DNA of 64,000 nt from Roseivivax sp. GX 12232 (lineage in GTDB: Bacteria > Pseudomonadota > Alphaproteobacteria > Rhodobacterales > Rhodobacteraceae): the NCBI RefSeq assembly GCF_021272185.1, contig NZ_JAJSEC010000006.1, positions 124,001-188,000 on the forward strand, given 5' to 3'. The notes under the pieces are model-generated. The model ran no database searches and was not told the origin of the DNA. It was given only the letters and a program-made list of their open reading frames with translations. Of the stretch, positions 1 through 64,000 are shown piece after piece (positions within the stretch are counted from its first letter, which is position 1; each line of letters starts with the position of its first letter). The position numbers were made by a program, and so were the translations under genes.

Positions 1-639
1 GTCCGGCACGGGCAGGCCAATTCCGCCGCCCGCGACGAGGCCGATTACGACCGGCTGAGCCCCCTGGGCCGCGAACAGGCGCGCTGGCTCGGGGCGCATC
101 TGCGCGACTGCGGCGAGCGCTTCGCGCGGGCGACCTCGGGGACGCTGCGCCGCCAGGCCGAGACCCTGCGCGAGATGGATGTGGCCGAGACCGCGCCCGA
201 GCAGGACCCGCGGCTGAACGAGCTCGAGTATTTCACCATGGCCCAGGCCTTCGAGGCGGAACACGGGGTGCCCATGCCGCCCGACCGCCCGGCCTTCCTG
301 CGCCATCTGCCGGCGATGTTCGGCGCCTGGTCGCGCGGCGAGATCGCCGGCGCGCCGGAACCCTTCGAGGCCTTCGAGACCCGGGTGGCCGAAGCCCTGG
401 CCGACCTGGCGCGCGGGCGCGGGCCGGTGGTGGCGGTGACCTCGGGCGGGGTGATCGGCATGGCGCTGAAGGTGGCGCTGCGGCTCGACGTGGCGGCGCT
501 GTCGCATCTCTGCCTGTCGATCGAGAACAGCTCGATCCACCGGCTGATGGTGCTGCCCGAGGGGCTGGCGCTGGCGCAGTTCAACGCCTGCCCGCATCTC
601 GAGCCGCGCGGGCGGCGGCAGTCGCGCACGCATCTCTGA
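1..639 (+). CDS. Histidine phosphatase family protein, 5' end outside window
   Basis: The frame is open from base 1, so the start lies outside the window; 212 residues are visible. It begins just before the phosphohistidine motif of the histidine phosphatase superfamily (VRHGQAN at residues 1-7, with Arg2 and His3). Members remove phosphate from small molecules or proteins through a phosphohistidine intermediate. The place where classical members carry the second catalytic histidine (usually V-x-H-G-G) reads VTSGGVIG here, so a serine stands in that position; sister families with this change are known and activity cannot be assumed. The substrate is unknown. A 48-bp gap separates it from the next gene, so the two may be co-transcribed. 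Confidence 0.85.
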   Translation, partial: VRHGQANSAARDEADYDRLSPLGREQARWLGAHLRDCGERFARATSGTLRRQAETLREMDVAETAPEQDPRLNELEYFTMAQAFEAEHGVPMPPDRPAFLRHLPAMFGAWSRGEIAGAPEPFEAFETRVAEALADLARGRGPVVAVTSGGVIGMALKVALRLDVAALSHLCLSIENSSIHRLMVLPEGLALAQFNACPHLEPRGRRQSRTHL

Positions 640-687
640 GGCGGGAACACGCTTGATTTTGGGCGCCGCCCCTCGCAAGTTTTGAGG

Positions 688-1029
688 ATGAACTCGCTCA
701 CGCCCTTTCCCGGCCGCCCCGAGCACACCGAGACGGTGATGTTCCATCGCATCGAGTTGAACGAAATCCTGTCGATCTACGGGCGCATGGTCGCGGCCGG
801 GGAATGGCGGGACTACGGCATCTCCTCGCTGCGCGACGCGGCGGTCTTCTCGGTCTTCCGCCGGGCGGCGGAACACCCGATCTACCGCATCGAGAAACGC
901 CCGAAGCTGCGCAACCGGCAGGGCATGTATTCGGTGCTAGGCATGGACGGACAAGTGCTGAAGCGCGGGCAGGATCTGCGCGCGGTGCTGCGGGTGCTGG
1001 AGCGCAAGCTGATCCGCGCGGTGGAGTGA
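688..1029 (+). CDS. DUF2794 family protein
   Basis: A 113-residue cytoplasmic protein matching the DUF2794 family, which is nearly confined to alphaproteobacteria and has no known function. The recognisable core runs from about residue 18 (FHRIELNEILSIYGRMV) to the C-terminus and is rich in basic residues (YRIEKRPKLRNRQG). I chose the ATG at 688; a TTG two codons upstream is possible. It follows the phosphatase gene closely on the same strand. No membrane segment or signal peptide is seen. Confidence 0.8.
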   Translation: MNSLTPFPGRPEHTETVMFHRIELNEILSIYGRMVAAGEWRDYGISSLRDAAVFSVFRRAAEHPIYRIEKRPKLRNRQGMYSVLGMDGQVLKRGQDLRAVLRVLERKLIRAVE

Positions 1030-1103
1030 CGGGGGCTGTGTGATGGGGAGCGATGGGGGCGGCGCGGCCGGGGCCGCGCGCCGTTTGATCGCCCCTTCCT
1101 AGG

Positions 1104-1154
1104 TAACGATCTTATCTAAGATCGTTATCGAAACCCTTTAATTAAAGGTTTCGA
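1104..1154. other. Two stacked palindromes at the end of the agmatinase gene
   Basis: Two adjacent inverted repeats lie here. The first is perfect: TAACGATCTTA (1104-1114), a 2-nt loop, then TAAGATCGTTA (1117-1127). The second spans 1128-1154 (TCGAAACC, an AT-rich centre, GGTTTCGA) with one bulged C and contains the stop codon of the agmatinase-like gene. Both are AT-rich in a GC-rich setting. In the minus-strand transcript no U-run follows, so a standard intrinsic terminator is not clearly formed; transcript 3'-end stabilisation or a protein-binding site are alternatives. Confidence 0.6.
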
Positions 1155-2110
1155 TTCTCCGACAGCATCGCGCAAAGAAGTTCAAACATGATTGAAACGC
1201 CCAAGAAGGCGGTGCCGCCGCTTGCGTCGAAGGGCGGCGAGACCTCGACCATGTCGGCGCCCACGATCTGCAGCCCGGCCAGTTCGCGGCAGACCGAGAG
1301 CGCCTCGAAGGCGTTCGGGCCGCCGACCTCGGGCGTGCCGGTGCCGGGCGCGAAGGCCGGGTCCACGAAGTCGATGTCGTAGCTCACGTAGGTCGGCCCG
1401 CTGCCCGCGATCTCGCGCGCCTCGGCCATGACGTCGGGGATGCCGCGGGCGAAGAACTCCTCGATCGGGATCACGCGGATGCCCTCGGCGCGGGCGAAAT
1501 CGCGGTCCTCCATGTCGTAGGCGGTGCCGCGGATGCCGATCATCACCACCCGCTTGGGATCGAGCAGCCCCTCCTCCACCGCGCGGCGGAAGGGCGTGCC
1601 ATGGGTGTATTTGGTGCCGCCGAAATAGCCTTTGTAGAGGTCCGTGTGGCTGTCGAAATGCACCATGCCGAGCGGCGCCTCGGCGGCCAGCGCGCGCAGG
1701 ATCGGCAGGCTGCTCAGGTGATCCCCGCCGGCGGTCAGCGGGCGGATGCCCGCGGCGCGGAGCTCCTTGTAGAAGGCGGTGATCCGTTCGAGCGAGTCGG
1801 GAATATCAGCCGGGTTCGGGCCGACATCGCCCAGGTCGGCGCAGCGGGCGGCCTCGAAGGGGCGCAATCCGCTGACCGGGTGCTGGGCGCGGATCATCGT
1901 CGAGGCGTCGCGCAGCTGGCGCGGCCCGTGGCGCGGGCCGGGGCGGTTGGTGGTGCCGCTGTCCCAGGGCACGCCGGTCAGGCCGATCTCGACCTCGGAG
2001 AAGCGCGCGTGGCCGGGCGGCACATGTGGCAGGCGCATGAAGGTCGGCACCCCGGCAAAGCGCGGCAGCTCAAAGCCCGAGACCGGGTGGAAGAAATCGT
2101 CCTGGCTCAT
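1142..2110 (-). CDS. Agmatinase/guanidinobutyrase-type ureohydrolase
   Basis: A 322-residue member of the arginase/agmatinase (ureohydrolase) superfamily, which hydrolyses a guanidino group to urea and an amine using two manganese ions. The metal-ligand motifs are all present: GGDH (128-131), HFDSHTD (151-157, the usual HxDxHxD) and YDIDFVDP (244-251, DxDxxDP). Length is typical. The exact substrate (agmatine, guanidinobutyrate, guanidinopropionate) cannot be told from sequence. Its start overlaps the end of the NlpC/P60 gene by a few bases, so it is the third gene of a minus-strand operon with the aminopeptidase. Confidence 0.9.
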   Translation of the reverse strand: MSQDDFFHPVSGFELPRFAGVPTFMRLPHVPPGHARFSEVEIGLTGVPWDSGTTNRPGPRHGPRQLRDASTMIRAQHPVSGLRPFEAARCADLGDVGPNPADIPDSLERITAFYKELRAAGIRPLTAGGDHLSSLPILRALAAEAPLGMVHFDSHTDLYKGYFGGTKYTHGTPFRRAVEEGLLDPKRVVMIGIRGTAYDMEDRDFARAEGIRVIPIEEFFARGIPDVMAEAREIAGSGPTYVSYDIDFVDPAFAPGTGTPEVGGPNAFEALSVCRELAGLQIVGADMVEVSPPFDASGGTAFLGVSIMFELLCAMLSENRNL

Positions 2111-2945
2111 GGCGTCTCCTTTGCGGGCAGGCGGATATGGGCGGTGACGGGGCCGTCGCCCTGCGCGGCGATCCGGGCAATGGCGGAGGCGCGGTCCTCG
2201 TAGGCCACGGCCATGTGGTGCGCATTGGCGTGCAGGAGGGTCTCGGGGCCCGTGACCCAGGCGACATGGCCTTTCCAGAACAACAGATCGCCACGTGCGG
2301 CGGGGGCCTTGGTGGCATAGGGCGCGAGGGCCGCCTCCTGCAGGTCGCTGTCGCCGGGGCAGGCGCGCCCGGCGGCGGAGAGCGCGATCTGCACGAGGCC
2401 CGAGCAGTCGATCCCGAAGGCGGAATTGCCGCCCCAGAGATAGGGCGTGCCGAGCAGCGTCTCGGCCAGGGCCACAGGGTCGGGGACGGGGCTGTCCAGG
2501 GGCACGAGGTGCACCGCCGGGACGAAGCCCAGGGGGGTCTCGCAGAAGCTGCCGGAGGTGCGCTGGACCGTGAGGGCCGCGCCGAGGCTCAGGCTGAGGC
2601 GTTCGGGCGACTTCATGTCGGGGGCGCTGTAGACATGGGTGGCGCGCGTGGCGACCCGGTGGGTGGGCGCCGGGGCCGGGCCCAGCGCCTCGGCGCGCAT
2701 GTAGCCGACGTAACCGTCCGCCTCGGCGCGCAGGAAGACCCAGCCGTCCGCGCGGTGGATCTCGGTCACCAGGGCGCCCATCAGGAGCTGCCGGTCGCGG
2801 GGCCCGCCGGGCGCGGCGCAGAGATCCGCCAGAGGGGCCGTGACCCGAAGCGCCTTGCCCGGCACCGCGCGCGCGCCCGAAGGCGCGCCGGGCGTCCCGG
2901 CGAGCGCCGCCCGGGCATTGGCCGGCAAGAGCCGCCGGTCGGGCA

Positions 2946-2946
<1 letters not shown>
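2107..2946 (-). CDS. NlpC/P60 family cell-wall hydrolase with SH3-like domains
   Basis: A 279-residue C40 peptidase. The C-terminal NlpC/P60 domain starts near residue 155 and shows the catalytic cysteine in the family context GIDCSGLVQ (Cys181), the histidine in KGHVAWVTG (His227) and a third polar position near LLHANAHH (239-244). Residues 30-150 look like two bacterial SH3-type domains that bind peptidoglycan. Members cleave the gamma-D-glutamyl to diamino acid bond of peptidoglycan stems. No obvious signal peptide is present, so it may work on recycled muropeptides. The ATG at 2946 shares its A with the stop codon of the aminopeptidase gene; a GTG one codon upstream is an alternative. Confidence 0.88.
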
Positions 2947-4331
<1,385 letters not shown>

Positions 4332-4409
4332 GGGGTCCTCGTGCTGGCTGAATTCCGGCGCCAGCCTAGCGGCCGTATCCGCAGCGGCAAGGGGCTTGAC
4401 CCCCGCCGG

Positions 4410-4790
4410 TCAGACCGTCGCCGCGTCATGGTTCCAGAGCGCGTAGAGCGAACGTTCCCCGACCCGCAAAAGCCGCGCCAGCGTCGCCGCCAGCGCCACC
4501 GCGTCACCCGCCGCCAGGCAGGCGCGGATGTCGCCCGCGCTGCGCAGAAGCCCGGTCATGCCGGTGGCACGCGCATGCACCGCGACCCGGGCGGCGGCCT
4601 GGTCAAGCGCCGTCCAGTCCTGCCGCGACCAGGCGCGTTCGGCCTCGGCCAGCCCGCGCGCCAGCGCCTCCATCGCGCGGCAGACCGCCTCTTCGGCGCC
4701 CTGCGGATCGCGCGCGGCGCAGAAGCGCACCAATGTTTCCGTATCCAGTCGTGCCGGTTCCTCCGGCGCCAGACGTGTCACCTGAGCCAT
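4410..4790 (-). CDS. Conserved helical hypothetical protein, Hpt-like pattern
   Basis: A 126-residue, almost wholly helical protein. I chose the ATG at 4790 because the residues encoded upstream (to 4817) look non-coding. The segment around residues 65-105 (AVHARATGMTGLLRSAGDI, then a GD and two leucine-rich helices) resembles a histidine phosphotransfer four-helix bundle, with His near residue 71 in the usual place. The match is weak and I would not call it a phosphotransferase. It is divergent from the carbonic anhydrase gene and ends 78 bp from the aminopeptidase start. Confidence 0.6.
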   Translation of the reverse strand: MAQVTRLAPEEPARLDTETLVRFCAARDPQGAEEAVCRAMEALARGLAEAERAWSRQDWTALDQAAARVAVHARATGMTGLLRSAGDIRACLAAGDAVALAATLARLLRVGERSLYALWNHDAATV

Positions 4791-4938
4791 GACAACCCCT
4801 TGCCTCAAAACCCCCATACCCGGGATCAGTTAGGCCCGAGACCCTTCCCAAAAGGTTTCGCCGCACCGGCTTTTCCCCTCGAATTCCTTGAAAAACGATC
4901 CTATTCAAGGCGCCACCTCGCTTGCGAAGGAGACCGAG

Positions 4939-5592
4939 ATGCAACACGCGCGCCCCCTGCCCGGCTACCTGGTGACCCGCTACCACGGCTGGAAGGCGAC
5001 GACCTACGCCGAGAACAGTTCCTGGTACCGGCGGCTCGCCACCGAGGGCCAGCGCCCGCGCGCCATGGTGATTTCCTGCTGCGACAGCCGGGTGCATGTG
5101 ACCTCGATCTTCGGCGCCGACCAGGGCGAGTTCTTCATCCACCGCAACATCGCCAACCTGGTGCCGCCCTATGAGCCCGACGGCAACCAGCACGGCACGT
5201 CCGCCGCGGTGGAATACGCGGTGACCGCGCTCAAGGTCTCGCATCTGATCGTGCTGGGGCATTCGAGCTGCGGCGGGGTGCAGGGCTGCCTCGACATGTG
5301 CTCCGGCAAGGCGCCCCAGCTCGAGGAGACCTCGAGCTTCGTGGGCCGCTGGATGGACCTGCTGCGTCCGGGCTACGAGCGCGTGAAGGAGCGCGGCCTG
5401 CCCGAGGCCGAGGCGCCCCGCGCGCTCGAGAAGGAGGCGGTGCTGGTCAGCCTCGAGAACCTGATGACCTTCCCCTTCGTGAAGGAGGCGGTGGACAGCT
5501 CGGCCTTGTCGCTGCACGGGCTCTGGACCGATATCGGCGAAGGCGGGCTGCAGTATTACGACACCGACAAGCGCGTCTTCCAGCCGGTCTGA
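4939..5592 (+). CDS. Beta-class carbonic anhydrase
   Basis: A 217-residue beta-carbonic anhydrase, interconverting CO2 and bicarbonate with a zinc ion. Ligands are visible: Cys48-Asp-Ser-Arg51 and His108-x2-Cys111 (GHSSCGG). Length is normal for the family. I place the start at 4939 because AAGGAGA (4927-4933) sits at good distance; an in-frame ATG at 4888 lacks such a site. Bicarbonate supplied by this enzyme feeds, among others, carbamoyl phosphate synthase (carB lies further along). It stands alone as a single gene. Confidence 0.93.
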   Translation: MQHARPLPGYLVTRYHGWKATTYAENSSWYRRLATEGQRPRAMVISCCDSRVHVTSIFGADQGEFFIHRNIANLVPPYEPDGNQHGTSAAVEYAVTALKVSHLIVLGHSSCGGVQGCLDMCSGKAPQLEETSSFVGRWMDLLRPGYERVKERGLPEAEAPRALEKEAVLVSLENLMTFPFVKEAVDSSALSLHGLWTDIGEGGLQYYDTDKRVFQPV

Positions 5593-5689
5593 GCGCCGGT
5601 CTTGGGGTCTATTCGCGCGCCGGCCCGAGTGCCTGGTTGCGCGCCGGTCTGCGCGCCGGCCCGAATGCCGATCCGCGCGCCGGCCTGAC
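5583..5689. repeat. Short GCGCGCCGGYC-type repeats
   Basis: About six imperfect copies of a 9-12 base unit (GCGCCGGTC, GCGCGCCGGCCC, GCGCGCCGGTCT, GCGCGCCGGCCC, GCGCGCCGGCC) fill the gap between carbonic anhydrase and the next gene on the minus strand. They could fold into alternative GC-rich hairpins between convergent genes. No gene is seen here. Confidence 0.55.
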
Positions 5690-5700
5690 CGTCGCCTCTC

Positions 5701-6024
5701 TCAGACCAGCCAGCCGGTCCGACCCTCGCGGCCGATCCGGAGCTGCGGCCGTCCGAGGCGGCGGGCCAGCTCGATCAGCGGGTGCCCGAGGTCGCGCCCG
5801 GTGCAGAGCGGCCGCTCCGCCTCGCGGGCGATGACCACCAGCCGCCCGTCGCGGAACTCCAGCCGGTAGCCGCGCGCGCCCAGCGCCGCGCGGAGCCCCT
5901 GCCAGCTGCGCGCATGGGCGAAGATCGGTCCGAGAAAGCCGCGGATCAGCGCCGCGGTCTCGCAGTCGATGTGACCGGGAAGGAAATCCTCCGGCCCACC
6001 GGAGGGAGATGCCATCTGTTGCAT
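5701..6024 (-). CDS. Small conserved hypothetical protein
   Basis: A 107-residue protein of unknown function; the ATG at 6024 or the one at 6015 may be the start, since neither has a strong ribosome site. The C-terminal half alternates hydrophobic and basic residues (ARGYRLEFRDGRLVVIARE, then LGHPLIELARRLGRPQLR). That pattern, an LxxRGYxL...R..LVVI strand followed by a helix, reminds me of a small module at the C-terminus of some relaxases, but the similarity is only impressionistic. It is convergent with the carbonic anhydrase gene. Confidence 0.55.
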   Translation of the reverse strand: MQQMASPSGGPEDFLPGHIDCETAALIRGFLGPIFAHARSWQGLRAALGARGYRLEFRDGRLVVIAREAERPLCTGRDLGHPLIELARRLGRPQLRIGREGRTGWLV

Positions 6025-6283
6025 TGGTTTTGCCCGTTTTTCTGCCTGTCTCGGAGTGTGACAGAGAATCGGCGCGCGAATATGGCCGATCCGGGCCTTT
6101 TTCCGGCAATGTGTCGCTATGGTTACCATTTGCGCCCCTCGGGTGGGGCGCGCGGGGCAGTCGCGTTGCCGAGAGAGCGACGGTTTTGGCGGCTGCCGCA
6201 GGGCGTGACAGAAGGCACGGACAGGCACCCGGCGCAGATCCTGTGGGCGGGCGCCAAGGCCCCCCAAGATCCGACCGCATCCC

Positions 6284-6324
6284 CCAAAAGAAACGCCGCC
6301 GCCCGAGGACCCCGGGCGGCGGCG
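6284..6324 (-). terminator. Intrinsic terminator of asd
   Basis: A perfect 12-bp stem, CGCCGCCGCCCG (6294-6305) with CGGGCGGCGGCG (6313-6324), has a 7-nt loop. Read on the minus strand the stem is followed by TTTCTTTTGGG, as expected just downstream of asd. The remaining bases 6025-6283 hold only the unassigned promoter area of the neighbouring minus-strand gene. Confidence 0.85.
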
Positions 6325-6352
6325 CGCTGTCAACAATCCCGTCGGGCCGGGA

Positions 6353-7375
6353 TCAGGCCTTCTTCAGCACCCGGTTGCCCAGGGTCTCGGCGATCTGAAC
6401 CGCGTTCAGCGCCGCGCCCTTGCGCAGGTTGTCCGAGACGCACCAGAAGTTCAGACCGTTCTCGATGGTCGAATCCTGCCGGATGCGGCTGATGAAGGTG
6501 GCGAAATCGCCGACGCATTCGACCGGCGTGACGTAGCCGCCGTCCTCGCGCTTGTCGATCACCATGATGCCGGGCGCCTCGCGCAGGATGTCGCGGGCCT
6601 CGTCCTCGTCGAGGAACTCCTCGGTCTCGATGTTGATCGCCTCGGCGTGGCCGACGAAGACCGGCACGCGCACGCAGGTCGCGGTCAGCTTGATCGAGCT
6701 GTCGACGATCTTCTTGGTCTCGGCGACCATCTTCCACTCTTCCTTGGTGGAACCGTCCTCGAGGAAGACGTCGATATGCGGGATCACGTTGAAGGCGATC
6801 TGCTTGGGATAGACCTTGGGCTTCACCTCGTCGGTGGGGTTGTAGACCGCCTTGGTCTGGTCCCAGAGCTCGTCCATGGCGTCCTTGCCCGAGCCCGAGA
6901 CCGACTGGTAGGTCGAGACCACCACGCGCTTGATCTTGGCGCGGTCGTGCAGCGGCTTCAGCGCCACCACCATCTGCGCGGTCGAGCAGTTGGGGTTGGC
7001 GATGATGTTCTTCTTGGCATAGCCCTCGACGGCCTCGGGGTTCACCTCGGGCACGATCAGCGGCACGTCCGGGTCGTAGCGGTAGAGCGAGGAGTTATCG
7101 ATCACCACGCAGCCCGCCTCGGCGGCCTTGGGGGCGTATTTCTTCGTGGCGTCCGAGCCGATGGCGAAGAGCGCCATGTCCCAGCCGGTGAAGTCGAAGG
7201 TGTCGAGGTCCTGGGTCTTCAGCGTCTGGTCCCCGAAGCTGACCTCGGTGCCGAGCGAGCGGCGCGAGGCCAGAACGGCCAGCTCGTCGACCGGAAACTC
7301 GCGCTCGGCGAGGATGTTCAGCATTTCGCGGCCCACGTTGCCGGTGGCGCCGACGACGGCGATTCTATAGCCCAT
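6353..7375 (-). CDS. asd: Aspartate-semialdehyde dehydrogenase
   Basis: A 340-residue enzyme that reduces aspartyl phosphate to aspartate semialdehyde with NADPH, the branch point to lysine/diaminopimelate, threonine and methionine. It shows the nucleotide-binding loop GATGNVG (9-15), the catalytic cysteine in NPNCST (Cys130) and the substrate region VPVFVGHAEAIN. Full length. It stands as a single gene with its own terminator. Two further genes of the same pathway (dapD, dapE) lie downstream in the window, but not in one operon. Confidence 0.96.
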   Translation of the reverse strand: MGYRIAVVGATGNVGREMLNILAEREFPVDELAVLASRRSLGTEVSFGDQTLKTQDLDTFDFTGWDMALFAIGSDATKKYAPKAAEAGCVVIDNSSLYRYDPDVPLIVPEVNPEAVEGYAKKNIIANPNCSTAQMVVALKPLHDRAKIKRVVVSTYQSVSGSGKDAMDELWDQTKAVYNPTDEVKPKVYPKQIAFNVIPHIDVFLEDGSTKEEWKMVAETKKIVDSSIKLTATCVRVPVFVGHAEAINIETEEFLDEDEARDILREAPGIMVIDKREDGGYVTPVECVGDFATFISRIRQDSTIENGLNFWCVSDNLRKGAALNAVQIAETLGNRVLKKA

Positions 7376-7465
7376 CAGATCCCTCCTTGGGTCTTGGCTT
7401 CGGTCAGGTCCGGGCGGCGTGCCCGGCGCGAGATTGGCGCGCTAACTAGCGCAGCCGGGGGCGGA

Positions 7466-7494
7466 CGGAAAGGGGGCACCGACGCGGCGCCCCC
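7466..7494 (-). terminator. Putative terminator of the LOG-family gene
   Basis: GGGGGC (7472-7477) pairs with GCCCCC (7489-7494), and inner CCG/CGG bases can extend the stem. Read on the minus strand it is followed by CCTTTCCG. It lies 16 bp beyond the stop codon of the LOG-family gene. The U-run is short, so this is a weaker case than the asd terminator. Confidence 0.5.
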
Positions 7495-7509
7495 GCTCCG
7501 GAGCTTTGT

Positions 7510-8352
7510 TCAGCGGTCGGGAATGCGGTCGCGGGCCGGCTCGACGGGCCATTTCGCGATCTCCTCGAGCGCCTCGTCGGCGGTCTCGACGAAGCGGAAC
7601 AGCTCGAGGTCCTCGGCCCCGATGGTGCCCGCCTCGGCCAGCGCCTCCCAGTCGACGATGCGGCGCCAGAATTCCTCGCCGAAGAGCAGCACCGGCATCC
7701 GGTTCATCCGCCCGGTCTGGATCAGCGTCAGCGCCTCGAAGAGCTCGTCGAGCGTGCCGAAGCCGCCGGGGAAGACGCAGACCGCGCGGGCGCGCATCAG
7801 GAAGTGCATCTTGCGCAGCGCGAAGTAATGGAAGTTGAAGGCCAGCTCGGGCGTCACGTATTCGTTCGGCGCCTGTTCGTGCGGCAGCACGATGTTGAGC
7901 CCGATCGAGCGGCCGCCGGCCTCTTCGGCGCCGCGGTTGCCGGCCTCCATGACGCCGGGGCCGCCGCCGGTCACGATCACGTCGCGCCCGCCCAGGTGTT
8001 CGAGCGAATATTCCGTCATCCGCCGGGAGAAGACGCGGGCCTCCTCGTAGTATTTCGACAGATCCGCCAGCGTCTTGGTCCGGGCCTTGTCGCGCTGGTC
8101 GGGCGCGGGGATGCGGGCACCGCCGAATAGCACCACGGTGGTCTCGATCCCGGCCTCGTCGAGCAGCATCTCGGGCTTCAGGAGTTCGAGCTGCAGCCGC
8201 ACCGGGCGCAGCTCGGGCCGGCAGAGGAAATCGTCGTCGGTAAAGGCGAGTCTATAGGCCGGCGAGCGCGTCTGCGGCGTGTCCGGCACCTCGCGGGCGG
8301 CCTTGCGGTCGCGCCCGGCGTCGCGGAACTGGGTCTTGCGTCTGTCCTTCAT
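7510..8352 (-). CDS. LOG-family protein (TIGR00730 Rossmann fold)
   Basis: A 280-residue protein of the LOG family, once labelled lysine decarboxylase. Related enzymes cleave the N-glycosidic bond of nucleoside 5'-monophosphates, such as cytokinin ribotides. The hallmark motifs are GGGPGVMEAGNRG (129-141) and PGGFGTLDE (195-203). A polar N-terminal extension of about 50 residues makes it longer than the compact plant-type LOG proteins. Its physiological substrate here is unknown. It is divergent from dapD with a repeat element in between. Confidence 0.88.
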   Translation of the reverse strand: MKDRRKTQFRDAGRDRKAAREVPDTPQTRSPAYRLAFTDDDFLCRPELRPVRLQLELLKPEMLLDEAGIETTVVLFGGARIPAPDQRDKARTKTLADLSKYYEEARVFSRRMTEYSLEHLGGRDVIVTGGGPGVMEAGNRGAEEAGGRSIGLNIVLPHEQAPNEYVTPELAFNFHYFALRKMHFLMRARAVCVFPGGFGTLDELFEALTLIQTGRMNRMPVLLFGEEFWRRIVDWEALAEAGTIGAEDLELFRFVETADEALEEIAKWPVEPARDRIPDR

Positions 8353-8521
8353 CGGGCCTCTCGGTCACTGGTCGCCCCTGACCTAGCCCGCTTTGCCGGT
8401 GGCCGCCAGTGAGGTGGTGGGGGGTGGGGCTGGGGGTGCGTGGAGTAGCCGGGCCGAACGAGGAAGCCGTGCAAGGGCCCCGCCTTTGCCTAGAGAAGAC
8501 CGTCGATCACCCTCGCGCCCC

Positions 8522-8690
8522 CTTGCGCCCGAATAGCATCGAAGATGCCGGGCGCGCGCCGGACCGGCCCCTTGGGCCGGCGCTCCTTGGGGCGGCGTGC
8601 TAAGCTTCCCCCTAGTCCTGACCTTGTTGGGATAAAGCGCCTCGCTCGAAGGGCAGCAGCGCCGGCCCCCGGTCCGGCGCGCGCCCTCTG
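8522..8690 (-). repeat. 169-bp structured intergenic repeat, copy A
   Basis: Copy A, reverse-oriented (its hairpin-3 end is at 8522). It contains every part of the element: hairpin 1 (GCGCCGG/CCGGCGC), the core motif (here with GATAAAGCG on the plus strand), hairpin 2 (CCGGCCC, loop AAG, GGGCCGG) and hairpin 3 with the GCATC/GATGC version. It sits between the divergent LOG-family and dapD genes; the rest of 8353-8816 shows no gene. Unlike most copies it lacks the outer CCCTCT partner. Confidence 0.9.
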
Positions 8691-8816
8691 GTGTGCCTGT
8701 TGCCCGGGAGGCGACCCCTTCCCCCCAACATCCCCCCCGCCACCCCGATACTTTTCGCCGCCCGGATCACAGGCTATGAGGGCGCAACAGCAGCACAACG
8801 CGAAGGACGGAACCCC

Positions 8817-9644
<828 letters not shown>

Positions 9645-9682
9645 GCGCGACCTTCCCCCGCATCTTGCGGGAAACCAAAGCC

Positions 9683-9716
9683 CGGCCCGGTCGTTGTGCG
9701 AGGAATGACCGGGCCG
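9683..9716 (+). other. Hairpin next to the exchanger start codon
   Basis: CGGCCCGGTC (9683-9692) pairs perfectly with GACCGGGCCG (9707-9716) around a 14-nt loop holding the only Shine-Dalgarno-like GAGGA. The stem ends 4 bases before the ATG at 9721. An ATG at 9705 opens an eight-codon frame that runs past the main start. There is no U-run, so a translational effect on the exchanger or 3'-end protection of the dapD mRNA are both possible. Confidence 0.5.
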
Positions 9717-9720
9717 CGCC

Positions 9721-10776
9721 ATGATCTCTGAGCTATCCAATCCGCTTCTTTTCGGGGTGTTCGCCCTGGCCGCCCTGGCGGTGATCCTGGCCTCGATCCG
9801 GGCGACCGCGCTGGCCGACATCCTGGCCGACCGCACCCAGATCGGCGAGGCCATGGCCGGCGGGCTGATCCTCGGCGCGGCCACATCGCTGGCGGGCGTG
9901 GTGGTCTCGGTCAATGCCGCCTGGTCGGGCGACGGCAGCTACGCCTTCTCGAACGCCGTCGGCGGCATCGCGGCGCAGACGCTTTTCCTCGCTATCGCCG
10001 ACCTCTTGCACCGCCGCGCCAATCTCGAACATGCCGCCGCCGAGCCCGCCAACCTCTTCCAGGCGGTGATGCTGATCGTGCTGCTGAGCATGCCGCTTCT
10101 GGCGATCTCCGGGCCGGACGTGGCCTATTTCGGCGTGCACCCGGTCTCGCTGGCGCTGTTTCTCGCCTATCTCGCGGGGGTGAAGCTGGCCTCCTCGGTG
10201 CGCGAGGACCCGATGTGGCGGCCGGTGCGCACCTCCGACACCCGCCACGACGAGCCCGAGGACACTGAAGAACCGCAGAAATCCGCCCGCGGCCCGGCCA
10301 TGAGCTTCGTCGGGCTGGTGGCCATCATGGGCCTCGGCGGCTGGGTCATCAGCCAGACCGGCGGGGTCTTCATCGAGCGCTTCTCGCTCTCCTCGAGCCT
10401 TGTCGGCGCGCTGGTCACCGCGGTCGTGACCTCGCTGCCCGAGTTCGTCACCACGCTGGTCGCCGTGCGCCGCGGCGCGCTGCAGCTCGCCGTGGGCGGC
10501 ATCATCGGCGGCAATACCTTCGACACGCTCTTCCTGGTGGCCGCCGACATGGCCTATCGCGACGGCTCGATCTACCACGCCACCCAGGCCAACGACCTCT
10601 ACTGGCTGGCCACGGGTCTTCTGATGACCGCGGTGCTGCTGGGCGGGCTGATCCTGCGCCAGCGCGAGGGCCCGGGCCGGATCGGCATCGAGAGCGTCTT
10701 GATGATGGGCATCTATCTGACCGCCATGGTGATCGAGATCTTTGCGCGCAGCCCCTCCGGCGCGGGCGGGAGCTGA
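9721..10776 (+). CDS. Cation/Ca2+ exchanger family membrane protein
   Basis: A 351-residue inner-membrane protein with about ten hydrophobic segments in two halves, the layout of the sodium/calcium exchanger superfamily. The two inverted alpha repeats are visible: the first around residues 42-90 (GGLILGAATSLAGVVVSVNA) and the second around 236-275 (VVTSLPEFVTTLVAVRRGA, then GGIIGGNTFDTLF). The first repeat lacks the usual acidic residue (SLAG rather than SLPE), so ion specificity is uncertain. A hydrophilic loop rich in Asp, Glu and Arg (about 165-190) divides the halves. It follows dapD by 76 bp. Confidence 0.85.
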   Translation: MISELSNPLLFGVFALAALAVILASIRATALADILADRTQIGEAMAGGLILGAATSLAGVVVSVNAAWSGDGSYAFSNAVGGIAAQTLFLAIADLLHRRANLEHAAAEPANLFQAVMLIVLLSMPLLAISGPDVAYFGVHPVSLALFLAYLAGVKLASSVREDPMWRPVRTSDTRHDEPEDTEEPQKSARGPAMSFVGLVAIMGLGGWVISQTGGVFIERFSLSSSLVGALVTAVVTSLPEFVTTLVAVRRGALQLAVGGIIGGNTFDTLFLVAADMAYRDGSIYHATQANDLYWLATGLLMTAVLLGGLILRQREGPGRIGIESVLMMGIYLTAMVIEIFARSPSGAGGS

Positions 10777-10819
10777 GGTTTTTTTACGCTAGGCATGACA
10801 TGAGCAAAGGAGACGGGAG

Positions 10820-11068
10820 ATGACAGGTATCGGCTGGTTCGCGGCCCTGATCGTCGGCGCCATCGCCGGCTGGATCGCGGAGAAGATCATGAAGGCACGG
10901 CACGGGCTTCTGACGAACATCGTGCTCGGCATCCTCGGCGCGGTGGTGGGCAACTGGCTGCTCTACGCGCTGATCGACCGGACGCTGCACGGCTGGCAGG
11001 GCCAGCTGGTGGTCGGCGCCGGCGGGGCGTGCCTGCTGATCTGGCTGTGGCGGGCGATCCGGCGGTGA
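10820..11068 (+). CDS. GlsB/YeaQ/YmgE family small membrane protein
   Basis: An 82-residue protein with three predicted membrane helices and the glycine pattern of the transglycosylase-associated (GlsB/YeaQ/YmgE) family: GWFAALIVGAIAGWIAEKI, then LGILGAVVGNWLLY. Members are linked to general stress responses; the molecular role is not known. AAAGGAGA precedes the ATG at good distance. It lies 43 bp after the exchanger gene. Confidence 0.88.
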   Translation: MTGIGWFAALIVGAIAGWIAEKIMKARHGLLTNIVLGILGAVVGNWLLYALIDRTLHGWQGQLVVGAGGACLLIWLWRAIRR

Positions 11069-11180
11069 GGGTGGCCGGGGGGTCTTGGGGCGCTCGGGTC
11101 AAAGGGCCGGACCTTGGACCACCCCAAGAGCCGCCACACCACCAAGTGCGGCCCGCAGCCCCCGCACCAACACGCCCCAC

Positions 11181-11349
11181 CAGAGGGCGCGCGCCGGACC
11201 GGGGGCCGGCGCTACCGACCTCCGAGCTGCGCGCTTTATCCCAACAAGGTCAGGACGAAAGACGATCTAGGCACGCCCCCCCAAGGAGCGCCGGCCCATC
11301 GGGCCGGTCCGGCGCGCGCCCGGCATCTTCGATGCTATTCGGGCGCAAG
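11181..11349 (+). repeat. 169-bp structured intergenic repeat, copy B
   Basis: Copy B, forward. Hairpin 2 has the loop ATC in place of AAG with both 7-bp arms unchanged; hairpin 3 carries the GCATC/GATGC variant. It lies between the GlsB-like gene and the 110-residue hypothetical gene. Upstream bases read CCCCACC before CAGAGGG but no CCCTCT partner is present. The rest of 11069-11538 holds the tail duplication described separately and no gene. Confidence 0.9.
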
Positions 11350-11449
11350 AGAACGCTAATGCCCAAGCGCGGCGCCTTCGATGCTGTTCGGGCGCAGGAG
11401 TGCGCTATGGCTCAAGCGCGGCACCTCCGGTCCTGTTCGGCCGCAAGAC
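11328..11449 (+). repeat. Threefold 49-bp tandem duplication of the repeat's 3' hairpin
   Basis: The segment TTCGATGCTATTCGGGCGCA at the end of copy B recurs at 11377 and, more degenerate, at 11426. The period is exactly 49 bp both times. The intervening spacer is also similar (CGCTAATGCCCAAGCGCGG and CGCTATGGCTCAAGCGCGG). This is a local tandem expansion of only the hairpin-3 end of the element. Confidence 0.85.
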
Positions 11450-11538
11450 CCGCGCCTCGGCATACCGTCACCTCTCTAAACACCACCAGCCCCCGACCCA
11501 CGCTTGACAACCCCGGCCTCAGACCCGAGGGAGCGCAT

Positions 11539-11871
11539 ATGGCAAGCGAGAGCGGCAAGAAGCAGAAGGTCTACACCCTGGTGGTCCAGGTCGGGCGCAA
11601 GTCCGGCGACGGGCTGCCCGAGGGCGCCTCGGGCGCGGCGCTGATGTGTTACGCCTCGGGCGTGGACGAGGCCGAGGCCGTGCGCGAGACCGTGGCGATC
11701 CTGAAGCAGGCCGACCTGGCGCCCCTCGACGTGACCGGCCACGGCACCGAGGAGGACCGCCGCGAGGCCGGCCACGAGATTGACGCCGAGGAAGCCGCGC
11801 TCATGGCCCGCGCGCTCGAGGAAAACTCGGTGATCGTGGCGCAGATCACGCCGTTCTTCGACAAGGACTGA
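11539..11871 (+). CDS. Conserved hypothetical protein
   Basis: A 110-residue acidic protein, predicted cytoplasmic, of unknown function. A lysine-rich start (residues 1-10) leads into a beta strand (YTLVVQV), and the rest alternates strands and helices in a compact alpha/beta pattern (VDEAEAVRETVAILKQA, then ALEENSVIVAQITPFF). The ATG at 11539 is chosen because coding-like codon use starts there; upstream bases belong to the repeat tail. No family assignment is possible by eye. Confidence 0.65.
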   Translation: MASESGKKQKVYTLVVQVGRKSGDGLPEGASGAALMCYASGVDEAEAVRETVAILKQADLAPLDVTGHGTEEDRREAGHEIDAEEAALMARALEENSVIVAQITPFFDKD

Positions 11872-11919
11872 ACGGGGGGGCCTCGAGCCGTCCGCAAGAC
11901 CGCCCTCAGGCGCCCGGGC

Positions 11920-12990
11920 TCACGCCGCCCGGGCCTCCGCCAGCGTCACCGCCTCGAAGGGCCGCAAGGTCTGGTATCCCGCGCGCAGGTGCTCGGGGAA
12001 GCGCGCGTCCTCGAGCCCGGCAAACAGCGAGGCCGCCCGCAGCGCGCGGTCGCGGCGCAGGCGGCCGAGATAGAGGCTCTCGAGCCCCGCGCCCGCCACC
12101 CGCAGCGCGTCATGGCGCGCCAGCACCACCTGCACGTAGCTGAGGAAAGCGCCGGTCTGCGCGCGGTAGCCGGTGAAGCCGTTGGCCAGCGCCTCGGCCG
12201 GGATCAGCACCGCCTCGCGGCCGAAAAGATATTCCACGTCCGAGCCGCCGATCACCAGCCGCTGCTGCGGCGCGATGGTGATGTCGCGGGTCAGCCCGAG
12301 GTAGGGCGCGCGCAGGGTCACCGGGGCGAAGGCGCCCATGGCGGGCACCTCGCGGGTCGCCAGTGCGACGACCTCCTGCACGCCGCCGAGGGTCAGCACG
12401 CGGTCGCCGGGGCGCAGCGCATCGGCGCGGCGCGGCCCGCGCGGGGTCTCGACCGGGGTGCCGGCGGTCAGGCTCGGCATCGGGCCCACGGGCTCCACCG
12501 CGTCGGAGATCGCGCAGTAGATCACGTCGCGGTCGCGCTCGCAGAGCTCGGGGCGCTCGATCATCGTGTAGAGATCCTCGAGCATGAGCGGCGGCGGCGG
12601 CGGGGTCTCGAGCATCCGCACCCGGTCGCTCTCGGGGCGTTCGACGGTCAGCCGCCCCCAGCGCGCCGGCGCGTCCCAGGAAAAGGTGAGCCGCAGGGTG
12701 TCGGTGCGCTCCTCGCTCTCGGGCGGGACGACGGAGTGAAAGACCGCGTCGCCCTGGGCGAGGATCACCACCACCCCGCCGCCGGGCACCGCCTGGAAGG
12801 AGATGCGCCCGGCCCAGGGGTGGCGGCGCTCGTAGCCCAGAAGCGTCTGCGGGCGGCCCTCGGGCGAGAGCCTGGTCTCGATCACGATGGAGCCGCGGGT
12901 CTGCAAGCGGTAGCGCGCCTGGGCGTCGGGCCCGAAGACCGCGGCATCGGACCAGCGCCGTTCGGCGTCGGAGACGGCGATCCAGCTCAT
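11920..12990 (-). CDS. Hint domain-containing protein
   Basis: A 356-residue protein. From about residue 170 it carries a Hint (hedgehog/intein) domain of the type common in Rhodobacterales: it opens with [24 protein letters not shown], where the block A cysteine or serine is replaced by Thr-Ala-Gly-Thr, and continues with [14 protein letters not shown], the block holding a histidine in intact inteins but reading APQQR here. Autoprocessing is therefore doubtful. The N-terminal 160 residues form a beta-rich domain with no signal peptide. Hint proteins of this kind are often surface or secreted adhesin-like proteins, but this one may be cytoplasmic. It is divergent from dapE. Confidence 0.75.
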
Positions 12991-13270
12991 GCGGGGCGGC
13001 CACGGGCGGAGCCGTCAGCCGCGCTTTCAGACGCGGCGCGCGGGGCGCTGCGGACAGGCGGCTTGGGCAGGACGGCAAACGGCAGAACCATGCGCCCAGC
13101 TATACGCCAGTTCCCCGCGCGGGGCACCGGCAAAGACCCCGCAGGGCGCGATTTCTGCGACAGACGGCGCGCAGGGCGCAAGAGCCCCCGCCCCGGCCCG
13201 CTCCGCGCGGCAATTGCATTGCCGGGGCGGCTGGATTAGCCCAAGACCACGCCAGAGCCGGAGCCTCCCC

Positions 13271-14413
13271 ATGCCCAAAGATCCCGTCGCGCTGACCGCC
13301 GAGTTGATCCGCTGCCCCTCGGTCACCCCCGAGGAGGGCGGCGCGCTCCAGCTCCTTGAGGAAGAGCTGACCGCGGCGGGCTTCGCCTGCGCCCGCGCCG
13401 ACCGGGGCGGGGTCGCGAACCTCTTCGCGCGCTGGGGCGAAAAGGGCCACGCCCGCACCTTCGGCTTCAACGGCCATACCGACGTGGTGCCGGTGGGCGA
13501 CCGCGCGGCCTGGAGCCGCGACCCCTTCGGCGCCGAGATCGACGCGGGCATCCTCTGGGGCCGGGGCGCGACCGACATGAAGTCCGGCGTCGCGGCCTTC
13601 GTCTCGGCGGCCACGCATTTCGTCACCGAGACCCCGCCCGAGGGCGCGGTGATCCTGGCCATCACCGGCGACGAGGAAGGCCCCGCGCAGGACGGCACGA
13701 AGGCGCTTCTCGATCACATGCAGGCCGAGGGCGAGCGCATGTCGGTCTGCCTCGTGGGCGAGCCCACCTGCCCCGAAGAAATGGGCGAAATGATGAAGAT
13801 CGGCCGGCGCGGTTCGCTCTCGGCCTGGGTCACGGTCAAGGGCGTGCAGGGCCATGCCGCCTATCCGCACCGCGCCAGGAACCCCTGCCACGCGCTGGTG
13901 CGGCTCTTCGACCGGCTGGCCGGGCGGCGGCTCGACGAGGGCACCGACCATTTCGACGCCTCCTCGCTGCAGGTGGTCAGCCTCGATGTCGGCAATCCCG
14001 CGACGAACGTCATCCCCGCCGAGGCGCGCGGCCTCTTGAACATCCGCTTCAACGATCTGCACGACGGCGCGTCGCTCACCGACTGGCTGACCCGCGAGGC
14101 CGCCGAGGTCGACCGCGCCTTCGGCACCGAGACCCGGCTCGAGATCAAGGTCTCGGGCGAGGCCTTCCTGACCCCGCCGGGGCCGCTTTCGGACCTCGTG
14201 GCCGAGGCGGTCGAGGCCGAGACCGGGCGGCGGCCGCTGCTCTCGACCACCGGCGGCACCTCGGACGCGCGCTTCGTCAAGGACCACTGCCCGGTGGTCG
14301 AGTTCGGCCTCGTCGGCAAGACCATGCACCAGGTCGACGAACATGTGCCGGTGGCGCAGATCACCCAGCTTTCCGCCGTCTACCGCCGCATCCTCGCGGC
14401 CTATTTCGCATGA
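13271..14413 (+). CDS. dapE: Succinyl-diaminopimelate desuccinylase
   Basis: A 380-residue M20-family enzyme that hydrolyses N-succinyl-LL-diaminopimelate to diaminopimelate and succinate. The two-zinc motifs are present: GHTDVVP (His69, Asp71), RGATDMK (Asp102) and GDEEG (about 133-137). Length is normal. It overlaps the following acetyltransferase gene by 4 bp (ATGA), so the two are translationally coupled. The 280 bp upstream, between divergent starts, show no other gene. Confidence 0.95.
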
Positions 14414-14829
14414 GCCTGGAGATCGCGCCGAGCCCCGATTTCGCCCCGGTCCGCGCCCTGCGCGAGGTGGTCTTCGTCACCGAACAGGGCTTCGACCCGG
14501 CCGGCGAGTTCGACGCGATCGACGACGCGGCGGTGCATCTCCTGGCCCGGCTTGACGGCGCGCCGGTGGGCTGCGCGCGGCTCTACGAGGTGGCGGGCGA
14601 AGGCCGGATCGGGCGGATCTGCGTCCTCTCCGAAGGCCGGGGCCGCGGCATCGGCGCAGCCCTGGTCGAGGCGGGGCTCGCGCATTTCCGCGCGCGCGGG
14701 CTGGCCACGGTCGCGCTTTCCGCCCAGGTCCGGGCGGCGGCCTTCTACGAGGGGCTGGGCTTCACCGCCTACGGTGGGATCATCGACGACGAAGGCGTGC
14801 CGCACAGGATGATGCGCCGCGCGCCCTGA
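14410..14829 (+). CDS. GNAT family N-acetyltransferase
   Basis: A 139-residue Gcn5-related acetyltransferase. The acetyl-CoA binding motif A is seen as [19 protein letters not shown] (about residues 75-93), and the N-terminal [12 protein letters not shown] resembles the ElaA/YjcF-type subgroup. It transfers acetyl from acetyl-CoA to an unknown amine. It is coupled to dapE by a 4-bp overlap and precedes rnr by 44 bp; this linkage does not define its substrate. Confidence 0.85.
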
Positions 14830-14873
14830 AAGGCCCCGTGACGACCCCGGGCCCGCGTGCTAACTGCGCATCC

Positions 14874-17180
14874 ATGGCACAGCTTCCCACCAAGGCAGAG
14901 ATCCTCGACTGGATCGCCGAGAACCCGACCCAGACGGCCAAGCGCGACATCGCCAAGGCCTTCGGGATCAAGGGCGCGCAGCGCATCGACCTCAAGCAGA
15001 TGCTCAAGGAGCTCGAGAACGAGGGGCATCTCGAGAAGCGCAAGAAGACCTACCGTGACCCCGACCGGCTGCCGCCGGTCAGCGTCCTTGAGGTGCTCGA
15101 GCCCGGCGCGGACGGCGATCTTTTCGCCAAGCCGATGGAATGGCACGGCGAGGGGCGCGAGCCGGTGGTGCTGATCGTGGCGCGGGACAGCGACCCCGCG
15201 CTCGGGGCCGGCGACCGCATCCTGGCGCGGCTCCAGCAGGTCAAGGACACCGACCACGACTACGAGGCGCGGCTGATCCGGCGCATCGGCACCAACCCCA
15301 AGAAGGTGGTGGGCATCTTCCGAAAAAGCGCCGAGGGCGGGCGCATCGCCCCGATCGAGAAGGGTTCGGACCGCGAATGGCGCGTCGGCGCCGATGCCGC
15401 GGGCGGCGCCAAGGACGGCGAACTGGTCGAGGCCGAGCAGATCGGCCCCCGCGGGCGCATGGGCGCGCCCCGCGCCCGGGTCACCGCCCGGATCGGCGAT
15501 CCCTCCGAGCCGCGCGCGGTCTCGCTCATCGCGATCCACCAGCACGGCATCCCCGACGATTTCCCCGAGGACGTTCTGGCCGAGGCCGACCGGATGAAGC
15601 CCGCGGGCCTCAAGGGCCGGACCGACCTGCGCGAGCTGCCGCTTGTGACCATCGACCCCTCGGATGCGCGCGACCACGACGACGCGGTCTATGCCGCGCC
15701 CGACGAGGACCCGAAGAACCCGGGCGGGCACATCCTCTGGGTCGCGATCGCCGATGTGGCGCATTACGTGCGCCCCGGCAGCGCGCTCGACCGCGAGGCG
15801 CGCAAGCGCGGCAATTCCAGCTATTTCCCCGACCGGGTGGTGCCGATGCTGCCCGACCGGCTCTCGGGCGATCTCTGCTCGCTGCACGAGGGCGTGCCGC
15901 GCGCCTGCCTGGCGGTGCGCATGGTGCTGGATGCCGAGGGCAACAAGAAAAGCCACACGTTCGAACGCGCGCTGATGCGTTCGCCCGCCTCGCTGACCTA
16001 CCAGGAGGTGCAGGCGGCCTATGACGGCGAGCCCGCCGACCACGTGGCGCCGCTTCTCGACGACGTGGTGAAGCCGCTCTACGCGGCCTATTACGCGCTC
16101 CGCGCCGCGCGCGCGCGCCGCCAGCCGCTGGAGCTGGACCTGCCCGAGCGGCGCATCCAGCTGTCCGAGGACGGCAAGGTCACCAGCGTCAACTTCGTCG
16201 ACCGGCTGGACGCCCACCGGATGATCGAGGAATTCATGGTGCTGGCCAATGTCGCCGCCGCCGAGACGCTGATCGCCAAGAAGACGCCGCTGCTGTTCCG
16301 GGTCCACGAGGAACCGCCGCAGGACAAGCTTGAAAGCCTGCGCGACACCGCCGATGCGGCGGGGCTGACGCTGGCCAAGGGGCAGGTCCTGAAGACCCGG
16401 CACCTCAACCAGCTGCTCGCCGATGCGGCGGCGGGCGACGAGGCCGAGCTGATCAACCTCTCGACCCTGCGCGCCATGACCCAGGCCTATTACGCGCCGA
16501 AGAACTTCGGCCACTTCGGGCTCGCGCTGCAGAACTACGCGCATTTCACCTCGCCGATCCGGCGCTATTCCGACCTGATCGTGCACCGCGGGCTGATCTC
16601 GGCGCATGGCTGGGGCGAGGACGGGCTGTCCCAGACCGACGTCGAGACGCTGGAGCAGACCGGCACGCATATCTCCGACACCGAGCGGCGCAGCATGGTC
16701 GCCGAACGCGACACCACCGACCGTTACCTCGCGGCCTATCTCTCGGACCGGGTGGGCGCGGAGTTCACCGGGCGGATCGCGGGCATCGCCAAGTTCGGTG
16801 TCTTCGTGAAGCTCGACGAGACCGGCGCCGACGGGCTGGTCCCGATGCGCAACCTCGGGCGCGAGTATTTCCACTTCGACCGCGACGAGGGCACACTGAT
16901 GGGCGCCGAGACCGGCACCGTCGTGCGGCTGGGCCAGCGCGCCCGGGTCAAGCTGATCGAAGCCGCTCCGGTGACCGGCGGCATCGCCTTCGACCTGCTC
17001 GAGCTCGAGGACCAGGAGATGCCGCAGGGCGGCGGCGGCGGCCGGCGCGGCGGCAGCAAACCGCCCCGGAAGACGCGCGGCAAGCCCGGCAAGCCGCCCA
17101 AGCGCAAGCTCGAACGCGCCAAGAAGAAGGACGCCGCGGGCAAGACCAAGGAAAAGCGGCGCCGTCTGTCGCGCGGGTGA
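14874..17180 (+). CDS. rnr: Ribonuclease R
   Basis: A 768-residue 3'-5' exoribonuclease of the RNB family that degrades structured RNA. An N-terminal winged-helix segment (1-60) is followed by cold-shock/OB domains. The RNB domain has the metal-binding aspartates in DPSDARDHDD (261-270), and a C-terminal S1 domain starts near AGIAKFGVFVKL. The last 60 residues are a very basic Lys/Arg tail, usual for RNase R. The ATG at 14874 is chosen because the twelve residues upstream do not resemble the family. Confidence 0.95.
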   Translation: MAQLPTKAEILDWIAENPTQTAKRDIAKAFGIKGAQRIDLKQMLKELENEGHLEKRKKTYRDPDRLPPVSVLEVLEPGADGDLFAKPMEWHGEGREPVVLIVARDSDPALGAGDRILARLQQVKDTDHDYEARLIRRIGTNPKKVVGIFRKSAEGGRIAPIEKGSDREWRVGADAAGGAKDGELVEAEQIGPRGRMGAPRARVTARIGDPSEPRAVSLIAIHQHGIPDDFPEDVLAEADRMKPAGLKGRTDLRELPLVTIDPSDARDHDDAVYAAPDEDPKNPGGHILWVAIADVAHYVRPGSALDREARKRGNSSYFPDRVVPMLPDRLSGDLCSLHEGVPRACLAVRMVLDAEGNKKSHTFERALMRSPASLTYQEVQAAYDGEPADHVAPLLDDVVKPLYAAYYALRAARARRQPLELDLPERRIQLSEDGKVTSVNFVDRLDAHRMIEEFMVLANVAAAETLIAKKTPLLFRVHEEPPQDKLESLRDTADAAGLTLAKGQVLKTRHLNQLLADAAAGDEAELINLSTLRAMTQAYYAPKNFGHFGLALQNYAHFTSPIRRYSDLIVHRGLISAHGWGEDGLSQTDVETLEQTGTHISDTERRSMVAERDTTDRYLAAYLSDRVGAEFTGRIAGIAKFGVFVKLDETGADGLVPMRNLGREYFHFDRDEGTLMGAETGTVVRLGQRARVKLIEAAPVTGGIAFDLLELEDQEMPQGGGGGRRGGSKPPRKTRGKPGKPPKRKLERAKKKDAAGKTKEKRRRLSRG

Positions 17181-17276
17181 TCGGCAAGGCCTTGCCCGCC
17201 CTGCAGGCGGCGCTTTGCGCGGGCCCGCGCAGCGGATAGAGTGCCGCGCAAACGAGCAGCAGACCCGGTTAGGCCC

Positions 17277-18560
17277 ATGACACTTGCGCCGCTGTCCCTT
17301 GCCCTGGCCGCCCTTGGCACCCTGGCCCAGGCCGCGCCCGAGCTTTCGATCCGTCCCGAGGCCCGCCCCGGCGCGGGCCAGGCGCCCTCGCCCATCGAGG
17401 TGCTCTTGCGGCCCGAGGACCTCTCGGACCTGAGCCAGGCCGGCTTCGAGACCTGGATCGCCGCCTTCCGGCCCTATGCCCTGACCGAGGGCATCTCGGC
17501 CACGACCTACGACGAGGCCTTCGCCAGCGCGCGCTTCGATCCCGGCATCGTCGAGAAGGACCGCCGGCAGAACGAGTTCACCAAGACCATCTGGGACTAC
17601 CTCGACACCGCCGTCTCGGACGCGCGGGTCGCCAATGGCCGCGCGGCGCTCAAGGCGCAGGGCGCGACGCTCGACCGGATCGAGGCGGAATACGGCGTCT
17701 CGAAAGAGATCGTGACCGCGATCTGGGGGCTGGAATCGGCCTACGGCGGCTTCAAGGGCACCACGCCGACGCTGGGCGCGCTTGCCACCCTCGCCTACGA
17801 GGGCCGCCGCGCCGCCTTCTTCGAGGCCGAGGTCATCGCCGCGCTGAAGATCCTCGAGGCCGGAGAGACCAGCGCGCCGAACCTGCGCGGCTCCTGGGCC
17901 GGGGCCATGGGGCACACGCAGTTCATGCCCTCGTCCTATCTGGAGCTCGCGGTCGACTGGACCGGCGACGGGCGGCGCGACATCTGGGGCGAGGACCCCG
18001 CCGACGCGCTGGCCTCGACCGCGGCCTACCTGGCCGAGCGCGGCTGGCAGACCGGCGTGCCCTGGGGCTTCGAGGTGCTGCTGCCCTCGGATTTCGACTA
18101 CCTTCAGGCGCGGCGCGACAACACCAAGACGCTCGAGGGCTGGCGCGGGCTGGGCGTCGCCCCGGTGGGCCAGCCCGAGGTGCCCGCGGAGACCGAGTTG
18201 TCGCTGCTCCTGCCCGCCGGCGCCGATGGCGCGGCCTTCCTGATCTCGGAGAATTTCGAGGTTCTGGAGAGCTACAACACCGCCGATGCCTACGTGATCG
18301 CAGTGGGCCACCTGGCGCAGCGGCTGGCGGGCGCGGGGCCGCTGACCAACTCCTGGCCGCGGCAGGACCGGGCGCTGACCTACGACGAGCGGATCGAGCT
18401 GCAGGAGCTTCTGCGCGCGGCGGGTTTCGACCCCGAGAAGATCGATGGGCGGATCGGTCCGCTGACCATCGCGGCGGTGCGCAACTACCAGGACGCCGAG
18501 GGGCTGCGGCCGGACGGCTACGTCTCGCTCAGGGTGCTGGAGCACCTGCGGGAGGGCTGA
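17277..18560 (+). CDS. Lytic murein transglycosylase (MltB family) with peptidoglycan-binding domain
   Basis: A 427-residue exported enzyme. An N-terminal signal sequence (1-22, ending near TLAQAAPE) is followed by an SLT_2/MltB-type domain with the catalytic glutamate in IWGLESAYGG (Glu153). The C-terminus holds a PG_binding_1 domain (about 372-425, AAGFDPEKIDGRIGPLTIAAV). It cleaves the glycan strand to form 1,6-anhydro-muropeptides in the periplasm. The ATG at 17277 is chosen since the upstream in-frame codons would push the signal peptide inward. Confidence 0.92.
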   Translation: MTLAPLSLALAALGTLAQAAPELSIRPEARPGAGQAPSPIEVLLRPEDLSDLSQAGFETWIAAFRPYALTEGISATTYDEAFASARFDPGIVEKDRRQNEFTKTIWDYLDTAVSDARVANGRAALKAQGATLDRIEAEYGVSKEIVTAIWGLESAYGGFKGTTPTLGALATLAYEGRRAAFFEAEVIAALKILEAGETSAPNLRGSWAGAMGHTQFMPSSYLELAVDWTGDGRRDIWGEDPADALASTAAYLAERGWQTGVPWGFEVLLPSDFDYLQARRDNTKTLEGWRGLGVAPVGQPEVPAETELSLLLPAGADGAAFLISENFEVLESYNTADAYVIAVGHLAQRLAGAGPLTNSWPRQDRALTYDERIELQELLRAAGFDPEKIDGRIGPLTIAAVRNYQDAEGLRPDGYVSLRVLEHLREG

Positions 18561-18578
18561 GGCTTTAAGCCCTTGGCC

Positions 18579-19100
18579 CTAGCGCAGTGCCTCGGGCGCG
18601 CAGCGCCCGCCGGTGAAACAGGTGGTGACGCGGGCGAGGTCCTCGGGGTCGGGCTCGGGGTAGAGGCCCGCCGGGCAGGGGCTCAGCTGCGCCACGTAGT
18701 CCGCGCCCTGCTGTTCCAGGAATACCAGGTGCCTGAGCCCGCTTTCCGTGCGCCCGCACCAGGGGCCGAGGCAGATCGCGCGCAGCACGATGTCGCGGTC
18801 GAAAGCCCGGGCGAAGCCGTCGGGGCCGAGCGATTGGCCCGTCAGCCGGGCGGGAATGTCGGTGGACGCGGCCTTGCCCTCGGTGCCGAGGTCCTCCTTT
18901 GGCAGCCGCGCCTCGTCGAAGGTCAGGACACCCGTGACCACGACCCAGAGGTCGTTGTCGGCCTCGGCCATCAGGTAGTCGCGGGCGACATCGGCGGGCA
19001 TGCAGGAGAGCGCCCGCGCGGGTCCGGGCAGAAATGACGCTGCAAGGAGCGTGGGAAGAAGGGCTGCGGCGAGGCCGCGAGGGCGTGCCGGGGCCGCCAT
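18579..19100 (-). CDS. Secreted conserved hypothetical protein
   Basis: A 173-residue protein with a signal peptide of about 26 residues (basic start, LAAALLPTLLAASFLPG core, cleavage after ARA). The mature part holds seven cysteines (from LSCMPADVARDYL to FTGGRCAPEALR), suggesting disulfides in the periplasm. Function is unknown; the ATVDVxR-like opening resembles small periplasmic proteins seen only in Rhodobacterales. It is convergent with the transglycosylase gene. Confidence 0.7.
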   Translation of the reverse strand: MAAPARPRGLAAALLPTLLAASFLPGPARALSCMPADVARDYLMAEADNDLWVVVTGVLTFDEARLPKEDLGTEGKAASTDIPARLTGQSLGPDGFARAFDRDIVLRAICLGPWCGRTESGLRHLVFLEQQGADYVAQLSPCPAGLYPEPDPEDLARVTTCFTGGRCAPEALR

Positions 19101-19201
19101 TGGCCGCTTGCTCGGAGAGCCAAGACGCCCCACCCACTCACACCACCCGAACCCGAAGCGCCGCGCCGGAGCCGTCCCGCGCCGCCTCCGGGCCGGGGCG
19201 C

Positions 19202-19684
19202 TCACAGCTTCGGGCCCAGCTCGGCGACCACCGCCTCGTAGACCGCGCGCTTGAAGGGCACGATCTGGCCCGGCAGCTCGGCCACGGGCAGCCAGCGCCA
19301 GGAGGAGAATTCCGGGTGGTCGGTCTCGATCGTCACCTCGTCGTCCGAGCCCAGGAAGCGCAGCAGGAACCACTTCTGCTTCTGGCCCTTGAAGCGGCCC
19401 TTCCAGATCCGCGGCACGATCTCATGCGGCAGGTCGTAGGTGACCCAATCGGCGGTCTCGGCCTCGACGCGGACGCGCTCGGCGGGGATGCCGGTCTCTT
19501 CGAGAAGCTCGCGCAGCGCCGCCTCGCGCGGGGCCTCGCCGGGGTCGATCCCGCCCTGGGGCATCTGCCAGGCGGGCAGCTCGCTGTCGATGCGCTGACC
19601 GACGAAGACCTCGCCCTTCGCATTGGCCAGCATCACCCCCACGCAGGGACGGTAGGGCAGCGCGTCGATCTCGGCCGGGGTCAT
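19202..19684 (-). CDS. rppH: RNA pyrophosphohydrolase (Nudix)
   Basis: A 160-residue Nudix hydrolase of the RppH type, which removes pyrophosphate from mRNA 5' ends and so triggers decay. The Nudix box runs [20 protein letters not shown] followed by TGI, fitting GX5EX7REUXEEXGU. The N-terminal [11 protein letters not shown] and the [13 protein letters not shown] segment are typical of the family. I chose the ATG at 19684, preceded by GAGGTGCC; an ATG at 19738 is in frame but upstream residues are atypical. It is the last gene of the gpmI-envC-ctpA-rppH run. Confidence 0.92.
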
Positions 19685-19726
19685 CGGCACCTCGTCGGAA
19701 TTGTTCGGGATCTCTGGAACGGAAAC

Positions 19727-19760
19727 GCGGCGCGGCACCCCGGACGGGGCCCCGCGCCGC
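19727..19760 (-). terminator. Hairpin between ctpA and rppH
   Basis: GCGGCGCGG (19727-19735) pairs with CCGCGCCGC (19752-19760), and the loop contains an inner CCCCG/CGGGG stem. On the minus strand it follows the ctpA stop codon directly and is trailed by GTTTCCGTTCC, a weak U-run. It may partly terminate transcription ahead of rppH. Confidence 0.5.
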
Positions 19761-19768
19761 TCATCGGC

Positions 19769-21172
19769 TTACTGGCTCTCGCTCTCGCCGTCGCCATTCT
19801 CGGGGGCGGTGACGCCGGCGCCCTGGGACAGGGCCTGCACCTCGGGCCCCAGCGCCGAGAGGCCCTTGAGGATGTCGATGGCATAGGCCAGCTGGTAATC
19901 CTCTTCGCGCAGGGCCGCGGCCTGTTCGGCCTTCTCGCGGTCCTCCTCGATCTGGCGGATCTCGTCTTCGGAGAGCGAGTCGTTGTCGAGTGCGCCGCGC
20001 AGGTCGGCCTCGGAGCGGGTCGGCAGGCCGTTGGCCTCCTCGTCCTCCTCTTCTTCGGGCTGGCGGGGCGGCTGGGCGACGATGATGTCGGGCGAGACGC
20101 CGAGCGCCTGGATCGAGCGGCCCGAGGGCGTGTAGTAGCGCGCCGTGGTCAGGCGCATGGCGCCCTGCCCGCGCAGCGGCATGACCGTCTGCACCGAGCC
20201 CTTGCCGAAGCTCTTGGTGCCCACGACGATGGCGCGGCGGTGATCCTGCAGCGCGCCCGCGACGATCTCGGAAGCCGAGGCCGAGCCGCCGTTGATCAGC
20301 ACCACGATGGGCTTGCCCTCGGCGAGGTCGCCCTGGGTGGCGTTGTAGCGGTCGCCGTCGGCCGGATCGCGGCCCCGGGTCGAGACGATCTCGCCGGCCT
20401 CGAGGAAGGCGTCGGAAACCTTGATCGCCTGGTTCAAGAGCCCGCCGGGGTTATTGCGCAGGTCGATGACGAAGCCGTTGACGTTCTCCATGCCGCCCAG
20501 CGTCTCGACCTCTTCGGCGAGACCCTCCTCGAGGTTGGGATAGGTCTGGTCGTTGAAGGTGGTGACCCGCAGGACCACCGACTGGCCCTGAGTGCGGGTG
20601 CGCACGGCGGTCAGGGTGATCGTGTCGCGCACGATCTCGACGTCGAAGGGTTCGGCCTCGCCCTCGCGGACGATGGTGATCAGGATCTCGGAACCCACCG
20701 GCCCGCGCATCAGGTCGACCGCCTCGTCGAGGGTCAGGCCCAGGACCGACTCGCCGTCGACATGGGTGATGAAGTCGCCGGCCTCGATCCCGGCCTCTTC
20801 GGCGGGGGTGCCGTCGATCGGCGAGACCACCTTCACGAAGCCGTCTTCCTGGGTGACCTCGATGCCAAGCCCGCCGAACTCGCCGCGGGTCTGCACCCGC
20901 ATGTCGGCGGCGTCATCGGGCGAGAGGTAGCTCGAATGCGGATCAAGCGAGGTCAGCATGCCGTCGATGGCCGCCTCGATCAGCTCCTCCTCGTCGACCA
21001 CCTCGACGTATTGCGCGCGGATGCGCTCGAAGATGTCGCCGAAGAGGTCGAGCTGTTCGTAGACGCTGGCCTTCTTCGCCTCTTCCTGCGCCAGAAGCGG
21101 GCCCACGAACTGGGTCGTCGCGACGATACCGGCGAGCGTGCCGCCGATCGCGGCCATGACGAATTTCTTCAT
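19769..21172 (-). CDS. ctpA: Carboxy-terminal processing protease (S41)
   Basis: A 467-residue periplasmic serine protease. An N-terminal membrane anchor or signal (about 5-25) is followed by a PDZ domain (near GGLGIEVTQEDGFVKVVSP) and the S41 catalytic domain with serine in NGGSASASEIV and lysine in GTKSFGKGSVQ. The acidic, glutamate-rich C-terminal region is variable in the family. It sits 7 bp after the EnvC-like gene on the same strand, an arrangement widely conserved in alphaproteobacteria, where CtpA can trim cell-wall hydrolase regulators. Confidence 0.94.
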   Translation of the reverse strand: MKKFVMAAIGGTLAGIVATTQFVGPLLAQEEAKKASVYEQLDLFGDIFERIRAQYVEVVDEEELIEAAIDGMLTSLDPHSSYLSPDDAADMRVQTRGEFGGLGIEVTQEDGFVKVVSPIDGTPAEEAGIEAGDFITHVDGESVLGLTLDEAVDLMRGPVGSEILITIVREGEAEPFDVEIVRDTITLTAVRTRTQGQSVVLRVTTFNDQTYPNLEEGLAEEVETLGGMENVNGFVIDLRNNPGGLLNQAIKVSDAFLEAGEIVSTRGRDPADGDRYNATQGDLAEGKPIVVLINGGSASASEIVAGALQDHRRAIVVGTKSFGKGSVQTVMPLRGQGAMRLTTARYYTPSGRSIQALGVSPDIIVAQPPRQPEEEEDEEANGLPTRSEADLRGALDNDSLSEDEIRQIEEDREKAEQAAALREEDYQLAYAIDILKGLSALGPEVQALSQGAGVTAPENGDGESESQ

Positions 21173-21179
21173 GCCTTGA

Positions 21180-22310
21180 TTATCCCTTGTCGGTTGCGAA
21201 CCAGTCCAGCGGGTTCACCGGCCGGTCTCCCTCTCTTACCTCTATATAGAGCGTTTCGGGTCTGGCGTTTCCACCCCCCGCGCCGCCCTGTAACACAGAG
21301 GTGTTGTCTTCCGCGCCGCCCATCAGCCCGACCGGCGCGCCCGCCGGCAGCACCTGCCCGGCCGCGCCGTAGACCGTGCCGAGCCCGGCCAGCACGAACA
21401 ACAGGTCGGGCTTCGGCTCCAGGACCGCCACCAGCCCGTAGTCGAGAAGCGGCCCGAGGTAACGCATCGTGGCCGAGACCGGGGTGGTCACCAGCGCGCC
21501 CGGCGCGGTCGCGAGCACCACGCCCGGACGGGTGACGCCCGCGGCATCGGCCTCGCCGGCGCGGCGCAACAGCTGGCCCGCGACCGGCAGCGGCACCGCC
21601 CCGGGCTTGAGCGCGGCGTCTTCCTCGGCGGGGGCCACGGCGCCCTCGGTCAGATCGGAAAGCCCGCTGGCGAAGCCCGAGAGCGTCTCGGTCGCCGAGA
21701 TCAGCGCGCCGATCCGGGCCGGGTCCTCGGTGAAGCGTTGCGGCAGGTCGGTCCGGTCGGCCACCGCCTGGCTCAGCGCAGCGCGCGCGGTCTGCAGCCC
21801 CTCCAGCCCGTCGCGCAGGTCCTCGGCGGCGTTCTCCTGCAGGAGCCGCAGGGTCTCGACCTCTTCCAGATCGCCGCGCAGCGCCACCGCCTGGGCCACG
21901 AGCCCGGGGGTCACCGCGGCGACCAGCATCCCCGAGCGCGCCGCGCCGACCGGGCCCTCGGGGTGCAGCATCTGCTGGGTCACATCGCTGCGCCCCAGGG
22001 TCTGCAGCGCCGCCAAGAGCTCGGCCAGCTCGCCCTCGCGGCCGGCGAGGCTGCGGCGCAGCTGGGTTTCGCGGATCGCCGCGTCGCGCAGCCCGTCGCG
22101 CATGGCCGCCAGCCCGTCCTCATAGGCGCGGATGGTCTCGGTCAACGACGCCACCCGGTCCGAGGACCGCTCGGCCGCATCGAGGCGCGCCGCCGCCTGG
22201 TCGAGCGCCTCCGCCGCGCCGCGCGCTCGCGCTGCTGCCTCCTGCGCCGCCAGGGGCGCGGGCCCGAGCGCGAGGGTCAGCCCCAGGCAGAGGAGCGCCG
22301 CGCGGATCAT
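21180..22310 (-). CDS. EnvC-like murein hydrolase activator with degenerate LytM domain
   Basis: A 376-residue protein: signal peptide (1-22), a coiled-coil of about 150 residues (AAEALDQAAARLDAAERSSD onward) and a C-terminal LytM/M23-like fold (from about 250, RPGVVLATAPGALVTTPVSA to LYIEVREGDRPVNPLDW). The zinc ligands of active M23 peptidases (HxxxD and HxH) are absent: the core reads LLDYGLVAVLEPKPDLLFVL. It should therefore act as an activator of amidases at the septum, like EnvC, rather than as an enzyme. It overlaps gpmI by 4 bp and precedes ctpA by 7 bp. Confidence 0.85.
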   Translation of the reverse strand: MIRAALLCLGLTLALGPAPLAAQEAAARARGAAEALDQAAARLDAAERSSDRVASLTETIRAYEDGLAAMRDGLRDAAIRETQLRRSLAGREGELAELLAALQTLGRSDVTQQMLHPEGPVGAARSGMLVAAVTPGLVAQAVALRGDLEEVETLRLLQENAAEDLRDGLEGLQTARAALSQAVADRTDLPQRFTEDPARIGALISATETLSGFASGLSDLTEGAVAPAEEDAALKPGAVPLPVAGQLLRRAGEADAAGVTRPGVVLATAPGALVTTPVSATMRYLGPLLDYGLVAVLEPKPDLLFVLAGLGTVYGAAGQVLPAGAPVGLMGGAEDNTSVLQGGAGGGNARPETLYIEVREGDRPVNPLDWFATDKG

Positions 22311-23824
22311 CTGCGGATGAGGCTCCGGCCGGTCATCTCCTCGGGCTGATCGAGGCCCATGAGCTCCAGGAGCGTCGGCGCGAGGTCGGCCAGCCGGCCC
22401 TTGTCGAGCCGCGCGCCCTCGGGTCCGCCGACCATGATGACCGGCACCGGGTTCAGCGTGTGCGCGGTATGCGGCCCTCCGGTCTCGGGGTCGGTCATCA
22501 CGTCGCAATTGCCGTGATCGGCGGTGACGATCATCGCCCCGCCGGCCTTCTCCATGGCCTCGAGCGCGGCGCCGAGCCCCTGGTCGACCGCCGCGCAGGC
22601 GGCCTTGGCGGCCTCCAGGTCGCCGGTATGGCCGACCATGTCGGGGTTGGCGTAGTTCACCACGATGAGGTCGTAGCCCTTCTCAATGGCCTCGACGAAG
22701 GCCCGGGTCACCTCGGGGGCGCTCATCTCGGGCTGCAGGTCGTAGGTCGCCACGTCGGGGCTTTTCGGCATGTGCCGGTCCTCGCCCGGCTCGGGCTCTT
22801 CCTTGCCGCCGTTCAGGAAGAAGGTGACATGAGGGTATTTCTCGGTCTCCGCGAGGCGGAACTGCGTCAGCCCCTTGCCCGCCACCCAGGCGCCCAGCGT
22901 GTTGACCACGGGCCGCTTGGGATAGGCGGTGGTCATGTAGCGATTGTGACGGTCGGAATATTCCACCATGCCCAGCAGCGCCGAAAGCGCGGGCGCCTCG
23001 CGCTCGAACCCGTCGAACTCCGCATCACCCAGCGCGGCGAGGATCTCGCGGGCGCGGTCGGCACGGAAGTTCAGGCAGAAGAGCCCGTCGCCCTCGGCGA
23101 GCCCCGCGTAGCCGTCGATCACCGTGGCGGGGATGAACTCGTCCGAGGTGCCCGCCTCGTAGGCCGCGGCGACGGCCTCGGGGGCGGTGCGCGCCAGTTC
23201 GCCCTCGCCCTTGGCGATGGCGTCATAGGCGGTCTTCACCCGGCCCCAGCGGTTGTCGCGGTCCATGGCGAAGTAGCGCCCGATCACCGTGCCGATCATC
23301 GCTGTCTCGGGCAGCTTGGACTGCAGTTCGGGCAGGAAGTCGTCGGCCGATTTCGGCGCGACGTCGCGGCCGTCGGTGATCGCGTGGACGACCACCTCGA
23401 GCCCCTTGTCGGTCAGGAGCCGCGCGGCGGCGACGATATGGTCGAGATGCCCATGCACCCCGCCGTTTGAGACCACCCCGAAGAGATGCGCCCGGCCCCC
23501 GGCCTCGGAGACGCGGCCCGCGAAGTCCAGGATCGCCTCGTTGGAGAAGAAGCTGCCGTCCTCGATCGCGAGGTCGATCTGGCCGAGGTCCATGGCCACC
23601 ACGCGGCCCGCGCCGATGTTGGTATGGCCGACCTCGGAGTTGCCCATCTGCCCCGAGGGCAGCCCCACGTCCGGCCCATGGGTGGTCAGCGTCGCATTGG
23701 GACATTCGGCCATGAGCCGGTCCATCACCGGCGTCTCGGCCAGCGCCGGGGCATTGGCCTCGCGGCGCTCGGACAGGCCCCAGCCGTCGAGGATGGTCAG
23801 GATGACGGGTTTGGGCATGGGCAC
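22307..23824 (-). CDS. gpmI: 2,3-bisphosphoglycerate-independent phosphoglycerate mutase
   Basis: A 505-residue enzyme of the alkaline phosphatase superfamily that interconverts 3- and 2-phosphoglycerate using two manganese ions. The motifs seen are ILDGWG near the start, the phospho-serine loop QMGNSEVGHTNIGAGR (Ser near residue 64) and the C-terminal TADHGNCDVM. Full length. It heads a minus-strand operon leading into envC-like, ctpA and rppH. Confidence 0.95.
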   Translation of the reverse strand: MPMPKPVILTILDGWGLSERREANAPALAETPVMDRLMAECPNATLTTHGPDVGLPSGQMGNSEVGHTNIGAGRVVAMDLGQIDLAIEDGSFFSNEAILDFAGRVSEAGGRAHLFGVVSNGGVHGHLDHIVAAARLLTDKGLEVVVHAITDGRDVAPKSADDFLPELQSKLPETAMIGTVIGRYFAMDRDNRWGRVKTAYDAIAKGEGELARTAPEAVAAAYEAGTSDEFIPATVIDGYAGLAEGDGLFCLNFRADRAREILAALGDAEFDGFEREAPALSALLGMVEYSDRHNRYMTTAYPKRPVVNTLGAWVAGKGLTQFRLAETEKYPHVTFFLNGGKEEPEPGEDRHMPKSPDVATYDLQPEMSAPEVTRAFVEAIEKGYDLIVVNYANPDMVGHTGDLEAAKAACAAVDQGLGAALEAMEKAGGAMIVTADHGNCDVMTDPETGGPHTAHTLNPVPVIMVGGPEGARLDKGRLADLAPTLLELMGLDQPEEMTGRSLIRR

Positions 23825-23873
23825 CTCGCTGAGTTGCTACAGAACCCGCTTAACGCGAAGGCGGGGACACGAA

Positions 23874-23907
23874 AAGGCCCGCGTGCCCGCGCGCGGCGGC
23901 ACGCGGG
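23874..23907 (-). terminator. Second terminator hairpin after carB
   Basis: CCCGCGTGCC (23878-23887) pairs perfectly with GGCACGCGGG (23898-23907); read on the minus strand the stem is followed by TTTTCG. It lies beyond the first carB terminator, giving a tandem stop ahead of gpmI. Confidence 0.65.
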
Positions 23908-23929
23908 GACTTGCTGATCGGCTGGCGCG

Positions 23930-23964
23930 CAAACGGCAACGGGCCCGCCGGTGAAGGCGGGCCC
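23930..23964 (-). terminator. Intrinsic terminator of carB
   Basis: GGGCCCGCC (23941-23949) pairs with GGCGGGCCC (23956-23964) around a 6-nt loop, 26 bp past the carB stop. The minus-strand sequence after the stem is GTTGCCGTTTGCG, so the U-run is modest. Confidence 0.7.
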
Positions 23965-23990
23965 GTCGGGATGTCGCGATGCGGCTCCCC

Positions 23991-27374
<3,384 letters not shown>

Positions 27375-27548
27375 GTGAACCTCGTCTGACAGCGATGGTG
27401 CGCGCGCCCGCGAAGCCGGCCGGGGCGCAAATTGTCGTGCCTTATAGAGATGCAGCGGTGCGGTTCAAGCCCCGTCGCCCGGGCGCGCGCTGCCGCAGGC
27501 TTGGGCAGAGGCGGCGCGGGGTGGTCCGGGCGCTGCAGGCGCAAAAGC

Positions 27549-27592
27549 TGTCAATTTATTATGACACTCGAATCTGTCTATCGGTCTATACT
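27549..27592 (+). promoter_or_regulatory. PpsR/CrtJ-type box and -10-like element before the V4R gene
   Basis: TGTCAATTTATTATGACA (27549-27566) fits the TGT-N12-ACA site bound by PpsR/CrtJ, the oxygen- and light-responsive repressor of photosynthesis genes, and its ends TGTCA/TGACA form a perfect inverted repeat. TATACT (27587-27592) is a possible -10 element, so the box would cover the -35 region and block RNA polymerase. The gap 27375-27663 holds no other feature. The site is short and could be chance, but its position before a bchJ-like gene supports it. Confidence 0.6.
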
Positions 27593-27663
27593 TTCCCGGA
27601 CGCATGGGACACCTAAGCAGGCGTCATCGCAACCCGGACCGCTTCTTTGAAGGGAGAAGCCAC

Positions 27664-28269
27664 ATGGCCACCGTCCTCGAACCGCCTCAATCGCCGTCTC
27701 GTCAGGCGCGCTTGATGGGTGCGAACATGGTGGCGCCGTTGCATGCCGTGCTGGAGCGGCACGTCTCCAAGGCCGATCGCGACGCGGTCTTCGCCGAGGC
27801 CGGGCTCGAAGACCTTCCCGCCGAGGACAGCCTTCTGCCCGAGGGCCAGGTCGCCTTCCTGCACCGCCGGGTGCGCGAGAACTGGCCCGAGGCCGCCGAC
27901 GAGGTCCTGGACACCGCCGGGCGCGTGGCCGCCGAGGTCTTCGTGACCGAGCGCATCCCGCCCAAGGCCCGGCTTCTGTTGCAGAACATGCCCTGGTCGG
28001 TCTCGGCCTGGCTGGTCGGCAAGTCGATCCGGCTCAACTCCGAGACCTTCGCGGGCTCGGGGCTCTTCGCGATCCAGACCACCAGCCGCTTCGCGATGTT
28101 CCAGAACCCGCTGGCGACCGGCATCGAGGCCGAACGGCCGATCTGCCAGTTCTACGCCGCGCTCTTCGAGCACACGCTGCAGCGGCTGTCGCACCGCGAT
28201 TTCATCTGCCGCGAGACGCATTGCCAGGCGACCGGGCACGGGCACTGCGTGTTCGAGGTGACGCTTTGA
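27664..28269 (+). CDS. bchJ: BchJ-like V4R domain protein (bacteriochlorophyll synthesis related)
   Basis: A 201-residue protein resembling BchJ, named for 4-vinyl reduction in bacteriochlorophyll synthesis (its role as the actual reductase is disputed; BciA/BchXYZ-type enzymes do this in other systems). The C-terminal V4R domain spans about residues 110-200, with FAGSGLFAIQTTSRFAMFQN and a final cysteine/histidine cluster (CRETHCQATGHGHC) able to bind a metal. AGGGAGA precedes the ATG at 27664. It is a lone gene with a PpsR-type box upstream. The gene symbol is by similarity only; a general V4R regulator or tetrapyrrole-binding protein is the alternative. Confidence 0.7.
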   Translation: MATVLEPPQSPSRQARLMGANMVAPLHAVLERHVSKADRDAVFAEAGLEDLPAEDSLLPEGQVAFLHRRVRENWPEAADEVLDTAGRVAAEVFVTERIPPKARLLLQNMPWSVSAWLVGKSIRLNSETFAGSGLFAIQTTSRFAMFQNPLATGIEAERPICQFYAALFEHTLQRLSHRDFICRETHCQATGHGHCVFEVTL

Positions 28270-28295
28270 GGGGTGGGTTTCGGGTTGGTGACGAG

Positions 28296-28363
28296 GGCTG
28301 ATGGCTGATGGCTGATGGCTGATGGCTGATGGCTGATGGCTGATGGCTGATGGCTGATGGCTG
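28296..28363. repeat. Heptanucleotide tandem repeat (GGCTGAT)9
   Basis: Nine exact head-to-tail copies of GGCTGAT (28296-28358) and a partial tenth lie just after the V4R gene. Exact repetition of a 7-base unit suggests slipped-strand variability. The gap 28270-29264 contains this tract and three copies of the 169-bp repeat but no gene. Confidence 0.95.
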
Positions 28364-28508
28364 GGATTGAGGCCGCTCCGGTGGCCATTGCCAAGCGCAC
28401 ATCCGAGCTTTGAACGCCACGCCCCCCACCGGACAACGCACCCCGACGCTCGACCCGCTCACGCGCCCCAAGCACAAACCCACCCAACACCCTCTCCACA
28501 TGCCCCAC

Positions 28509-28677
28509 CAGAGGGCGCGCGCAGGACCGGGGGCCGGCGCCACCGACTGTTGAGCGGCGCGCTTTATCCCAACAAAGTCAGGACTAGCGATGATCTAAGC
28601 GCATCGCCCACAAGAGCGCCGGCCCTAGGGGCCGGTCCGGCGCGCGCCCGGCACCTTCGGTGCTGTTCGGGCGCAAG
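28509..28677 (+). repeat. 169-bp structured intergenic repeat, copy C
   Basis: Copy C, forward. Hairpin 2 has loop TAG; hairpin 3 has the GCACC/GGTGC version. An outer stem CCCTCT (28490-28495) with AGAGGG (28510-28515) is also present. It is the first of three copies in the convergent gap between the V4R gene and the cfa-like gene. Confidence 0.92.
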
Positions 28678-28825
28678 GCGGCGCAACAATGCCAAAGATC
28701 AGGGAGAAATACGTCGAGGTTGTGGTCCGCGTGGAAGATGCTGGTGATTGCTTAGAATTAGGCGGAGCCGAGGAACAGGCTCCCAGCCGCTGCGTACAGC
28801 CGTCTGCCCTCTCCACCAGCACCTA

Positions 28826-28994
28826 CAGAGGGCGCGCGCCGGGCCGGGGGCCGGCGCTGCCGACTGCCGAGCGGCGCGCTTTATCCCAGCAAGGTCAGGG
28901 CTAGCGATGATTTAAGCGCATCGCCCACAAGAGCGCCGGCCCAAGGGGCCGGTCCGGCGCGCGCCCGGCATCTTCGATGCTGTTCGGGCGCAAG
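28826..28994 (+). repeat. 169-bp structured intergenic repeat, copy D
   Basis: Copy D, forward. Hairpin 2 loop is AAG; hairpin 3 has GCATC/GATGC. The outer CCCTCT/AGAGGG stem is present. Upstream it shares CTGCCCTCTCCACCAGCAC with copy E, so D and E look like a local duplication with a 260-bp step. Confidence 0.92.
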
Positions 28995-29085
28995 AGGCGC
29001 GGGCTGGAACGGAACGCGCTGGGGCGGGCAGTTGGCCAGCAAGGCTCGCGCAGTGATCATCCCGCTGCCCTCTCCACCAGCACTA

Positions 29086-29254
29086 CAGAGGGCGCGCGCC
29101 GGGCCGGGGGCCGGCGCTTCCGACTATCGAGCGGCGCACTTTATCCCTGCAAGGTCAGGACTAGCGATGATTTAAGCGCACCACCCGCAGGAGCGCCGGC
29201 CCAAGGGGCCGGTCCGGCGCGCGCCCGGCACCTTCGGTGCTATTCGGGCGCCAG
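29086..29254 (+). repeat. 169-bp structured intergenic repeat, copy E
   Basis: Copy E, forward. Hairpin 3 has GCACC/GGTGC and the outer CCCTCT/AGAGGG stem is kept with a 13-nt loop. It ends 11 bp from the stop codon of the convergent cfa-like gene. The left arm of hairpin 1 carries GGGCC where most copies have GGACC, as in copy D. Confidence 0.92.
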
Positions 29255-29264
29255 AAGAAGCCCC

Positions 29265-30518
29265 CTACTCCGCCGCCTGCCGGGTCCGGCCGTGGCGGCG
29301 CGCGCCCCGTTCTCCGGGCGGTTCGGCCAGATAATCCCGGGTCACCGGCACGGCGGCGTGTTCCTTGGTCAGCTGGAAGTGGAACACCCCCTGGCGCTGC
29401 TCCTCGAAGGCGGTCTCGCAGGCCGCCAGGTAGAAGCGGAACATCCGCACGAAGCGGTCGTCGTGCATCTCTCGGATGCGGTCGCGGCTGGCCTCGAAGC
29501 GCTGGCGCCAGTGGCGAATCGTCCAGGCGTAATGCAGCCGCAGGACCTCGATGTCGGCCATCCAGAGGCCCGCCCGTTCGATCTCGGGGGCGAGGTCGGA
29601 CATCGCGGGCACATAGCCGCCGGGGAAGATATATTTCGCCAGCCAGGGCGAGGTCGGCGAGGGCGGGCTCGACAGCCCGATGGTGTGGATCAGCGCCACG
29701 CCCTCGGGGGCAAGCAGCTCCGAGACCTTGCGGAAATAGGTGCGGAACTGCGGCCGGCCGACATGCTCCAGCATGCCGACGCTGACGATCCGGTCGAAGC
29801 TGTCACGCACGTCGCGGTAATCCTGCAGCCGGAACTCCACCCGGTCCGCGAGCCCCGCCGCCTCGGCGCGGGCCTGCGCGGTGGCCAGCTGGTTCTGCGA
29901 AAGCGTCACCCCCAGAACCCGCGCGCCATGATCCCGCGCGAGCGTCAGCGCCATGCCGCCCCAGCCGCAGCCGATGTCGAGCACCCGCATCCCCGGCTCG
30001 AGCCGGAGCTTGCGCGCGATCAGCGCCTTCTTGGCCTCCTGCGCGGCCTCGAGGCTCATCTCGGGGTCGGTGAAATAGGCGCAGGAATACTGCATGTCGG
30101 CATCGAGAAAGAGCCGGTAGAGATCGTCCGAGATGTCGTAGTGATGCGCCACATTGGCCCGGGCGGTGAGCGGCGTGTTGCGCTGCAGGAAGACCGAGAG
30201 CGCCATGCGCGCGCTGTTCAGGGTCTCGATCCAGGCGGGCATCCTTCCGCCGCGCTCGCGGGCGCGCTGCAGAAGCCCGAGCGCGGGGTTCAGCATCTCG
30301 TCGGCGATCTCGATCCGGCCGTCCATGTAGCCCTCGCCCAGCGCCAGCACCGGGCTCAGGCAAAGCGCCCGGACGATGCCAGGGTCCTTGAGGCGCAGGC
30401 TGGCGCGCGGCGGCTCATCGGCGCCGTAGCGCGTTTCGCTGCCGTCGGGCCAGGTGACGCGCAGATCGCCCAGCGTCACCAGGCGGCGCAGCATGTCGTT
30501 CAGAATACGGTCCCACAT
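29265..30518 (-). CDS. Cyclopropane-fatty-acyl-phospholipid synthase family methyltransferase
   Basis: A 417-residue SAM-dependent enzyme of the CfaS type, which adds a methylene group across a cis double bond of phospholipid acyl chains. The SAM-binding motif is VLDIGCGWGGMAL, and VAHHYDISDDLYRLFLDADM with the QYSCAYF stretch is characteristic of the family. The N-terminal domain (1-130) fits the lipid-binding part. GGGGAGGCGACG gives a good ribosome site before the ATG at 30518. It is divergent from aspS. Confidence 0.9.
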   Translation of the reverse strand: MWDRILNDMLRRLVTLGDLRVTWPDGSETRYGADEPPRASLRLKDPGIVRALCLSPVLALGEGYMDGRIEIADEMLNPALGLLQRARERGGRMPAWIETLNSARMALSVFLQRNTPLTARANVAHHYDISDDLYRLFLDADMQYSCAYFTDPEMSLEAAQEAKKALIARKLRLEPGMRVLDIGCGWGGMALTLARDHGARVLGVTLSQNQLATAQARAEAAGLADRVEFRLQDYRDVRDSFDRIVSVGMLEHVGRPQFRTYFRKVSELLAPEGVALIHTIGLSSPPSPTSPWLAKYIFPGGYVPAMSDLAPEIERAGLWMADIEVLRLHYAWTIRHWRQRFEASRDRIREMHDDRFVRMFRFYLAACETAFEEQRQGVFHFQLTKEHAAVPVTRDYLAEPPGERGARRHGRTRQAAE

Positions 30519-30877
30519 CGTCGCCTCCCCAAAACAAGGGCTGTCAGCCGGGTCCGCCGTTCCGGGCGTCCCCAAATTACCCCAGAAAGGGGCCGCGCGA
30601 CAAATTTTCCGTGTCAGGGCCACGGGTTGCGGGGGATGTTGTCGCAGGACGGCCACGAAAAGCGGCAATTTTGCGGGCTTTGGCGGCGAACCGGGTGGAC
30701 GCGCGACCCGCATGAGGGCCCCTCGCGCGGCTCGCACGCGGGCGCTGAGTCCCGCCCCGCGGCGCGCCCGCGCGGCGGGAACCGGCGCGGGACGGCCCGC
30801 CCAGGGCCCGCACCCGTCCCGCAGCCCGCGCAGGCCCATCAAACCCCGCTCACGAGGCCCCTGCCCCGGGCTTCTGC

Positions 30878-30906
30878 TTGACTTCCCGCGCGCGGGGCGG
30901 TGTATC
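30878..30906 (+). promoter_or_regulatory. Putative aspS promoter
   Basis: TTGACT (30878-30883), a 17-bp spacer and TGTATC (30901-30906) lie 41 bp before the aspS start. The spacer is a GC palindrome (CCCGCGCGCGGGG). The -10 match is only partial. The rest of 30519-30877 is very GC-rich and shows no gene. Confidence 0.45.
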
Positions 30907-30946
30907 GGCGCCTGACTTCCCGAACTAGTTCCGAGGGGCCGACCCA

Positions 30947-32728
30947 ATGCACGCCTATCGCAGCCAGACCTGCGCCGATCTTCGCAAAGAGCACGTGGGC
31001 CAGGAGGTCCGGCTTTCCGGCTGGGTCCACCGCATCCGCGACCATGGCGGCGTTCTCTTCGTCGACCTGCGCGACCACTACGGCATGACGCAGGTGCTCT
31101 GCGATCCCGACAGCCCGGTCTTCGCCGAGGTCGAGCGCCTGCGCTCGGAGTGGTGCGTCAAGATCGACGGCGTGGTGAAGGCCCGCGACGAGAGCCTGGT
31201 GAACCCCAAGCTGCCGACCGGCGCGATCGAGGTCTACATCCGCGACATCGAGGTGCTCGGCGCCTCCGAGGAGCTGCCGCTGATCGTCTTCGGCGACCAG
31301 GAATACCCCGAGGAGACCCGCCTGCGGTATCGCTACCTCGACCTGCGGCGCGAGGTCATGCAGCAGAACATGGTGCTGCGCTCGGATGTGGTGGCCTCGA
31401 TCCGGCGGCGGATGTGGGAGCAGGACTTCCGCGAATACCAGACCCCGATCATCACCGCCTCGAGCCCCGAGGGCGCGCGCGACTTCCTGGTGCCCTCGCG
31501 GCTGCACCCGGGCAAGTTCTACGCGCTGCCCCAGGCCCCGCAGCAGTTCAAGCAGCTGATCATGGTCTCGGGCTTCGACAAGTATTTCCAGATCGCGCCC
31601 TGTTTCCGCGACGAGGACCCGCGCGCCGACCGCTCGCCCACCGACTTCTACCAGCTCGACATGGAGATGAGCTTCGTCGAGCAGCAGGACGTCTTCGACA
31701 CGATCTCTCCGGTGATCGCCGGCGTGTTCGAGGAGTTCGGCGGCTCGGCCAAGGTCGACAAGCCCGAGGACTGGCCGCAGATCTCCTATGCGGATGCGGC
31801 GCTCTGGTATGGCACCGACAAGCCGGACCTGCGCAACCCGATCAAGATGCAGGTGGTCTCGGACCACTTCCGCGGCTCGGGCTTCGCGATCTTCGCCAAG
31901 CTCCTCGAGCAGGAAGGCACCGAAATCCGCGCGATCCCCGCGCCCACGGGCGGCAGCCGCAAGTTCTGCGACCGGATGAACGCCTTCGCCCAGAAGGAAG
32001 GGCTGCCGGGCATGGGCTACATCTTCTGGCGCGACAAGGACGGCGAGACCGAGGCCGCCGGCCCGCTGGCCAAGAACATCGGGCCCGAGCGCACCGAGGC
32101 GATCCGCCAGCAGCTCGGCCTGGGTGTCGGCGACGCGGCCTTCTTCCTGGGCGGCAAGCCCAAGGACTTCGAGCGTGTCGCGGGCAAGGCCCGGGTCACC
32201 ATCGGCGAAGAGCTCGGCCTGACCGAGGCGGACCGCTATGCCTTCGCCTGGATCGTCGACTTCCCGATGTACGAGGCCGACGAGGACTCGGGCGAGATCG
32301 ACTTCAGCCACAACCCCTTCTCGATGCCGCAGGGCGGGATGGAAGCGCTGGAGGCCGACCCGCTCAGCGTCAAGGGCTACCAGTACGACCTGGCCTGCAA
32401 CGGCTACGAGCTGGTCTCGGGCGCGATCCGGAACCACAAGCCCGAGATCATGTTCCGCGCCTTCGAGCTGGCCGGCTACGGCGAGGAAGAGGTGCGCAAG
32501 CGCTTCGGCGGCATGGTCAACGCCTTCCGCTTCGGCGCGCCTCCGCATGGCGGCTGCGCGGCGGGCATCGACCGGATCGTCATGCTGCTCGCGGGCGAGG
32601 ACAACATCCGCGAGGTCATCATGTTCCCGATGAACCAGCGCGCCGAGGACCTGATGATGGGCGCCCCCTCGGAGCCCACCAGCGACCAGCTCATGGAGCT
32701 GCGCCTGCGGGTGATGCCCGAGGAGTGA
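30947..32728 (+). CDS. aspS: Aspartyl-tRNA synthetase
   Basis: A 593-residue class II synthetase. It has the N-terminal OB-fold anticodon-binding domain (about 15-100), motif 2 ([20 protein letters not shown]), the bacterial GAD insertion (about 290-420) and motif 3 ([20 protein letters not shown]). The bacterial length and GAD domain indicate the type found in alphaproteobacteria; whether it is discriminating or also charges tRNA-Asn depends on gatCAB, which is not in the window. Confidence 0.97.
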
Positions 32729-32789
32729 GGCTCGGGGCCCGGGCCCCGGGGACTTGGGCGCGGGGCGCGAGCCCCGGGCAGTGGGCCCG

Positions 32790-32935
32790 CGTCATGCGGC
32801 CTCGGAGCGTGAGCTCCGGGACCAAGGCCCACGTCACGAGGCCTCGGGGGCGTGAGGCCCGGGACCAAGGCCCGCGTCACGCGAGGCATCGGGGCATACG
32901 CTCCGGGACCAGGGCCCGAGACATGAGACCCCGGG
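32790..32935. repeat. Degenerate 42-44 bp tandem repeat after aspS
   Basis: Three units begin CGTCATG (32790), CGTCACG (32832) and CGTCACG (32875), each ending CCGGGACCARGGCCC, then a partial fourth. Unit length drifts 42, 43, 44 bp. The inverted repeat GGGCCGGC/GCCGGCCC at 32959-32979 follows. The gap 32729-33041 has no gene. Confidence 0.7.
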
Positions 32936-33041
32936 TTCAGCACTCCACGAATAGGCGCGGGCCGGCTTGACGCCGGCCCTGCCGCGAGGCTTCGTCGGGG
33001 AGGCGTCCGAAGAGGGCGCCCGCCCCGAGGAAGGACCCGCC

Positions 33042-33548
33042 ATGACCCCGCCGCTTTACGCCGCCTCCGTCCCGGTCTTCGGACATTACCTCGACCGCGC
33101 CGAGGCACTGGTCGCCCAGGCCGAGACCGCGCCCGAGGCGCTGAAGGGCCAGCTTGCCCCCGACATGTTCACCGGCGCCCAGCAGTTCGCCACCGCGGCG
33201 GGCTTCGCGCTGCGCACCGCCTGCCCGCTGGCCGGGCGCGAGGTGCCCGAGACCCCGCACCTGGGCCTCGATGCCGAGGGGCTGCGGGCGCGCTTCGCCT
33301 TCGCCCGCGAGGGGCTCGCCGCGCTGGACCCAGGCGCCTTCGAGGGCGCCGAGGACCGCCGCATCAGCCATCGCGCGGGTTTTGCCGAGCTCGACCAGAG
33401 CGGCAGCGACTTCCTGCATCTCTTCGGGCTGCCGAACTTCTTCTTCCACCTCGGCATGGGCTTTGCCGTCTTGCGGCAGGCGGGGCTCGACATCGGCAAG
33501 TCCGATTACGACGGGCTGCACGACTACCCGGCGGGCTTCCGGTTCTGA
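33042..33548 (+). CDS. DUF1993 family protein
   Basis: A 168-residue protein matching DUF1993, a family with a DinB-like four-helix bundle. The recognisable parts are VFGHYLDRAEALV at the start and the C-terminal LFGLPNFFFHLGMGFAVLRQAG, with the conserved NFxFH histidine pattern. The biochemical role is unknown. AGGAAGGAC gives a ribosome site for the ATG at 33042; in-frame codons upstream are not family-like. Confidence 0.82.
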   Translation: MTPPLYAASVPVFGHYLDRAEALVAQAETAPEALKGQLAPDMFTGAQQFATAAGFALRTACPLAGREVPETPHLGLDAEGLRARFAFAREGLAALDPGAFEGAEDRRISHRAGFAELDQSGSDFLHLFGLPNFFFHLGMGFAVLRQAGLDIGKSDYDGLHDYPAGFRF

Positions 33549-33558
33549 GCCCCGCGCC

Positions 33559-34272
33559 CTAGCCCGCCAGCGCCCGGTCGAGCCGGTCCTCGAGCAGTGC
33601 CCGCAGCCGCGTCAGCCCGGGGCCGAGGGGCGCGCCGCTGACGCCCGCGCCGGCCAGCACCTCGGCGGCCTCGCCCAGAACATGATCTCCCGCCGTCGCC
33701 GCCAGCCCCGCGACGAAGCGCGCCGCATAGTCGATGCGCGCGGCGTCGGGGTCTTCGGACAAGACGCTCAGCGCATGGGCCACGTCGTCGCGGAAGGCCT
33801 CGGGGTCGGGCCGGTCGAGCACCTGGGCGACATGGCGCGGGCCCAGCGGATGCTGCCCGCGCGGCAGATGCGCGAGAATCTCGGACTGGAAGACCGCAAG
33901 CCCCGGCACCGGCTTCGGCAGGAAGCCGTCGGCGCCCGCGGCGAGCGCCACATCCTCGGTGAAGGGATCGCCGCTCGTGGCCAGAAGCACCGCCACCCGG
34001 GGGCTCGCCTGCGCCGCCTCGCGGATCAGCTCGAGCCCCGAGCCGTCGGGCAGGCCGATGTCCACGATCATCCCCGAGGGCCGGTAGACGCCGAGATGCC
34101 GCCGCGCCGCCGACAGCCGGTCCGCGCGCCTGAGCCGCGCGCCGCTTTGCAGCGCGAAGAGGCGCAGCGCCTCGCAGGCGTAGCGGCTGTCCTCGACCAC
34201 CAGGAGCGTCAGGCCCAGCAGCGGGCGCGCCGGGGTCGGGCGCAGGGTCGGGGTGAGCGGGTTCATCTGCAT
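33559..34272 (-). CDS. Response regulator with a receiver domain and unknown C-terminal region
   Basis: A 237-residue protein. A CheY-like receiver domain occupies about residues 20-140: VVEDSRY supplies the acidic pocket, MIVDIGLPDGSG the phospho-accepting aspartate, LLATSGD the Thr/Ser switch and LPKPV the lysine. The following 95 residues are helical with no DNA-binding signature, so output may be protein-protein. No histidine kinase gene is nearby. It is convergent with the DUF1993 gene, 10 bp away. Confidence 0.85.
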   Translation of the reverse strand: MQMNPLTPTLRPTPARPLLGLTLLVVEDSRYACEALRLFALQSGARLRRADRLSAARRHLGVYRPSGMIVDIGLPDGSGLELIREAAQASPRVAVLLATSGDPFTEDVALAAGADGFLPKPVPGLAVFQSEILAHLPRGQHPLGPRHVAQVLDRPDPEAFRDDVAHALSVLSEDPDAARIDYAARFVAGLAATAGDHVLGEAAEVLAGAGVSGAPLGPGLTRLRALLEDRLDRALAG

Positions 34273-34420
34273 GCCTTGGGGCCTCCTGATCCGGGCGAAA
34301 CTGCCGCGTCCCAGCTTGCGGGCGGATGGCTAACGAGCGGTTAACGGTCGCACCGCCTTGCGCGCCGGGCCGGGCGCGGGCCATATGGCGGCACGGAATG
34401 CCCAGAAGGAGCTTGGCCAG

Positions 34421-34825
34421 ATGATCGGCAGATTGAACCATGTCGCGATTGCCGTGCCCGACCTCGAGGCCGCCTCGGCGCAGTATCGCGGCGCGCTCGG
34501 CGCCACGGTCGGCGCGCCCCAGGACGAGCCCGACCATGGCGTGACCGTGGTCTTCATCGAGCTGCCGAACACCAAGATCGAGCTTCTCTACCCCTTAGGC
34601 GAGGAAAGCCCGATCCAGGGCTTTCTCGACAAGAACCCCTCGGGCGGCATCCATCACATCTGCTACGAGGTCGAGGACATCCTGGCCGCCCGCGACAAGC
34701 TCAAGGGCGAGGGCGCGCGGGTCCTGGGCTCCGGCGAGCCGAAGATCGGTGCCCATGGCAAGCCGGTGCTGTTCCTGCACCCCAAGGATTTCAACGGCTG
34801 CCTGATCGAGCTGGAAGAGGTCTGA
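34421..34825 (+). CDS. mce: Methylmalonyl-CoA epimerase
   Basis: A 134-residue vicinal oxygen chelate protein that interconverts (R)- and (S)-methylmalonyl-CoA in propionyl-CoA breakdown. The metal ligands are in NHVAIAVPDLE near the start, GGIHHICYEV in the middle and CLIELEE at the end. AGAAGGAGC precedes the ATG at 34421. The mutase and carboxylase genes of the pathway are not in the window. Confidence 0.92.
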   Translation: MIGRLNHVAIAVPDLEAASAQYRGALGATVGAPQDEPDHGVTVVFIELPNTKIELLYPLGEESPIQGFLDKNPSGGIHHICYEVEDILAARDKLKGEGARVLGSGEPKIGAHGKPVLFLHPKDFNGCLIELEEV

Positions 34826-34862
34826 GGCCCGCCCACGCGTCCCGGCCCCGATAGGAGGCGAC

Positions 34863-35141
34863 ATGAGCATTACCTCGGCCATCGTGCTTTACGCGGTGAT
34901 CTGGTTTCTCACCTTCCTGGTGGTGATCCCGATCCGGCTCGAGACCCAAGGCGACCTCGGCAAGGTGGTGCCCGGCACCCATGCGGGCAGCCCGGAGAAT
35001 CACCACCTCAAGAAGAAGGCCTGGATCACCTCGGGGGTCTCGGCGGTGATCTGGCTGGTGCTTTTCGTGGTGATCACCTCGGGGTGGCTGACGATCGAGG
35101 ACATCGACCTGTTCGGCCGGATGGCGCCGGCGGCGGAGTGA
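34863..35141 (+). CDS. DUF1467 family membrane protein
   Basis: A 92-residue protein with two predicted membrane helices (about 5-26 and 56-78) and the family core VIPIRLETQGD between them. DUF1467 is found in alphaproteobacteria, commonly next to methylmalonyl-CoA epimerase as here; no function is known. The ATG follows ATAGGAGGCGAC, a strong ribosome site. Confidence 0.88.
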   Translation: MSITSAIVLYAVIWFLTFLVVIPIRLETQGDLGKVVPGTHAGSPENHHLKKKAWITSGVSAVIWLVLFVVITSGWLTIEDIDLFGRMAPAAE

Positions 35142-35186
35142 GTTTTGGGGGGGTGTGAGGTTGGCGGGGGTTTTGAGGGTGTGGTT

Positions 35187-35240
35187 CTCTAGCTCTCTAG
35201 CCCTCTAGCCCTCTAGCCCTCTAGCCCTCTAGCCCTCTAG
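35187..35240. repeat. Octanucleotide tandem repeat CCCTCTAG
   Basis: Five exact CCCTCTAG units (35201-35240) preceded by two degenerate ones (35187-35200). CTAG is rare in bacterial genomes, so a tract with seven of them is notable. No gene lies in 35142-35838 apart from this tract, copy F of the 169-bp repeat and a hexanucleotide tract. Confidence 0.95.
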
Positions 35241-35391
35241 CCCGCAAAGGTCGGTGCCGCCCGCCTCTCCGACAAGCGCCCGTTGCCTGCATCCGCACCT
35301 GCCTCCCGTGTAGCGGAACCACGCCGTCGCAGAGCCGTGTCTCACCAGTTCCACCCAGCCTTCTCGTAAACTCAGAAGCCGACCGCCCCTT

Positions 35392-35560
35392 CTTGCGCCC
35401 GAATAGCACCGAAGGTGCCGGGCGCGCGCCGGACCGGCCCTATGGGCCGGCGCTCTTGTGGGTGGCGTGCTTAGTTCGGCCCTAGCCCTGACCTTGCTGG
35501 GATAAAGCGCCTCGCGCAGAGGTCGGCAGCGCCGTCCCCCGGTCCGGCGCGCGCCCTCTG
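35392..35560 (-). repeat. 169-bp structured intergenic repeat, copy F
   Basis: Copy F, reverse-oriented. Hairpin 2 carries the loop ATA; hairpin 3 has GCACC/GGTGC. The outer stem is present: AGAGGG inside the element pairs with CCCTCT just beyond the 35560 end (reverse strand). The left arm of hairpin 1 has one changed base. It lies between convergent genes. Confidence 0.92.
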
Positions 35561-35640
35561 GTGGGGTGTGTTGAGAGGGCGGAGGGGGCGTCGGGATGGG
35601 GTGGTGACGTTGGGCGTGGCTGGAGAGGATGCGCTGCGTC

Positions 35641-35666
35641 GGGACAGGGACAGGGACAGGGACAGG
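35641..35666. repeat. Hexanucleotide tandem repeat (GGGACA)4
   Basis: Four exact GGGACA units and a partial fifth. It is the third short-unit tandem repeat found close to a copy of the 169-bp element. Confidence 0.9.
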
Positions 35667-35838
35667 ATCCGTGGCGTGGCGCTAGAAAGCCATGCGAACC
35701 GGCAGCGACGCAAAAGGGCGGGTTACGCTCCCCAAGATGCGTCATGTCCCGCAGGTCGTGCTCCAGCGCCCCCCAGAAGCCGCAGCCCCCGGCCAGCCCG
35801 AGGTGCACCTTCCATCCTTCCCCAGAAGAACGCCCAAC

Positions 35839-36546
35839 TCACCCCCGCGCGCCGGTCAGCGCGTGATACAAATGCGTGAAGGTCGCCGCCCCCAGGATCG
35901 GCACAAGCAGGTTCACCAGGGGCACCGAGAGCGGCACGGCCATCAGCACGCCGGCGAGCCAGATCACCGGCAGGTGGCGGCGGCGCAGCTCGGCGGCGCC
36001 CTGGCGGCCGACCCGGCGCATGGCGGCCACGGTGAAATATTCCCGCCCGAGCAGGAAGCCGTTCAGCCCCCAGAAGATCACCGGCGCGAGCGGGGCGAAC
36101 ATCAGGTAGAGCACCAGCGCCAGCACGTTGGCGGCGATCAGCACGCCCAGGAACGCCAGGGTATCGCGCAGGGCCTCGGTGAAGGGGATGCGCCCGGCGG
36201 GCGGCAGGCCGGGGTAATGGCGCGCCTCGACGGCCTCGGCCACGTCCTCGAGGAAGATCCCGGTCATCGCCGAGGCCACCGGCACCATCAGGAAGACCGA
36301 CAGCACCAGCATCAGCACAAGCGAGCCCCAGCTCGCCAGGTCGTCGACCCAGGTGATCTCGCCCAGAAGCGGCAGGCTCACGCTCTCGGGCACCATCCAG
36401 CCTACCAGCGTGGCGAACCCCGCGTAGAAGAGCGCGAGCAGCCCCAGCGCGAGGCCCAGGCCCAGCAGCAGCACGCGGCGGAAGCGCGGGTCGCCGAGCT
36501 GGCCCAGCGCGCGGGTGAAGGCGGTGAGAATCACGCCTCGGCCCAT
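35839..36546 (-). CDS. EI24/CysZ-like membrane protein
   Basis: A 235-residue integral membrane protein with four or more hydrophobic segments (LLLGLGLALGLLALFYAGFA, LVLMLVLSVFLMVPVA, VLIAANVLALVLYLMF and VIWLAGVLMAVPLSV). The layout matches the EI24 domain family, which includes the sulfate transporter CysZ. NGFLLGREYFTVAAMRR is a typical segment. Substrate is unknown. Its 5' end overlaps the end of the nitroreductase gene by 16 bp. Confidence 0.82.
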   Translation of the reverse strand: MGRGVILTAFTRALGQLGDPRFRRVLLLGLGLALGLLALFYAGFATLVGWMVPESVSLPLLGEITWVDDLASWGSLVLMLVLSVFLMVPVASAMTGIFLEDVAEAVEARHYPGLPPAGRIPFTEALRDTLAFLGVLIAANVLALVLYLMFAPLAPVIFWGLNGFLLGREYFTVAAMRRVGRQGAAELRRRHLPVIWLAGVLMAVPLSVPLVNLLVPILGAATFTHLYHALTGARG

Positions 36547-37109
36547 TCGACGATGGCCTCGAGGTCCGGGCGCGGGCGCTCGGGCGGGGCCGAGGTCTCG
36601 GTGCCGATGTGCAGGAAGCCCGCGACGCGCTCCTCGGGCGCGAGGCCCAGGCCCTCGGCCAGAAAGGCGCGGTCATGCGCGGCCCAGCCGGTGAGCCAGT
36701 TCGCCCCCCAGCCCGAGGCCAGCGCGGCGTTGAGAAGCGCCAGGCACACCCCGCCCACCGCGTAGGTCTGCTCGAGCGCCGGCACCTTGGGCGAGGGTTT
36801 GGGGCTTTCCACCACCGCCACGCAGAGCGGCGAATTGGCGAACTGCGTGCGGCCCTTCTCGACCTGGTCGTCCTCGAGGCCCGCGGCCCGGCCGCGCGTG
36901 ACCGCCAGCGCCGCCAGCCGGTCGAGCGCGGCGCGCTCCAGCACCACGAAGCGCCAGGGTTCGAGCTTGCCGTGATCGGGGCTGCGCGAGGCGGCGGTCA
37001 GGATCGGCATCAACGCCGCGCGGTCGGGCGCGGGGCCGGTGAGCGTCTTGGCCGGGCGCGAGCGGCGGCTGAGCAGGAACTCCATCGCGGCGGGATTGGC
37101 GTCGGGCAT
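36531..37109 (-). CDS. Nitroreductase family protein
   Basis: A 192-residue FMN-dependent oxidoreductase of the compact YdjA-like group. The FMN-binding RRSRPAKTL segment is near residue 15, followed by RSPDHGKLEPWRFVVL and the C-terminal GFLHIGTE. The enzyme reduces nitro or quinone compounds with NAD(P)H as a dimer, but the natural substrate is unknown. The ATG at 37109 follows AGAGGTCACC; an upstream in-frame ATG at 37205 has no such site. It overlaps the EI24-like gene, so the two form an operon. Confidence 0.87.
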   Translation of the reverse strand: MPDANPAAMEFLLSRRSRPAKTLTGPAPDRAALMPILTAASRSPDHGKLEPWRFVVLERAALDRLAALAVTRGRAAGLEDDQVEKGRTQFANSPLCVAVVESPKPSPKVPALEQTYAVGGVCLALLNAALASGWGANWLTGWAAHDRAFLAEGLGLAPEERVAGFLHIGTETSAPPERPRPDLEAIVEWAEA

Positions 37110-37233
37110 GGTGACCTCTCGGACTGTGCTGGGCGATATGTCTGCGCAGGGGCCGGCAATATCAACCGCGGATCGCGGTCCGGGCCCGTGATCCGCACCC
37201 GCCACGCGTCCGCCAGAGGCCCCCAGCGCGTGG

Positions 37234-37461
37234 TCAATCGCGCCGGTAGACGCCCTCGGGCAGGTCCAGCGCGGCGGCGAGGTCGCGCATCTGGCTGATC
37301 GAGAGGGTGATCTTCATCATCCTGTCGGTCCGCGCGTCGAACTGTTCGATGGTGATGCATTCCTCGAAGGAATGAACGACGACATCCTCCATCAGCGGGG
37401 CTTTGCCTTCGTCGACGAGGGTCACGACGGTCGCGTCGAAATCGTGCTCTATGCTGAACAT
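37234..37461 (-). CDS. Small conserved hypothetical protein
   Basis: A 75-residue acidic protein of unknown function. The opening FSIEHDFDATVVTLVDEG suggests a beta hairpin, and the second half is helical (SISQMRDLAAALDLPEG). No cysteine cluster, membrane helix or signal peptide is seen. It sits alone between the nitroreductase and DCC-family genes on the same strand. Confidence 0.6.
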   Translation of the reverse strand: MFSIEHDFDATVVTLVDEGKAPLMEDVVVHSFEECITIEQFDARTDRMMKITLSISQMRDLAAALDLPEGVYRRD

Positions 37462-37519
37462 GCCCCGAGCCTAGCCCGGCCCGGGCGCCCAGGGAACCGC
37501 CTTTTCGCGACAGCCCGCC

Positions 37520-37906
37520 TCAGCCGCGGCGCACCGCGGTGCCGCGCGCCACCCGCCGGCGGTGCAGGGCAAAGAGCGCCGGTGCGGCGACATGGTCGTA
37601 GAGAAGCTCCGCCGCGCGATGCACGCCGGGCAGCCGCACCAGCCGCGCGAGCCAGTGGAAGCCGGGCATCCGCTCCCAGACCAGCGCGAAGGCGTCGACC
37701 CCGTCGTGCACCCGCCCCTCCGCCTCGACGTGGAAGCGCCGGGCGGCGTCGCGGCGGGTCAGCCCGTAGGCGGAAAGGTCGCCCTCGGAGAGCCCGCGGA
37801 AGCCGATCTCCAGCCCATGGCGCGCGGCGATCCGCTTGTAGCCCTGCACCTCGCGGGCGCAGATCGGGCAGGTATCGTTGTAGATGACGGTCAAAGTCCC
37901 ATCCAT
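37520..37906 (-). CDS. DUF393 (DCC family) thiol-disulfide oxidoreductase-like protein
   Basis: A 128-residue protein of the DCC family, named for an N-terminal Asp-Cys-x-x-Cys: here YNDTCPICAREVQ at residues 7-19 supplies a CxxC within a thioredoxin-like fold. LARLVRLPGVHRAAELLYDHVA near the C-terminus is typical. A redox role is assumed from the motif. The ATG at 37906 is chosen; the open frame extends upstream but with unlikely sequence. It is divergent from the M48 lipoprotein gene. Confidence 0.85.
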   Translation of the reverse strand: MDGTLTVIYNDTCPICAREVQGYKRIAARHGLEIGFRGLSEGDLSAYGLTRRDAARRFHVEAEGRVHDGVDAFALVWERMPGFHWLARLVRLPGVHRAAELLYDHVAAPALFALHRRRVARGTAVRRG

Positions 37907-38001
37907 GGCGGCAGAGATAGGCGTCGGCGCGCTGCCGCCAAGTCGCGGATTCGTGGGTTCCCCATCAATATGAGCGAAGATATGCCTAGGGTATCGGCTC
38001 A

Positions 38002-38739
38002 ATGAGAGGTGTCATGCTGCGTCTCGTCCCGCTTCTGCTCGTGATCCTGTCGGCCTGCGCGCCGCTGCCCCAGACCGGTCCGGCCATGCCGCCTTCGGGC
38101 GTTCTGACGCCGGTCGGCAGCGACGGCTCGCGCAGCCGCGCCGAGCGTGCCGCCAATACCTTCATCGAGGTGGTGGAGACGGTGGAGCCCGTGGCCGAAA
38201 GCGAATGCCGCCGCGTGGCGCCCCGGGCGAACTGCAATTTCATCATTGTCGTGGACGACCGCCCCGGACAGCAGCCCAACGCCTACCAGACGCTGGACCA
38301 GGCGGGCCGGCCGATCCTGGCCTTCAACCTCGCGCTGATCGCCTCGGTCGAAAATGCCGACGAGCTGGCCTTCGTGATGGGGCACGAAGCGGCGCATCAC
38401 GTCCTCGGCCATCTCGAGCGGACGCAGCAGAATGCCACGGTGGGGGCGCTGATCTTCTCCAACCTGGCGGCGGCCTCGGGGGCGAGCCCGGACTACATCC
38501 GCGAGGCCGAGCAGCTTGGCGCCCAGGTCGGCGCGCGGCGCTATTCCAAGGATTTCGAGCTCGAGGCCGACCAGCTCGGGACGATCATCACCGGCAAGGC
38601 GGGCTACAACCCGGTGCGCGGGGCGGAGTTCTTCCTGCGCATCCCCGATCCCGGCAATAGGTTCCTCGGGACGCATCCGCCGAACGCCTCGCGGATCGAC
38701 ATCGTGCGGCGCACCGCGGCGCAGATGGGGGCGATCTGA
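38002..38739 (+). CDS. M48 family metallopeptidase, probable lipoprotein
   Basis: A 245-residue M48 peptidase, likely anchored by lipid at the cysteine of the lipobox ILSAC (about residue 19). The zinc motif reads HEAAHH (HExxH, near residue 130) with the third ligand in LEADQLG. LVVTGKAGYNP-type regions and the C-terminal GTHPPNASRIDIV are family-typical. A role in outer-membrane or periplasmic protein quality control, as for BepA/LoiP, is likely. An ATG at 38014 preceded by AGAGG is a possible alternative start. Confidence 0.9.
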   Translation: MRGVMLRLVPLLLVILSACAPLPQTGPAMPPSGVLTPVGSDGSRSRAERAANTFIEVVETVEPVAESECRRVAPRANCNFIIVVDDRPGQQPNAYQTLDQAGRPILAFNLALIASVENADELAFVMGHEAAHHVLGHLERTQQNATVGALIFSNLAAASGASPDYIREAEQLGAQVGARRYSKDFELEADQLGTIITGKAGYNPVRGAEFFLRIPDPGNRFLGTHPPNASRIDIVRRTAAQMGAI

Positions 38740-38894
38740 GGGTGGCGATCTGAAGGGGGATTTGGCCGAGGATTTTCGTGCGGTTGAGTGGCCTTGCGGC
38801 CGGTCGGTGGGCGCCTTCTGATTGCCGTCCCGCGCGCCCAGTGGGTGGCTGAAAGCACTGACCAGCCCCACCCGCCCCCTCTCACCCCGCGCAA

Positions 38895-39063
38895 CAGAGG
38901 GCGCGCACCGGACCGAGGGCCGGCGCTACGGACCTCCGAGCTATGCGCTTTATCCCAACAAGGTCAGGGCGAGCGGTGATCTATGCGCTTCGTCCACAAA
39001 AGCGCCGGCCCAAGGGGCCGGTCCGGCGCGCGCCCGGCACCTTCGGTGCTGTTCGGGCGCAAG
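38895..39063 (+). repeat. 169-bp structured intergenic repeat, copy G
   Basis: Copy G, forward. Hairpin 2 loop AAG; hairpin 3 GCACC/GGTGC; outer CCCTCT/AGAGGG stem present with a 13-nt loop. The left arm has one change (GCGCACC). It lies in the convergent gap 38740-39333, which otherwise has no gene. Confidence 0.92.
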
Positions 39064-39156
39064 AGGGCGCTTAAGTGGGGAAGGGCAACGTGGGCTGTTG
39101 GGGGAGCATGGGCTCGAAAGCGATGGTGTTCATCGAGGGCCTGAGTGGGGTGCAGC

Positions 39157-39179
39157 GAGGCATTCTCCAGGAATGCCTC
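39157..39179. other. Perfect 9-bp hairpin in a convergent gap
   Basis: GAGGCATTC (39157-39165), loop TCCAG, GAATGCCTC (39171-39179). No U-run follows on either strand, so it is not a clear terminator. It lies between the convergent M48 and NDUFA9-like genes. Confidence 0.5.
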
Positions 39180-39333
39180 ACGTCATAGCGACGTTGGATT
39201 AGGTTCGCCCGAAGAGCGGCCGCAAGTTATGCAGCGTTGACCACGGCAGCTCGCGCGTCACTAACCGGGCGCCTTACCGCTCTCCCAGCACCAACCGACA
39301 GCCAAGCGCCCCGCCAGCGCCGCGCTCAGCCCC

Positions 39334-40323
39334 TCACCGCCGCTTCAGCGATTCCGCCGACTTCTTGATGTCGAAATACTGCCCCGAGGGCCGGAAGCGC
39401 CAGAGGTAGTCCGGCAGCACGGCCTCCATCGAGGTCGGCTCGATCCCGAGATCGGCAAAGCCCCTGGCCTCCCCGGAGACCACGTTGTCGGTCCGCAGGT
39501 TCGCCACCTGGTCGCGGGTGATCTGCGCCGGGATCACGCCCAGCGTCAGCTTGGTCACCAGCTCGGACAGGGCCCCGATCACATGCGCCGCGAAGAAGGG
39601 AATGTTCAGCACCAACCGCCGCCGCGCGATGACCTCGAGCATGTAGTCCATCAGCTCGCGGAAGCTGTTCACGTCCGGCCCGCCCAGCTCGTAGGTGCCC
39701 GGCGCGACCTCGCCCTTGACAGCCTTGAAGGCGGCATGGGCCACGTCGTCGACATAGACCGGCTGGAACCGGGTGCCCGCGCCCACCACCGGCAGGACCG
39801 GGCCGAAGCGGGTCATCTGGGCGAAGCGATTGAAGAAGCCGTCCTCGTGGCCGAAGATGATCGAGGGCCGCAGGATCACCGCGCCGGGATAGGCTTCGAG
39901 GATCGCCGCCTCGCCCGCCGCCTTGGTGCGCGCGTATTTCGACCGCGAGCCCGAATCCGCCCCGATTGCCGAGACATGCACCAGGGCGCCCACGCCCTCG
40001 GCGGCGGCCATGCGCGCGATGCGCTCGGCGCCCTCGGTCTGCACCGCCTCGAAGCTGTTCTTGCCGCTCTCGGCCAGGACGCCCACGCAGTTCACCACCG
40101 CATCGGCACCGGTGGTCACGTTGCGCACCGAATCATCGTCGCGGATGTTGCAGAAGACCGGCTCGACCTGGCCCACCACGCCGTAGGTCCGCACGAAGAT
40201 CGCGTCGTTGGGATGGCGGCAGGCAACCCGCACCCGCCAGCCGTCCTGCGCCATGCGGCGCGCGACGTAGCGGCCCAGGAAGCCGGAGCCGCCGAAGATC
40301 GTGACGAGCTTGGATTTGGGCAT
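39334..40323 (-). CDS. NDUFA9-like complex I assembly/accessory protein (atypical SDR)
   Basis: A 329-residue atypical short-chain dehydrogenase with the NAD(P)H loop IFGGSGFLGRYVARR (about 9-23), as in the NDUFA9 subunit of mitochondrial complex I; alphaproteobacterial homologues are thought to associate with NADH dehydrogenase. VSAIGADSGSRSKYARTKAAG shows the YxxxK-like pair and ILRPSIIFGHEDGFFNRFA is typical. The ATG at 40323 is preceded by GAGAGAAATTCG. Upstream in-frame codons look non-coding. Confidence 0.87.
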   Translation of the reverse strand: MPKSKLVTIFGGSGFLGRYVARRMAQDGWRVRVACRHPNDAIFVRTYGVVGQVEPVFCNIRDDDSVRNVTTGADAVVNCVGVLAESGKNSFEAVQTEGAERIARMAAAEGVGALVHVSAIGADSGSRSKYARTKAAGEAAILEAYPGAVILRPSIIFGHEDGFFNRFAQMTRFGPVLPVVGAGTRFQPVYVDDVAHAAFKAVKGEVAPGTYELGGPDVNSFRELMDYMLEVIARRRLVLNIPFFAAHVIGALSELVTKLTLGVIPAQITRDQVANLRTDNVVSGEARGFADLGIEPTSMEAVLPDYLWRFRPSGQYFDIKKSAESLKRR

Positions 40324-40425
40324 CGAATTTCTCTCCAGGCGCTGTCGTTGCGACGTTCCTAACCCTGCCCGGCCCGCGCGGCAAGGGAGGCCGGGCGGTG
40401 AGGACAGGAAGTCTCGGAATCGGCG

Positions 40426-40454
40426 TTGACACTGCCCGCCACCACGTCTAAACG
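40426..40454 (+). promoter_or_regulatory. Promoter of tRNA-Leu
   Basis: A perfect -35 hexamer TTGACA (40426-40431) is followed after 17 bp by TAAACG (40449-40454), or after 15 bp by TCTAAA. The tRNA begins 16 bp later. Position and -35 quality fit a stable RNA promoter. Confidence 0.6.
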
Positions 40455-40470
40455 GCCCCTCACGCAACCT

Positions 40471-40556
40471 GCCCAGGTGGCGGAATGGTAGACGCGCCAG
40501 CTTCAGGTGCTGGTGTCCGTATGGACGTGGAGGTTCGAGTCCTCTCCTGGGCACCA
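40471..40556 (+). tRNA. tRNA-Leu (anticodon CAG)
   Basis: An 86-nt type II tRNA with encoded CCA. The acceptor stem GCCCAGG pairs with CCTGGGC, followed by A and CCA (40554-40556). The anticodon stem CCAGC/GCTGG encloses TTCAGGT, giving anticodon CAG (40504-40506), which reads CUG, the main leucine codon here. The long variable arm (TGTCCGTATGGACG) is the leucine type, and the T-arm GAGGTTCGAGTCCTC is intact. Its 3' end forms attL of the element downstream. Confidence 0.97.
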
Positions 40557-40558
40557 TT
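40542..40558 (+). other. attL, 17-bp direct repeat in the tRNA 3' end
   Basis: CTCTCCTGGGCACCATT, covering the 3' T-stem and acceptor arm, CCA and two bases beyond. The identical sequence at 53554-53570 is the other border. Sequence differs on both sides of the repeat, which sets the limits of the crossover region. Bases 40559-40693 show nothing else. Confidence 0.9.
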
Positions 40559-40693
40559 CGTCAAGCCTAAAGATCAACATTCGTTGGTTTTCTTAGGTTT
40601 TGAGCGGATGGCGAGCGAAAACTGCCCCACAATCTGCACCACGCAGCGGCTCTTAGTACGTCTGCATGGTCGCCCCAGTGGGTGAGCTCGCCT

Positions 40694-41062
40694 CTACACC
40701 CGGAAAGCGAATTTGATGTCGCGCTCGAGATCGGTGAGACGAGCCGCATGCCAGGCAAACCCCGTGTCGATTTCGCGGCCGCAGAATGCGCCTTCGATCT
40801 CGACCATGGGTTCTCCCAATACACACAGGAGCTCGTCCGTGAGAGCCCGGATCCGGATGACGAGCTTGCGGGCATCGCGGGTCGCCAGGACCCCATCTGC
40901 CAGCTCTTGGAGCGCCACACGCTCGTCGACATCGGTGTCGGCGCGTGCCTGCCGGAGCAGGCTCTCGAGGCTGCCGCCGTGGGTACCGAGATAGGCGTGC
41001 AGGCGCTCAAGAACGGCGGCCTGAAGGGCCGCAAAGGTCGGGATAGTCGTGAGTTGGTTCAT
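40694..41062 (-). CDS. Hypothetical protein of the integrated element
   Basis: A 122-residue mostly helical protein (TIPTFAALQAAVLERLHAYL, then leucine-rich helices to IEGAFCGREIDTGFAWHA). I do not recognise a family. The start may be 41062 or an ATG at 41110; neither has a clear ribosome site. It lies between attL and the relaxase, on the same strand as the relaxase. The gap 41063-41469 shows no convincing gene. Confidence 0.5.
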   Translation of the reverse strand: MNQLTTIPTFAALQAAVLERLHAYLGTHGGSLESLLRQARADTDVDERVALQELADGVLATRDARKLVIRIRALTDELLCVLGEPMVEIEGAFCGREIDTGFAWHAARLTDLERDIKFAFRV

Positions 41063-41469
41063 GTCGGAACCCCGCGCGTCCAGTCCGCGGCGTGTGCCGT
41101 GGTTGCTCAACTGGCGCGGTCAGACACCGCCGCGAGAGGGGCGTGGCGGTGGGAGCGCCGTGCGGCATTGCACGACGACCCATCTGAGAGCCCGCGCGGG
41201 AGCAGCATCCGCGCTATCTCGGTCTCTCAGAATTTCCGGTGAGACTGGAGATCCCCACCGATTAGGCGCCGCCCCGCTCTGGAGCCGCGTCTCACCGAGA
41301 CGACGCGGATCCCGAGCGGCGCGGTGCTCCCACGACGGATGCTCGTGCTCGATAGGCCGACTTCAGATTGGCCGGTGTCACATATCTTGCGACCGATCCA
41401 CGATCACTGGGATGGACAAAAGGGAGGGTCGAGGGAGGGGCCTCCTCCCTCGTCGGCGGGCGGGCCCCG

Positions 41470-42753
41470 TTAGCCCCGGCTACGTTGAAGATTCCCGCGC
41501 TGGGGCTTGCGGATGACGGGCTTGGATCTCGCCTCTTCAGGCGTGCTCTCTCGGAGATCGGGGGAGGTGAAGGTTTCAGGGTCGATTTCTTGTTCGAACT
41601 CGTTCGCAGCCTTCTTGTCACTGTCTTTGTCCGCGACGTCCGGCGTTTCTGGCGCGAGAACGCCCTCTGCCATCACGGTAGCGATCGCTGCAGCGTATGG
41701 ATCGAGCGGCCTCATGCGCGGCTGCTCGAGCGTCGTGGCCTCATCGATGGCCATCTGGCGCTCAGTGTCGGTCTTGGCCTCCGCAATCCGCTGCCTATCG
41801 ACTTCGGCCCGCTTTCTTCGTTCTTGCTCCCGTTCTGCAGCGACCCGCGCGGAATCCTCGAGTCGGGCCTGCTCTCGTTGTAGCGCCCGGAGTCGCATCC
41901 AGCATGACCATCGTTCCGCGTTGTCGGTCCGGATGTGGTCCCGCTTTTCAGATCGCCGGGATGCTGGTGCCTCGTCGCCGCTCCCAGTCATCTTCCGCAC
42001 TCGTGCGGTCTCCCGCGGTCCCAGGTGCGGCTGCGCTACGAGGCCTTCCGGCGCATCCCCAGCCTCGGCCATCGTCGCATAGGAACGAAGATCGATGCGG
42101 GCGCGAGAACCGCGCTTTCTGAGTGCGGCATTGGTGCGCTTCTCCCATTCCGCCCGGATAGCGGTCAGTTCTTCCGGGCCTGTTTTGACATTGTCGAGCA
42201 CGCGCGTCTTTGGACCGAAAACGCCAGTCTCCGGATCCACGTCTCGCGTTGTGAAGAGGATGTGCGCATGAAAATTCCGGTTCGTCCTGTCCGGGTCCCT
42301 CAGCGCCACGATGTAGTCTTTCCATCCCTGGGTGGTCCCTCGTGAATGCCAGAGCGCCTTTCCGGACTTCTTGTCGCGAAAGGTAGGAGCATGGATCGCA
42401 TAGTGAACCGCAACGCCATACCGGTCCTTCAGCCAACATGAGAATCCATGAACGAGCCTGCGCTGATCGTCGAGCGGCAGCTCGGCGGGCAGCGCAGGGC
42501 GAAGTTCCCGTGCCACGCGGGCATTGATCCTTTTCTCCGCGGCCTCAGCCGTGTTCCAGAGATCTTCCGCGCTGCCGGCCCAGTTCACCAGCCCGCCGCC
42601 GAGTAGGCCCTGAGTGCGGCGGTAGTTGTAGCTCTGGCCGGTACGATCGTCGGTCATTCCTGTCCGCGAAATGTAAGCGGCAGCTGCGATGGCAGATCGG
42701 CCCTTGCCGCGAGAGAGCACAAGAAGTGGGCAGTGGCTTGCAGGGTGTATCAT
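41470..42753 (-). CDS. MobA/MobL-family relaxase (MOBQ)
   Basis: A 427-residue relaxase that would nick oriT and lead the strand into a recipient. Motif I has the candidate catalytic tyrosine in SAIAAAAYISRTG (Tyr27). The metal-binding HxH motif is NFHAHILFTTR (His162, His164), with further histidines in VHYAIHAP. The C-terminal 180 residues are charged and coiled-coil-like with no helicase or primase domain, so this is the short form. It is divergent from the MobC/TraD-like gene with the oriT-like site between them. Confidence 0.9.
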   Translation of the reverse strand: MIHPASHCPLLVLSRGKGRSAIAAAAYISRTGMTDDRTGQSYNYRRTQGLLGGGLVNWAGSAEDLWNTAEAAEKRINARVARELRPALPAELPLDDQRRLVHGFSCWLKDRYGVAVHYAIHAPTFRDKKSGKALWHSRGTTQGWKDYIVALRDPDRTNRNFHAHILFTTRDVDPETGVFGPKTRVLDNVKTGPEELTAIRAEWEKRTNAALRKRGSRARIDLRSYATMAEAGDAPEGLVAQPHLGPRETARVRKMTGSGDEAPASRRSEKRDHIRTDNAERWSCWMRLRALQREQARLEDSARVAAEREQERRKRAEVDRQRIAEAKTDTERQMAIDEATTLEQPRMRPLDPYAAAIATVMAEGVLAPETPDVADKDSDKKAANEFEQEIDPETFTSPDLRESTPEEARSKPVIRKPQRGNLQRSRG

Positions 42754-42816
42754 ACCCCGGAAAGTCGCGCCCCTTCGTGATCTTCGCTCCTGGAAAAAGC
42801 CCGCGGCAGGCGCGCT

Positions 42817-42846
42817 GCATAGGAACTATGCGTAATTGCGCCCTTG
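42817..42846 (+). other. Putative oriT: hairpin and MOBQ-type nick region
   Basis: A hairpin GCATAG (42817-42822), loop GAA, CTATGC (42826-42831) is followed by GTAATTGCGCCCTTG (42832-42846). This resembles the nick region of RSF1010 (TAAGTGCGCCCT) and of agrobacterial and rhizobial Q-type oriT sites. It sits between the divergent relaxase and MobC/TraD-like genes, the expected place. Confidence 0.75.
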
Positions 42847-42967
42847 CCGTTCCGGCGGCGGGCTACGACGCCAGGCTGATCTCGATGCTTTTCTACAGAA
42901 TAATGCCCCCGATTATCGAGTGCAGGCGCCATCTCCCTTTCGCACCCAAACGAGGAAGAGACTCAAC

Positions 42968-43291
42968 ATGTCGAAATACAGAGAGAAGATCGCTCGGATC
43001 GAGGAGAAGGTGGCACAGGATCAGCAGCGCCTGCGCGATCTGAAGAGCCGAGAGACCGCGGAGAGGCGCAGAAACGATACAAGACGGAAGATCCTCTATG
43101 GAGCAGCAATCCTCAGTCTGATCGACACACTGCCGGAAGACAAAAAGGAAGATTTCCTAAGACGTATCCATAGGCACATCCACAAGGAAAAAGACCGCAC
43201 ATTCCTCGAGCTGGAAGAACCGCTCGAAGAAGAAAGTGCTGAGCACGACGACAGCGGGCCTCTTCAAGGGCTCCTGGATTTGACGGAGTGA
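42968..43291 (+). CDS. MobC/TraD-like mobilization accessory protein
   Basis: A 107-residue charged protein. The N-terminal half is a coiled coil (KYREKIARIEEKVAQDQQRL) leading to RRRNDTRRKILYGAAILSL, close to the DTRRKI-x-GA motif of TraD/MobC-type accessory proteins of Agrobacterium and rhizobial plasmids. Such proteins help a relaxase at oriT. The acidic tail (LEEPLEEESAEHDDSG) is unusual. The ATG at 42968 is chosen; in-frame upstream codons cross the oriT area. Confidence 0.72.
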   Translation: MSKYREKIARIEEKVAQDQQRLRDLKSRETAERRRNDTRRKILYGAAILSLIDTLPEDKKEDFLRRIHRHIHKEKDRTFLELEEPLEEESAEHDDSGPLQGLLDLTE

Positions 43292-43321
43292 GCTGCATCG
43301 ACTGACCCTGCTATACGAGTC

Positions 43322-44191
43322 CTATCTGACGACAGTGGAACGAAGGCGGTCACGGAGTTCTCGCTCATTCAAACTGCGATGTGGCTGTCCGGGCAAGATC
43401 TGGATCACGCGCCCGGTGCCCGCACCGAACTTGTAGAGGCGCTCCGGTTGCCACGACGTCTTGGCGTGCTGAACCTTTACGACGACACGAGTGGGCCTGT
43501 CGTCGAGCGGACCTCTTTGGGGCGCGATCAGGTAGGAATGGTCCAGCCTGCTGGCGACGCGCTCGACGGCACGGCACCAGCGCTTTTTGACAGCATGCCA
43601 GTCCGGCTGGCTCGGGCTCTGCGGATCACTCGCGCGCGCAGTACCGAAACGATCTTGTCTCTGGCCGTCAGCACTGCCCAGCCTGAGGCTTGCCTTCGAG
43701 GGCGCTGCCCGGAACGGCAGGTCTATGACCGGCCAGTCACGCCCCTCGACGAGCCGCACCAACATGACGAATATGGCCTCCTCGGTCGTGACGGCAGCGG
43801 CGAGGTCTTCGGTCTGCAACATCCCGAACCCGCCCTCCGAGTTGTTCGACTTGAGGGTGTCGCGGAAGCGCTCTGTGAAGAGGAAGGTCAGGCGTCTGGG
43901 ATCCTCCCGTCTTAGCGCTTTGAACAGACCCACGTCTGCAAGGTCTGCAAGCCCTCGGTCGATCCAGCGGTGATCACGACAGCCCCGGGCGGCAGTCAGA
44001 TCGGCGATGTCCGCGCACCAGATCGTTCGCTCTCGCATCAGCGACGGTCCTGCTGCGGGTAGCCCTCCACAGGAGATCGCCACCTGGCATAGTAGCCCGT
44101 GCACCAGTCGCGCCGCCTGAAGCGATGGCATTCGGGTCGAAAGAAAACGAGCGGCGTTGTGGGGAAGCTTGTACTGCCGGCTTATATGCAT
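43322..44191 (-). CDS. Hypothetical protein, possible winged-helix replication or regulatory protein
   Basis: A 289-residue protein with no certain family. The segment WIDRGLADLADVGLFKALRR followed by a beta pair (RLTFLFTERF) looks like a winged helix as in plasmid replication initiators, but this is weak. A basic region (WHAVKKRWCRAVERVASR) follows. The start at 44191 is supported by a strong AAGGAGG ribosome site. It is convergent with the MobC/TraD-like gene. Function unknown; replication initiation or regulation of the element are guesses. Confidence 0.55.
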   Translation of the reverse strand: MHISRQYKLPHNAARFLSTRMPSLQAARLVHGLLCQVAISCGGLPAAGPSLMRERTIWCADIADLTAARGCRDHRWIDRGLADLADVGLFKALRREDPRRLTFLFTERFRDTLKSNNSEGGFGMLQTEDLAAAVTTEEAIFVMLVRLVEGRDWPVIDLPFRAAPSKASLRLGSADGQRQDRFGTARASDPQSPSQPDWHAVKKRWCRAVERVASRLDHSYLIAPQRGPLDDRPTRVVVKVQHAKTSWQPERLYKFGAGTGRVIQILPGQPHRSLNERELRDRLRSTVVR

Positions 44192-44775
44192 GGGGACCTC
44201 CTTGCCTTGCCACCGGGAGCTGGGTCTCACGGCGTGAAGAGGGAAATGCGAAGACCTGCCCGTTCAGGTGGTCAAACCAACCGCACGAATAGCCAAACGA
44301 CCCGCGGAGCTGGCCAGGCCGGTTCTACAGCCGGTCATACTGTCCTGTTTTTGAGATGTTTTTCCCGCATGCGTGGCGCGCTGGTACGTATTCACGGCCT
44401 TCTACGACGTGCCGGTGGCTTCCGATGAAGCGCAAAGCATTGCCTTGCATCTGAAATCCTACAGGAGAATCACGTAGCAACCATAGAATTAGGGGGAACC
44501 CCCATGCGTGCTTCGTATCTTCGGTGGCAATGCTGGCGCGCCCCTTCTCGGCCACCGTTCCTGCGCGAGACCGACGGTCCACCGGTAGTCCAAGGTCGGC
44601 GATATCCCCTGCACCGCGAGACCGCGGTGACAGCCAGGATTAGGGCCGTAACCGAGGTTCGACTTTGACTTGCAAGAATGTCCTGTATTTCTGCGGAAAT
44701 CTTTTTCTCAAACCGCTTCTGCACCTGACCGGCCAAGCCAATCTCCCGATCATCAGTCGCGATCAGGAGGCAAGA

Positions 44776-45495
44776 ATGCTCATTCCAGCACCAGATATCC
44801 CGCTCAACCTCGAGAAGAAACTGACGACCGAAGTCTCGAGATTTCTCCGTACATACGACGATATGACCCTTGCCGAGGCTCGCCGATTGCTCAAGGGTCA
44901 CGATTTCCGCATGCCCGTGCATTGCTCGCTATCGTTTCATAAGAATGGATCCCTAAAGAAGGTCCACATCGCCGAAAATACTAAATCCAAAGAGCCATGG
45001 CCCTTCCAGTTCGGAACAACCATTCGCTTTCTCTCATCGTCGTGGCACGGCACCAGGGAGCTCTGGGTGCCTTTTCTGCGATGGTGCGCCAGCCTGGAGG
45101 CAAAGAGGCTCGAACCGCTCGGACTTCTGAGACCAGACAGAATATCTGATGAAGTTCTTGCCGAGCTCATTCGAAAGCTTCCCAATTTTCGGCAACATCT
45201 CCATTTTTCGGTGGAGGATGCTTCGGCTCTGATGCTCCACCTCATGGCCACGCGGGAGTTGAAGTTGCGGCAAACCGGCAGCGCCCATCAACGTCTGGAA
45301 CGGGCAACTCGTCCCGTTCCAGCCAAAGTCCTCCAGCACCTCGAAGATGAGCGTGCAGCAGCCTTTGACTGGTTTGAGCGTGAGAAGGCTGAAGGATATC
45401 CTCCCCACCTTTCGTTTCAACTCGATGGCCTGTCGGAAGAGGATCGGTGCATCTTGCGTTATCGGGAGGTGTGCTACGAGAAAAACTCGACATGA
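44776..45495 (+). CDS. Hypothetical cargo protein
   Basis: A 239-residue soluble protein that I cannot place. The start is set by AGGAGG five bases before the ATG at 44776. It has basic and aromatic patches (HCSLSFHKNGSLKKVHIAEN, RFLSSSWHGTRELWVPFLRW) and an acidic helical C-terminus (LEDERAAAFDWFEREKAEG). It is followed by its own strong terminator, so it is a single-gene unit before the restriction-modification genes. The upstream gap 44192-44775 shows no convincing gene. Confidence 0.6.
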   Translation: MLIPAPDIPLNLEKKLTTEVSRFLRTYDDMTLAEARRLLKGHDFRMPVHCSLSFHKNGSLKKVHIAENTKSKEPWPFQFGTTIRFLSSSWHGTRELWVPFLRWCASLEAKRLEPLGLLRPDRISDEVLAELIRKLPNFRQHLHFSVEDASALMLHLMATRELKLRQTGSAHQRLERATRPVPAKVLQHLEDERAAAFDWFEREKAEGYPPHLSFQLDGLSEEDRCILRYREVCYEKNST

Positions 45496-45552
45496 TCTCT
45501 GCGCTCTCTCCCAGCATGTGAGGTCGCGCCTCGACGCCACTCCACGATCCTC

Positions 45553-45587
45553 AAGACGCCGCTTCGCGCGGCGTCTTTTCTGTTTTT
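45553..45587 (+). terminator. Strong intrinsic terminator before mod
   Basis: AAGACGCCGC (45553-45562), loop TTCGC, GCGGCGTCTT (45568-45577), then TTCTGTTTTTG. A textbook terminator that isolates the upstream cargo gene from the restriction-modification operon. Confidence 0.92.
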
Positions 45588-45652
45588 GTTCGGTGCGATA
45601 GTGTCTCGGTGAACCCGGCATCGAAGACGGGATCAAGAACCGGGGGACGGGC

Positions 45653-47191
45653 ATGCCGCTTTTGCATTGGTTGACGAGGGACGAGGATCTGCGGGCGGCG
45701 GATCGGGTGCCGTACCGGCTGCTTGACGAGGTGCCCGATCTGAGCGCCGGAGAGGGCGACGAGGGCCTGCTGGTGCAGGGGGACAACCTCGAGGCGCTGA
45801 AGGCGCTCCTGCCCTTCTACGCGGGCCGGGTGAAGTGCATCTACATCGACCCGCCCTACAACACCCGTTCGGCCTTCGAGCATTACGACGACAGCCTCGA
45901 ACACGCGAAGTGGCTGGCCATGATCGTGCCTCGGCTGATGCTGCTGCGCGAGTTCCTGAGCGAAGACGGCTCGATCTGGGTGTCGATCGATGACAATGAG
46001 GGACACTACCTCAAGGTCGTCATGGATGAGATCTTTGGGCGGCGGAATTTCGTCGATACCGTGACCTGGCAAATGATCTATACTCGGAAAAATTCTGCAC
46101 GTTACTTCACCGGGCAGACTGAGTTCATTCTGCCATACGCGAAGAATAAAGATTCGATGCTGTTCAATATGCTTCCGCGCAGCGAGGAGCAGAACAAAAA
46201 CTTCAAGAATCCGGACAATGATCCGAGAGGGAGTTGGATCGATAGCGCCATGCATGCCCGAAATTTCTATAGCAAAGGTAGCTATGAAGTAATTTCTCCT
46301 TCTGGCAAAAAGTTCAGCCCGCCGCAGGGGCGCTACTGGAGCGTTTCACAAGAGAATTTTCGGCGTCTTGATCAAGAGTCACGTATCTGGTGGGGTCCTC
46401 ATGGTTCTAACGCCCCTCGAAAAAAAACCTTCTTGGACGAAGTCAAACAAGGGGTGGTCCCGGGTAATCTTTGGACACACTCAGACGCGGGACATAATGC
46501 GCAAGCCAAAGATGAAGCGAAGAGACTTTTCTCCGAAGGTGAGATATTCATAACTCCGAAGCCGGAGCGCCTCATTCAACGCATTCTCCATATCGCAACG
46601 AACTCGGGCGACCTGGTCCTCGACAGCTTCCTCGGCTCCGGCACCACGGCGGCCGTCGCCCACAAGATGGGCCGCCGATGGATCGGTGTCGAAATGGGCG
46701 AGCATGCCCGCACCCACTGCGCCCTGCGCCTGCAGAAGGTGGTCGAAGGAGAACAGGGCGGCATCTCAAAGGACGTCGGCTGGGAGGGCGGCGGCGGCTT
46801 TCGCTTCTGCGCCCTCGGCTCGGCTGTGTTCGACGAGGACGGTCGGATCGATTCTGCCATCCTCTTTGCCGACCTCGCCCACCATGTCTGGTTCTCTGAG
46901 ACGCGGCAGCCCATGATTGTCCCGCCCACCGGCCCGCTCCTCGGCGTGCATGGCGAGCGCGCCGTCGCCTTGCTCTACAACGGCATCCTGAAAGACCGCA
47001 GCCCCGGTGGCGGCAACGTGCTGACCCGCGCGGTGCTGAAGCTGATCCGCGACGACCTCGCCGCGGCTGAGCCGGATTTCGAGGGCGATCTGGTCGTCTA
47101 CGGCGCCGCTTGTCGCCTGTCCGAGGCCACGCTGAAGGAACAGGGCATCCAGTTCCGCCAGACACCCTACGACATCTCGGCGCGGACGTGA
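45653..47191 (+). CDS. mod: Type III restriction-modification methyltransferase (Mod)
   Basis: A 512-residue DNA methyltransferase of the beta class: motif IV DPPYN (66-70) precedes the SAM-binding motif I FLGSGTT (326-332). Type III Mod proteins methylate adenine in an asymmetric site and supply sequence recognition to the Res partner. Residues about 130-300, between the motifs, hold the target recognition region. The DNA for this part (about 46045-46560) is visibly AT-richer than the rest of the gene, suggesting a replaced specificity segment. It is followed after 2 bp by res. Confidence 0.93.
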   Translation: MPLLHWLTRDEDLRAADRVPYRLLDEVPDLSAGEGDEGLLVQGDNLEALKALLPFYAGRVKCIYIDPPYNTRSAFEHYDDSLEHAKWLAMIVPRLMLLREFLSEDGSIWVSIDDNEGHYLKVVMDEIFGRRNFVDTVTWQMIYTRKNSARYFTGQTEFILPYAKNKDSMLFNMLPRSEEQNKNFKNPDNDPRGSWIDSAMHARNFYSKGSYEVISPSGKKFSPPQGRYWSVSQENFRRLDQESRIWWGPHGSNAPRKKTFLDEVKQGVVPGNLWTHSDAGHNAQAKDEAKRLFSEGEIFITPKPERLIQRILHIATNSGDLVLDSFLGSGTTAAVAHKMGRRWIGVEMGEHARTHCALRLQKVVEGEQGGISKDVGWEGGGGFRFCALGSAVFDEDGRIDSAILFADLAHHVWFSETRQPMIVPPTGPLLGVHGERAVALLYNGILKDRSPGGGNVLTRAVLKLIRDDLAAAEPDFEGDLVVYGAACRLSEATLKEQGIQFRQTPYDISART

Positions 47192-47193
47192 CC

Positions 47194-49875
47194 ATGCAGC
47201 TCAAAACCTACCAGAAGGCCACGCTGGACACTCTCGACGCCTTCTTCACCCGGGCCCTCGCCACGGGGCCGTCCGATGCCTTCCAGCACTGCGTGGAAGA
47301 GCAGGAGAAGCTCGCGCGCCTCGAGGGTCAAAAACCGGAGCCACGGGCCTACAAGCCCCTCGAGGCGCTTCCTGACGTGCCCTACGTCTGCCTGCGCCTG
47401 CCGACCGGCGGCGGCAAGACACTGCTGGCAGCCGAGACGATCCGCCTGGCCACCCGAAGCTACCTGCGCCGCACATGGCCCTTGACGCTCTGGTTCGTGC
47501 CTTCGGACGCGATCAAGAGCCAGACGCTGGAGGCGCTCAAGGACCGGACCCACCCCTATCGACGCCGGCTCGACGAGAATTTCGGCGGCCATGTCCGGGT
47601 GCTCGACATCGCAGAGTTCGAGATGTTGCGCCCGCAGGACCTGTCGAGGTCGGCCTGCATCGTCGTCTCGACGATCCAGGCGTTCCGGGTGGCCAACACA
47701 ACCGGCCGCAAGGTATATTCCCATCACGAGGAGCTGGAGCCCCATTTCTCCGGCGTGCCCATCGAGGGAATGGAGGTCGTGTCGCCCGAGGAGGCGACCG
47801 AGAACGACATGCTGACCGAAGGGGCGGTGAAGTTCTCCTTCGCCAACCTGCTCTACCATCAGCGGCCCCTGATGATCGTCGACGAGGCGCACAACGCTGT
47901 CTCGGGCCTTACACGCGAGGTCCAGGCCCGGATCCGGCCGGCTGCCATCGTGGAGTTTACTGCGACCCCGCGCGGCCGGAACAACATCCTTCATTCCGTT
48001 ACGGCGAGCGCGCTCAAGGACGAGGAGATGATCAAGCTCCCGATCCGGGTCCGGCCGCATGATGACTGGCGTGAGGCTGTCACGGGCGCCGTTGCGACCC
48101 GCAACATGCTTGAGGAGAAGGCGAAGCGGGACCGCAACCATATCCGGCCCGTAGTGCTCTACCAGGCCCAGGCGAGGAACGGGCACCCGACTGTGGCAGA
48201 GCTGAAGAAATACCTGATCGAAGAGAAGTTGATCCCCGAGGACCGGATTAAGATCGCCACCGGGGAGCAGCGAGAGCTGGATGGCGTCAACCTGCGCGAC
48301 CCCGCGGAGCAGACCCGCCACGTGATCACGGTGGACGCGCTGAAGGAGGGCTGGGACTGCCCCTCGGCCTATGTCCTCTGCGCCACCCAGAGGCTGCAGA
48401 GCCGGGGTGCCGTCGAACAGCTCCTCGGGCGGGTCCTGCGGATGCCCTACGCGGTCCGAAGGAGGGACGCGGCCTTGAACTGCGCCTACGCCCACGTCTC
48501 GGAGCCATCGTTCCGGGAGGCTGCTCAGGCCCTGACCGACAAGTTGATCGACATGGGCTTCACTGACGAGGAGGTGCGAGAGTCCCTGAAGCCGCGCGGG
48601 GTCGAGCAAAATGACCAAGGGGAGCTATTTGACCCGGATCCTGTGCGCCCGAAGCCCGTCCTCCAGTTCACGGTGCCTGACAGCGAGGATGCCCGTGAGC
48701 GCCTGAATGCATGGCAAGATGCGGGCGTCGACTACATCCACCGCGACGACGGGACGCTGGTCGTCGGCGTGAAGGGCGAGGTGACCGACGAGGTCGCCGA
48801 AGGGGTCCGCGAAATGACGCCCGAGGAGGATCATGCCCACTTCAATGCTCAGCTCGAAAAACATCGGGCTACCATCGAGGCCAGCCGCACGCTCGCCCAG
48901 AAGGGCCATGTCATCGAGATCCCCCAGCTCCTGGTGGAGATGGAGGGAGAGACCTTCCTCGCCGAGACCGATGCGATCATGGAGCGCGTCGATTGGTCCC
49001 TGGATCGCCATCCGGCGCGCCTGACCGAACAGGAGCTGACCTTCCACCGGTCACAGGACGTCATCGAAATCGACCTCGAGGGAGAGAAGCTGGTCTACAG
49101 CCGGATGACGGAAGAGCAGCCGATCCTGTCCGGCCTGCATGTCCCTTCGGATGCGGACCTTGAGGCATCACTCGTGCAATGGCTGGAGCGGGAATGCCGG
49201 GTGTCGGACATTCCCCAAGCCGAGATGCTGCCGTGGATCGTCGCCGTGGTGGCGGACCTGGTAACGAACAGGGAGGTCAATATCCGCACCTTGATCGACT
49301 GGCAGCACCAGATCGCCGCGCGGATCCGGTGGAAGATCCAGACGATCCGCAACGAGGAGAAGATCCGAGCGCATCAGATTGCGTTGTTCGATGATCAGGC
49401 GAAACCGACGTGGTTCGACAGCCGCGTGGTTCGCTTCGACGACACGATCTACCAGAACGTGCCTACGCAGACGATCGGGGCCTTCCGGTTCAAGCGCCAC
49501 CTGCTGGGCGCCGATCGCGCCCCACTCATCGATGGAGACCTGAACGGCGAGGAATTCCAGTGCGCCTGGAGCCTCGACAGCCTTGATGACGTCGATGTGT
49601 GGGTCCGCAACGTGGCGCGGCACCCGGACTCCTTTTCGCTGCCCAGGATTAGTCGTCGGTTCTACCCGGATTTCGTGGCGAAGCTCCGCGATGGTCGCGT
49701 CTTCGTCGTCGAATACAAGGGCGAGCACCTGATAGGTGCGCCCGAGGCGCGCGAGAAAGATGCGATCGGGCGGATATGGGCCCGCACCACGGGGAACGTC
49801 TTCCTTATGGTGCGGAAGGTGGCCCACGGCGTCGAGATGACTGATCAGATGAGGAACGCAGTTGCTGCGCTCTGA
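47194..49875 (+). CDS. res: Type III restriction endonuclease (Res)
   Basis: An 893-residue helicase-nuclease. The superfamily 2 motifs are Walker A PTGGGKT (70-76), DEAH (230-233), FTATP, and a motif VI region around GRVLRMPYAVRR. The C-terminal PD-(D/E)xK nuclease is seen as YPDFVAKL (Asp826) and VVEYKG (Glu840, Lys842). Together with Mod it cuts DNA carrying unmodified sites in opposite orientation, after ATP-driven sliding. No frameshift or truncation is visible, so the system looks intact. The ATG is 2 bp after the mod stop. Confidence 0.94.
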   Translation: MQLKTYQKATLDTLDAFFTRALATGPSDAFQHCVEEQEKLARLEGQKPEPRAYKPLEALPDVPYVCLRLPTGGGKTLLAAETIRLATRSYLRRTWPLTLWFVPSDAIKSQTLEALKDRTHPYRRRLDENFGGHVRVLDIAEFEMLRPQDLSRSACIVVSTIQAFRVANTTGRKVYSHHEELEPHFSGVPIEGMEVVSPEEATENDMLTEGAVKFSFANLLYHQRPLMIVDEAHNAVSGLTREVQARIRPAAIVEFTATPRGRNNILHSVTASALKDEEMIKLPIRVRPHDDWREAVTGAVATRNMLEEKAKRDRNHIRPVVLYQAQARNGHPTVAELKKYLIEEKLIPEDRIKIATGEQRELDGVNLRDPAEQTRHVITVDALKEGWDCPSAYVLCATQRLQSRGAVEQLLGRVLRMPYAVRRRDAALNCAYAHVSEPSFREAAQALTDKLIDMGFTDEEVRESLKPRGVEQNDQGELFDPDPVRPKPVLQFTVPDSEDARERLNAWQDAGVDYIHRDDGTLVVGVKGEVTDEVAEGVREMTPEEDHAHFNAQLEKHRATIEASRTLAQKGHVIEIPQLLVEMEGETFLAETDAIMERVDWSLDRHPARLTEQELTFHRSQDVIEIDLEGEKLVYSRMTEEQPILSGLHVPSDADLEASLVQWLERECRVSDIPQAEMLPWIVAVVADLVTNREVNIRTLIDWQHQIAARIRWKIQTIRNEEKIRAHQIALFDDQAKPTWFDSRVVRFDDTIYQNVPTQTIGAFRFKRHLLGADRAPLIDGDLNGEEFQCAWSLDSLDDVDVWVRNVARHPDSFSLPRISRRFYPDFVAKLRDGRVFVVEYKGEHLIGAPEAREKDAIGRIWARTTGNVFLMVRKVAHGVEMTDQMRNAVAAL

Positions 49876-50065
49876 TAGGTGTGGATTTCAGGACGGGCGG
49901 AGTCCGGCCGTTCGCTGCGTCGGCACGCCGTCTGGGGCACTGATAGGGGAGCAGACAATCGGACCAATCAACCACAGGCGCGGTGAGAATTTTCGCATGA
50001 ATAATTTGCTGTTGCTTTTGTAGATCCCGGACACTATATGTCTGGGAAACGAAAGAGGCTTGAGC

Positions 50066-50656
50066 ATGCCGGTTCCCAGTGAAGCTACCGTCCGGTCCAT
50101 TCTGGATGAAATCCGCGCCCCCATCGTCTCCGCGATCCGAGAGGCGTGGGAGGACTGGCTGGTCAGCGATCGCAACGGCGTCTGGCGTTACAAACGCAGC
50201 CGCGCGAATTTCGTCTGGGAGCAGATCATCGAACGCGCGAATAATGCCCTCCTTGGACATGATGCCGTCCATGTGATCGACGGCCACGAGACGATGAAGT
50301 TCCTCGTTCGGGACACGGTGCTGTTTCGATTCAAGAAAGCAGATGAGACGGGACGCTCGTCGAACGTTGCTACCCAACTGGCGCTCGCTTTTCACGATCA
50401 TGACGAGGATCTGTTCGGTTTGCCGGAGGTCCAGCGCGTCGAGGTCGTCTACAAACTGAATCGTCTTGAAACGCAGATCGACGATATCTGCGTTGTCGCC
50501 CGCAACGGCGATCAGATCGCCTGGGAATACAGCTTTCTGGATACGGACGAGTCTACGATTTCGTTGCCGATGCCCGAGCCGAAACCCGAACGTCCCGCTG
50601 CGCCCATCGTCAAGCTCAAGGGCGCCGCGGACGACCGCAAGAAGCGTCAAGACTAA
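50066..50656 (+). CDS. Unknown partner protein of the XRE-ImmA/IrrE gene
   Basis: A 196-residue protein with no family I recognise. The N-terminus has amphipathic helices (SILDEIRAPIVSAIREAWED), and a mixed alpha/beta middle includes LVRDTVLFRFKKAD and VQRVEVVYKLNRLETQ. The C-terminal 40 residues are proline- and lysine-rich and probably disordered. AAAGAGG precedes the ATG. Its stop codon overlaps the start of the XRE-ImmA/IrrE gene (TAATG), so the two are translationally coupled and likely work as a pair, possibly toxin and antitoxin or substrate and protease. Confidence 0.7.
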   Translation: MPVPSEATVRSILDEIRAPIVSAIREAWEDWLVSDRNGVWRYKRSRANFVWEQIIERANNALLGHDAVHVIDGHETMKFLVRDTVLFRFKKADETGRSSNVATQLALAFHDHDEDLFGLPEVQRVEVVYKLNRLETQIDDICVVARNGDQIAWEYSFLDTDESTISLPMPEPKPERPAAPIVKLKGAADDRKKRQD

Positions 50657-51726
50657 TGCCCGCCGATTTCAATCAGGACCTGCTGCGGATAGCGCGGCAG
50701 GCGCGAGGATGGAGTCAGACAGAGCTGTCCTCGCGCTCAGGTGTGTCACAGGCCAATCTATCGAAACTCGAGAACGGGCTGATCGGGCCGACCGAAGACG
50801 TGTTGAAGAGCGTCGGCAAAGCCTTGGGTTTTCCGGTCGACTTCTTCTTCCAGAATGACCGGGTCATTGGCCTGCCGATGAGCGTGCAATACCGAAAGCG
50901 AGCGAGCGTCGGACAGAAGGCGATCGAGCGCCTGGAAGCCGAACTCAACATCAGGATCCTGCATATCCGAAGACTGCTTGATGCAGCCGAACTGGAGCCG
51001 GAGCTGTCTCTTCCGCGCCTGGATGTCGACGAATACGGTGGCGACCCAGAACGTATCGCGGATCTCATCAGGCGCACCTGGCTCGTACCTTCGGGACCGA
51101 TCCGGGAACTTGTCGGATGGGTAGAACGAGCAGGCTGCATAGTCGTTCATTGCGACTTCGCCGCGCTCAAGGTGGATGGCTTCACGGTTCAGATACCGGA
51201 CATGCCACCGTGCATCTTCCTCAACCGCAACATGCCGGCTGATCGGCAGCGGTTCAGCCTCGCGCACGAGCTTGGGCATGTTGTTATGCATCAGGTGCCG
51301 TCGCCGGAAATGGAAGACGAGGCGAACGAGTTCGCTTCGGCGCTACTCATGCCGGCGCGCGATGTTCGGCCCCATCTTTCCGGCCGGCGCCTTACGATCC
51401 AGCGACTCGCCGCATTGAAACCGGTTTGGCACGTGTCCATGGCAGCTCTTCTCTACCGGGCAAAAGAGATCGGGGCGATTACCGACAACCAGAGCCAGTA
51501 TCTCTGGCGGCAGATGAGCTCGATGGGCTATCGCCGAACAGAGCCGACCGAGCTCGATCTCAAGATCGAGTCACCCACCGTCCTTCCGGAGATCGTGAGG
51601 CTGCATCTCGAGGAACTCGGCTACGGCGTGTCTGATCTCGCGCAAGCGCTCCGTTCAAGCGAAGAGGACCTTCACGCGCTACATCCAATGCCGCAGGTCA
51701 CGCCACGACTGCGAGTGGTGAAGTGA
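50656..51726 (+). CDS. XRE HTH and ImmA/IrrE metallopeptidase fusion
   Basis: A 356-residue protein with an XRE-type helix-turn-helix (residues 8-60, ARGWSQTELSSRSGVSQANL) and an ImmA/IrrE-like zinc peptidase domain. The zinc motif is HELGH (204-208), with the third ligand in DEANEFASALLMP. Proteins of this kind control mobile-element gene expression by binding DNA and cleaving a repressor or antitoxin, as ImmA does in ICEBs1. It overlaps the preceding gene, whose product is a likely target or partner. Confidence 0.9.
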   Translation: MPADFNQDLLRIARQARGWSQTELSSRSGVSQANLSKLENGLIGPTEDVLKSVGKALGFPVDFFFQNDRVIGLPMSVQYRKRASVGQKAIERLEAELNIRILHIRRLLDAAELEPELSLPRLDVDEYGGDPERIADLIRRTWLVPSGPIRELVGWVERAGCIVVHCDFAALKVDGFTVQIPDMPPCIFLNRNMPADRQRFSLAHELGHVVMHQVPSPEMEDEANEFASALLMPARDVRPHLSGRRLTIQRLAALKPVWHVSMAALLYRAKEIGAITDNQSQYLWRQMSSMGYRRTEPTELDLKIESPTVLPEIVRLHLEELGYGVSDLAQALRSSEEDLHALHPMPQVTPRLRVVK

Positions 51727-51736
51727 ATGTAAAGCC

Positions 51737-51907
51737 TCAAGCCTCCATGCGCATATAGCGCTCGTAGTCATCCTCCTTGCTCCTGACCTTCTGAAGCTCG
51801 CGCTCCAGATGCTGCGCGATCGGAACGAACTTCCGTCCATCTTCGGGCCTTGCCCGTAGGATATCCAAGATGCGCTGATATGCGCCTTCCAGCCTTTCAG
51901 GGGTCAT
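51737..51907 (-). CDS. Small helical protein beside the integrase
   Basis: A 56-residue protein read on the minus strand, from the ATG at 51907 to the TGA at 51737. It is preceded by GAGGAAGGATCG at a good distance. The sequence is highly charged and helical (PERLEGAYQRILDILRARPE, then AQHLERELQKVRSKEDDYER). It lies just downstream of the integrase on the same strand, 63 bp away, and is convergent with the XRE-ImmA/IrrE gene. A recombination accessory protein is possible from position; sequence gives no proof. Confidence 0.6.
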   Translation of the reverse strand: MTPERLEGAYQRILDILRARPEDGRKFVPIAQHLERELQKVRSKEDDYERYMRMEA

Positions 51908-51970
51908 AAAACGATCCTTCCTCTTACCTCTGGAAGAGGTCGGATCGTTTCGAGATGGACGGAAAAGTGC

Positions 51971-53416
51971 CTACTCTACGCGAAAACCCTCGGCATCAAG
52001 CACCGCTTTGATGACACGCCAGATCTCCTTTTGCGGTCGGGGCCGCCATGATTCAGTCGGGAAGGCAACCAGCTCGGCCAGGAGGGCCCGGAGCTTGAGT
52101 TTCGGTCCATCGCCGTAGACCGGACGCCCTCTGACCTTGCCAACCGAATGCCCGAGCATGAATGCGCGCTCCTCGTTATCCATGCCTGCAGCGCGACCCC
52201 GTTCTTCCCATGTGTGCCTTGTGCCGCCGAACGTGTACCCGTTCAGGCCTTCGGGTGGTGCAGGGAAAAGGTTGTTGTCCCGCATGAATTTGTTGATCTC
52301 ACCTGAGAACGTCCCTTTCGCCCGATATCGAGAGAACCCATCCGGATAGCGACGCATTATCTCCAGAGCACGGCCGAGGAGAGGAATAGCCCTGATAGAT
52401 GATACATTTTTGATGTGACGGCAAAACTCACCGTCCTCGACATACCTGATCAACATATGCGGAATTTCATGGTCGAGGATGATGTCCTCGGGCGGTGCAT
52501 GAACGATTTCCGTCTGCCGACCTCCAGTTTCAGCGAGAACGATTGCGATGTCGACGCGCTCATCGACTTCGATCCCTTCTGTTAGTGTGCCGCTGACCAG
52601 GTCTCGCACCCATGCGACAGGAAGACTGGCCTTGCCTCCTTGGTTCGAGGATCTGTCCTTCTTCGGCCTTGGTTCGATCTTGAACCCGACGACCGGATTG
52701 ACAAGCTGGCTCGGGAGAGTCCCCGCAAGGCTGTGAAATTCTGCAACCATCTGGCGAAGGTAGCGAAGACGCTTGATCGCCTGATCATCAGAGATACTCC
52801 CCGAATTCACCCTTGCTTGCCAGTGATTGCAATATCGCTGCGCGTCGTCCTCGGTGATCTCGTGCACGTACTTATTGGAGACGACGTCGGCGAAGATACG
52901 AGCAGCGTGCTTGTATCGGTTGCGCCATTGCCGCTTTTGGTCAGCGTGCATTCCCTTCAACTTATGCTTACAGCGATCCTCTATGACCGCTGGCATTTCA
53001 AGGATCTTGACGTGAGGGACGTCGAGGACGCCGAGTGCTGCCGGTATCATGGGCAAGTCCGCCGGTATTCCAGCGAGCTTTTCTATTCTGCTGACCAGCT
53101 TCTCGATCTTCCCGGCGAGGAGGCCATCGACTGGGACATAGGGTAGCTCAAGGTCGTCCAGCAATGCCACTGCAGCTTCGAAAGCCTCGAGAGAAGGACC
53201 CTGATCCTCCTGCAGCAAGCGCGCCTTCCAGACCTTTTGCAGCGCCTTCTTTTTCAGGAGGGCGACGCCCCGCGCCTCTGCTTCATCACGGGTTCTCAGA
53301 GACTGATTGATCTCGGTTCGTGGCTCTACAGCCTTGAACTCGGCCGGAACTCGCCAGCGCAGGTAATAGACACTGCCGCGGCGCTCGACGCCGTCGACAC
53401 AGTTAGCTACGGTCAT
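51971..53416 (-). CDS. int: Tyrosine recombinase (integrase) of the element
   Basis: A 481-residue site-specific recombinase (an ATG at 53446 would add ten residues). The N-terminus has the YYLRWRVPAEF segment found in tRNA-gene integrases with the DUF6538-type opening. Catalytic residues are Arg300 (ETGGRQTEI), Arg400 (FGGTRHTW), His423 (LGHSVG) and the nucleophile Tyr434 (RPVYGDG). The box II histidine that normally precedes the second arginine by three is glycine here. It lies 138 bp from attR, typical for integration into tRNA. Confidence 0.92.
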   Translation of the reverse strand: MTVANCVDGVERRGSVYYLRWRVPAEFKAVEPRTEINQSLRTRDEAEARGVALLKKKALQKVWKARLLQEDQGPSLEAFEAAVALLDDLELPYVPVDGLLAGKIEKLVSRIEKLAGIPADLPMIPAALGVLDVPHVKILEMPAVIEDRCKHKLKGMHADQKRQWRNRYKHAARIFADVVSNKYVHEITEDDAQRYCNHWQARVNSGSISDDQAIKRLRYLRQMVAEFHSLAGTLPSQLVNPVVGFKIEPRPKKDRSSNQGGKASLPVAWVRDLVSGTLTEGIEVDERVDIAIVLAETGGRQTEIVHAPPEDIILDHEIPHMLIRYVEDGEFCRHIKNVSSIRAIPLLGRALEIMRRYPDGFSRYRAKGTFSGEINKFMRDNNLFPAPPEGLNGYTFGGTRHTWEERGRAAGMDNEERAFMLGHSVGKVRGRPVYGDGPKLKLRALLAELVAFPTESWRPRPQKEIWRVIKAVLDAEGFRVE

Positions 53417-53519
53417 AATAAGGGTGCTCCACAGATTGCCACACAACGGAGCCGCGGATCTCTCTCGTTCAGGCGACCCGATCTGGCTCCAAGTGCCTAC
53501 AAAGTGGGAGCTTTTTCAG

Positions 53520-53546
53520 GGCGGCGGAAATCGCGTCTCCGCCGCC
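53520..53546. other. Hairpin beside attR
   Basis: GGCGGCGGA (53520-53528), loop AATCGCGTC, TCCGCCGCC (53538-53546), followed by the palindrome GAGAATTCTC (53547-53556) at the edge of the core repeat. It may be an arm site for the recombination machinery or a remnant of a tRNA-like structure. Confidence 0.5.
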
Positions 53547-53553
53547 GAGAATT

Positions 53554-53570
53554 CTCTCCTGGGCACCATT
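53554..53570 (+). other. attR, second copy of the 17-bp core
   Basis: CTCTCCTGGGCACCATT identical to attL in the tRNA-Leu gene. The sequence to the right is the original chromosomal flank of the tRNA, including its terminator hairpin. Confidence 0.9.
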
Positions 53571-53591
53571 TGCGGCTTTCCCCGCAAATGG
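53566..53591 (+). terminator. Displaced terminator of tRNA-Leu
   Basis: CCATTTGCGG (53566-53575) pairs perfectly with CCGCAAATGG (53582-53591) around CTTTCC. The left arm starts within the CCA end of the duplicated tRNA tail, so before insertion this hairpin lay directly after the tRNA. It is now 13 kb away from the functional gene. Confidence 0.65.
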
Positions 53592-53659
53592 TTGAGAAAA
53601 CTGGCCCCGCCGGGCCTCTCCCACCAAAATTTCCGCATATCCGGCCGCGCCCCGCGCGC

Positions 53660-54550
53660 TCAGATCCGCCCTTGCCGTGCCGCCTTGCGGACCGCGCCGG
53701 GCGACATGCCGTAGTGCCGCGTCACCGCCTCGTAGAAGCTCGAGAGCGAGCGGTAGCCTGCGTCCATCGCCACCGAGGAAATCTTCAGGTCGGTCTCCGA
53801 CAGAAGCACCCAGGCATGCGACAGCCGCGTGCGGTCGATGTGCTGCTTGATCGAGCGCTGGGTGACGCGCCGGAAAAGCGCGCCGGCGTGGCTGGGCGAG
53901 AGATCGGTGCAGCCGGTCACATCGCTCACCGAGAGATCCCCGGCAAAATGCTCCGAGATATGGTGCAGCATCCGCTCCACCTGGCCCAGCGCCCGGGCAG
54001 AGCGGTCCTCCTGCCGGCTGCCGGGGGCGGGGGCGCGCAAAACCTCCCAGCCCTCGAGCGCGAACCGCGCCAGCCGCGCGTCGATCTCGGCCAGGTGCAG
54101 CCGCCGCCAGCGCGGATCGCTCTGGCCCTGTTCGCGCAAGAGCCGGTCGAGCCAGGCGCCGTCCTCGGAGGCCCCCGGCCGGGCGCTCAGCACCGCGCCC
54201 CGAAACAGCGCATCCAGGAAGGCCCCACCCGGCCCGCTTTGCAGCATATGCCCGAGCGGCAGGTAGATATTGGTGATCGTCCCGCGGCCCGCGACCTCGG
54301 TCACCCGGTGCGGCGCGATGGCCCAGAACAGCGTCAGTCGCCGCTCGGGCAGGGTCACCTCTTCGCCCGAGAAGGCATAGGTCATCGACACGCCGTCGAG
54401 GTAGTTCACCTCGATGGAAGCGTGGTGGTGATAGGGTTCGCGAAAGCGCCGCGGGCGGTGGCGCTCGATCAGGAAGCCGCTGTCGGGCGACAGCGAGGGC
54501 TCGATCCGGCCCTCGTGGGCGGTGACGGGCGGCGCGTCCTCCTGGGGCAT
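53660..54550 (-). CDS. AraC family transcriptional regulator
   Basis: A 296-residue regulator. An N-terminal cupin-like sensing domain (REPYHHHASIEVNYLDG, about 38-54) is followed by a C-terminal AraC double helix-turn-helix (about 195-290: LSVSDVTGCTDLSPSHAGAL and ISSVAMDAGYRSLSSFYEAV). Proteins of this layout activate sugar-use operons. It is divergent from the AglE-like binding protein gene, and two direct repeats in the gap are likely its operator. Confidence 0.9.
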   Translation of the reverse strand: MPQEDAPPVTAHEGRIEPSLSPDSGFLIERHRPRRFREPYHHHASIEVNYLDGVSMTYAFSGEEVTLPERRLTLFWAIAPHRVTEVAGRGTITNIYLPLGHMLQSGPGGAFLDALFRGAVLSARPGASEDGAWLDRLLREQGQSDPRWRRLHLAEIDARLARFALEGWEVLRAPAPGSRQEDRSARALGQVERMLHHISEHFAGDLSVSDVTGCTDLSPSHAGALFRRVTQRSIKQHIDRTRLSHAWVLLSETDLKISSVAMDAGYRSLSSFYEAVTRHYGMSPGAVRKAARQGRI

Positions 54551-54566
54551 GGCATCTCTCCGGCGA

Positions 54567-54598
54567 TTCCCGGAAGACTATCGTCATTTCCCGGAAGA
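54567..54598. promoter_or_regulatory. Probable AraC-type operator: two direct repeats 21 bp apart
   Basis: TTCCCGGAAGA occurs at 54567-54577 and 54588-54598, a step of 21 bp, two helical turns. This is the usual half-site arrangement for AraC-family dimers. Each half-site also contains the palindrome TTCCCGGAA. It lies in the 101-bp gap between the regulator and the binding protein gene. Confidence 0.7.
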
Positions 54599-54651
54599 AC
54601 GAAGGGGCGGGGCCGCGTTACCTCAAGCCCAGCAACCGGGAGGATTGACTG

Positions 54652-56004
54652 ATGCACAAGCTGATCGCGACAACCGCGCTGACCTGCGCCCTTGCGGGCC
54701 CCGCCACGGCGCAAGAGCTGCCCTTTGCGCCCGGCGCCGAGGACCGTTTCAGCTGGAACAGCTTCACCAGCTTTTCCGAGGCGCATGACCTCTCAGGCGA
54801 AAGCCTCGAGATCCTCGGGCCCTGGACCGGCAATGACGCGGCGCTGATCTCTTCAGTGGTCGCCTATTTCGCCGAAGCCACCGGCGCCGATGCGCGCTAT
54901 TCCGGCACCGGCAACTTCGAGCAATCGGTGGTGGTGAGCCTCAACGCCGGCACACCGCCGGGTGTCGCGGCGGTGGCCCAGCCGGGCCTTGCCCGCGACC
55001 TCGCCGCCAAGGGGCTGCTGACGCCGCTGGGCCAGGACACCGCAGACTGGGTGCGGCAGAACTATTCCGCGGGCGAAAGCTGGGTCGACCTGGCCAGCTT
55101 CGCGGGCCCCGAGGGGGACCAGGGGCTCTACGGGCTGTTCTACAAAGTCGATGTGAAGTCGCTGGTCTGGTATTCGCCCCGCGCCTTCGACGAGATGGGC
55201 TACGACGTGCCCGAAAGCCTCGAAGAGCTGAAGGAACTGACCGAGGAGATCGCCGAGGAGGGCGGCACCCCCTGGTGCATCGGCCTGGGATCGAGCGACG
55301 CCACCGGCTGGCCCGCGACCGACTGGGTCGAGGACCTGATGCTGCGCCTCCATCCGCCGCAGGACTACGACGCCTGGGTCGCCAACGAGATGCCCTTCGA
55401 CGACCCCAAGGTGCTGGACGCGATCGAGGAATACGGCTGGTTCGCCCGCACCGAGGGCTTCGTCGCGGGCGGCGCCCAGGCGGCGGCCACCACCGACTTC
55501 CGCGACAGCCCGGCGGGCCTCTTCTCGGTGCCGAACGAGTGCTACATGCACAAGCAGGCGACCTTCATCCCGACCTTCTTCCCCGAGGGCGTCGAGATGG
55601 GCGAGGACGTGGATTTCTTCTACTTCCCCGCCTCGGAAGAGCGTGACCTCGGCCGCCCGGTGCTGGGCGCGGGCACGATGTTCGTCATCACCGAGGACAG
55701 CCCCGCCGCGCGCGCCTTCATCGAGTTCCTGAAGACGCCGATCGCCCATGAGGTCTGGATGGCGCAGTCGGGCTTCCTCACGCCCTTCACCGAGGCGAAC
55801 CCCGACGCCTATGCCAGCGACATGCTGCGCGAACAGGGGCGCATCCTGACCGATGCCACCACCTTCCGCTTCGACGCCTCGGACCTGATGCCGGGCGAGA
55901 TCGGCACCTCGGCCTTCTGGTCGGCGATGATCGACTACACCGTCGGCGCCAGCGCCGAAGAGGCGGCGGGACGCGTGCAGGAGCGCTGGGACGGGCTGCG
56001 CTGA
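54652..56004 (+). CDS. AglE-like sugar ABC transporter substrate-binding protein
   Basis: A 450-residue periplasmic binding protein with a 20-residue signal peptide (cleavage after ATA). It closely resembles AglE of the alpha-glucoside transporter of Sinorhizobium, for example SWNSFTSFSEAHDLSGESL near the N-terminus and GLFYKVDVKSLVWYSP. It should capture an alpha-linked oligosaccharide. The permease and ATPase genes (aglF, G, K) that normally follow aglE are absent; an alpha-galactosidase follows instead. Confidence 0.88.
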   Translation: MHKLIATTALTCALAGPATAQELPFAPGAEDRFSWNSFTSFSEAHDLSGESLEILGPWTGNDAALISSVVAYFAEATGADARYSGTGNFEQSVVVSLNAGTPPGVAAVAQPGLARDLAAKGLLTPLGQDTADWVRQNYSAGESWVDLASFAGPEGDQGLYGLFYKVDVKSLVWYSPRAFDEMGYDVPESLEELKELTEEIAEEGGTPWCIGLGSSDATGWPATDWVEDLMLRLHPPQDYDAWVANEMPFDDPKVLDAIEEYGWFARTEGFVAGGAQAAATTDFRDSPAGLFSVPNECYMHKQATFIPTFFPEGVEMGEDVDFFYFPASEERDLGRPVLGAGTMFVITEDSPAARAFIEFLKTPIAHEVWMAQSGFLTPFTEANPDAYASDMLREQGRILTDATTFRFDASDLMPGEIGTSAFWSAMIDYTVGASAEEAAGRVQERWDGLR

Positions 56005-56019
56005 GGCGGCGACCCACGG

Positions 56020-56070
56020 CCCCGGCCCCGCCCGGCCCTGCCCCGCCTCCCGGGCGGGGCCGGGGTTTTT
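56020..56070 (+). terminator. Strong terminator between binding protein and alpha-galactosidase
   Basis: CCCCGGCCCCGCCCG (56020-56034) pairs perfectly with CGGGCGGGGCCGGGG (56051-56065), followed by TTTTT. It stands between two genes otherwise placed as an operon, so it probably limits readthrough and sets a higher level of binding protein than of enzyme. Confidence 0.9.
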
Positions 56071-56102
56071 CCATCCCCCCACATGACAGAAGGAGCCCCG
56101 CG

Positions 56103-58187
56103 ATGACCGGCCCCTGGCGTATCGACGACGCGACGCAAACCCTGGTTCTGGCCGCGACCGGCACGGAGCTGCCCGGCGTGATCTACTGGGGCGATCCGCT
56201 GCCCCCCGAGGAGGACCTGGCCGAACTGGCGCGGGCCACGCGCTCGGACATCGGCGGCGGGATGCTCGACGCGCTGCCCGAGCTGACGATCTGCCCGACC
56301 CATGGCGCCGGCTTTCCGGGCCAGCCGGGGCTGAGCCTCGCGGACGCGGATGGCGCGCCGCTGCTGCCCCGTCTGAGCCTCGAGGCGGTGGACTGCGACG
56401 GCACGCGCGCGCGGGTGCGCGGGCGCGACGCGGCGCTGGGGTTGAGCTACGAGGCGCGGATCGAGACCACGTCTTCGAACGTGCTGAAGCTCTCGGCGCG
56501 GCTGACCTCGGAGGCGCCGGTGCGGCTGCAGTGGCTCTCCGCGCCGGTCCTCGCCGCGCCGCAGTCGAGCGCCGAGGTGCTGACCGTGAGCGGGCGCTGG
56601 CTCTCGGAGTTCCAGCTCGACCGGCAGCCCTGGCGGCAGGGCGCGATCCTGCAGGAGGCGCTGAACGGGCGCTCCGGGCACGAGCATTTTCCCGGCGCCT
56701 ACCTGCTGGAGGCCGGAGCCGCCAAAACCCGCGGCGCGGTGCAGGCGCTGCATTACGGCTGGTCGGGCGGGCATCGCTTCCTCGCCGAGGAGCTGTCGGA
56801 CGGGCGGCGGCAGGTGCAGTTCGGCCATGCGGCGGGCTCCGAACGCGCCCCCGGCACCAGTTTCGAGACCGCGACGCTTTACGCCGCGCATGGCAACGCC
56901 GGGCTGAACTCGGCGGCGGTGCGGCTCCAGGCCTATCTGCGCGACGACCACGTCGCCTGGCGCGACCCCGCGCGGCCGCGCCCGGTGCATTACAACTGCT
57001 GGGAGGCGGTCTATTTCGACCATGACCTCGAGGTGTTGTCAGACATCGCCGAACGCGCCGCGCGCATCGGGGCGGAGCGCTTCGTGCTGGACGACGGCTG
57101 GTTCGGCGCGCGCGACGACGACACCACCTCGCTCGGCGACTGGCAGGTCGATGCGCGGAAATGGCCCGAGGGCCTGGGCCCGCTGATCGACCGGGTGGAG
57201 GCCCTGGGGATGCGCTTCGGCCTCTGGGTCGAGCCCGAGATGGTGAACCCGCAAAGCGCGCTCTTCCGCGCCCATCCCGACTGGATCCTCGGGCCCGCCG
57301 ACCAGACGCTGGGGCGGGCGCAATACGTGCTCGACATGAGCCGCGCGGAGGTGCGCGACCACCTGTTCGAGGCCCTCGACGCGGTCTTCTCGGCGCATCG
57401 GATCGACTACGTGAAATGGGATCACAACCGGGTGCTGCCCGTCGCCGATGCCGCCCAGGCGCGCGGGGTCTACGCGCTTTTCGACCGGCTGCGCGCGGCT
57501 CATCCGGGCATCGAGTTCGAGACCTGCGCCTCGGGCGGAGGGCGAATCGACTACGGCATCCTGTCCCGGACCGAGCGGGTCTGGCTGTCGGATTCGAACG
57601 ACGCGCTGGAGCGGCTGCGCATCCAGCACGACGCGGCGCTCTTCCTCCCCGCGGCGGTGACCGGCGCGCATGTGGGCGCGCGCGACAGCCATTCGAGCGG
57701 GCGCAGCCTGCCCATGGGTTTTCGCGCCGGGGTGGCCGCGAGCCGCCACATGGGCTTCGAAATGGACCTGCGCGATCTGACCGAGGCGGAAGAGGCGGTG
57801 CTGACCCGGCTCACCGCCTGGTGGAAAGCCGCGCGCGGCTGGCTCTTCGGCGCGGCGCTGCACCGGCTCGACAGCGACGACCCGGCGATGACCGGCGAGC
57901 TGCAGGTCGCTGCCGACGGCAGCCGCTTCGCGCTCTTTGCGGGCCAGTCACAGACCAGCCGCCAGAGCCTGCCGCGCCCGCTGCGGCTGACCGGGCTCGA
58001 CCCGGCGGCGCGCTACGAGCTGCGCCTCGCCAACCCCGAGGACGCGCCGCCGCAGAGCCGCGGGCCGAACCGCCTGAAGACGGGCCCGATCCGGGCCTCG
58101 GGGCGCTGGCTCATGGCGCAGGGGCTGACCCTGCCCCTGGCCTGGCCGGCCACCATGTGGATCGTCGAGGGCCGCCGTCTGGACTGA
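56103..58187 (+). CDS. Alpha-galactosidase (GH36)
   Basis: A 694-residue glycoside hydrolase family 36 enzyme that frees galactose from melibiose, raffinose and related sugars. The nucleophile is in YVKWDHNR (Asp440) and the acid/base in LSDSNDALE (Asp497); ETCASGGGRIDYG between them is typical. The length matches the bacterial tetrameric class. No signal peptide, so it acts in the cytoplasm on imported oligosaccharide. AGAAGGAGCC precedes the ATG. Confidence 0.93.
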   Translation: MTGPWRIDDATQTLVLAATGTELPGVIYWGDPLPPEEDLAELARATRSDIGGGMLDALPELTICPTHGAGFPGQPGLSLADADGAPLLPRLSLEAVDCDGTRARVRGRDAALGLSYEARIETTSSNVLKLSARLTSEAPVRLQWLSAPVLAAPQSSAEVLTVSGRWLSEFQLDRQPWRQGAILQEALNGRSGHEHFPGAYLLEAGAAKTRGAVQALHYGWSGGHRFLAEELSDGRRQVQFGHAAGSERAPGTSFETATLYAAHGNAGLNSAAVRLQAYLRDDHVAWRDPARPRPVHYNCWEAVYFDHDLEVLSDIAERAARIGAERFVLDDGWFGARDDDTTSLGDWQVDARKWPEGLGPLIDRVEALGMRFGLWVEPEMVNPQSALFRAHPDWILGPADQTLGRAQYVLDMSRAEVRDHLFEALDAVFSAHRIDYVKWDHNRVLPVADAAQARGVYALFDRLRAAHPGIEFETCASGGGRIDYGILSRTERVWLSDSNDALERLRIQHDAALFLPAAVTGAHVGARDSHSSGRSLPMGFRAGVAASRHMGFEMDLRDLTEAEEAVLTRLTAWWKAARGWLFGAALHRLDSDDPAMTGELQVAADGSRFALFAGQSQTSRQSLPRPLRLTGLDPAARYELRLANPEDAPPQSRGPNRLKTGPIRASGRWLMAQGLTLPLAWPATMWIVEGRRLD

Positions 58188-58203
58188 GCGGCGCGGGGTA
58201 CCC

Positions 58204-59313
58204 CTACCCCGCAGCCGCCCCGCCCTGCGCTCCGCCGGGAGGCGCGGCGCGCAGCCGTTTGATCGTGGCGATCTCCTCGGGGTCGTAGGGCCGCCCGTCG
58301 GGGTGCAGGAGATCGTGAAACCAGATGTCGCGCCGGGGGTCGCCGCCATGCGCGGCCACCAGGTCGGCGGGCCAGGGCAGATGGGTCTGGGTGCGCCCGC
58401 GCACCAGCCCCCACTGGAAGCAGCCGACGTCCCGCGCGCGGAAGAGCGGCAGCTGGTCGGGGATCGTGCTGCCCACCGCCCGGGCCATCCATTCGGTGCA
58501 GAGCATCGGCCGCCCGCGCGCGGCCAGGTGGTCGATGAAGCCCGCCACGGCCTCGCGGCGCCAATAGGCGTGGAAGGTCACGATGTCGGAGAGATCGAGC
58601 GCCCTTTGGTCGGCCTCGGTCTGGTAAGGCGCCGCGTCCTCGCCCGGGAGCGGCGTGCTCCAGGCCGCGGCGGTCAGCGGCGCCTCGGGCGCCTCGGCGC
58701 GGGCCCAGCCGAAGGCCATTTCCATCAGCGCGATCGCCGCGGGCTCGAGGTCGCGGGGGTACTGGGCGAAGCCCTCGGCGGTGAATTCCATGCGGTTGCC
58801 GGGCTCGTTGTAGATGTCCCAGAACAGCACCCGCGGGTCGTCGCGGAAGGCGCGCACCACGCCGCGCACGTAGGATTCGAGCGCGTCCCGATCGGTGCCC
58901 GCGACCACCACGTCGCGGCCCGGCGAGGCCACGGCGCGGCTGTTGTGCACGCCCGGAAGCGGGTCCGGCTGCGGGCCCCAGTGGGGCTCCTGCCCGCCGA
59001 AGCCGCAATCGTCGAAGAGGCAGGGCGCGACGCGCATCCCCTGCCGCGCGGCCTGGTCCATGACCCAGTCGAGCCGCTGGATCAGCCCCTCGGGGTCATG
59101 GCGCCAGGCCAGGCTGTGCAGGTTCACCCGCAGCGCGTTCAGCCCAGCCTCGGCGGCCCAGCCCAGCTCGCGCGCGATGGTGATGCGGTCGAAGCTCTCG
59201 GGGTGCCACATCTCGAGGAAGTTGACCGCCGTCGAGGGCAGGAAATTGGCGCCGCAGACCCAGCCGCGGCGCTGCCACCAATCCTGCGCCCGGCTCGGGC
59301 TCCAAACCTGCAT
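58204..59313 (-). CDS. GH5-like cellulase-family glycoside hydrolase
   Basis: A 369-residue (beta/alpha)8 hydrolase of clan GH-A. The acid/base is Glu170 in YNEPGN and the nucleophile Glu274 in CTEWMARA. No signal peptide is present, so a cytoplasmic beta-glycosidase or mannosidase-like role on short sugars fits better than polymer attack. The start at 59313 is chosen since the upstream codons are arginine-rich and unlike the family. It is the last gene of the LacI-linked transporter operon. Confidence 0.8.
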   Translation of the reverse strand: MQVWSPSRAQDWWQRRGWVCGANFLPSTAVNFLEMWHPESFDRITIARELGWAAEAGLNALRVNLHSLAWRHDPEGLIQRLDWVMDQAARQGMRVAPCLFDDCGFGGQEPHWGPQPDPLPGVHNSRAVASPGRDVVVAGTDRDALESYVRGVVRAFRDDPRVLFWDIYNEPGNRMEFTAEGFAQYPRDLEPAAIALMEMAFGWARAEAPEAPLTAAAWSTPLPGEDAAPYQTEADQRALDLSDIVTFHAYWRREAVAGFIDHLAARGRPMLCTEWMARAVGSTIPDQLPLFRARDVGCFQWGLVRGRTQTHLPWPADLVAAHGGDPRRDIWFHDLLHPDGRPYDPEEIATIKRLRAAPPGGAQGGAAAG

Positions 59314-59373
59314 CTGTCGTCTCCGGCATCTCTGGGGGCCCCGCCGCCGCTCCGGGCGGCGGGGCACGGGGTC

Positions 59374-60657
59374 TCAGCGGTCGAGCAGGTCCTGGACCTC
59401 GATCTCGGCATCGGCCAGCGCGTCGCCCACCGGCTTGCCGGTCAGCCAGATCGCCTGGAACTCGCGGTTCAGCACGTCCTGGATCGCGCCGTAGCGCTCG
59501 GACGGCGGAGTGTCCGTGGCGATGGCGGCAGTGCCGGCGTATTCGCCGCGATGCGGCAGCTCGGCGTATTCGGCGCTGTCCACCACCGAGTTGCGCACGG
59601 CCATGTGCCCGGTGCGCGCCCAGTCGATGTTGTGGTCGTTGATGAAGGCCAGGACCTTGAGCGCGGCCTGATAGGTCTCGGGGTCATCGGCCTTGAGCGG
59701 CGCCGGGATCGCCCACATGTGGCTGTCCGCCCAGGTCGCCCCTTCCGAGAAGAGCGTCGGGAAATCCGCGACATAGTAGCTGTCGAGCCCGGTTTCCTCC
59801 TTGGCGGCCTCGGCGTCGTAGAAATCCACGACCCAGGTGCCGTTGACCAGAACCGCCGCCTCGCCGTTCAGGAAGGATTGCTGGCTGTCGGCGTAGTTCA
59901 GCCGCGGATCGGCATGGCCCGCGTCGAAGAGCTGGGTGACCGTCTCGACGGCGCGGCGGGCGGCCTCGGTGTCGAGGGTCGCGGTGCCGTCCTCGGTGAA
60001 GATGTTGTCGCCCTGCTGCCAGAGCAGCGCCAGCACCATGCGCACGCCAAGCGGGAACTGCGCGAAATCGGCGGCGAGGTAGCTCTTGCCGGTCGCCTCC
60101 TTCACCTGTTCGGCATGGGCGATCAGTTCCTCGGGCGAGGAGGGCAGCACCGGCTTGCCGTCCTCGACCAGGCCCGCCTCGGCCATGATGTCCATGTTCA
60201 CGTGCCAGAGGTTGGCGTGAATATCCATCGGTACGCCGTAGATGCCGCCGTCATGCGTGACCGCGGCGCGCGCCGCCTCGCTCCAGTCGGCGGGGTCGAT
60301 GCCCGCGGCCTCGAGATCGCCCGACAACTCGGCCAGGGCGCCGATGCCCGCGAACTCGGGGATCCGGTGGCGGTGCATGACATGCACATCCGGCGGGGTG
60401 CCGCCGGCATAGGCCGCCTTGATCTGGTCGTAGTAATTGCCCCAGTCGGTGGGCAGGGTCTCGATCGAGACGCCGTCGATCTCGGCCGAGGCGGCGTTGA
60501 TGATCGACTGGATGATGCAGGCCTCGCCGACCGAGGCCTTGGTGTCGGTGCCCGCGTCCTCGCAGGCGCCGAAGAAGCGGCCCAGCGTGACCTCCTGGGC
60601 CGTGGCGCCGCTGGCCAGCGTGGCCGCGGCAAGCCCGCAGATGATGAGTTGTCTCAT
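59374..60657 (-). CDS. Extracellular sugar-binding protein (second ABC system)
   Basis: A 427-residue family 1 solute-binding protein with a signal peptide of 20 residues (IICGLAAATLASGATAQ). The mature start has cysteines in GACEDAGTDT and GEACIIQ, and GGTPPDVHVMHRHRIPEFAG is typical of carbohydrate binders. It follows the two permease genes and would deliver sugar to them. It is not close to the AglE-like protein in this window, so the two probably bind different ligands. Confidence 0.9.
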   Translation of the reverse strand: MRQLIICGLAAATLASGATAQEVTLGRFFGACEDAGTDTKASVGEACIIQSIINAASAEIDGVSIETLPTDWGNYYDQIKAAYAGGTPPDVHVMHRHRIPEFAGIGALAELSGDLEAAGIDPADWSEAARAAVTHDGGIYGVPMDIHANLWHVNMDIMAEAGLVEDGKPVLPSSPEELIAHAEQVKEATGKSYLAADFAQFPLGVRMVLALLWQQGDNIFTEDGTATLDTEAARRAVETVTQLFDAGHADPRLNYADSQQSFLNGEAAVLVNGTWVVDFYDAEAAKEETGLDSYYVADFPTLFSEGATWADSHMWAIPAPLKADDPETYQAALKVLAFINDHNIDWARTGHMAVRNSVVDSAEYAELPHRGEYAGTAAIATDTPPSERYGAIQDVLNREFQAIWLTGKPVGDALADAEIEVQDLLDR

Positions 60658-60697
60658 GGTGTCCTCCCTCTGAGATGGATGGGGCCCCTGCCCCGGG

Positions 60698-61531
60698 TCA
60701 GCCCTTGGTCCCGCCGGCGGTCATCGCCTGGACCACGTAGCGCTGGAAGATCAGGAACAGCACGACCACCGGCAGCGAGGCGATCACCCCCGAGGCCATG
60801 ACCCGCCCCAGCCCCTCGGACTGGGCGAAGTTCGACTGGATCGAGGCGAGGCCCAGCGTGATGGTGAAATATTCCCGCTGCTGGGCGCTCACGAGCGGCC
60901 AGAGGTAGTCGTTCCAGGCGTAGAGAAACGTCAGGATCGCCAGCGTCATCATCGCCGGGCGCGCCAGCGGCAGCATGACGTGCCAGAAGATCTGCAGCCA
61001 GCCGACCCCGTCGAGCCGCGCGGCCTCTTCGATGTCCTGCGGGATGGCGCGGAAGAACTGCATCATCAGGAAGACGCCGATCGGCACCGCCATGCGCGGC
61101 AGGATCAGCGCGTGGTAGCTGTTGTGCCAGCCGAAATCCGCGAACATCGTGTAAAGCGGGATGAAGACCGCCTGTTCCGGCACCATGAGCCCGATGAGGC
61201 AGATCGTGGCGATGGTCTTCTTGAAGGGAAACTCGAGCCGCGCCAGCGCGTAGCCCGCCGTGGTCGAGACCGCCAGCACCCCCAGCGTCATGCCGGTCGC
61301 CACGATCAGCGAGTTGAGAAACCACCAGGGCGTCTGACCGAAGGCGAAGAGCGCGGCGTAATTCTCGGCGGTGAAGGGCCAGGGTACCAGCCCCAGCGCC
61401 GTCGAGGAGGTGGTCCGCGCAAGCACGTCGTTCGGCTGGAAGGACAGCGAGACCATCCAGAGCGTCGGCACCAGCCAGAGGAAGGCCGGGATCGCCAGCG
61501 CGATCACCAGCCAGGAGGTTCCGCGGGTCAT
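60698..61531 (-). CDS. Carbohydrate ABC transporter permease (MalG type)
   Basis: A 277-residue inner-membrane permease with six helices. The EAA loop that docks the ATPase reads EEAARLDGVGWLQIFWHVML (about 178-197). It pairs with the MalF-type permease, whose gene overlaps it by 4 bp. Members import di- and oligosaccharides. Confidence 0.92.
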   Translation of the reverse strand: MTRGTSWLVIALAIPAFLWLVPTLWMVSLSFQPNDVLARTTSSTALGLVPWPFTAENYAALFAFGQTPWWFLNSLIVATGMTLGVLAVSTTAGYALARLEFPFKKTIATICLIGLMVPEQAVFIPLYTMFADFGWHNSYHALILPRMAVPIGVFLMMQFFRAIPQDIEEAARLDGVGWLQIFWHVMLPLARPAMMTLAILTFLYAWNDYLWPLVSAQQREYFTITLGLASIQSNFAQSEGLGRVMASGVIASLPVVVLFLIFQRYVVQAMTAGGTKG

Positions 61532-62625
61532 TGGCTCTTCCCCCTTCCGACGATGAATTGGATGACCGAGAAGGCGCCCATGACCACGAAGAGGAAGACC
61601 GCCATGGCCGAGGCGCGGCCCAGGTCGCTGTCACGGAAGCCGGTCTGGTAGATGTAGCGGACCAGCACCTGGGTGCTGTCGTTGGGCCCGCCCTGGGTCA
61701 TCAGGTGCGACTGGCCGAAAACCTGGAAGTGCAGGATGATCTGCAGGATCACCACCAGCGTGATGGTGCGCTTGAGGTTCGGCAGGGTGATGTGCCGGAA
61801 GGCCCGGACGCCGGTGCAATGGTCCAGCGCCGCGGCCTCGTAGAGGTCCTTCGAGATGTCCTGAAGCCCGGCGAGAAAGAGGATCAGCGCGATCCCGAGC
61901 GACCACCAGATCGTGGCGATCACGATGGCCGCCATGGCGAACTGCGCATCCGTCAGCCAGTTGATCGGGGTGCCGCCGAAGAGCTCGGTGATATTGGCGA
62001 TGAGCCCCTGGCGCGGCGAGAACATGATCTGCCAGATCAGCGTGACCACCGTCACCGAGAGCACCTGGCTCAGGAAGAACAGCGTGCGCAGCGCCGCCAT
62101 GGCGCGGCTCTCGCGGTTGAGCGCCGCGGCCAGCACGAGCGCCGAAAGCGTCACCCCCGGCACCGCCAGCCCGACGAAGACCAGCGTGTTGCCGACGGTC
62201 GGCCAGAAGCGGCGGTCGTACCAGCGGCCCTCCTCGCCCGGGTGCAGCCCGGCGATCAGCACCACCAGCGCCGCCACGACACCCAGCGCCAGGGCCGTGG
62301 GCCGGCTCAGCCGCCCGGTCCAGCCGGTGAAGGCGGCACCGGCCAGCGCGGCCAGTCCGGCAAGCTGGATCAGCGGCGCGGCGAAGAGGCTCCACTCGAT
62401 GTCCTTGCCCCACATGACCCGCTCGTAGTTGCGCAGGCCCACGTATTCCTTGGCCGCCGGGTTGAAGGCGACCTCGAGCAGGTTCCAGTCGTGCAGGCTG
62501 ATCCAAACGCCGCGAAAGAAGGGATAGATCAGGAACAGCGCGTAGACCGCCAGGAAGGGCAGAAGCAGCGCATAGGCCGCCTGCGCCTGGCTCAGCGAAC
62601 GTCCGATCTTGGGTCGCAGCGGCAT
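61528..62625 (-). CDS. Carbohydrate ABC transporter permease (MalF type) with an extra membrane insertion
   Basis: A 365-residue permease, longer than the usual 290-310. Between the first helix and the core an insertion of about 65 residues adds two hydrophobic segments (LFAAPLIQLAGLAALAGAAF and ALALGVVAALVVLIAGL). The core then resumes with the family-typical FWPTVGNTLVFVGLAV, and the EAA loop is YEAAALDHCTGVRAFRHITL. GGGGAGGAGACC precedes the ATG at 62625. It is the first gene of the operon. Confidence 0.9.
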   Translation of the reverse strand: MPLRPKIGRSLSQAQAAYALLLPFLAVYALFLIYPFFRGVWISLHDWNLLEVAFNPAAKEYVGLRNYERVMWGKDIEWSLFAAPLIQLAGLAALAGAAFTGWTGRLSRPTALALGVVAALVVLIAGLHPGEEGRWYDRRFWPTVGNTLVFVGLAVPGVTLSALVLAAALNRESRAMAALRTLFFLSQVLSVTVVTLIWQIMFSPRQGLIANITELFGGTPINWLTDAQFAMAAIVIATIWWSLGIALILFLAGLQDISKDLYEAAALDHCTGVRAFRHITLPNLKRTITLVVILQIILHFQVFGQSHLMTQGGPNDSTQVLVRYIYQTGFRDSDLGRASAMAVFLFVVMGAFSVIQFIVGRGKSQ

Positions 62626-62767
62626 CGGTCTCCTCCCCGTCCTTGGCCCGTGTCCTCTGCCTCGGGGCTTGCGCGGCCTCTCCTCTGGCGCGCCCGCCCC
62701 GGACTCTTGCGGTGATCGCCGCGCCGGACCCGCCGCAAAGGGCGGTCCGCGGGCTGATTCCGCTTGT

Positions 62768-62795
62768 GCTAATATTTTTAGCAATATTTATTAGC
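62768..62795. promoter_or_regulatory. AT-rich dyad, probable LacI-type operator
   Basis: GCTAATATTTTTAGC (62768-62782) is a dyad GCTAA-N5-TTAGC, and TTAGC recurs at 62791-62795 after AATATTTA. It is a 28-bp AT-rich island in GC-rich DNA, midway between the divergent transporter operon and the lacI-family gene. Control of both directions by the LacI protein is likely. Confidence 0.6.
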
Positions 62796-62898
62796 GGGAC
62801 GCAAGACATTCCTGCGCCGGGGCTCCGGGGCCGGTGTTTCGCGCGCGGGGGCGCCGGTGTATGGCCGGTGACGGGAGCAACAGGCGGGGAGCCCAGGC

Positions 62899-63930
62899 AT
62901 GGCCGCGGAGGAGACAGGCAAACCCCAGCGCGTCACCATGAAGGACGTCGCGCGCCAGGCCGGCGTGTCGCAGTCCACGGTCTCTTTCGTGCTGAACGGG
63001 CAAGAGGACATGCGCATCAGCGGCGAGACCCGGCGCCGGGTGCTCGAGGCGGTGAAAGCCCTTGGCTACCGCCCGCGCGGCGCGGGCCGACCGCCGCGCC
63101 AGCTGGGTCTGCGGGTGATCGGGGTGATGTTCGACCAGATCGCCACCAGCCCCTTCGCCGCCATCTCGGTCGACGGCATCCAGGAGGAGGCCTGGCAAAG
63201 CGGCGTGATGACCGAGGTCGTGATGACCGGCGGCGACCCCGATTACGAGGCCGCGGTGCTGCGCAAATGGCAGCAGGACGGGGTGCTCGGGGTGATCTAC
63301 GGCGCGATCCTGACCCGCGAGGCGCAGCCGCCGCCGGGGCTGGCCCAGCACCGCGCGGTGCTGCTGAACTGCCACGATCCCGAGGCGCGCTTTCCCTCGG
63401 TGGTGCCCGCTGAGCGGCGCGGCAGCGAGGCCGCGGTCCGCGCGCTGATCGCGGCGGGCCATGCGCGCATCGCCTATATCTCGGGCGAGCCCTGGATGGA
63501 GGCTTCCGAACAGCGGCTCGAGGGCTACGAGCGCGCCCTGCGCGCCGCGGGCCGCGCCGTTGATCCGGCGCTGGTGAAGGAGGGCAATTTCTTGCCCAGC
63601 GGCGGGCGCAGCGCCACGCTGGAGCTGATGCGCGGGCCGCTGCGGCCCGACGCGATCTACTGCGCCAACGACCTGACCGCGCTCGGCTGCTACGAGGCGC
63701 TGAAGGAGCTGGGCGAGACCATCGGAGAGACCATCGCGGTCATGGGCTACGACGACCAGGAGGTGGCGCAGCATCTCTCGCCGCAGCTCTCCACGGTGCT
63801 GCTGCCGCACCGCGAGATGGGCCAGCTCTGCGTGAAGCGGCTGCTGGCGGCGGAGCTGGACGGCGAGCAGGTGCGATTGGAATGCCCGCTGGTGCCGCGG
63901 GAGTCGCATGTGCTGCGGCCCGGGGGGTGA
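62899..63930 (+). CDS. LacI family transcriptional regulator
   Basis: A 343-residue repressor. The LacI helix-turn-helix is at 12-35 (VTMKDVARQAGVSQSTVSFV), with a hinge near GYRPRG and a periplasmic-binding-protein-like sugar sensor domain after that. A final DNA-independent segment PHREMGQLCVKRLLA is typical. It is divergent from the permease operon and should respond to the imported sugar. The remaining bases (63931-64000) show no feature. Confidence 0.92.
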   Translation: MAAEETGKPQRVTMKDVARQAGVSQSTVSFVLNGQEDMRISGETRRRVLEAVKALGYRPRGAGRPPRQLGLRVIGVMFDQIATSPFAAISVDGIQEEAWQSGVMTEVVMTGGDPDYEAAVLRKWQQDGVLGVIYGAILTREAQPPPGLAQHRAVLLNCHDPEARFPSVVPAERRGSEAAVRALIAAGHARIAYISGEPWMEASEQRLEGYERALRAAGRAVDPALVKEGNFLPSGGRSATLELMRGPLRPDAIYCANDLTALGCYEALKELGETIGETIAVMGYDDQEVAQHLSPQLSTVLLPHREMGQLCVKRLLAAELDGEQVRLECPLVPRESHVLRPGG

Positions 63931-64000
63931 GGGGTCGGGACGGCTTGGGGTCGAGCGGTTCGCGGGAGGGCGAGATTGGCGCCGGGCAGGCTTGAGGGAG

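Follow-up and report, generated by a model that had tools for sequence, protein, structure and literature searches.

How does a gene of the BchJ type come to stand alone behind what looks like an operator of its own, far from the photosynthesis gene cluster (PGC) of its genome, and what might its product do there? The question is raised by a locus of Roseivivax sp. GX 12232 (Rhodobacteraceae), contained in a stretch of 64,000 nucleotides of contig NZ_JAJSEC010000006.1 that is called the window below. A preliminary description, drawn from the letters of the DNA, had noticed there a TGT-N12-ACA site with TGTCA/TGACA ends upstream of a BchJ-like V4R gene, and had taken the latter for a stand-alone bchJ remaining in the PpsR regulon. 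Both the site and the type of gene are borne out by the present analysis. The identity of the gene needs to be revised.

The operator and its gene

The site lies 97 bp before an open reading frame (table 1), the product of which is matched by the NCBIfam BchJ model TIGR02019 with 101 bits (cut-off, 74.3) and by the Pfam V4R model with 56.1 bits (gathering score, 31). V4R is the sole Pfam match of the protein at E ≤ 0.001, which is without an FrhB-type (BciB) or other reductase domain. A start at position 27664, giving 201 codons, is most likely, because it is preceded by the AGGGAG element and because the open frame of relative G202 begins at the aligned ATG. The TATACT inside the second, imperfect box is a possible −10 element; the consensus promoter scan called no plus-strand promoter at the box and only a weak minus-strand site. 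As the preliminary description had it, no other photosynthesis protein was recognized among the 50 gene calls of the window, which were made with a codon-usage script of our own and judged by eye.

Two repeats were observed downstream. Shortly after the stop of the gene, at 28296–28363, a GGCTGAT unit of 7 bp is present in 9.7 perfect copies, and between the gene and the cfa-like gene, at 28490–29254, a 188-bp unit occurs as three direct repeats, in which copies two and three are 90% and 83% like copy one.

Table 1. Coordinates of the features of the locus, numbered along the window.
Feature	Position	Strand	Description and basis
PpsR-type operator TGTCAATTTATTATGACA	27549-27566	.	TGTCA-N8-TGACA ends; predicted site, read from sequence
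Second, imperfect box TGTCTATCGGTCTATACT	27575-27592	+	TGT-N12-ACT; 8 bp past the first box
RBS-like AGGGAG	27651-27656	+	purine-rich; direct sequence reading
bchJ2	27664-28269	+	201-residue BchJ-type V4R protein; Pfam, NCBIfam, AF2 model, alignment
carB	23991-27374	-	divergent neighbour, conserved; named from sequence
cfa-like methyltransferase gene	29265-30518	-	frequent neighbour; named from sequence
aspS	30947-32728	+	conserved neighbour; named from sequence

Phototrophy genes of the host and rarity of the box

The host had been predicted to be, or to descend from, an aerobic anoxygenic phototroph, to be checked by looking for a PGC and for ppsR, and both are present. The genome (38 contigs, 99.7% complete, 4.12 Mb) carries on contig C36, far from the gene of the window, a PGC of approximately 47 kb (with bounds set by us), inside which ppsR is found with a score of 421.7 bits (cut-off, 275.4). 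Matches over the NCBIfam cut-offs were obtained for hemA, acsF, bchL, bchB, bchN, bchF, bchG and bchP, for crtD, crtC, crtB, crtI, crtA, bchI, bchD (NF009943) and bchO, and for dxs, pufC, pufM, pufL, bchZ, bchX, bchC, puhA and bchM. Other genes, among them bchH, bchY, crtE, crtF, idi, aerR, pufQ and puhB/C/E, were named by reading their sequences; NCBIfam matches of crtF, crtE and aerR are all sub-threshold, and idi gave none at 1e-40. Profile searches of the host genome yielded no BchE match, and no V4R protein other than the product of the window gene was found in it. By its gene content, with acsF and ppsR, the host thus has the set of an aerobic anoxygenic phototroph.

The loose pattern TGT-N12-ACA says little about the site. 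It occurs four times in the window where 2.7 occurrences are expected, and 230 times in the genome, where the reversed control pattern occurs 209 times, so that its count, showing no enrichment at either scale, was rejected as evidence. The strict form TGTCA-N8-TGACA is found at only four places in 4,120,283 bases, and the control pattern at none. Two of the places are promoter regions of the PGC, namely that between bchF and aerR-ppsR (C36:66102) and that between crtI and crtA (C36:91264), and the third is the site of the window. Within the PGC, 10 of the 13 TGT-N12-ACA sites (two of them overlapping) are intergenic, the intergenic DNA amounting to 2,515 bp; the flanks of the cluster contain none in 7,479 bp and one in 1,366 bp, and 15,856 bp of the window contain two, including the site at issue.

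The fourth strict box (C1:525133–525150; L014:1501–1518) lies outside the PGC, 23 bp before a divergent, minus-strand frame of the FrhB family (L014:257–1477). The best solved relative of its product is 7-hydroxymethyl chlorophyll a reductase (E 1.1e-58), and its NCBIfam matches are sub-threshold F420 models only. By taking into account this relative, and the original annotation of Acaryochloris BciB as frhB (PMC4836224; papers are cited here and below from excerpts of their text), we infer that the frame is a bciB-like 8-vinyl reductase gene. With this reading, each of the four strict places adjoins a pigment or photosynthesis gene.

Two lineages of BchJ-type proteins

In the genus, the gene is present in eight of nine genomes, with 49–66% identity between the window protein and its relatives; of these eight, G198, G200 and G201 also contain a second BchJ, 34–37% identical; canonical BchJ copies at large share 29–40% identity with the window protein. 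A first sample of the family gave BchJ matches in 47 of 198 genomes, with two full copies in G165 and G181. In a first tree of 57 proteins, 44 of them canonical BchJ, the 13 copies from the carB locus form one group (support, 100/99); in a larger tree of 73 proteins, which includes seven BchJ from other families and, with three added, 47 canonical copies, the group consists of 18 carB-locus copies and the tandem copy of G344, with a support of 100/100, values to be read bearing in mind possible long-branch attraction for the fastest rows. G013 (a short V4R hit in a genome without ppsR) and G022 (a split match) were excluded from the trees, and canonical copies found later (e.g. L169–L175, L180 and L181) stand outside them. 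At least 19 members were recognized, among those hits of the two family samples (the second of 394 genomes) that were classed individually.

Proteins of both kinds occur together in eight genomes (G198, G200, G201, G165, G181, G415, G234 and G344). As judged from the separate clade and from these genomes with both copies, the gene of the window encodes a divergent second BchJ-type protein, here BchJ2, and its reading as a canonical bchJ left behind is not supported. A canonical bchJ displaced from the PGC was also considered, and rejected by the trees and by the same genomes. Of the earlier notion of a stand-alone bchJ remaining in the PpsR regulon, the regulatory half is supported, the box being kept in front of 15 of the 19 genes; the name does not, as the gene belongs to the BchJ2 clade, which coexists with canonical bchJ.

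BchJ2 branches inside the family, next to canonical BchJ copies some of which come from the same carB-aspS locus (support, 87/89), and this adjacency suggests an origin by local duplication of bchJ within the family; a tree in which all 47 family BchJ are held together was not rejected by the AU test (p = 0.28).

The locus in relatives

BchJ2 is found at the carB locus in 19 of 19 cases, and in 17 of them carB is its nearest recognized neighbour, the exceptions being G274, with about 5 kb in between, and G344, in which bchE-bchJ intervenes. On the far side there is usually aspS, often with the cfa-like gene too; aspS is in the same stretch in 18 of 19 cases, and in G181 it is on another contig. 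The neighbourhood rows on which these counts are based leave out the PGC stretches of the genus (L102–L117). BchJ2 stands apart from bchE in 16 of the 19, adjacent to it in G415 and G181, and one gene away in G344. The rows of G415 and G181 are labelled 'lone' although bchE follows, because bchJ2 stands before bchE with a box of its own. The order in G415 is carB-box-bchJ2-box-bchE-bchJ-aspS on a single contig (L162); in G181, carB, box, bchJ2 and bchE are on one contig and bchE, bchJ, cfa and aspS on another, the two breaking inside bchE; in G344 it is carB, bchE, bchJ, bchJ2; in G234, bchJ2 is at the carB locus and bchE-bchJ elsewhere. Canonical BchJ adjoins bchE in 45 of the 47 cases of the tree, the other two being G198, with a remnant, and G041, at a contig end. 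Among genomes with BchJ2 as their only BchJ, none of the eight searched (G000, the host, and G199, G202, G204, G205, G190, G145 and G032) has a BchE match over the cut-off; the search excluded G274, G316 and G262, and acsF was checked in the host only.

Three further loci show remains of genes. In G198 (L065/L179), a canonical bchJ lies beside a bchE remnant that covers positions 1–33 only of the BchE model (34.8 bits) and appears by tblastn as a 50% identical piece, in what reads as a snapshot of bchE loss. In G418 (L176, approx. 6362–6586), a BchJ fragment of 34.5 bits with two internal TGA codons, located between bchG and ppsR in a PGC, resembles a canonical bchJ that has decayed. In G274 (L163, approx. 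7235–7850), bchJ2 is immediately preceded by a number of PpsR-type boxes and by a second, short BchJ fragment.

A rival proposal, which extends the preliminary description, is that the window gene is a relic, namely that a carB-bchE-bchJ-aspS locus lost its bchE and that its orthologous, fast-evolving canonical bchJ kept the box of the former operon. Many relatives do have a canonical bchE-bchJ pair flanked by carB and aspS, bchE being often preceded by a box, and the remnant of G198, elsewhere in its genome, shows bchE decaying beside a canonical bchJ. However, the proposal is already refuted in the eight genomes with both types, of which G415 has both on one contig, and the full support of the BchJ2 clade argues against it, so that we regard it as unlikely for the window as well.

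Conservation of the operator

Within 300 bp upstream of the 19 BchJ2 genes, TGT-N12-ACA is found in 15 cases against 0.81 expected from dinucleotide shuffles, and the tighter TGT[CA]A-N8-T[GT]ACA occurs at least once in each of the same 15, against an expectation of 0.013. Eleven of the 15 have the exact TGTCA-N8-TGACA. Homologues without the box had been named beforehand as a finding that would speak against the preliminary reading, and there are four: none was found within that distance in G205, G165, G234 and G344. A second site follows the first at 8 bp in the window (ending in ACT), in G202 (ending in ACA) and in G204 (ending in ACT), at 7 bp in G200 and at 15 bp in G201. Pairs of PpsR sites spaced by 8 or 9 bp have been described in Rubrivivax (PMC4452267), and TGT-N12-ACA sites that overlap promoter elements in Dinoroseobacter shibae (PMC10890935). 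PpsR control of bchJ2 is well supported at the level of sequence, since the box, its conservation and the ppsR gene of the genome all point to repression by PpsR.

It could be objected that the palindrome of the box arose by chance, or that the box belongs to carB or to a regulator other than PpsR, and that the gene behind it is decaying. The absence of genome-wide enrichment of the loose motif and the four orthologues without a box would fit such a view, as would, for decay, the high divergence within the genus. Against it are the rarity of the strict form, the pigment-gene company in which it is found and its conservation in 15 of 19 genes, together with the signs of selection described below (dN/dS below 0.5 and frames free of stops), and we consider it very improbable.

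Fold, presumed zinc ligands and selection

The AF2 model of BchJ2 (mean pLDDT, 91.4) describes the whole protein as one domain. Its best solved matches are an H-NOX domain (Z 12.6 over 164 residues, 3.5 Å) and TRAPP Bet3 (Z 12.3), followed by the phenol-sensing domains of DmpR (Z 11.7), PoxR (11.6) and MopR (11.5), with the proviso that Z values under about 13 can reflect a common arrangement of helical folds and that a shared fold shows no ligand. The model of canonical BchJ (pLDDT, 95.4) matches the same fold families with Z up to 13.6, so that the fold characterizes BchJ proteins at large and does not set BchJ2 apart. By sequence, the only PDB chain found at E < 1 is that of MJ1460 (2osd; E 0.0065 for the window protein and 0.0013 for the profile); MopR appears at E 1.1, aligned over an E-x2-C-x7-C motif. 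The presumed zinc ligands are C161, E184, C187 and C195, which are kept in 18, 19, 18 and 19 of the 19 BchJ2 and, as their equivalents, in 46, 44, 47 and 47 of the 47 BchJ. Their spacing, C-x22-E-x2-C-x7-C, is what we take to be that of the zinc site of MopR, and BchJ2 probably contains a structural zinc.

These likenesses raise the possibility that BchJ2 is a V4R sensor that would bind a tetrapyrrole intermediate and report the state of the pathway to another protein. The predicted fold matches both the phenol-sensing domains and the H-NOX gas sensors, and the motif that aligns to MopR is conserved. Against it, the protein is a single domain, no DNA-binding or output domain was found, and the matching of the same folds by canonical BchJ means that the fold cannot separate a sensor from a carrier. 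A sensor role is rather unlikely on balance.

The reading frames of all BchJ2 copies translated are free of stops. Values of dN/dS were 0.11–0.49 in seven BchJ2 pairs and 0.35 and 0.54 in two canonical pairs, and are rough because dS is high (0.74–1.26). They indicate a purifying selection that is not strong.

Distribution and proposed role

In the second family sample, of 394 genomes, a BchJ or BchJ2 match was obtained in 86 and ppsR over its cut-off in 164. When PpsR matches at E < 1e-30 are considered, ppsR is present in 85 of the 86, and 82 of 167 ppsR-bearing genomes have no BchJ of either kind, a figure weaker than one from the 198-genome sample because only part of the first-look candidates was scored (up to eight per genome for BchJ and four for PpsR). 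The exception among the 86 is G013, in which a weak, C-terminal BchJ-like match of 27.3 bits (L088) is found in a genome without a PpsR match. In G203, of the same genus and with ppsR, no BchJ, BchJ2 or BchE was found. The function of BchJ and BchJ2 appears to be tied to phototrophy, yet dispensable or replaceable, given these 82 genomes and G203.

As reported for canonical BchJ in excerpts of several papers, a bchJ mutant of R. sphaeroides forms small amounts of bacteriochlorophyll and builds up 8-vinyl-protochlorophyllide; BchJ itself is not the vinyl reductase, chlorophyllide reductase is apparently stimulated by it, and a role as carrier, scaffold or chaperone has been discussed (PMC4432870, PMC7242693, PMC3931815). 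The NCBIfam description of TIGR02019, 'bacteriochlorophyll 4-vinyl reductase', would make BchJ2 a C8(4)-vinyl reductase. A bchJ mutant of Chlorobaculum still makes 8-ethyl pigment (PMC4432870), R. sphaeroides BchJ produced in E. coli had no reductase activity (PMC3931815), as far as the excerpts go, and the host has a separate, boxed bciB-like gene. On these grounds a vinyl-reductase function of BchJ2 was rejected as scarcely credible. NCBIfam would nevertheless give BchJ2 that name, in a genome with a more plausible candidate for the reductase gene.

The reading that we consider probable is that bchJ2 is a PpsR-repressed gene for a non-catalytic, tetrapyrrole-handling accessory of bacteriochlorophyll a synthesis, which replaces BchJ in lineages devoid of bchE-bchJ; we infer the accessory role, the binding of pigment, the binding of PpsR and the replacement of BchJ alike. 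Under oxygen or light conditions that demand repression, PpsR would occupy the bchJ2 operator, from which it would be released along with the rest of its regulon, so that BchJ2 would be made alongside the enzymes of the pathway. Modelled on the proposals for BchJ, it would probably hold a tetrapyrrole intermediate or bridge enzymes, as a carrier, scaffold or chaperone, and could stand in for BchJ where the anaerobic bchE-bchJ pair is lost and pigment is made via the oxygen-dependent AcsF. The effect of BchJ2 may be mild, since BciA was unaffected when BchJ was expressed with it in E. coli (PMC3931815) and a D. shibae bchJ insertion was still pink, with bacteriochlorophyll (PMC10890935), according to the excerpted text.

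A more tentative extension, which is possible without being what we expect, is that BchJ2 is the BchJ of the aerobic route, a tetrapyrrole carrier split from the bchE-linked BchJ and tuned to the AcsF/BciB pathway. If true, aerobic anoxygenic phototrophs could discard the anaerobic bchE-bchJ, and BchJ would be a general H-NOX-like porphyrin chaperone, with two forms partnering two cyclases.

The role of BchJ is still called unclear in the excerpts of a 2025 review (PMC12654162), and BchJ2, retained behind a box of the PpsR type by species that have no bchE, provides a natural comparison by which the need for BchJ could be judged. It is also likely that the PpsR regulon extends to scattered single genes, namely bchJ2 and the bciB-like gene.

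Comparison with known systems

Among the literature matches listed, and in the excerpts of the open literature cited here, a second BchJ lineage was neither found described nor named, and no paper was found that links bchJ with V4R. The sensors MopR, PoxR and DmpR share with BchJ2 the predicted fold and the E-x2-C-x7-C motif; BchJ2 differs from them in being without an AAA+ or DNA-binding part, and its sequence similarity to them is marginal. The archaeal V4R protein MJ1460 matches BchJ2 over the C-terminal 54 residues only. Along nearly its full length, the model finds its best structural counterparts in H-NOX haem domains, including that of the beta subunit of soluble guanylate cyclase; in this comparison of folds, the predicted one resembles a porphyrin-binding fold at approximately 10% identity. 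The hallmarks of H-NOX domains are a proximal haem histidine and a YxSxR motif.

The closest relative is canonical BchJ (TIGR02019), with which BchJ2 shares homology over the whole length, the fold class, the presumed zinc ligands, a PpsR-type box at the locus and a near confinement to ppsR-bearing genomes (85 of 86). BchJ2 differs from it in forming a separate clade, in having a box of its own, in standing mostly apart from bchE and in being retained by genomes from which the bchE-bchJ pair has disappeared. Excerpts of PMC6052148 and PMC12654162 already report that, in phototrophs of the Rhodobacterales, the bchE-bchJ pair is separate from the PGC or has been lost. The carB-aspS locus is common to many such canonical pairs outside the PGC; loci of the type of Dshi_2636/2637 represent the canonical pair, whereas BchJ2 is an additional gene.
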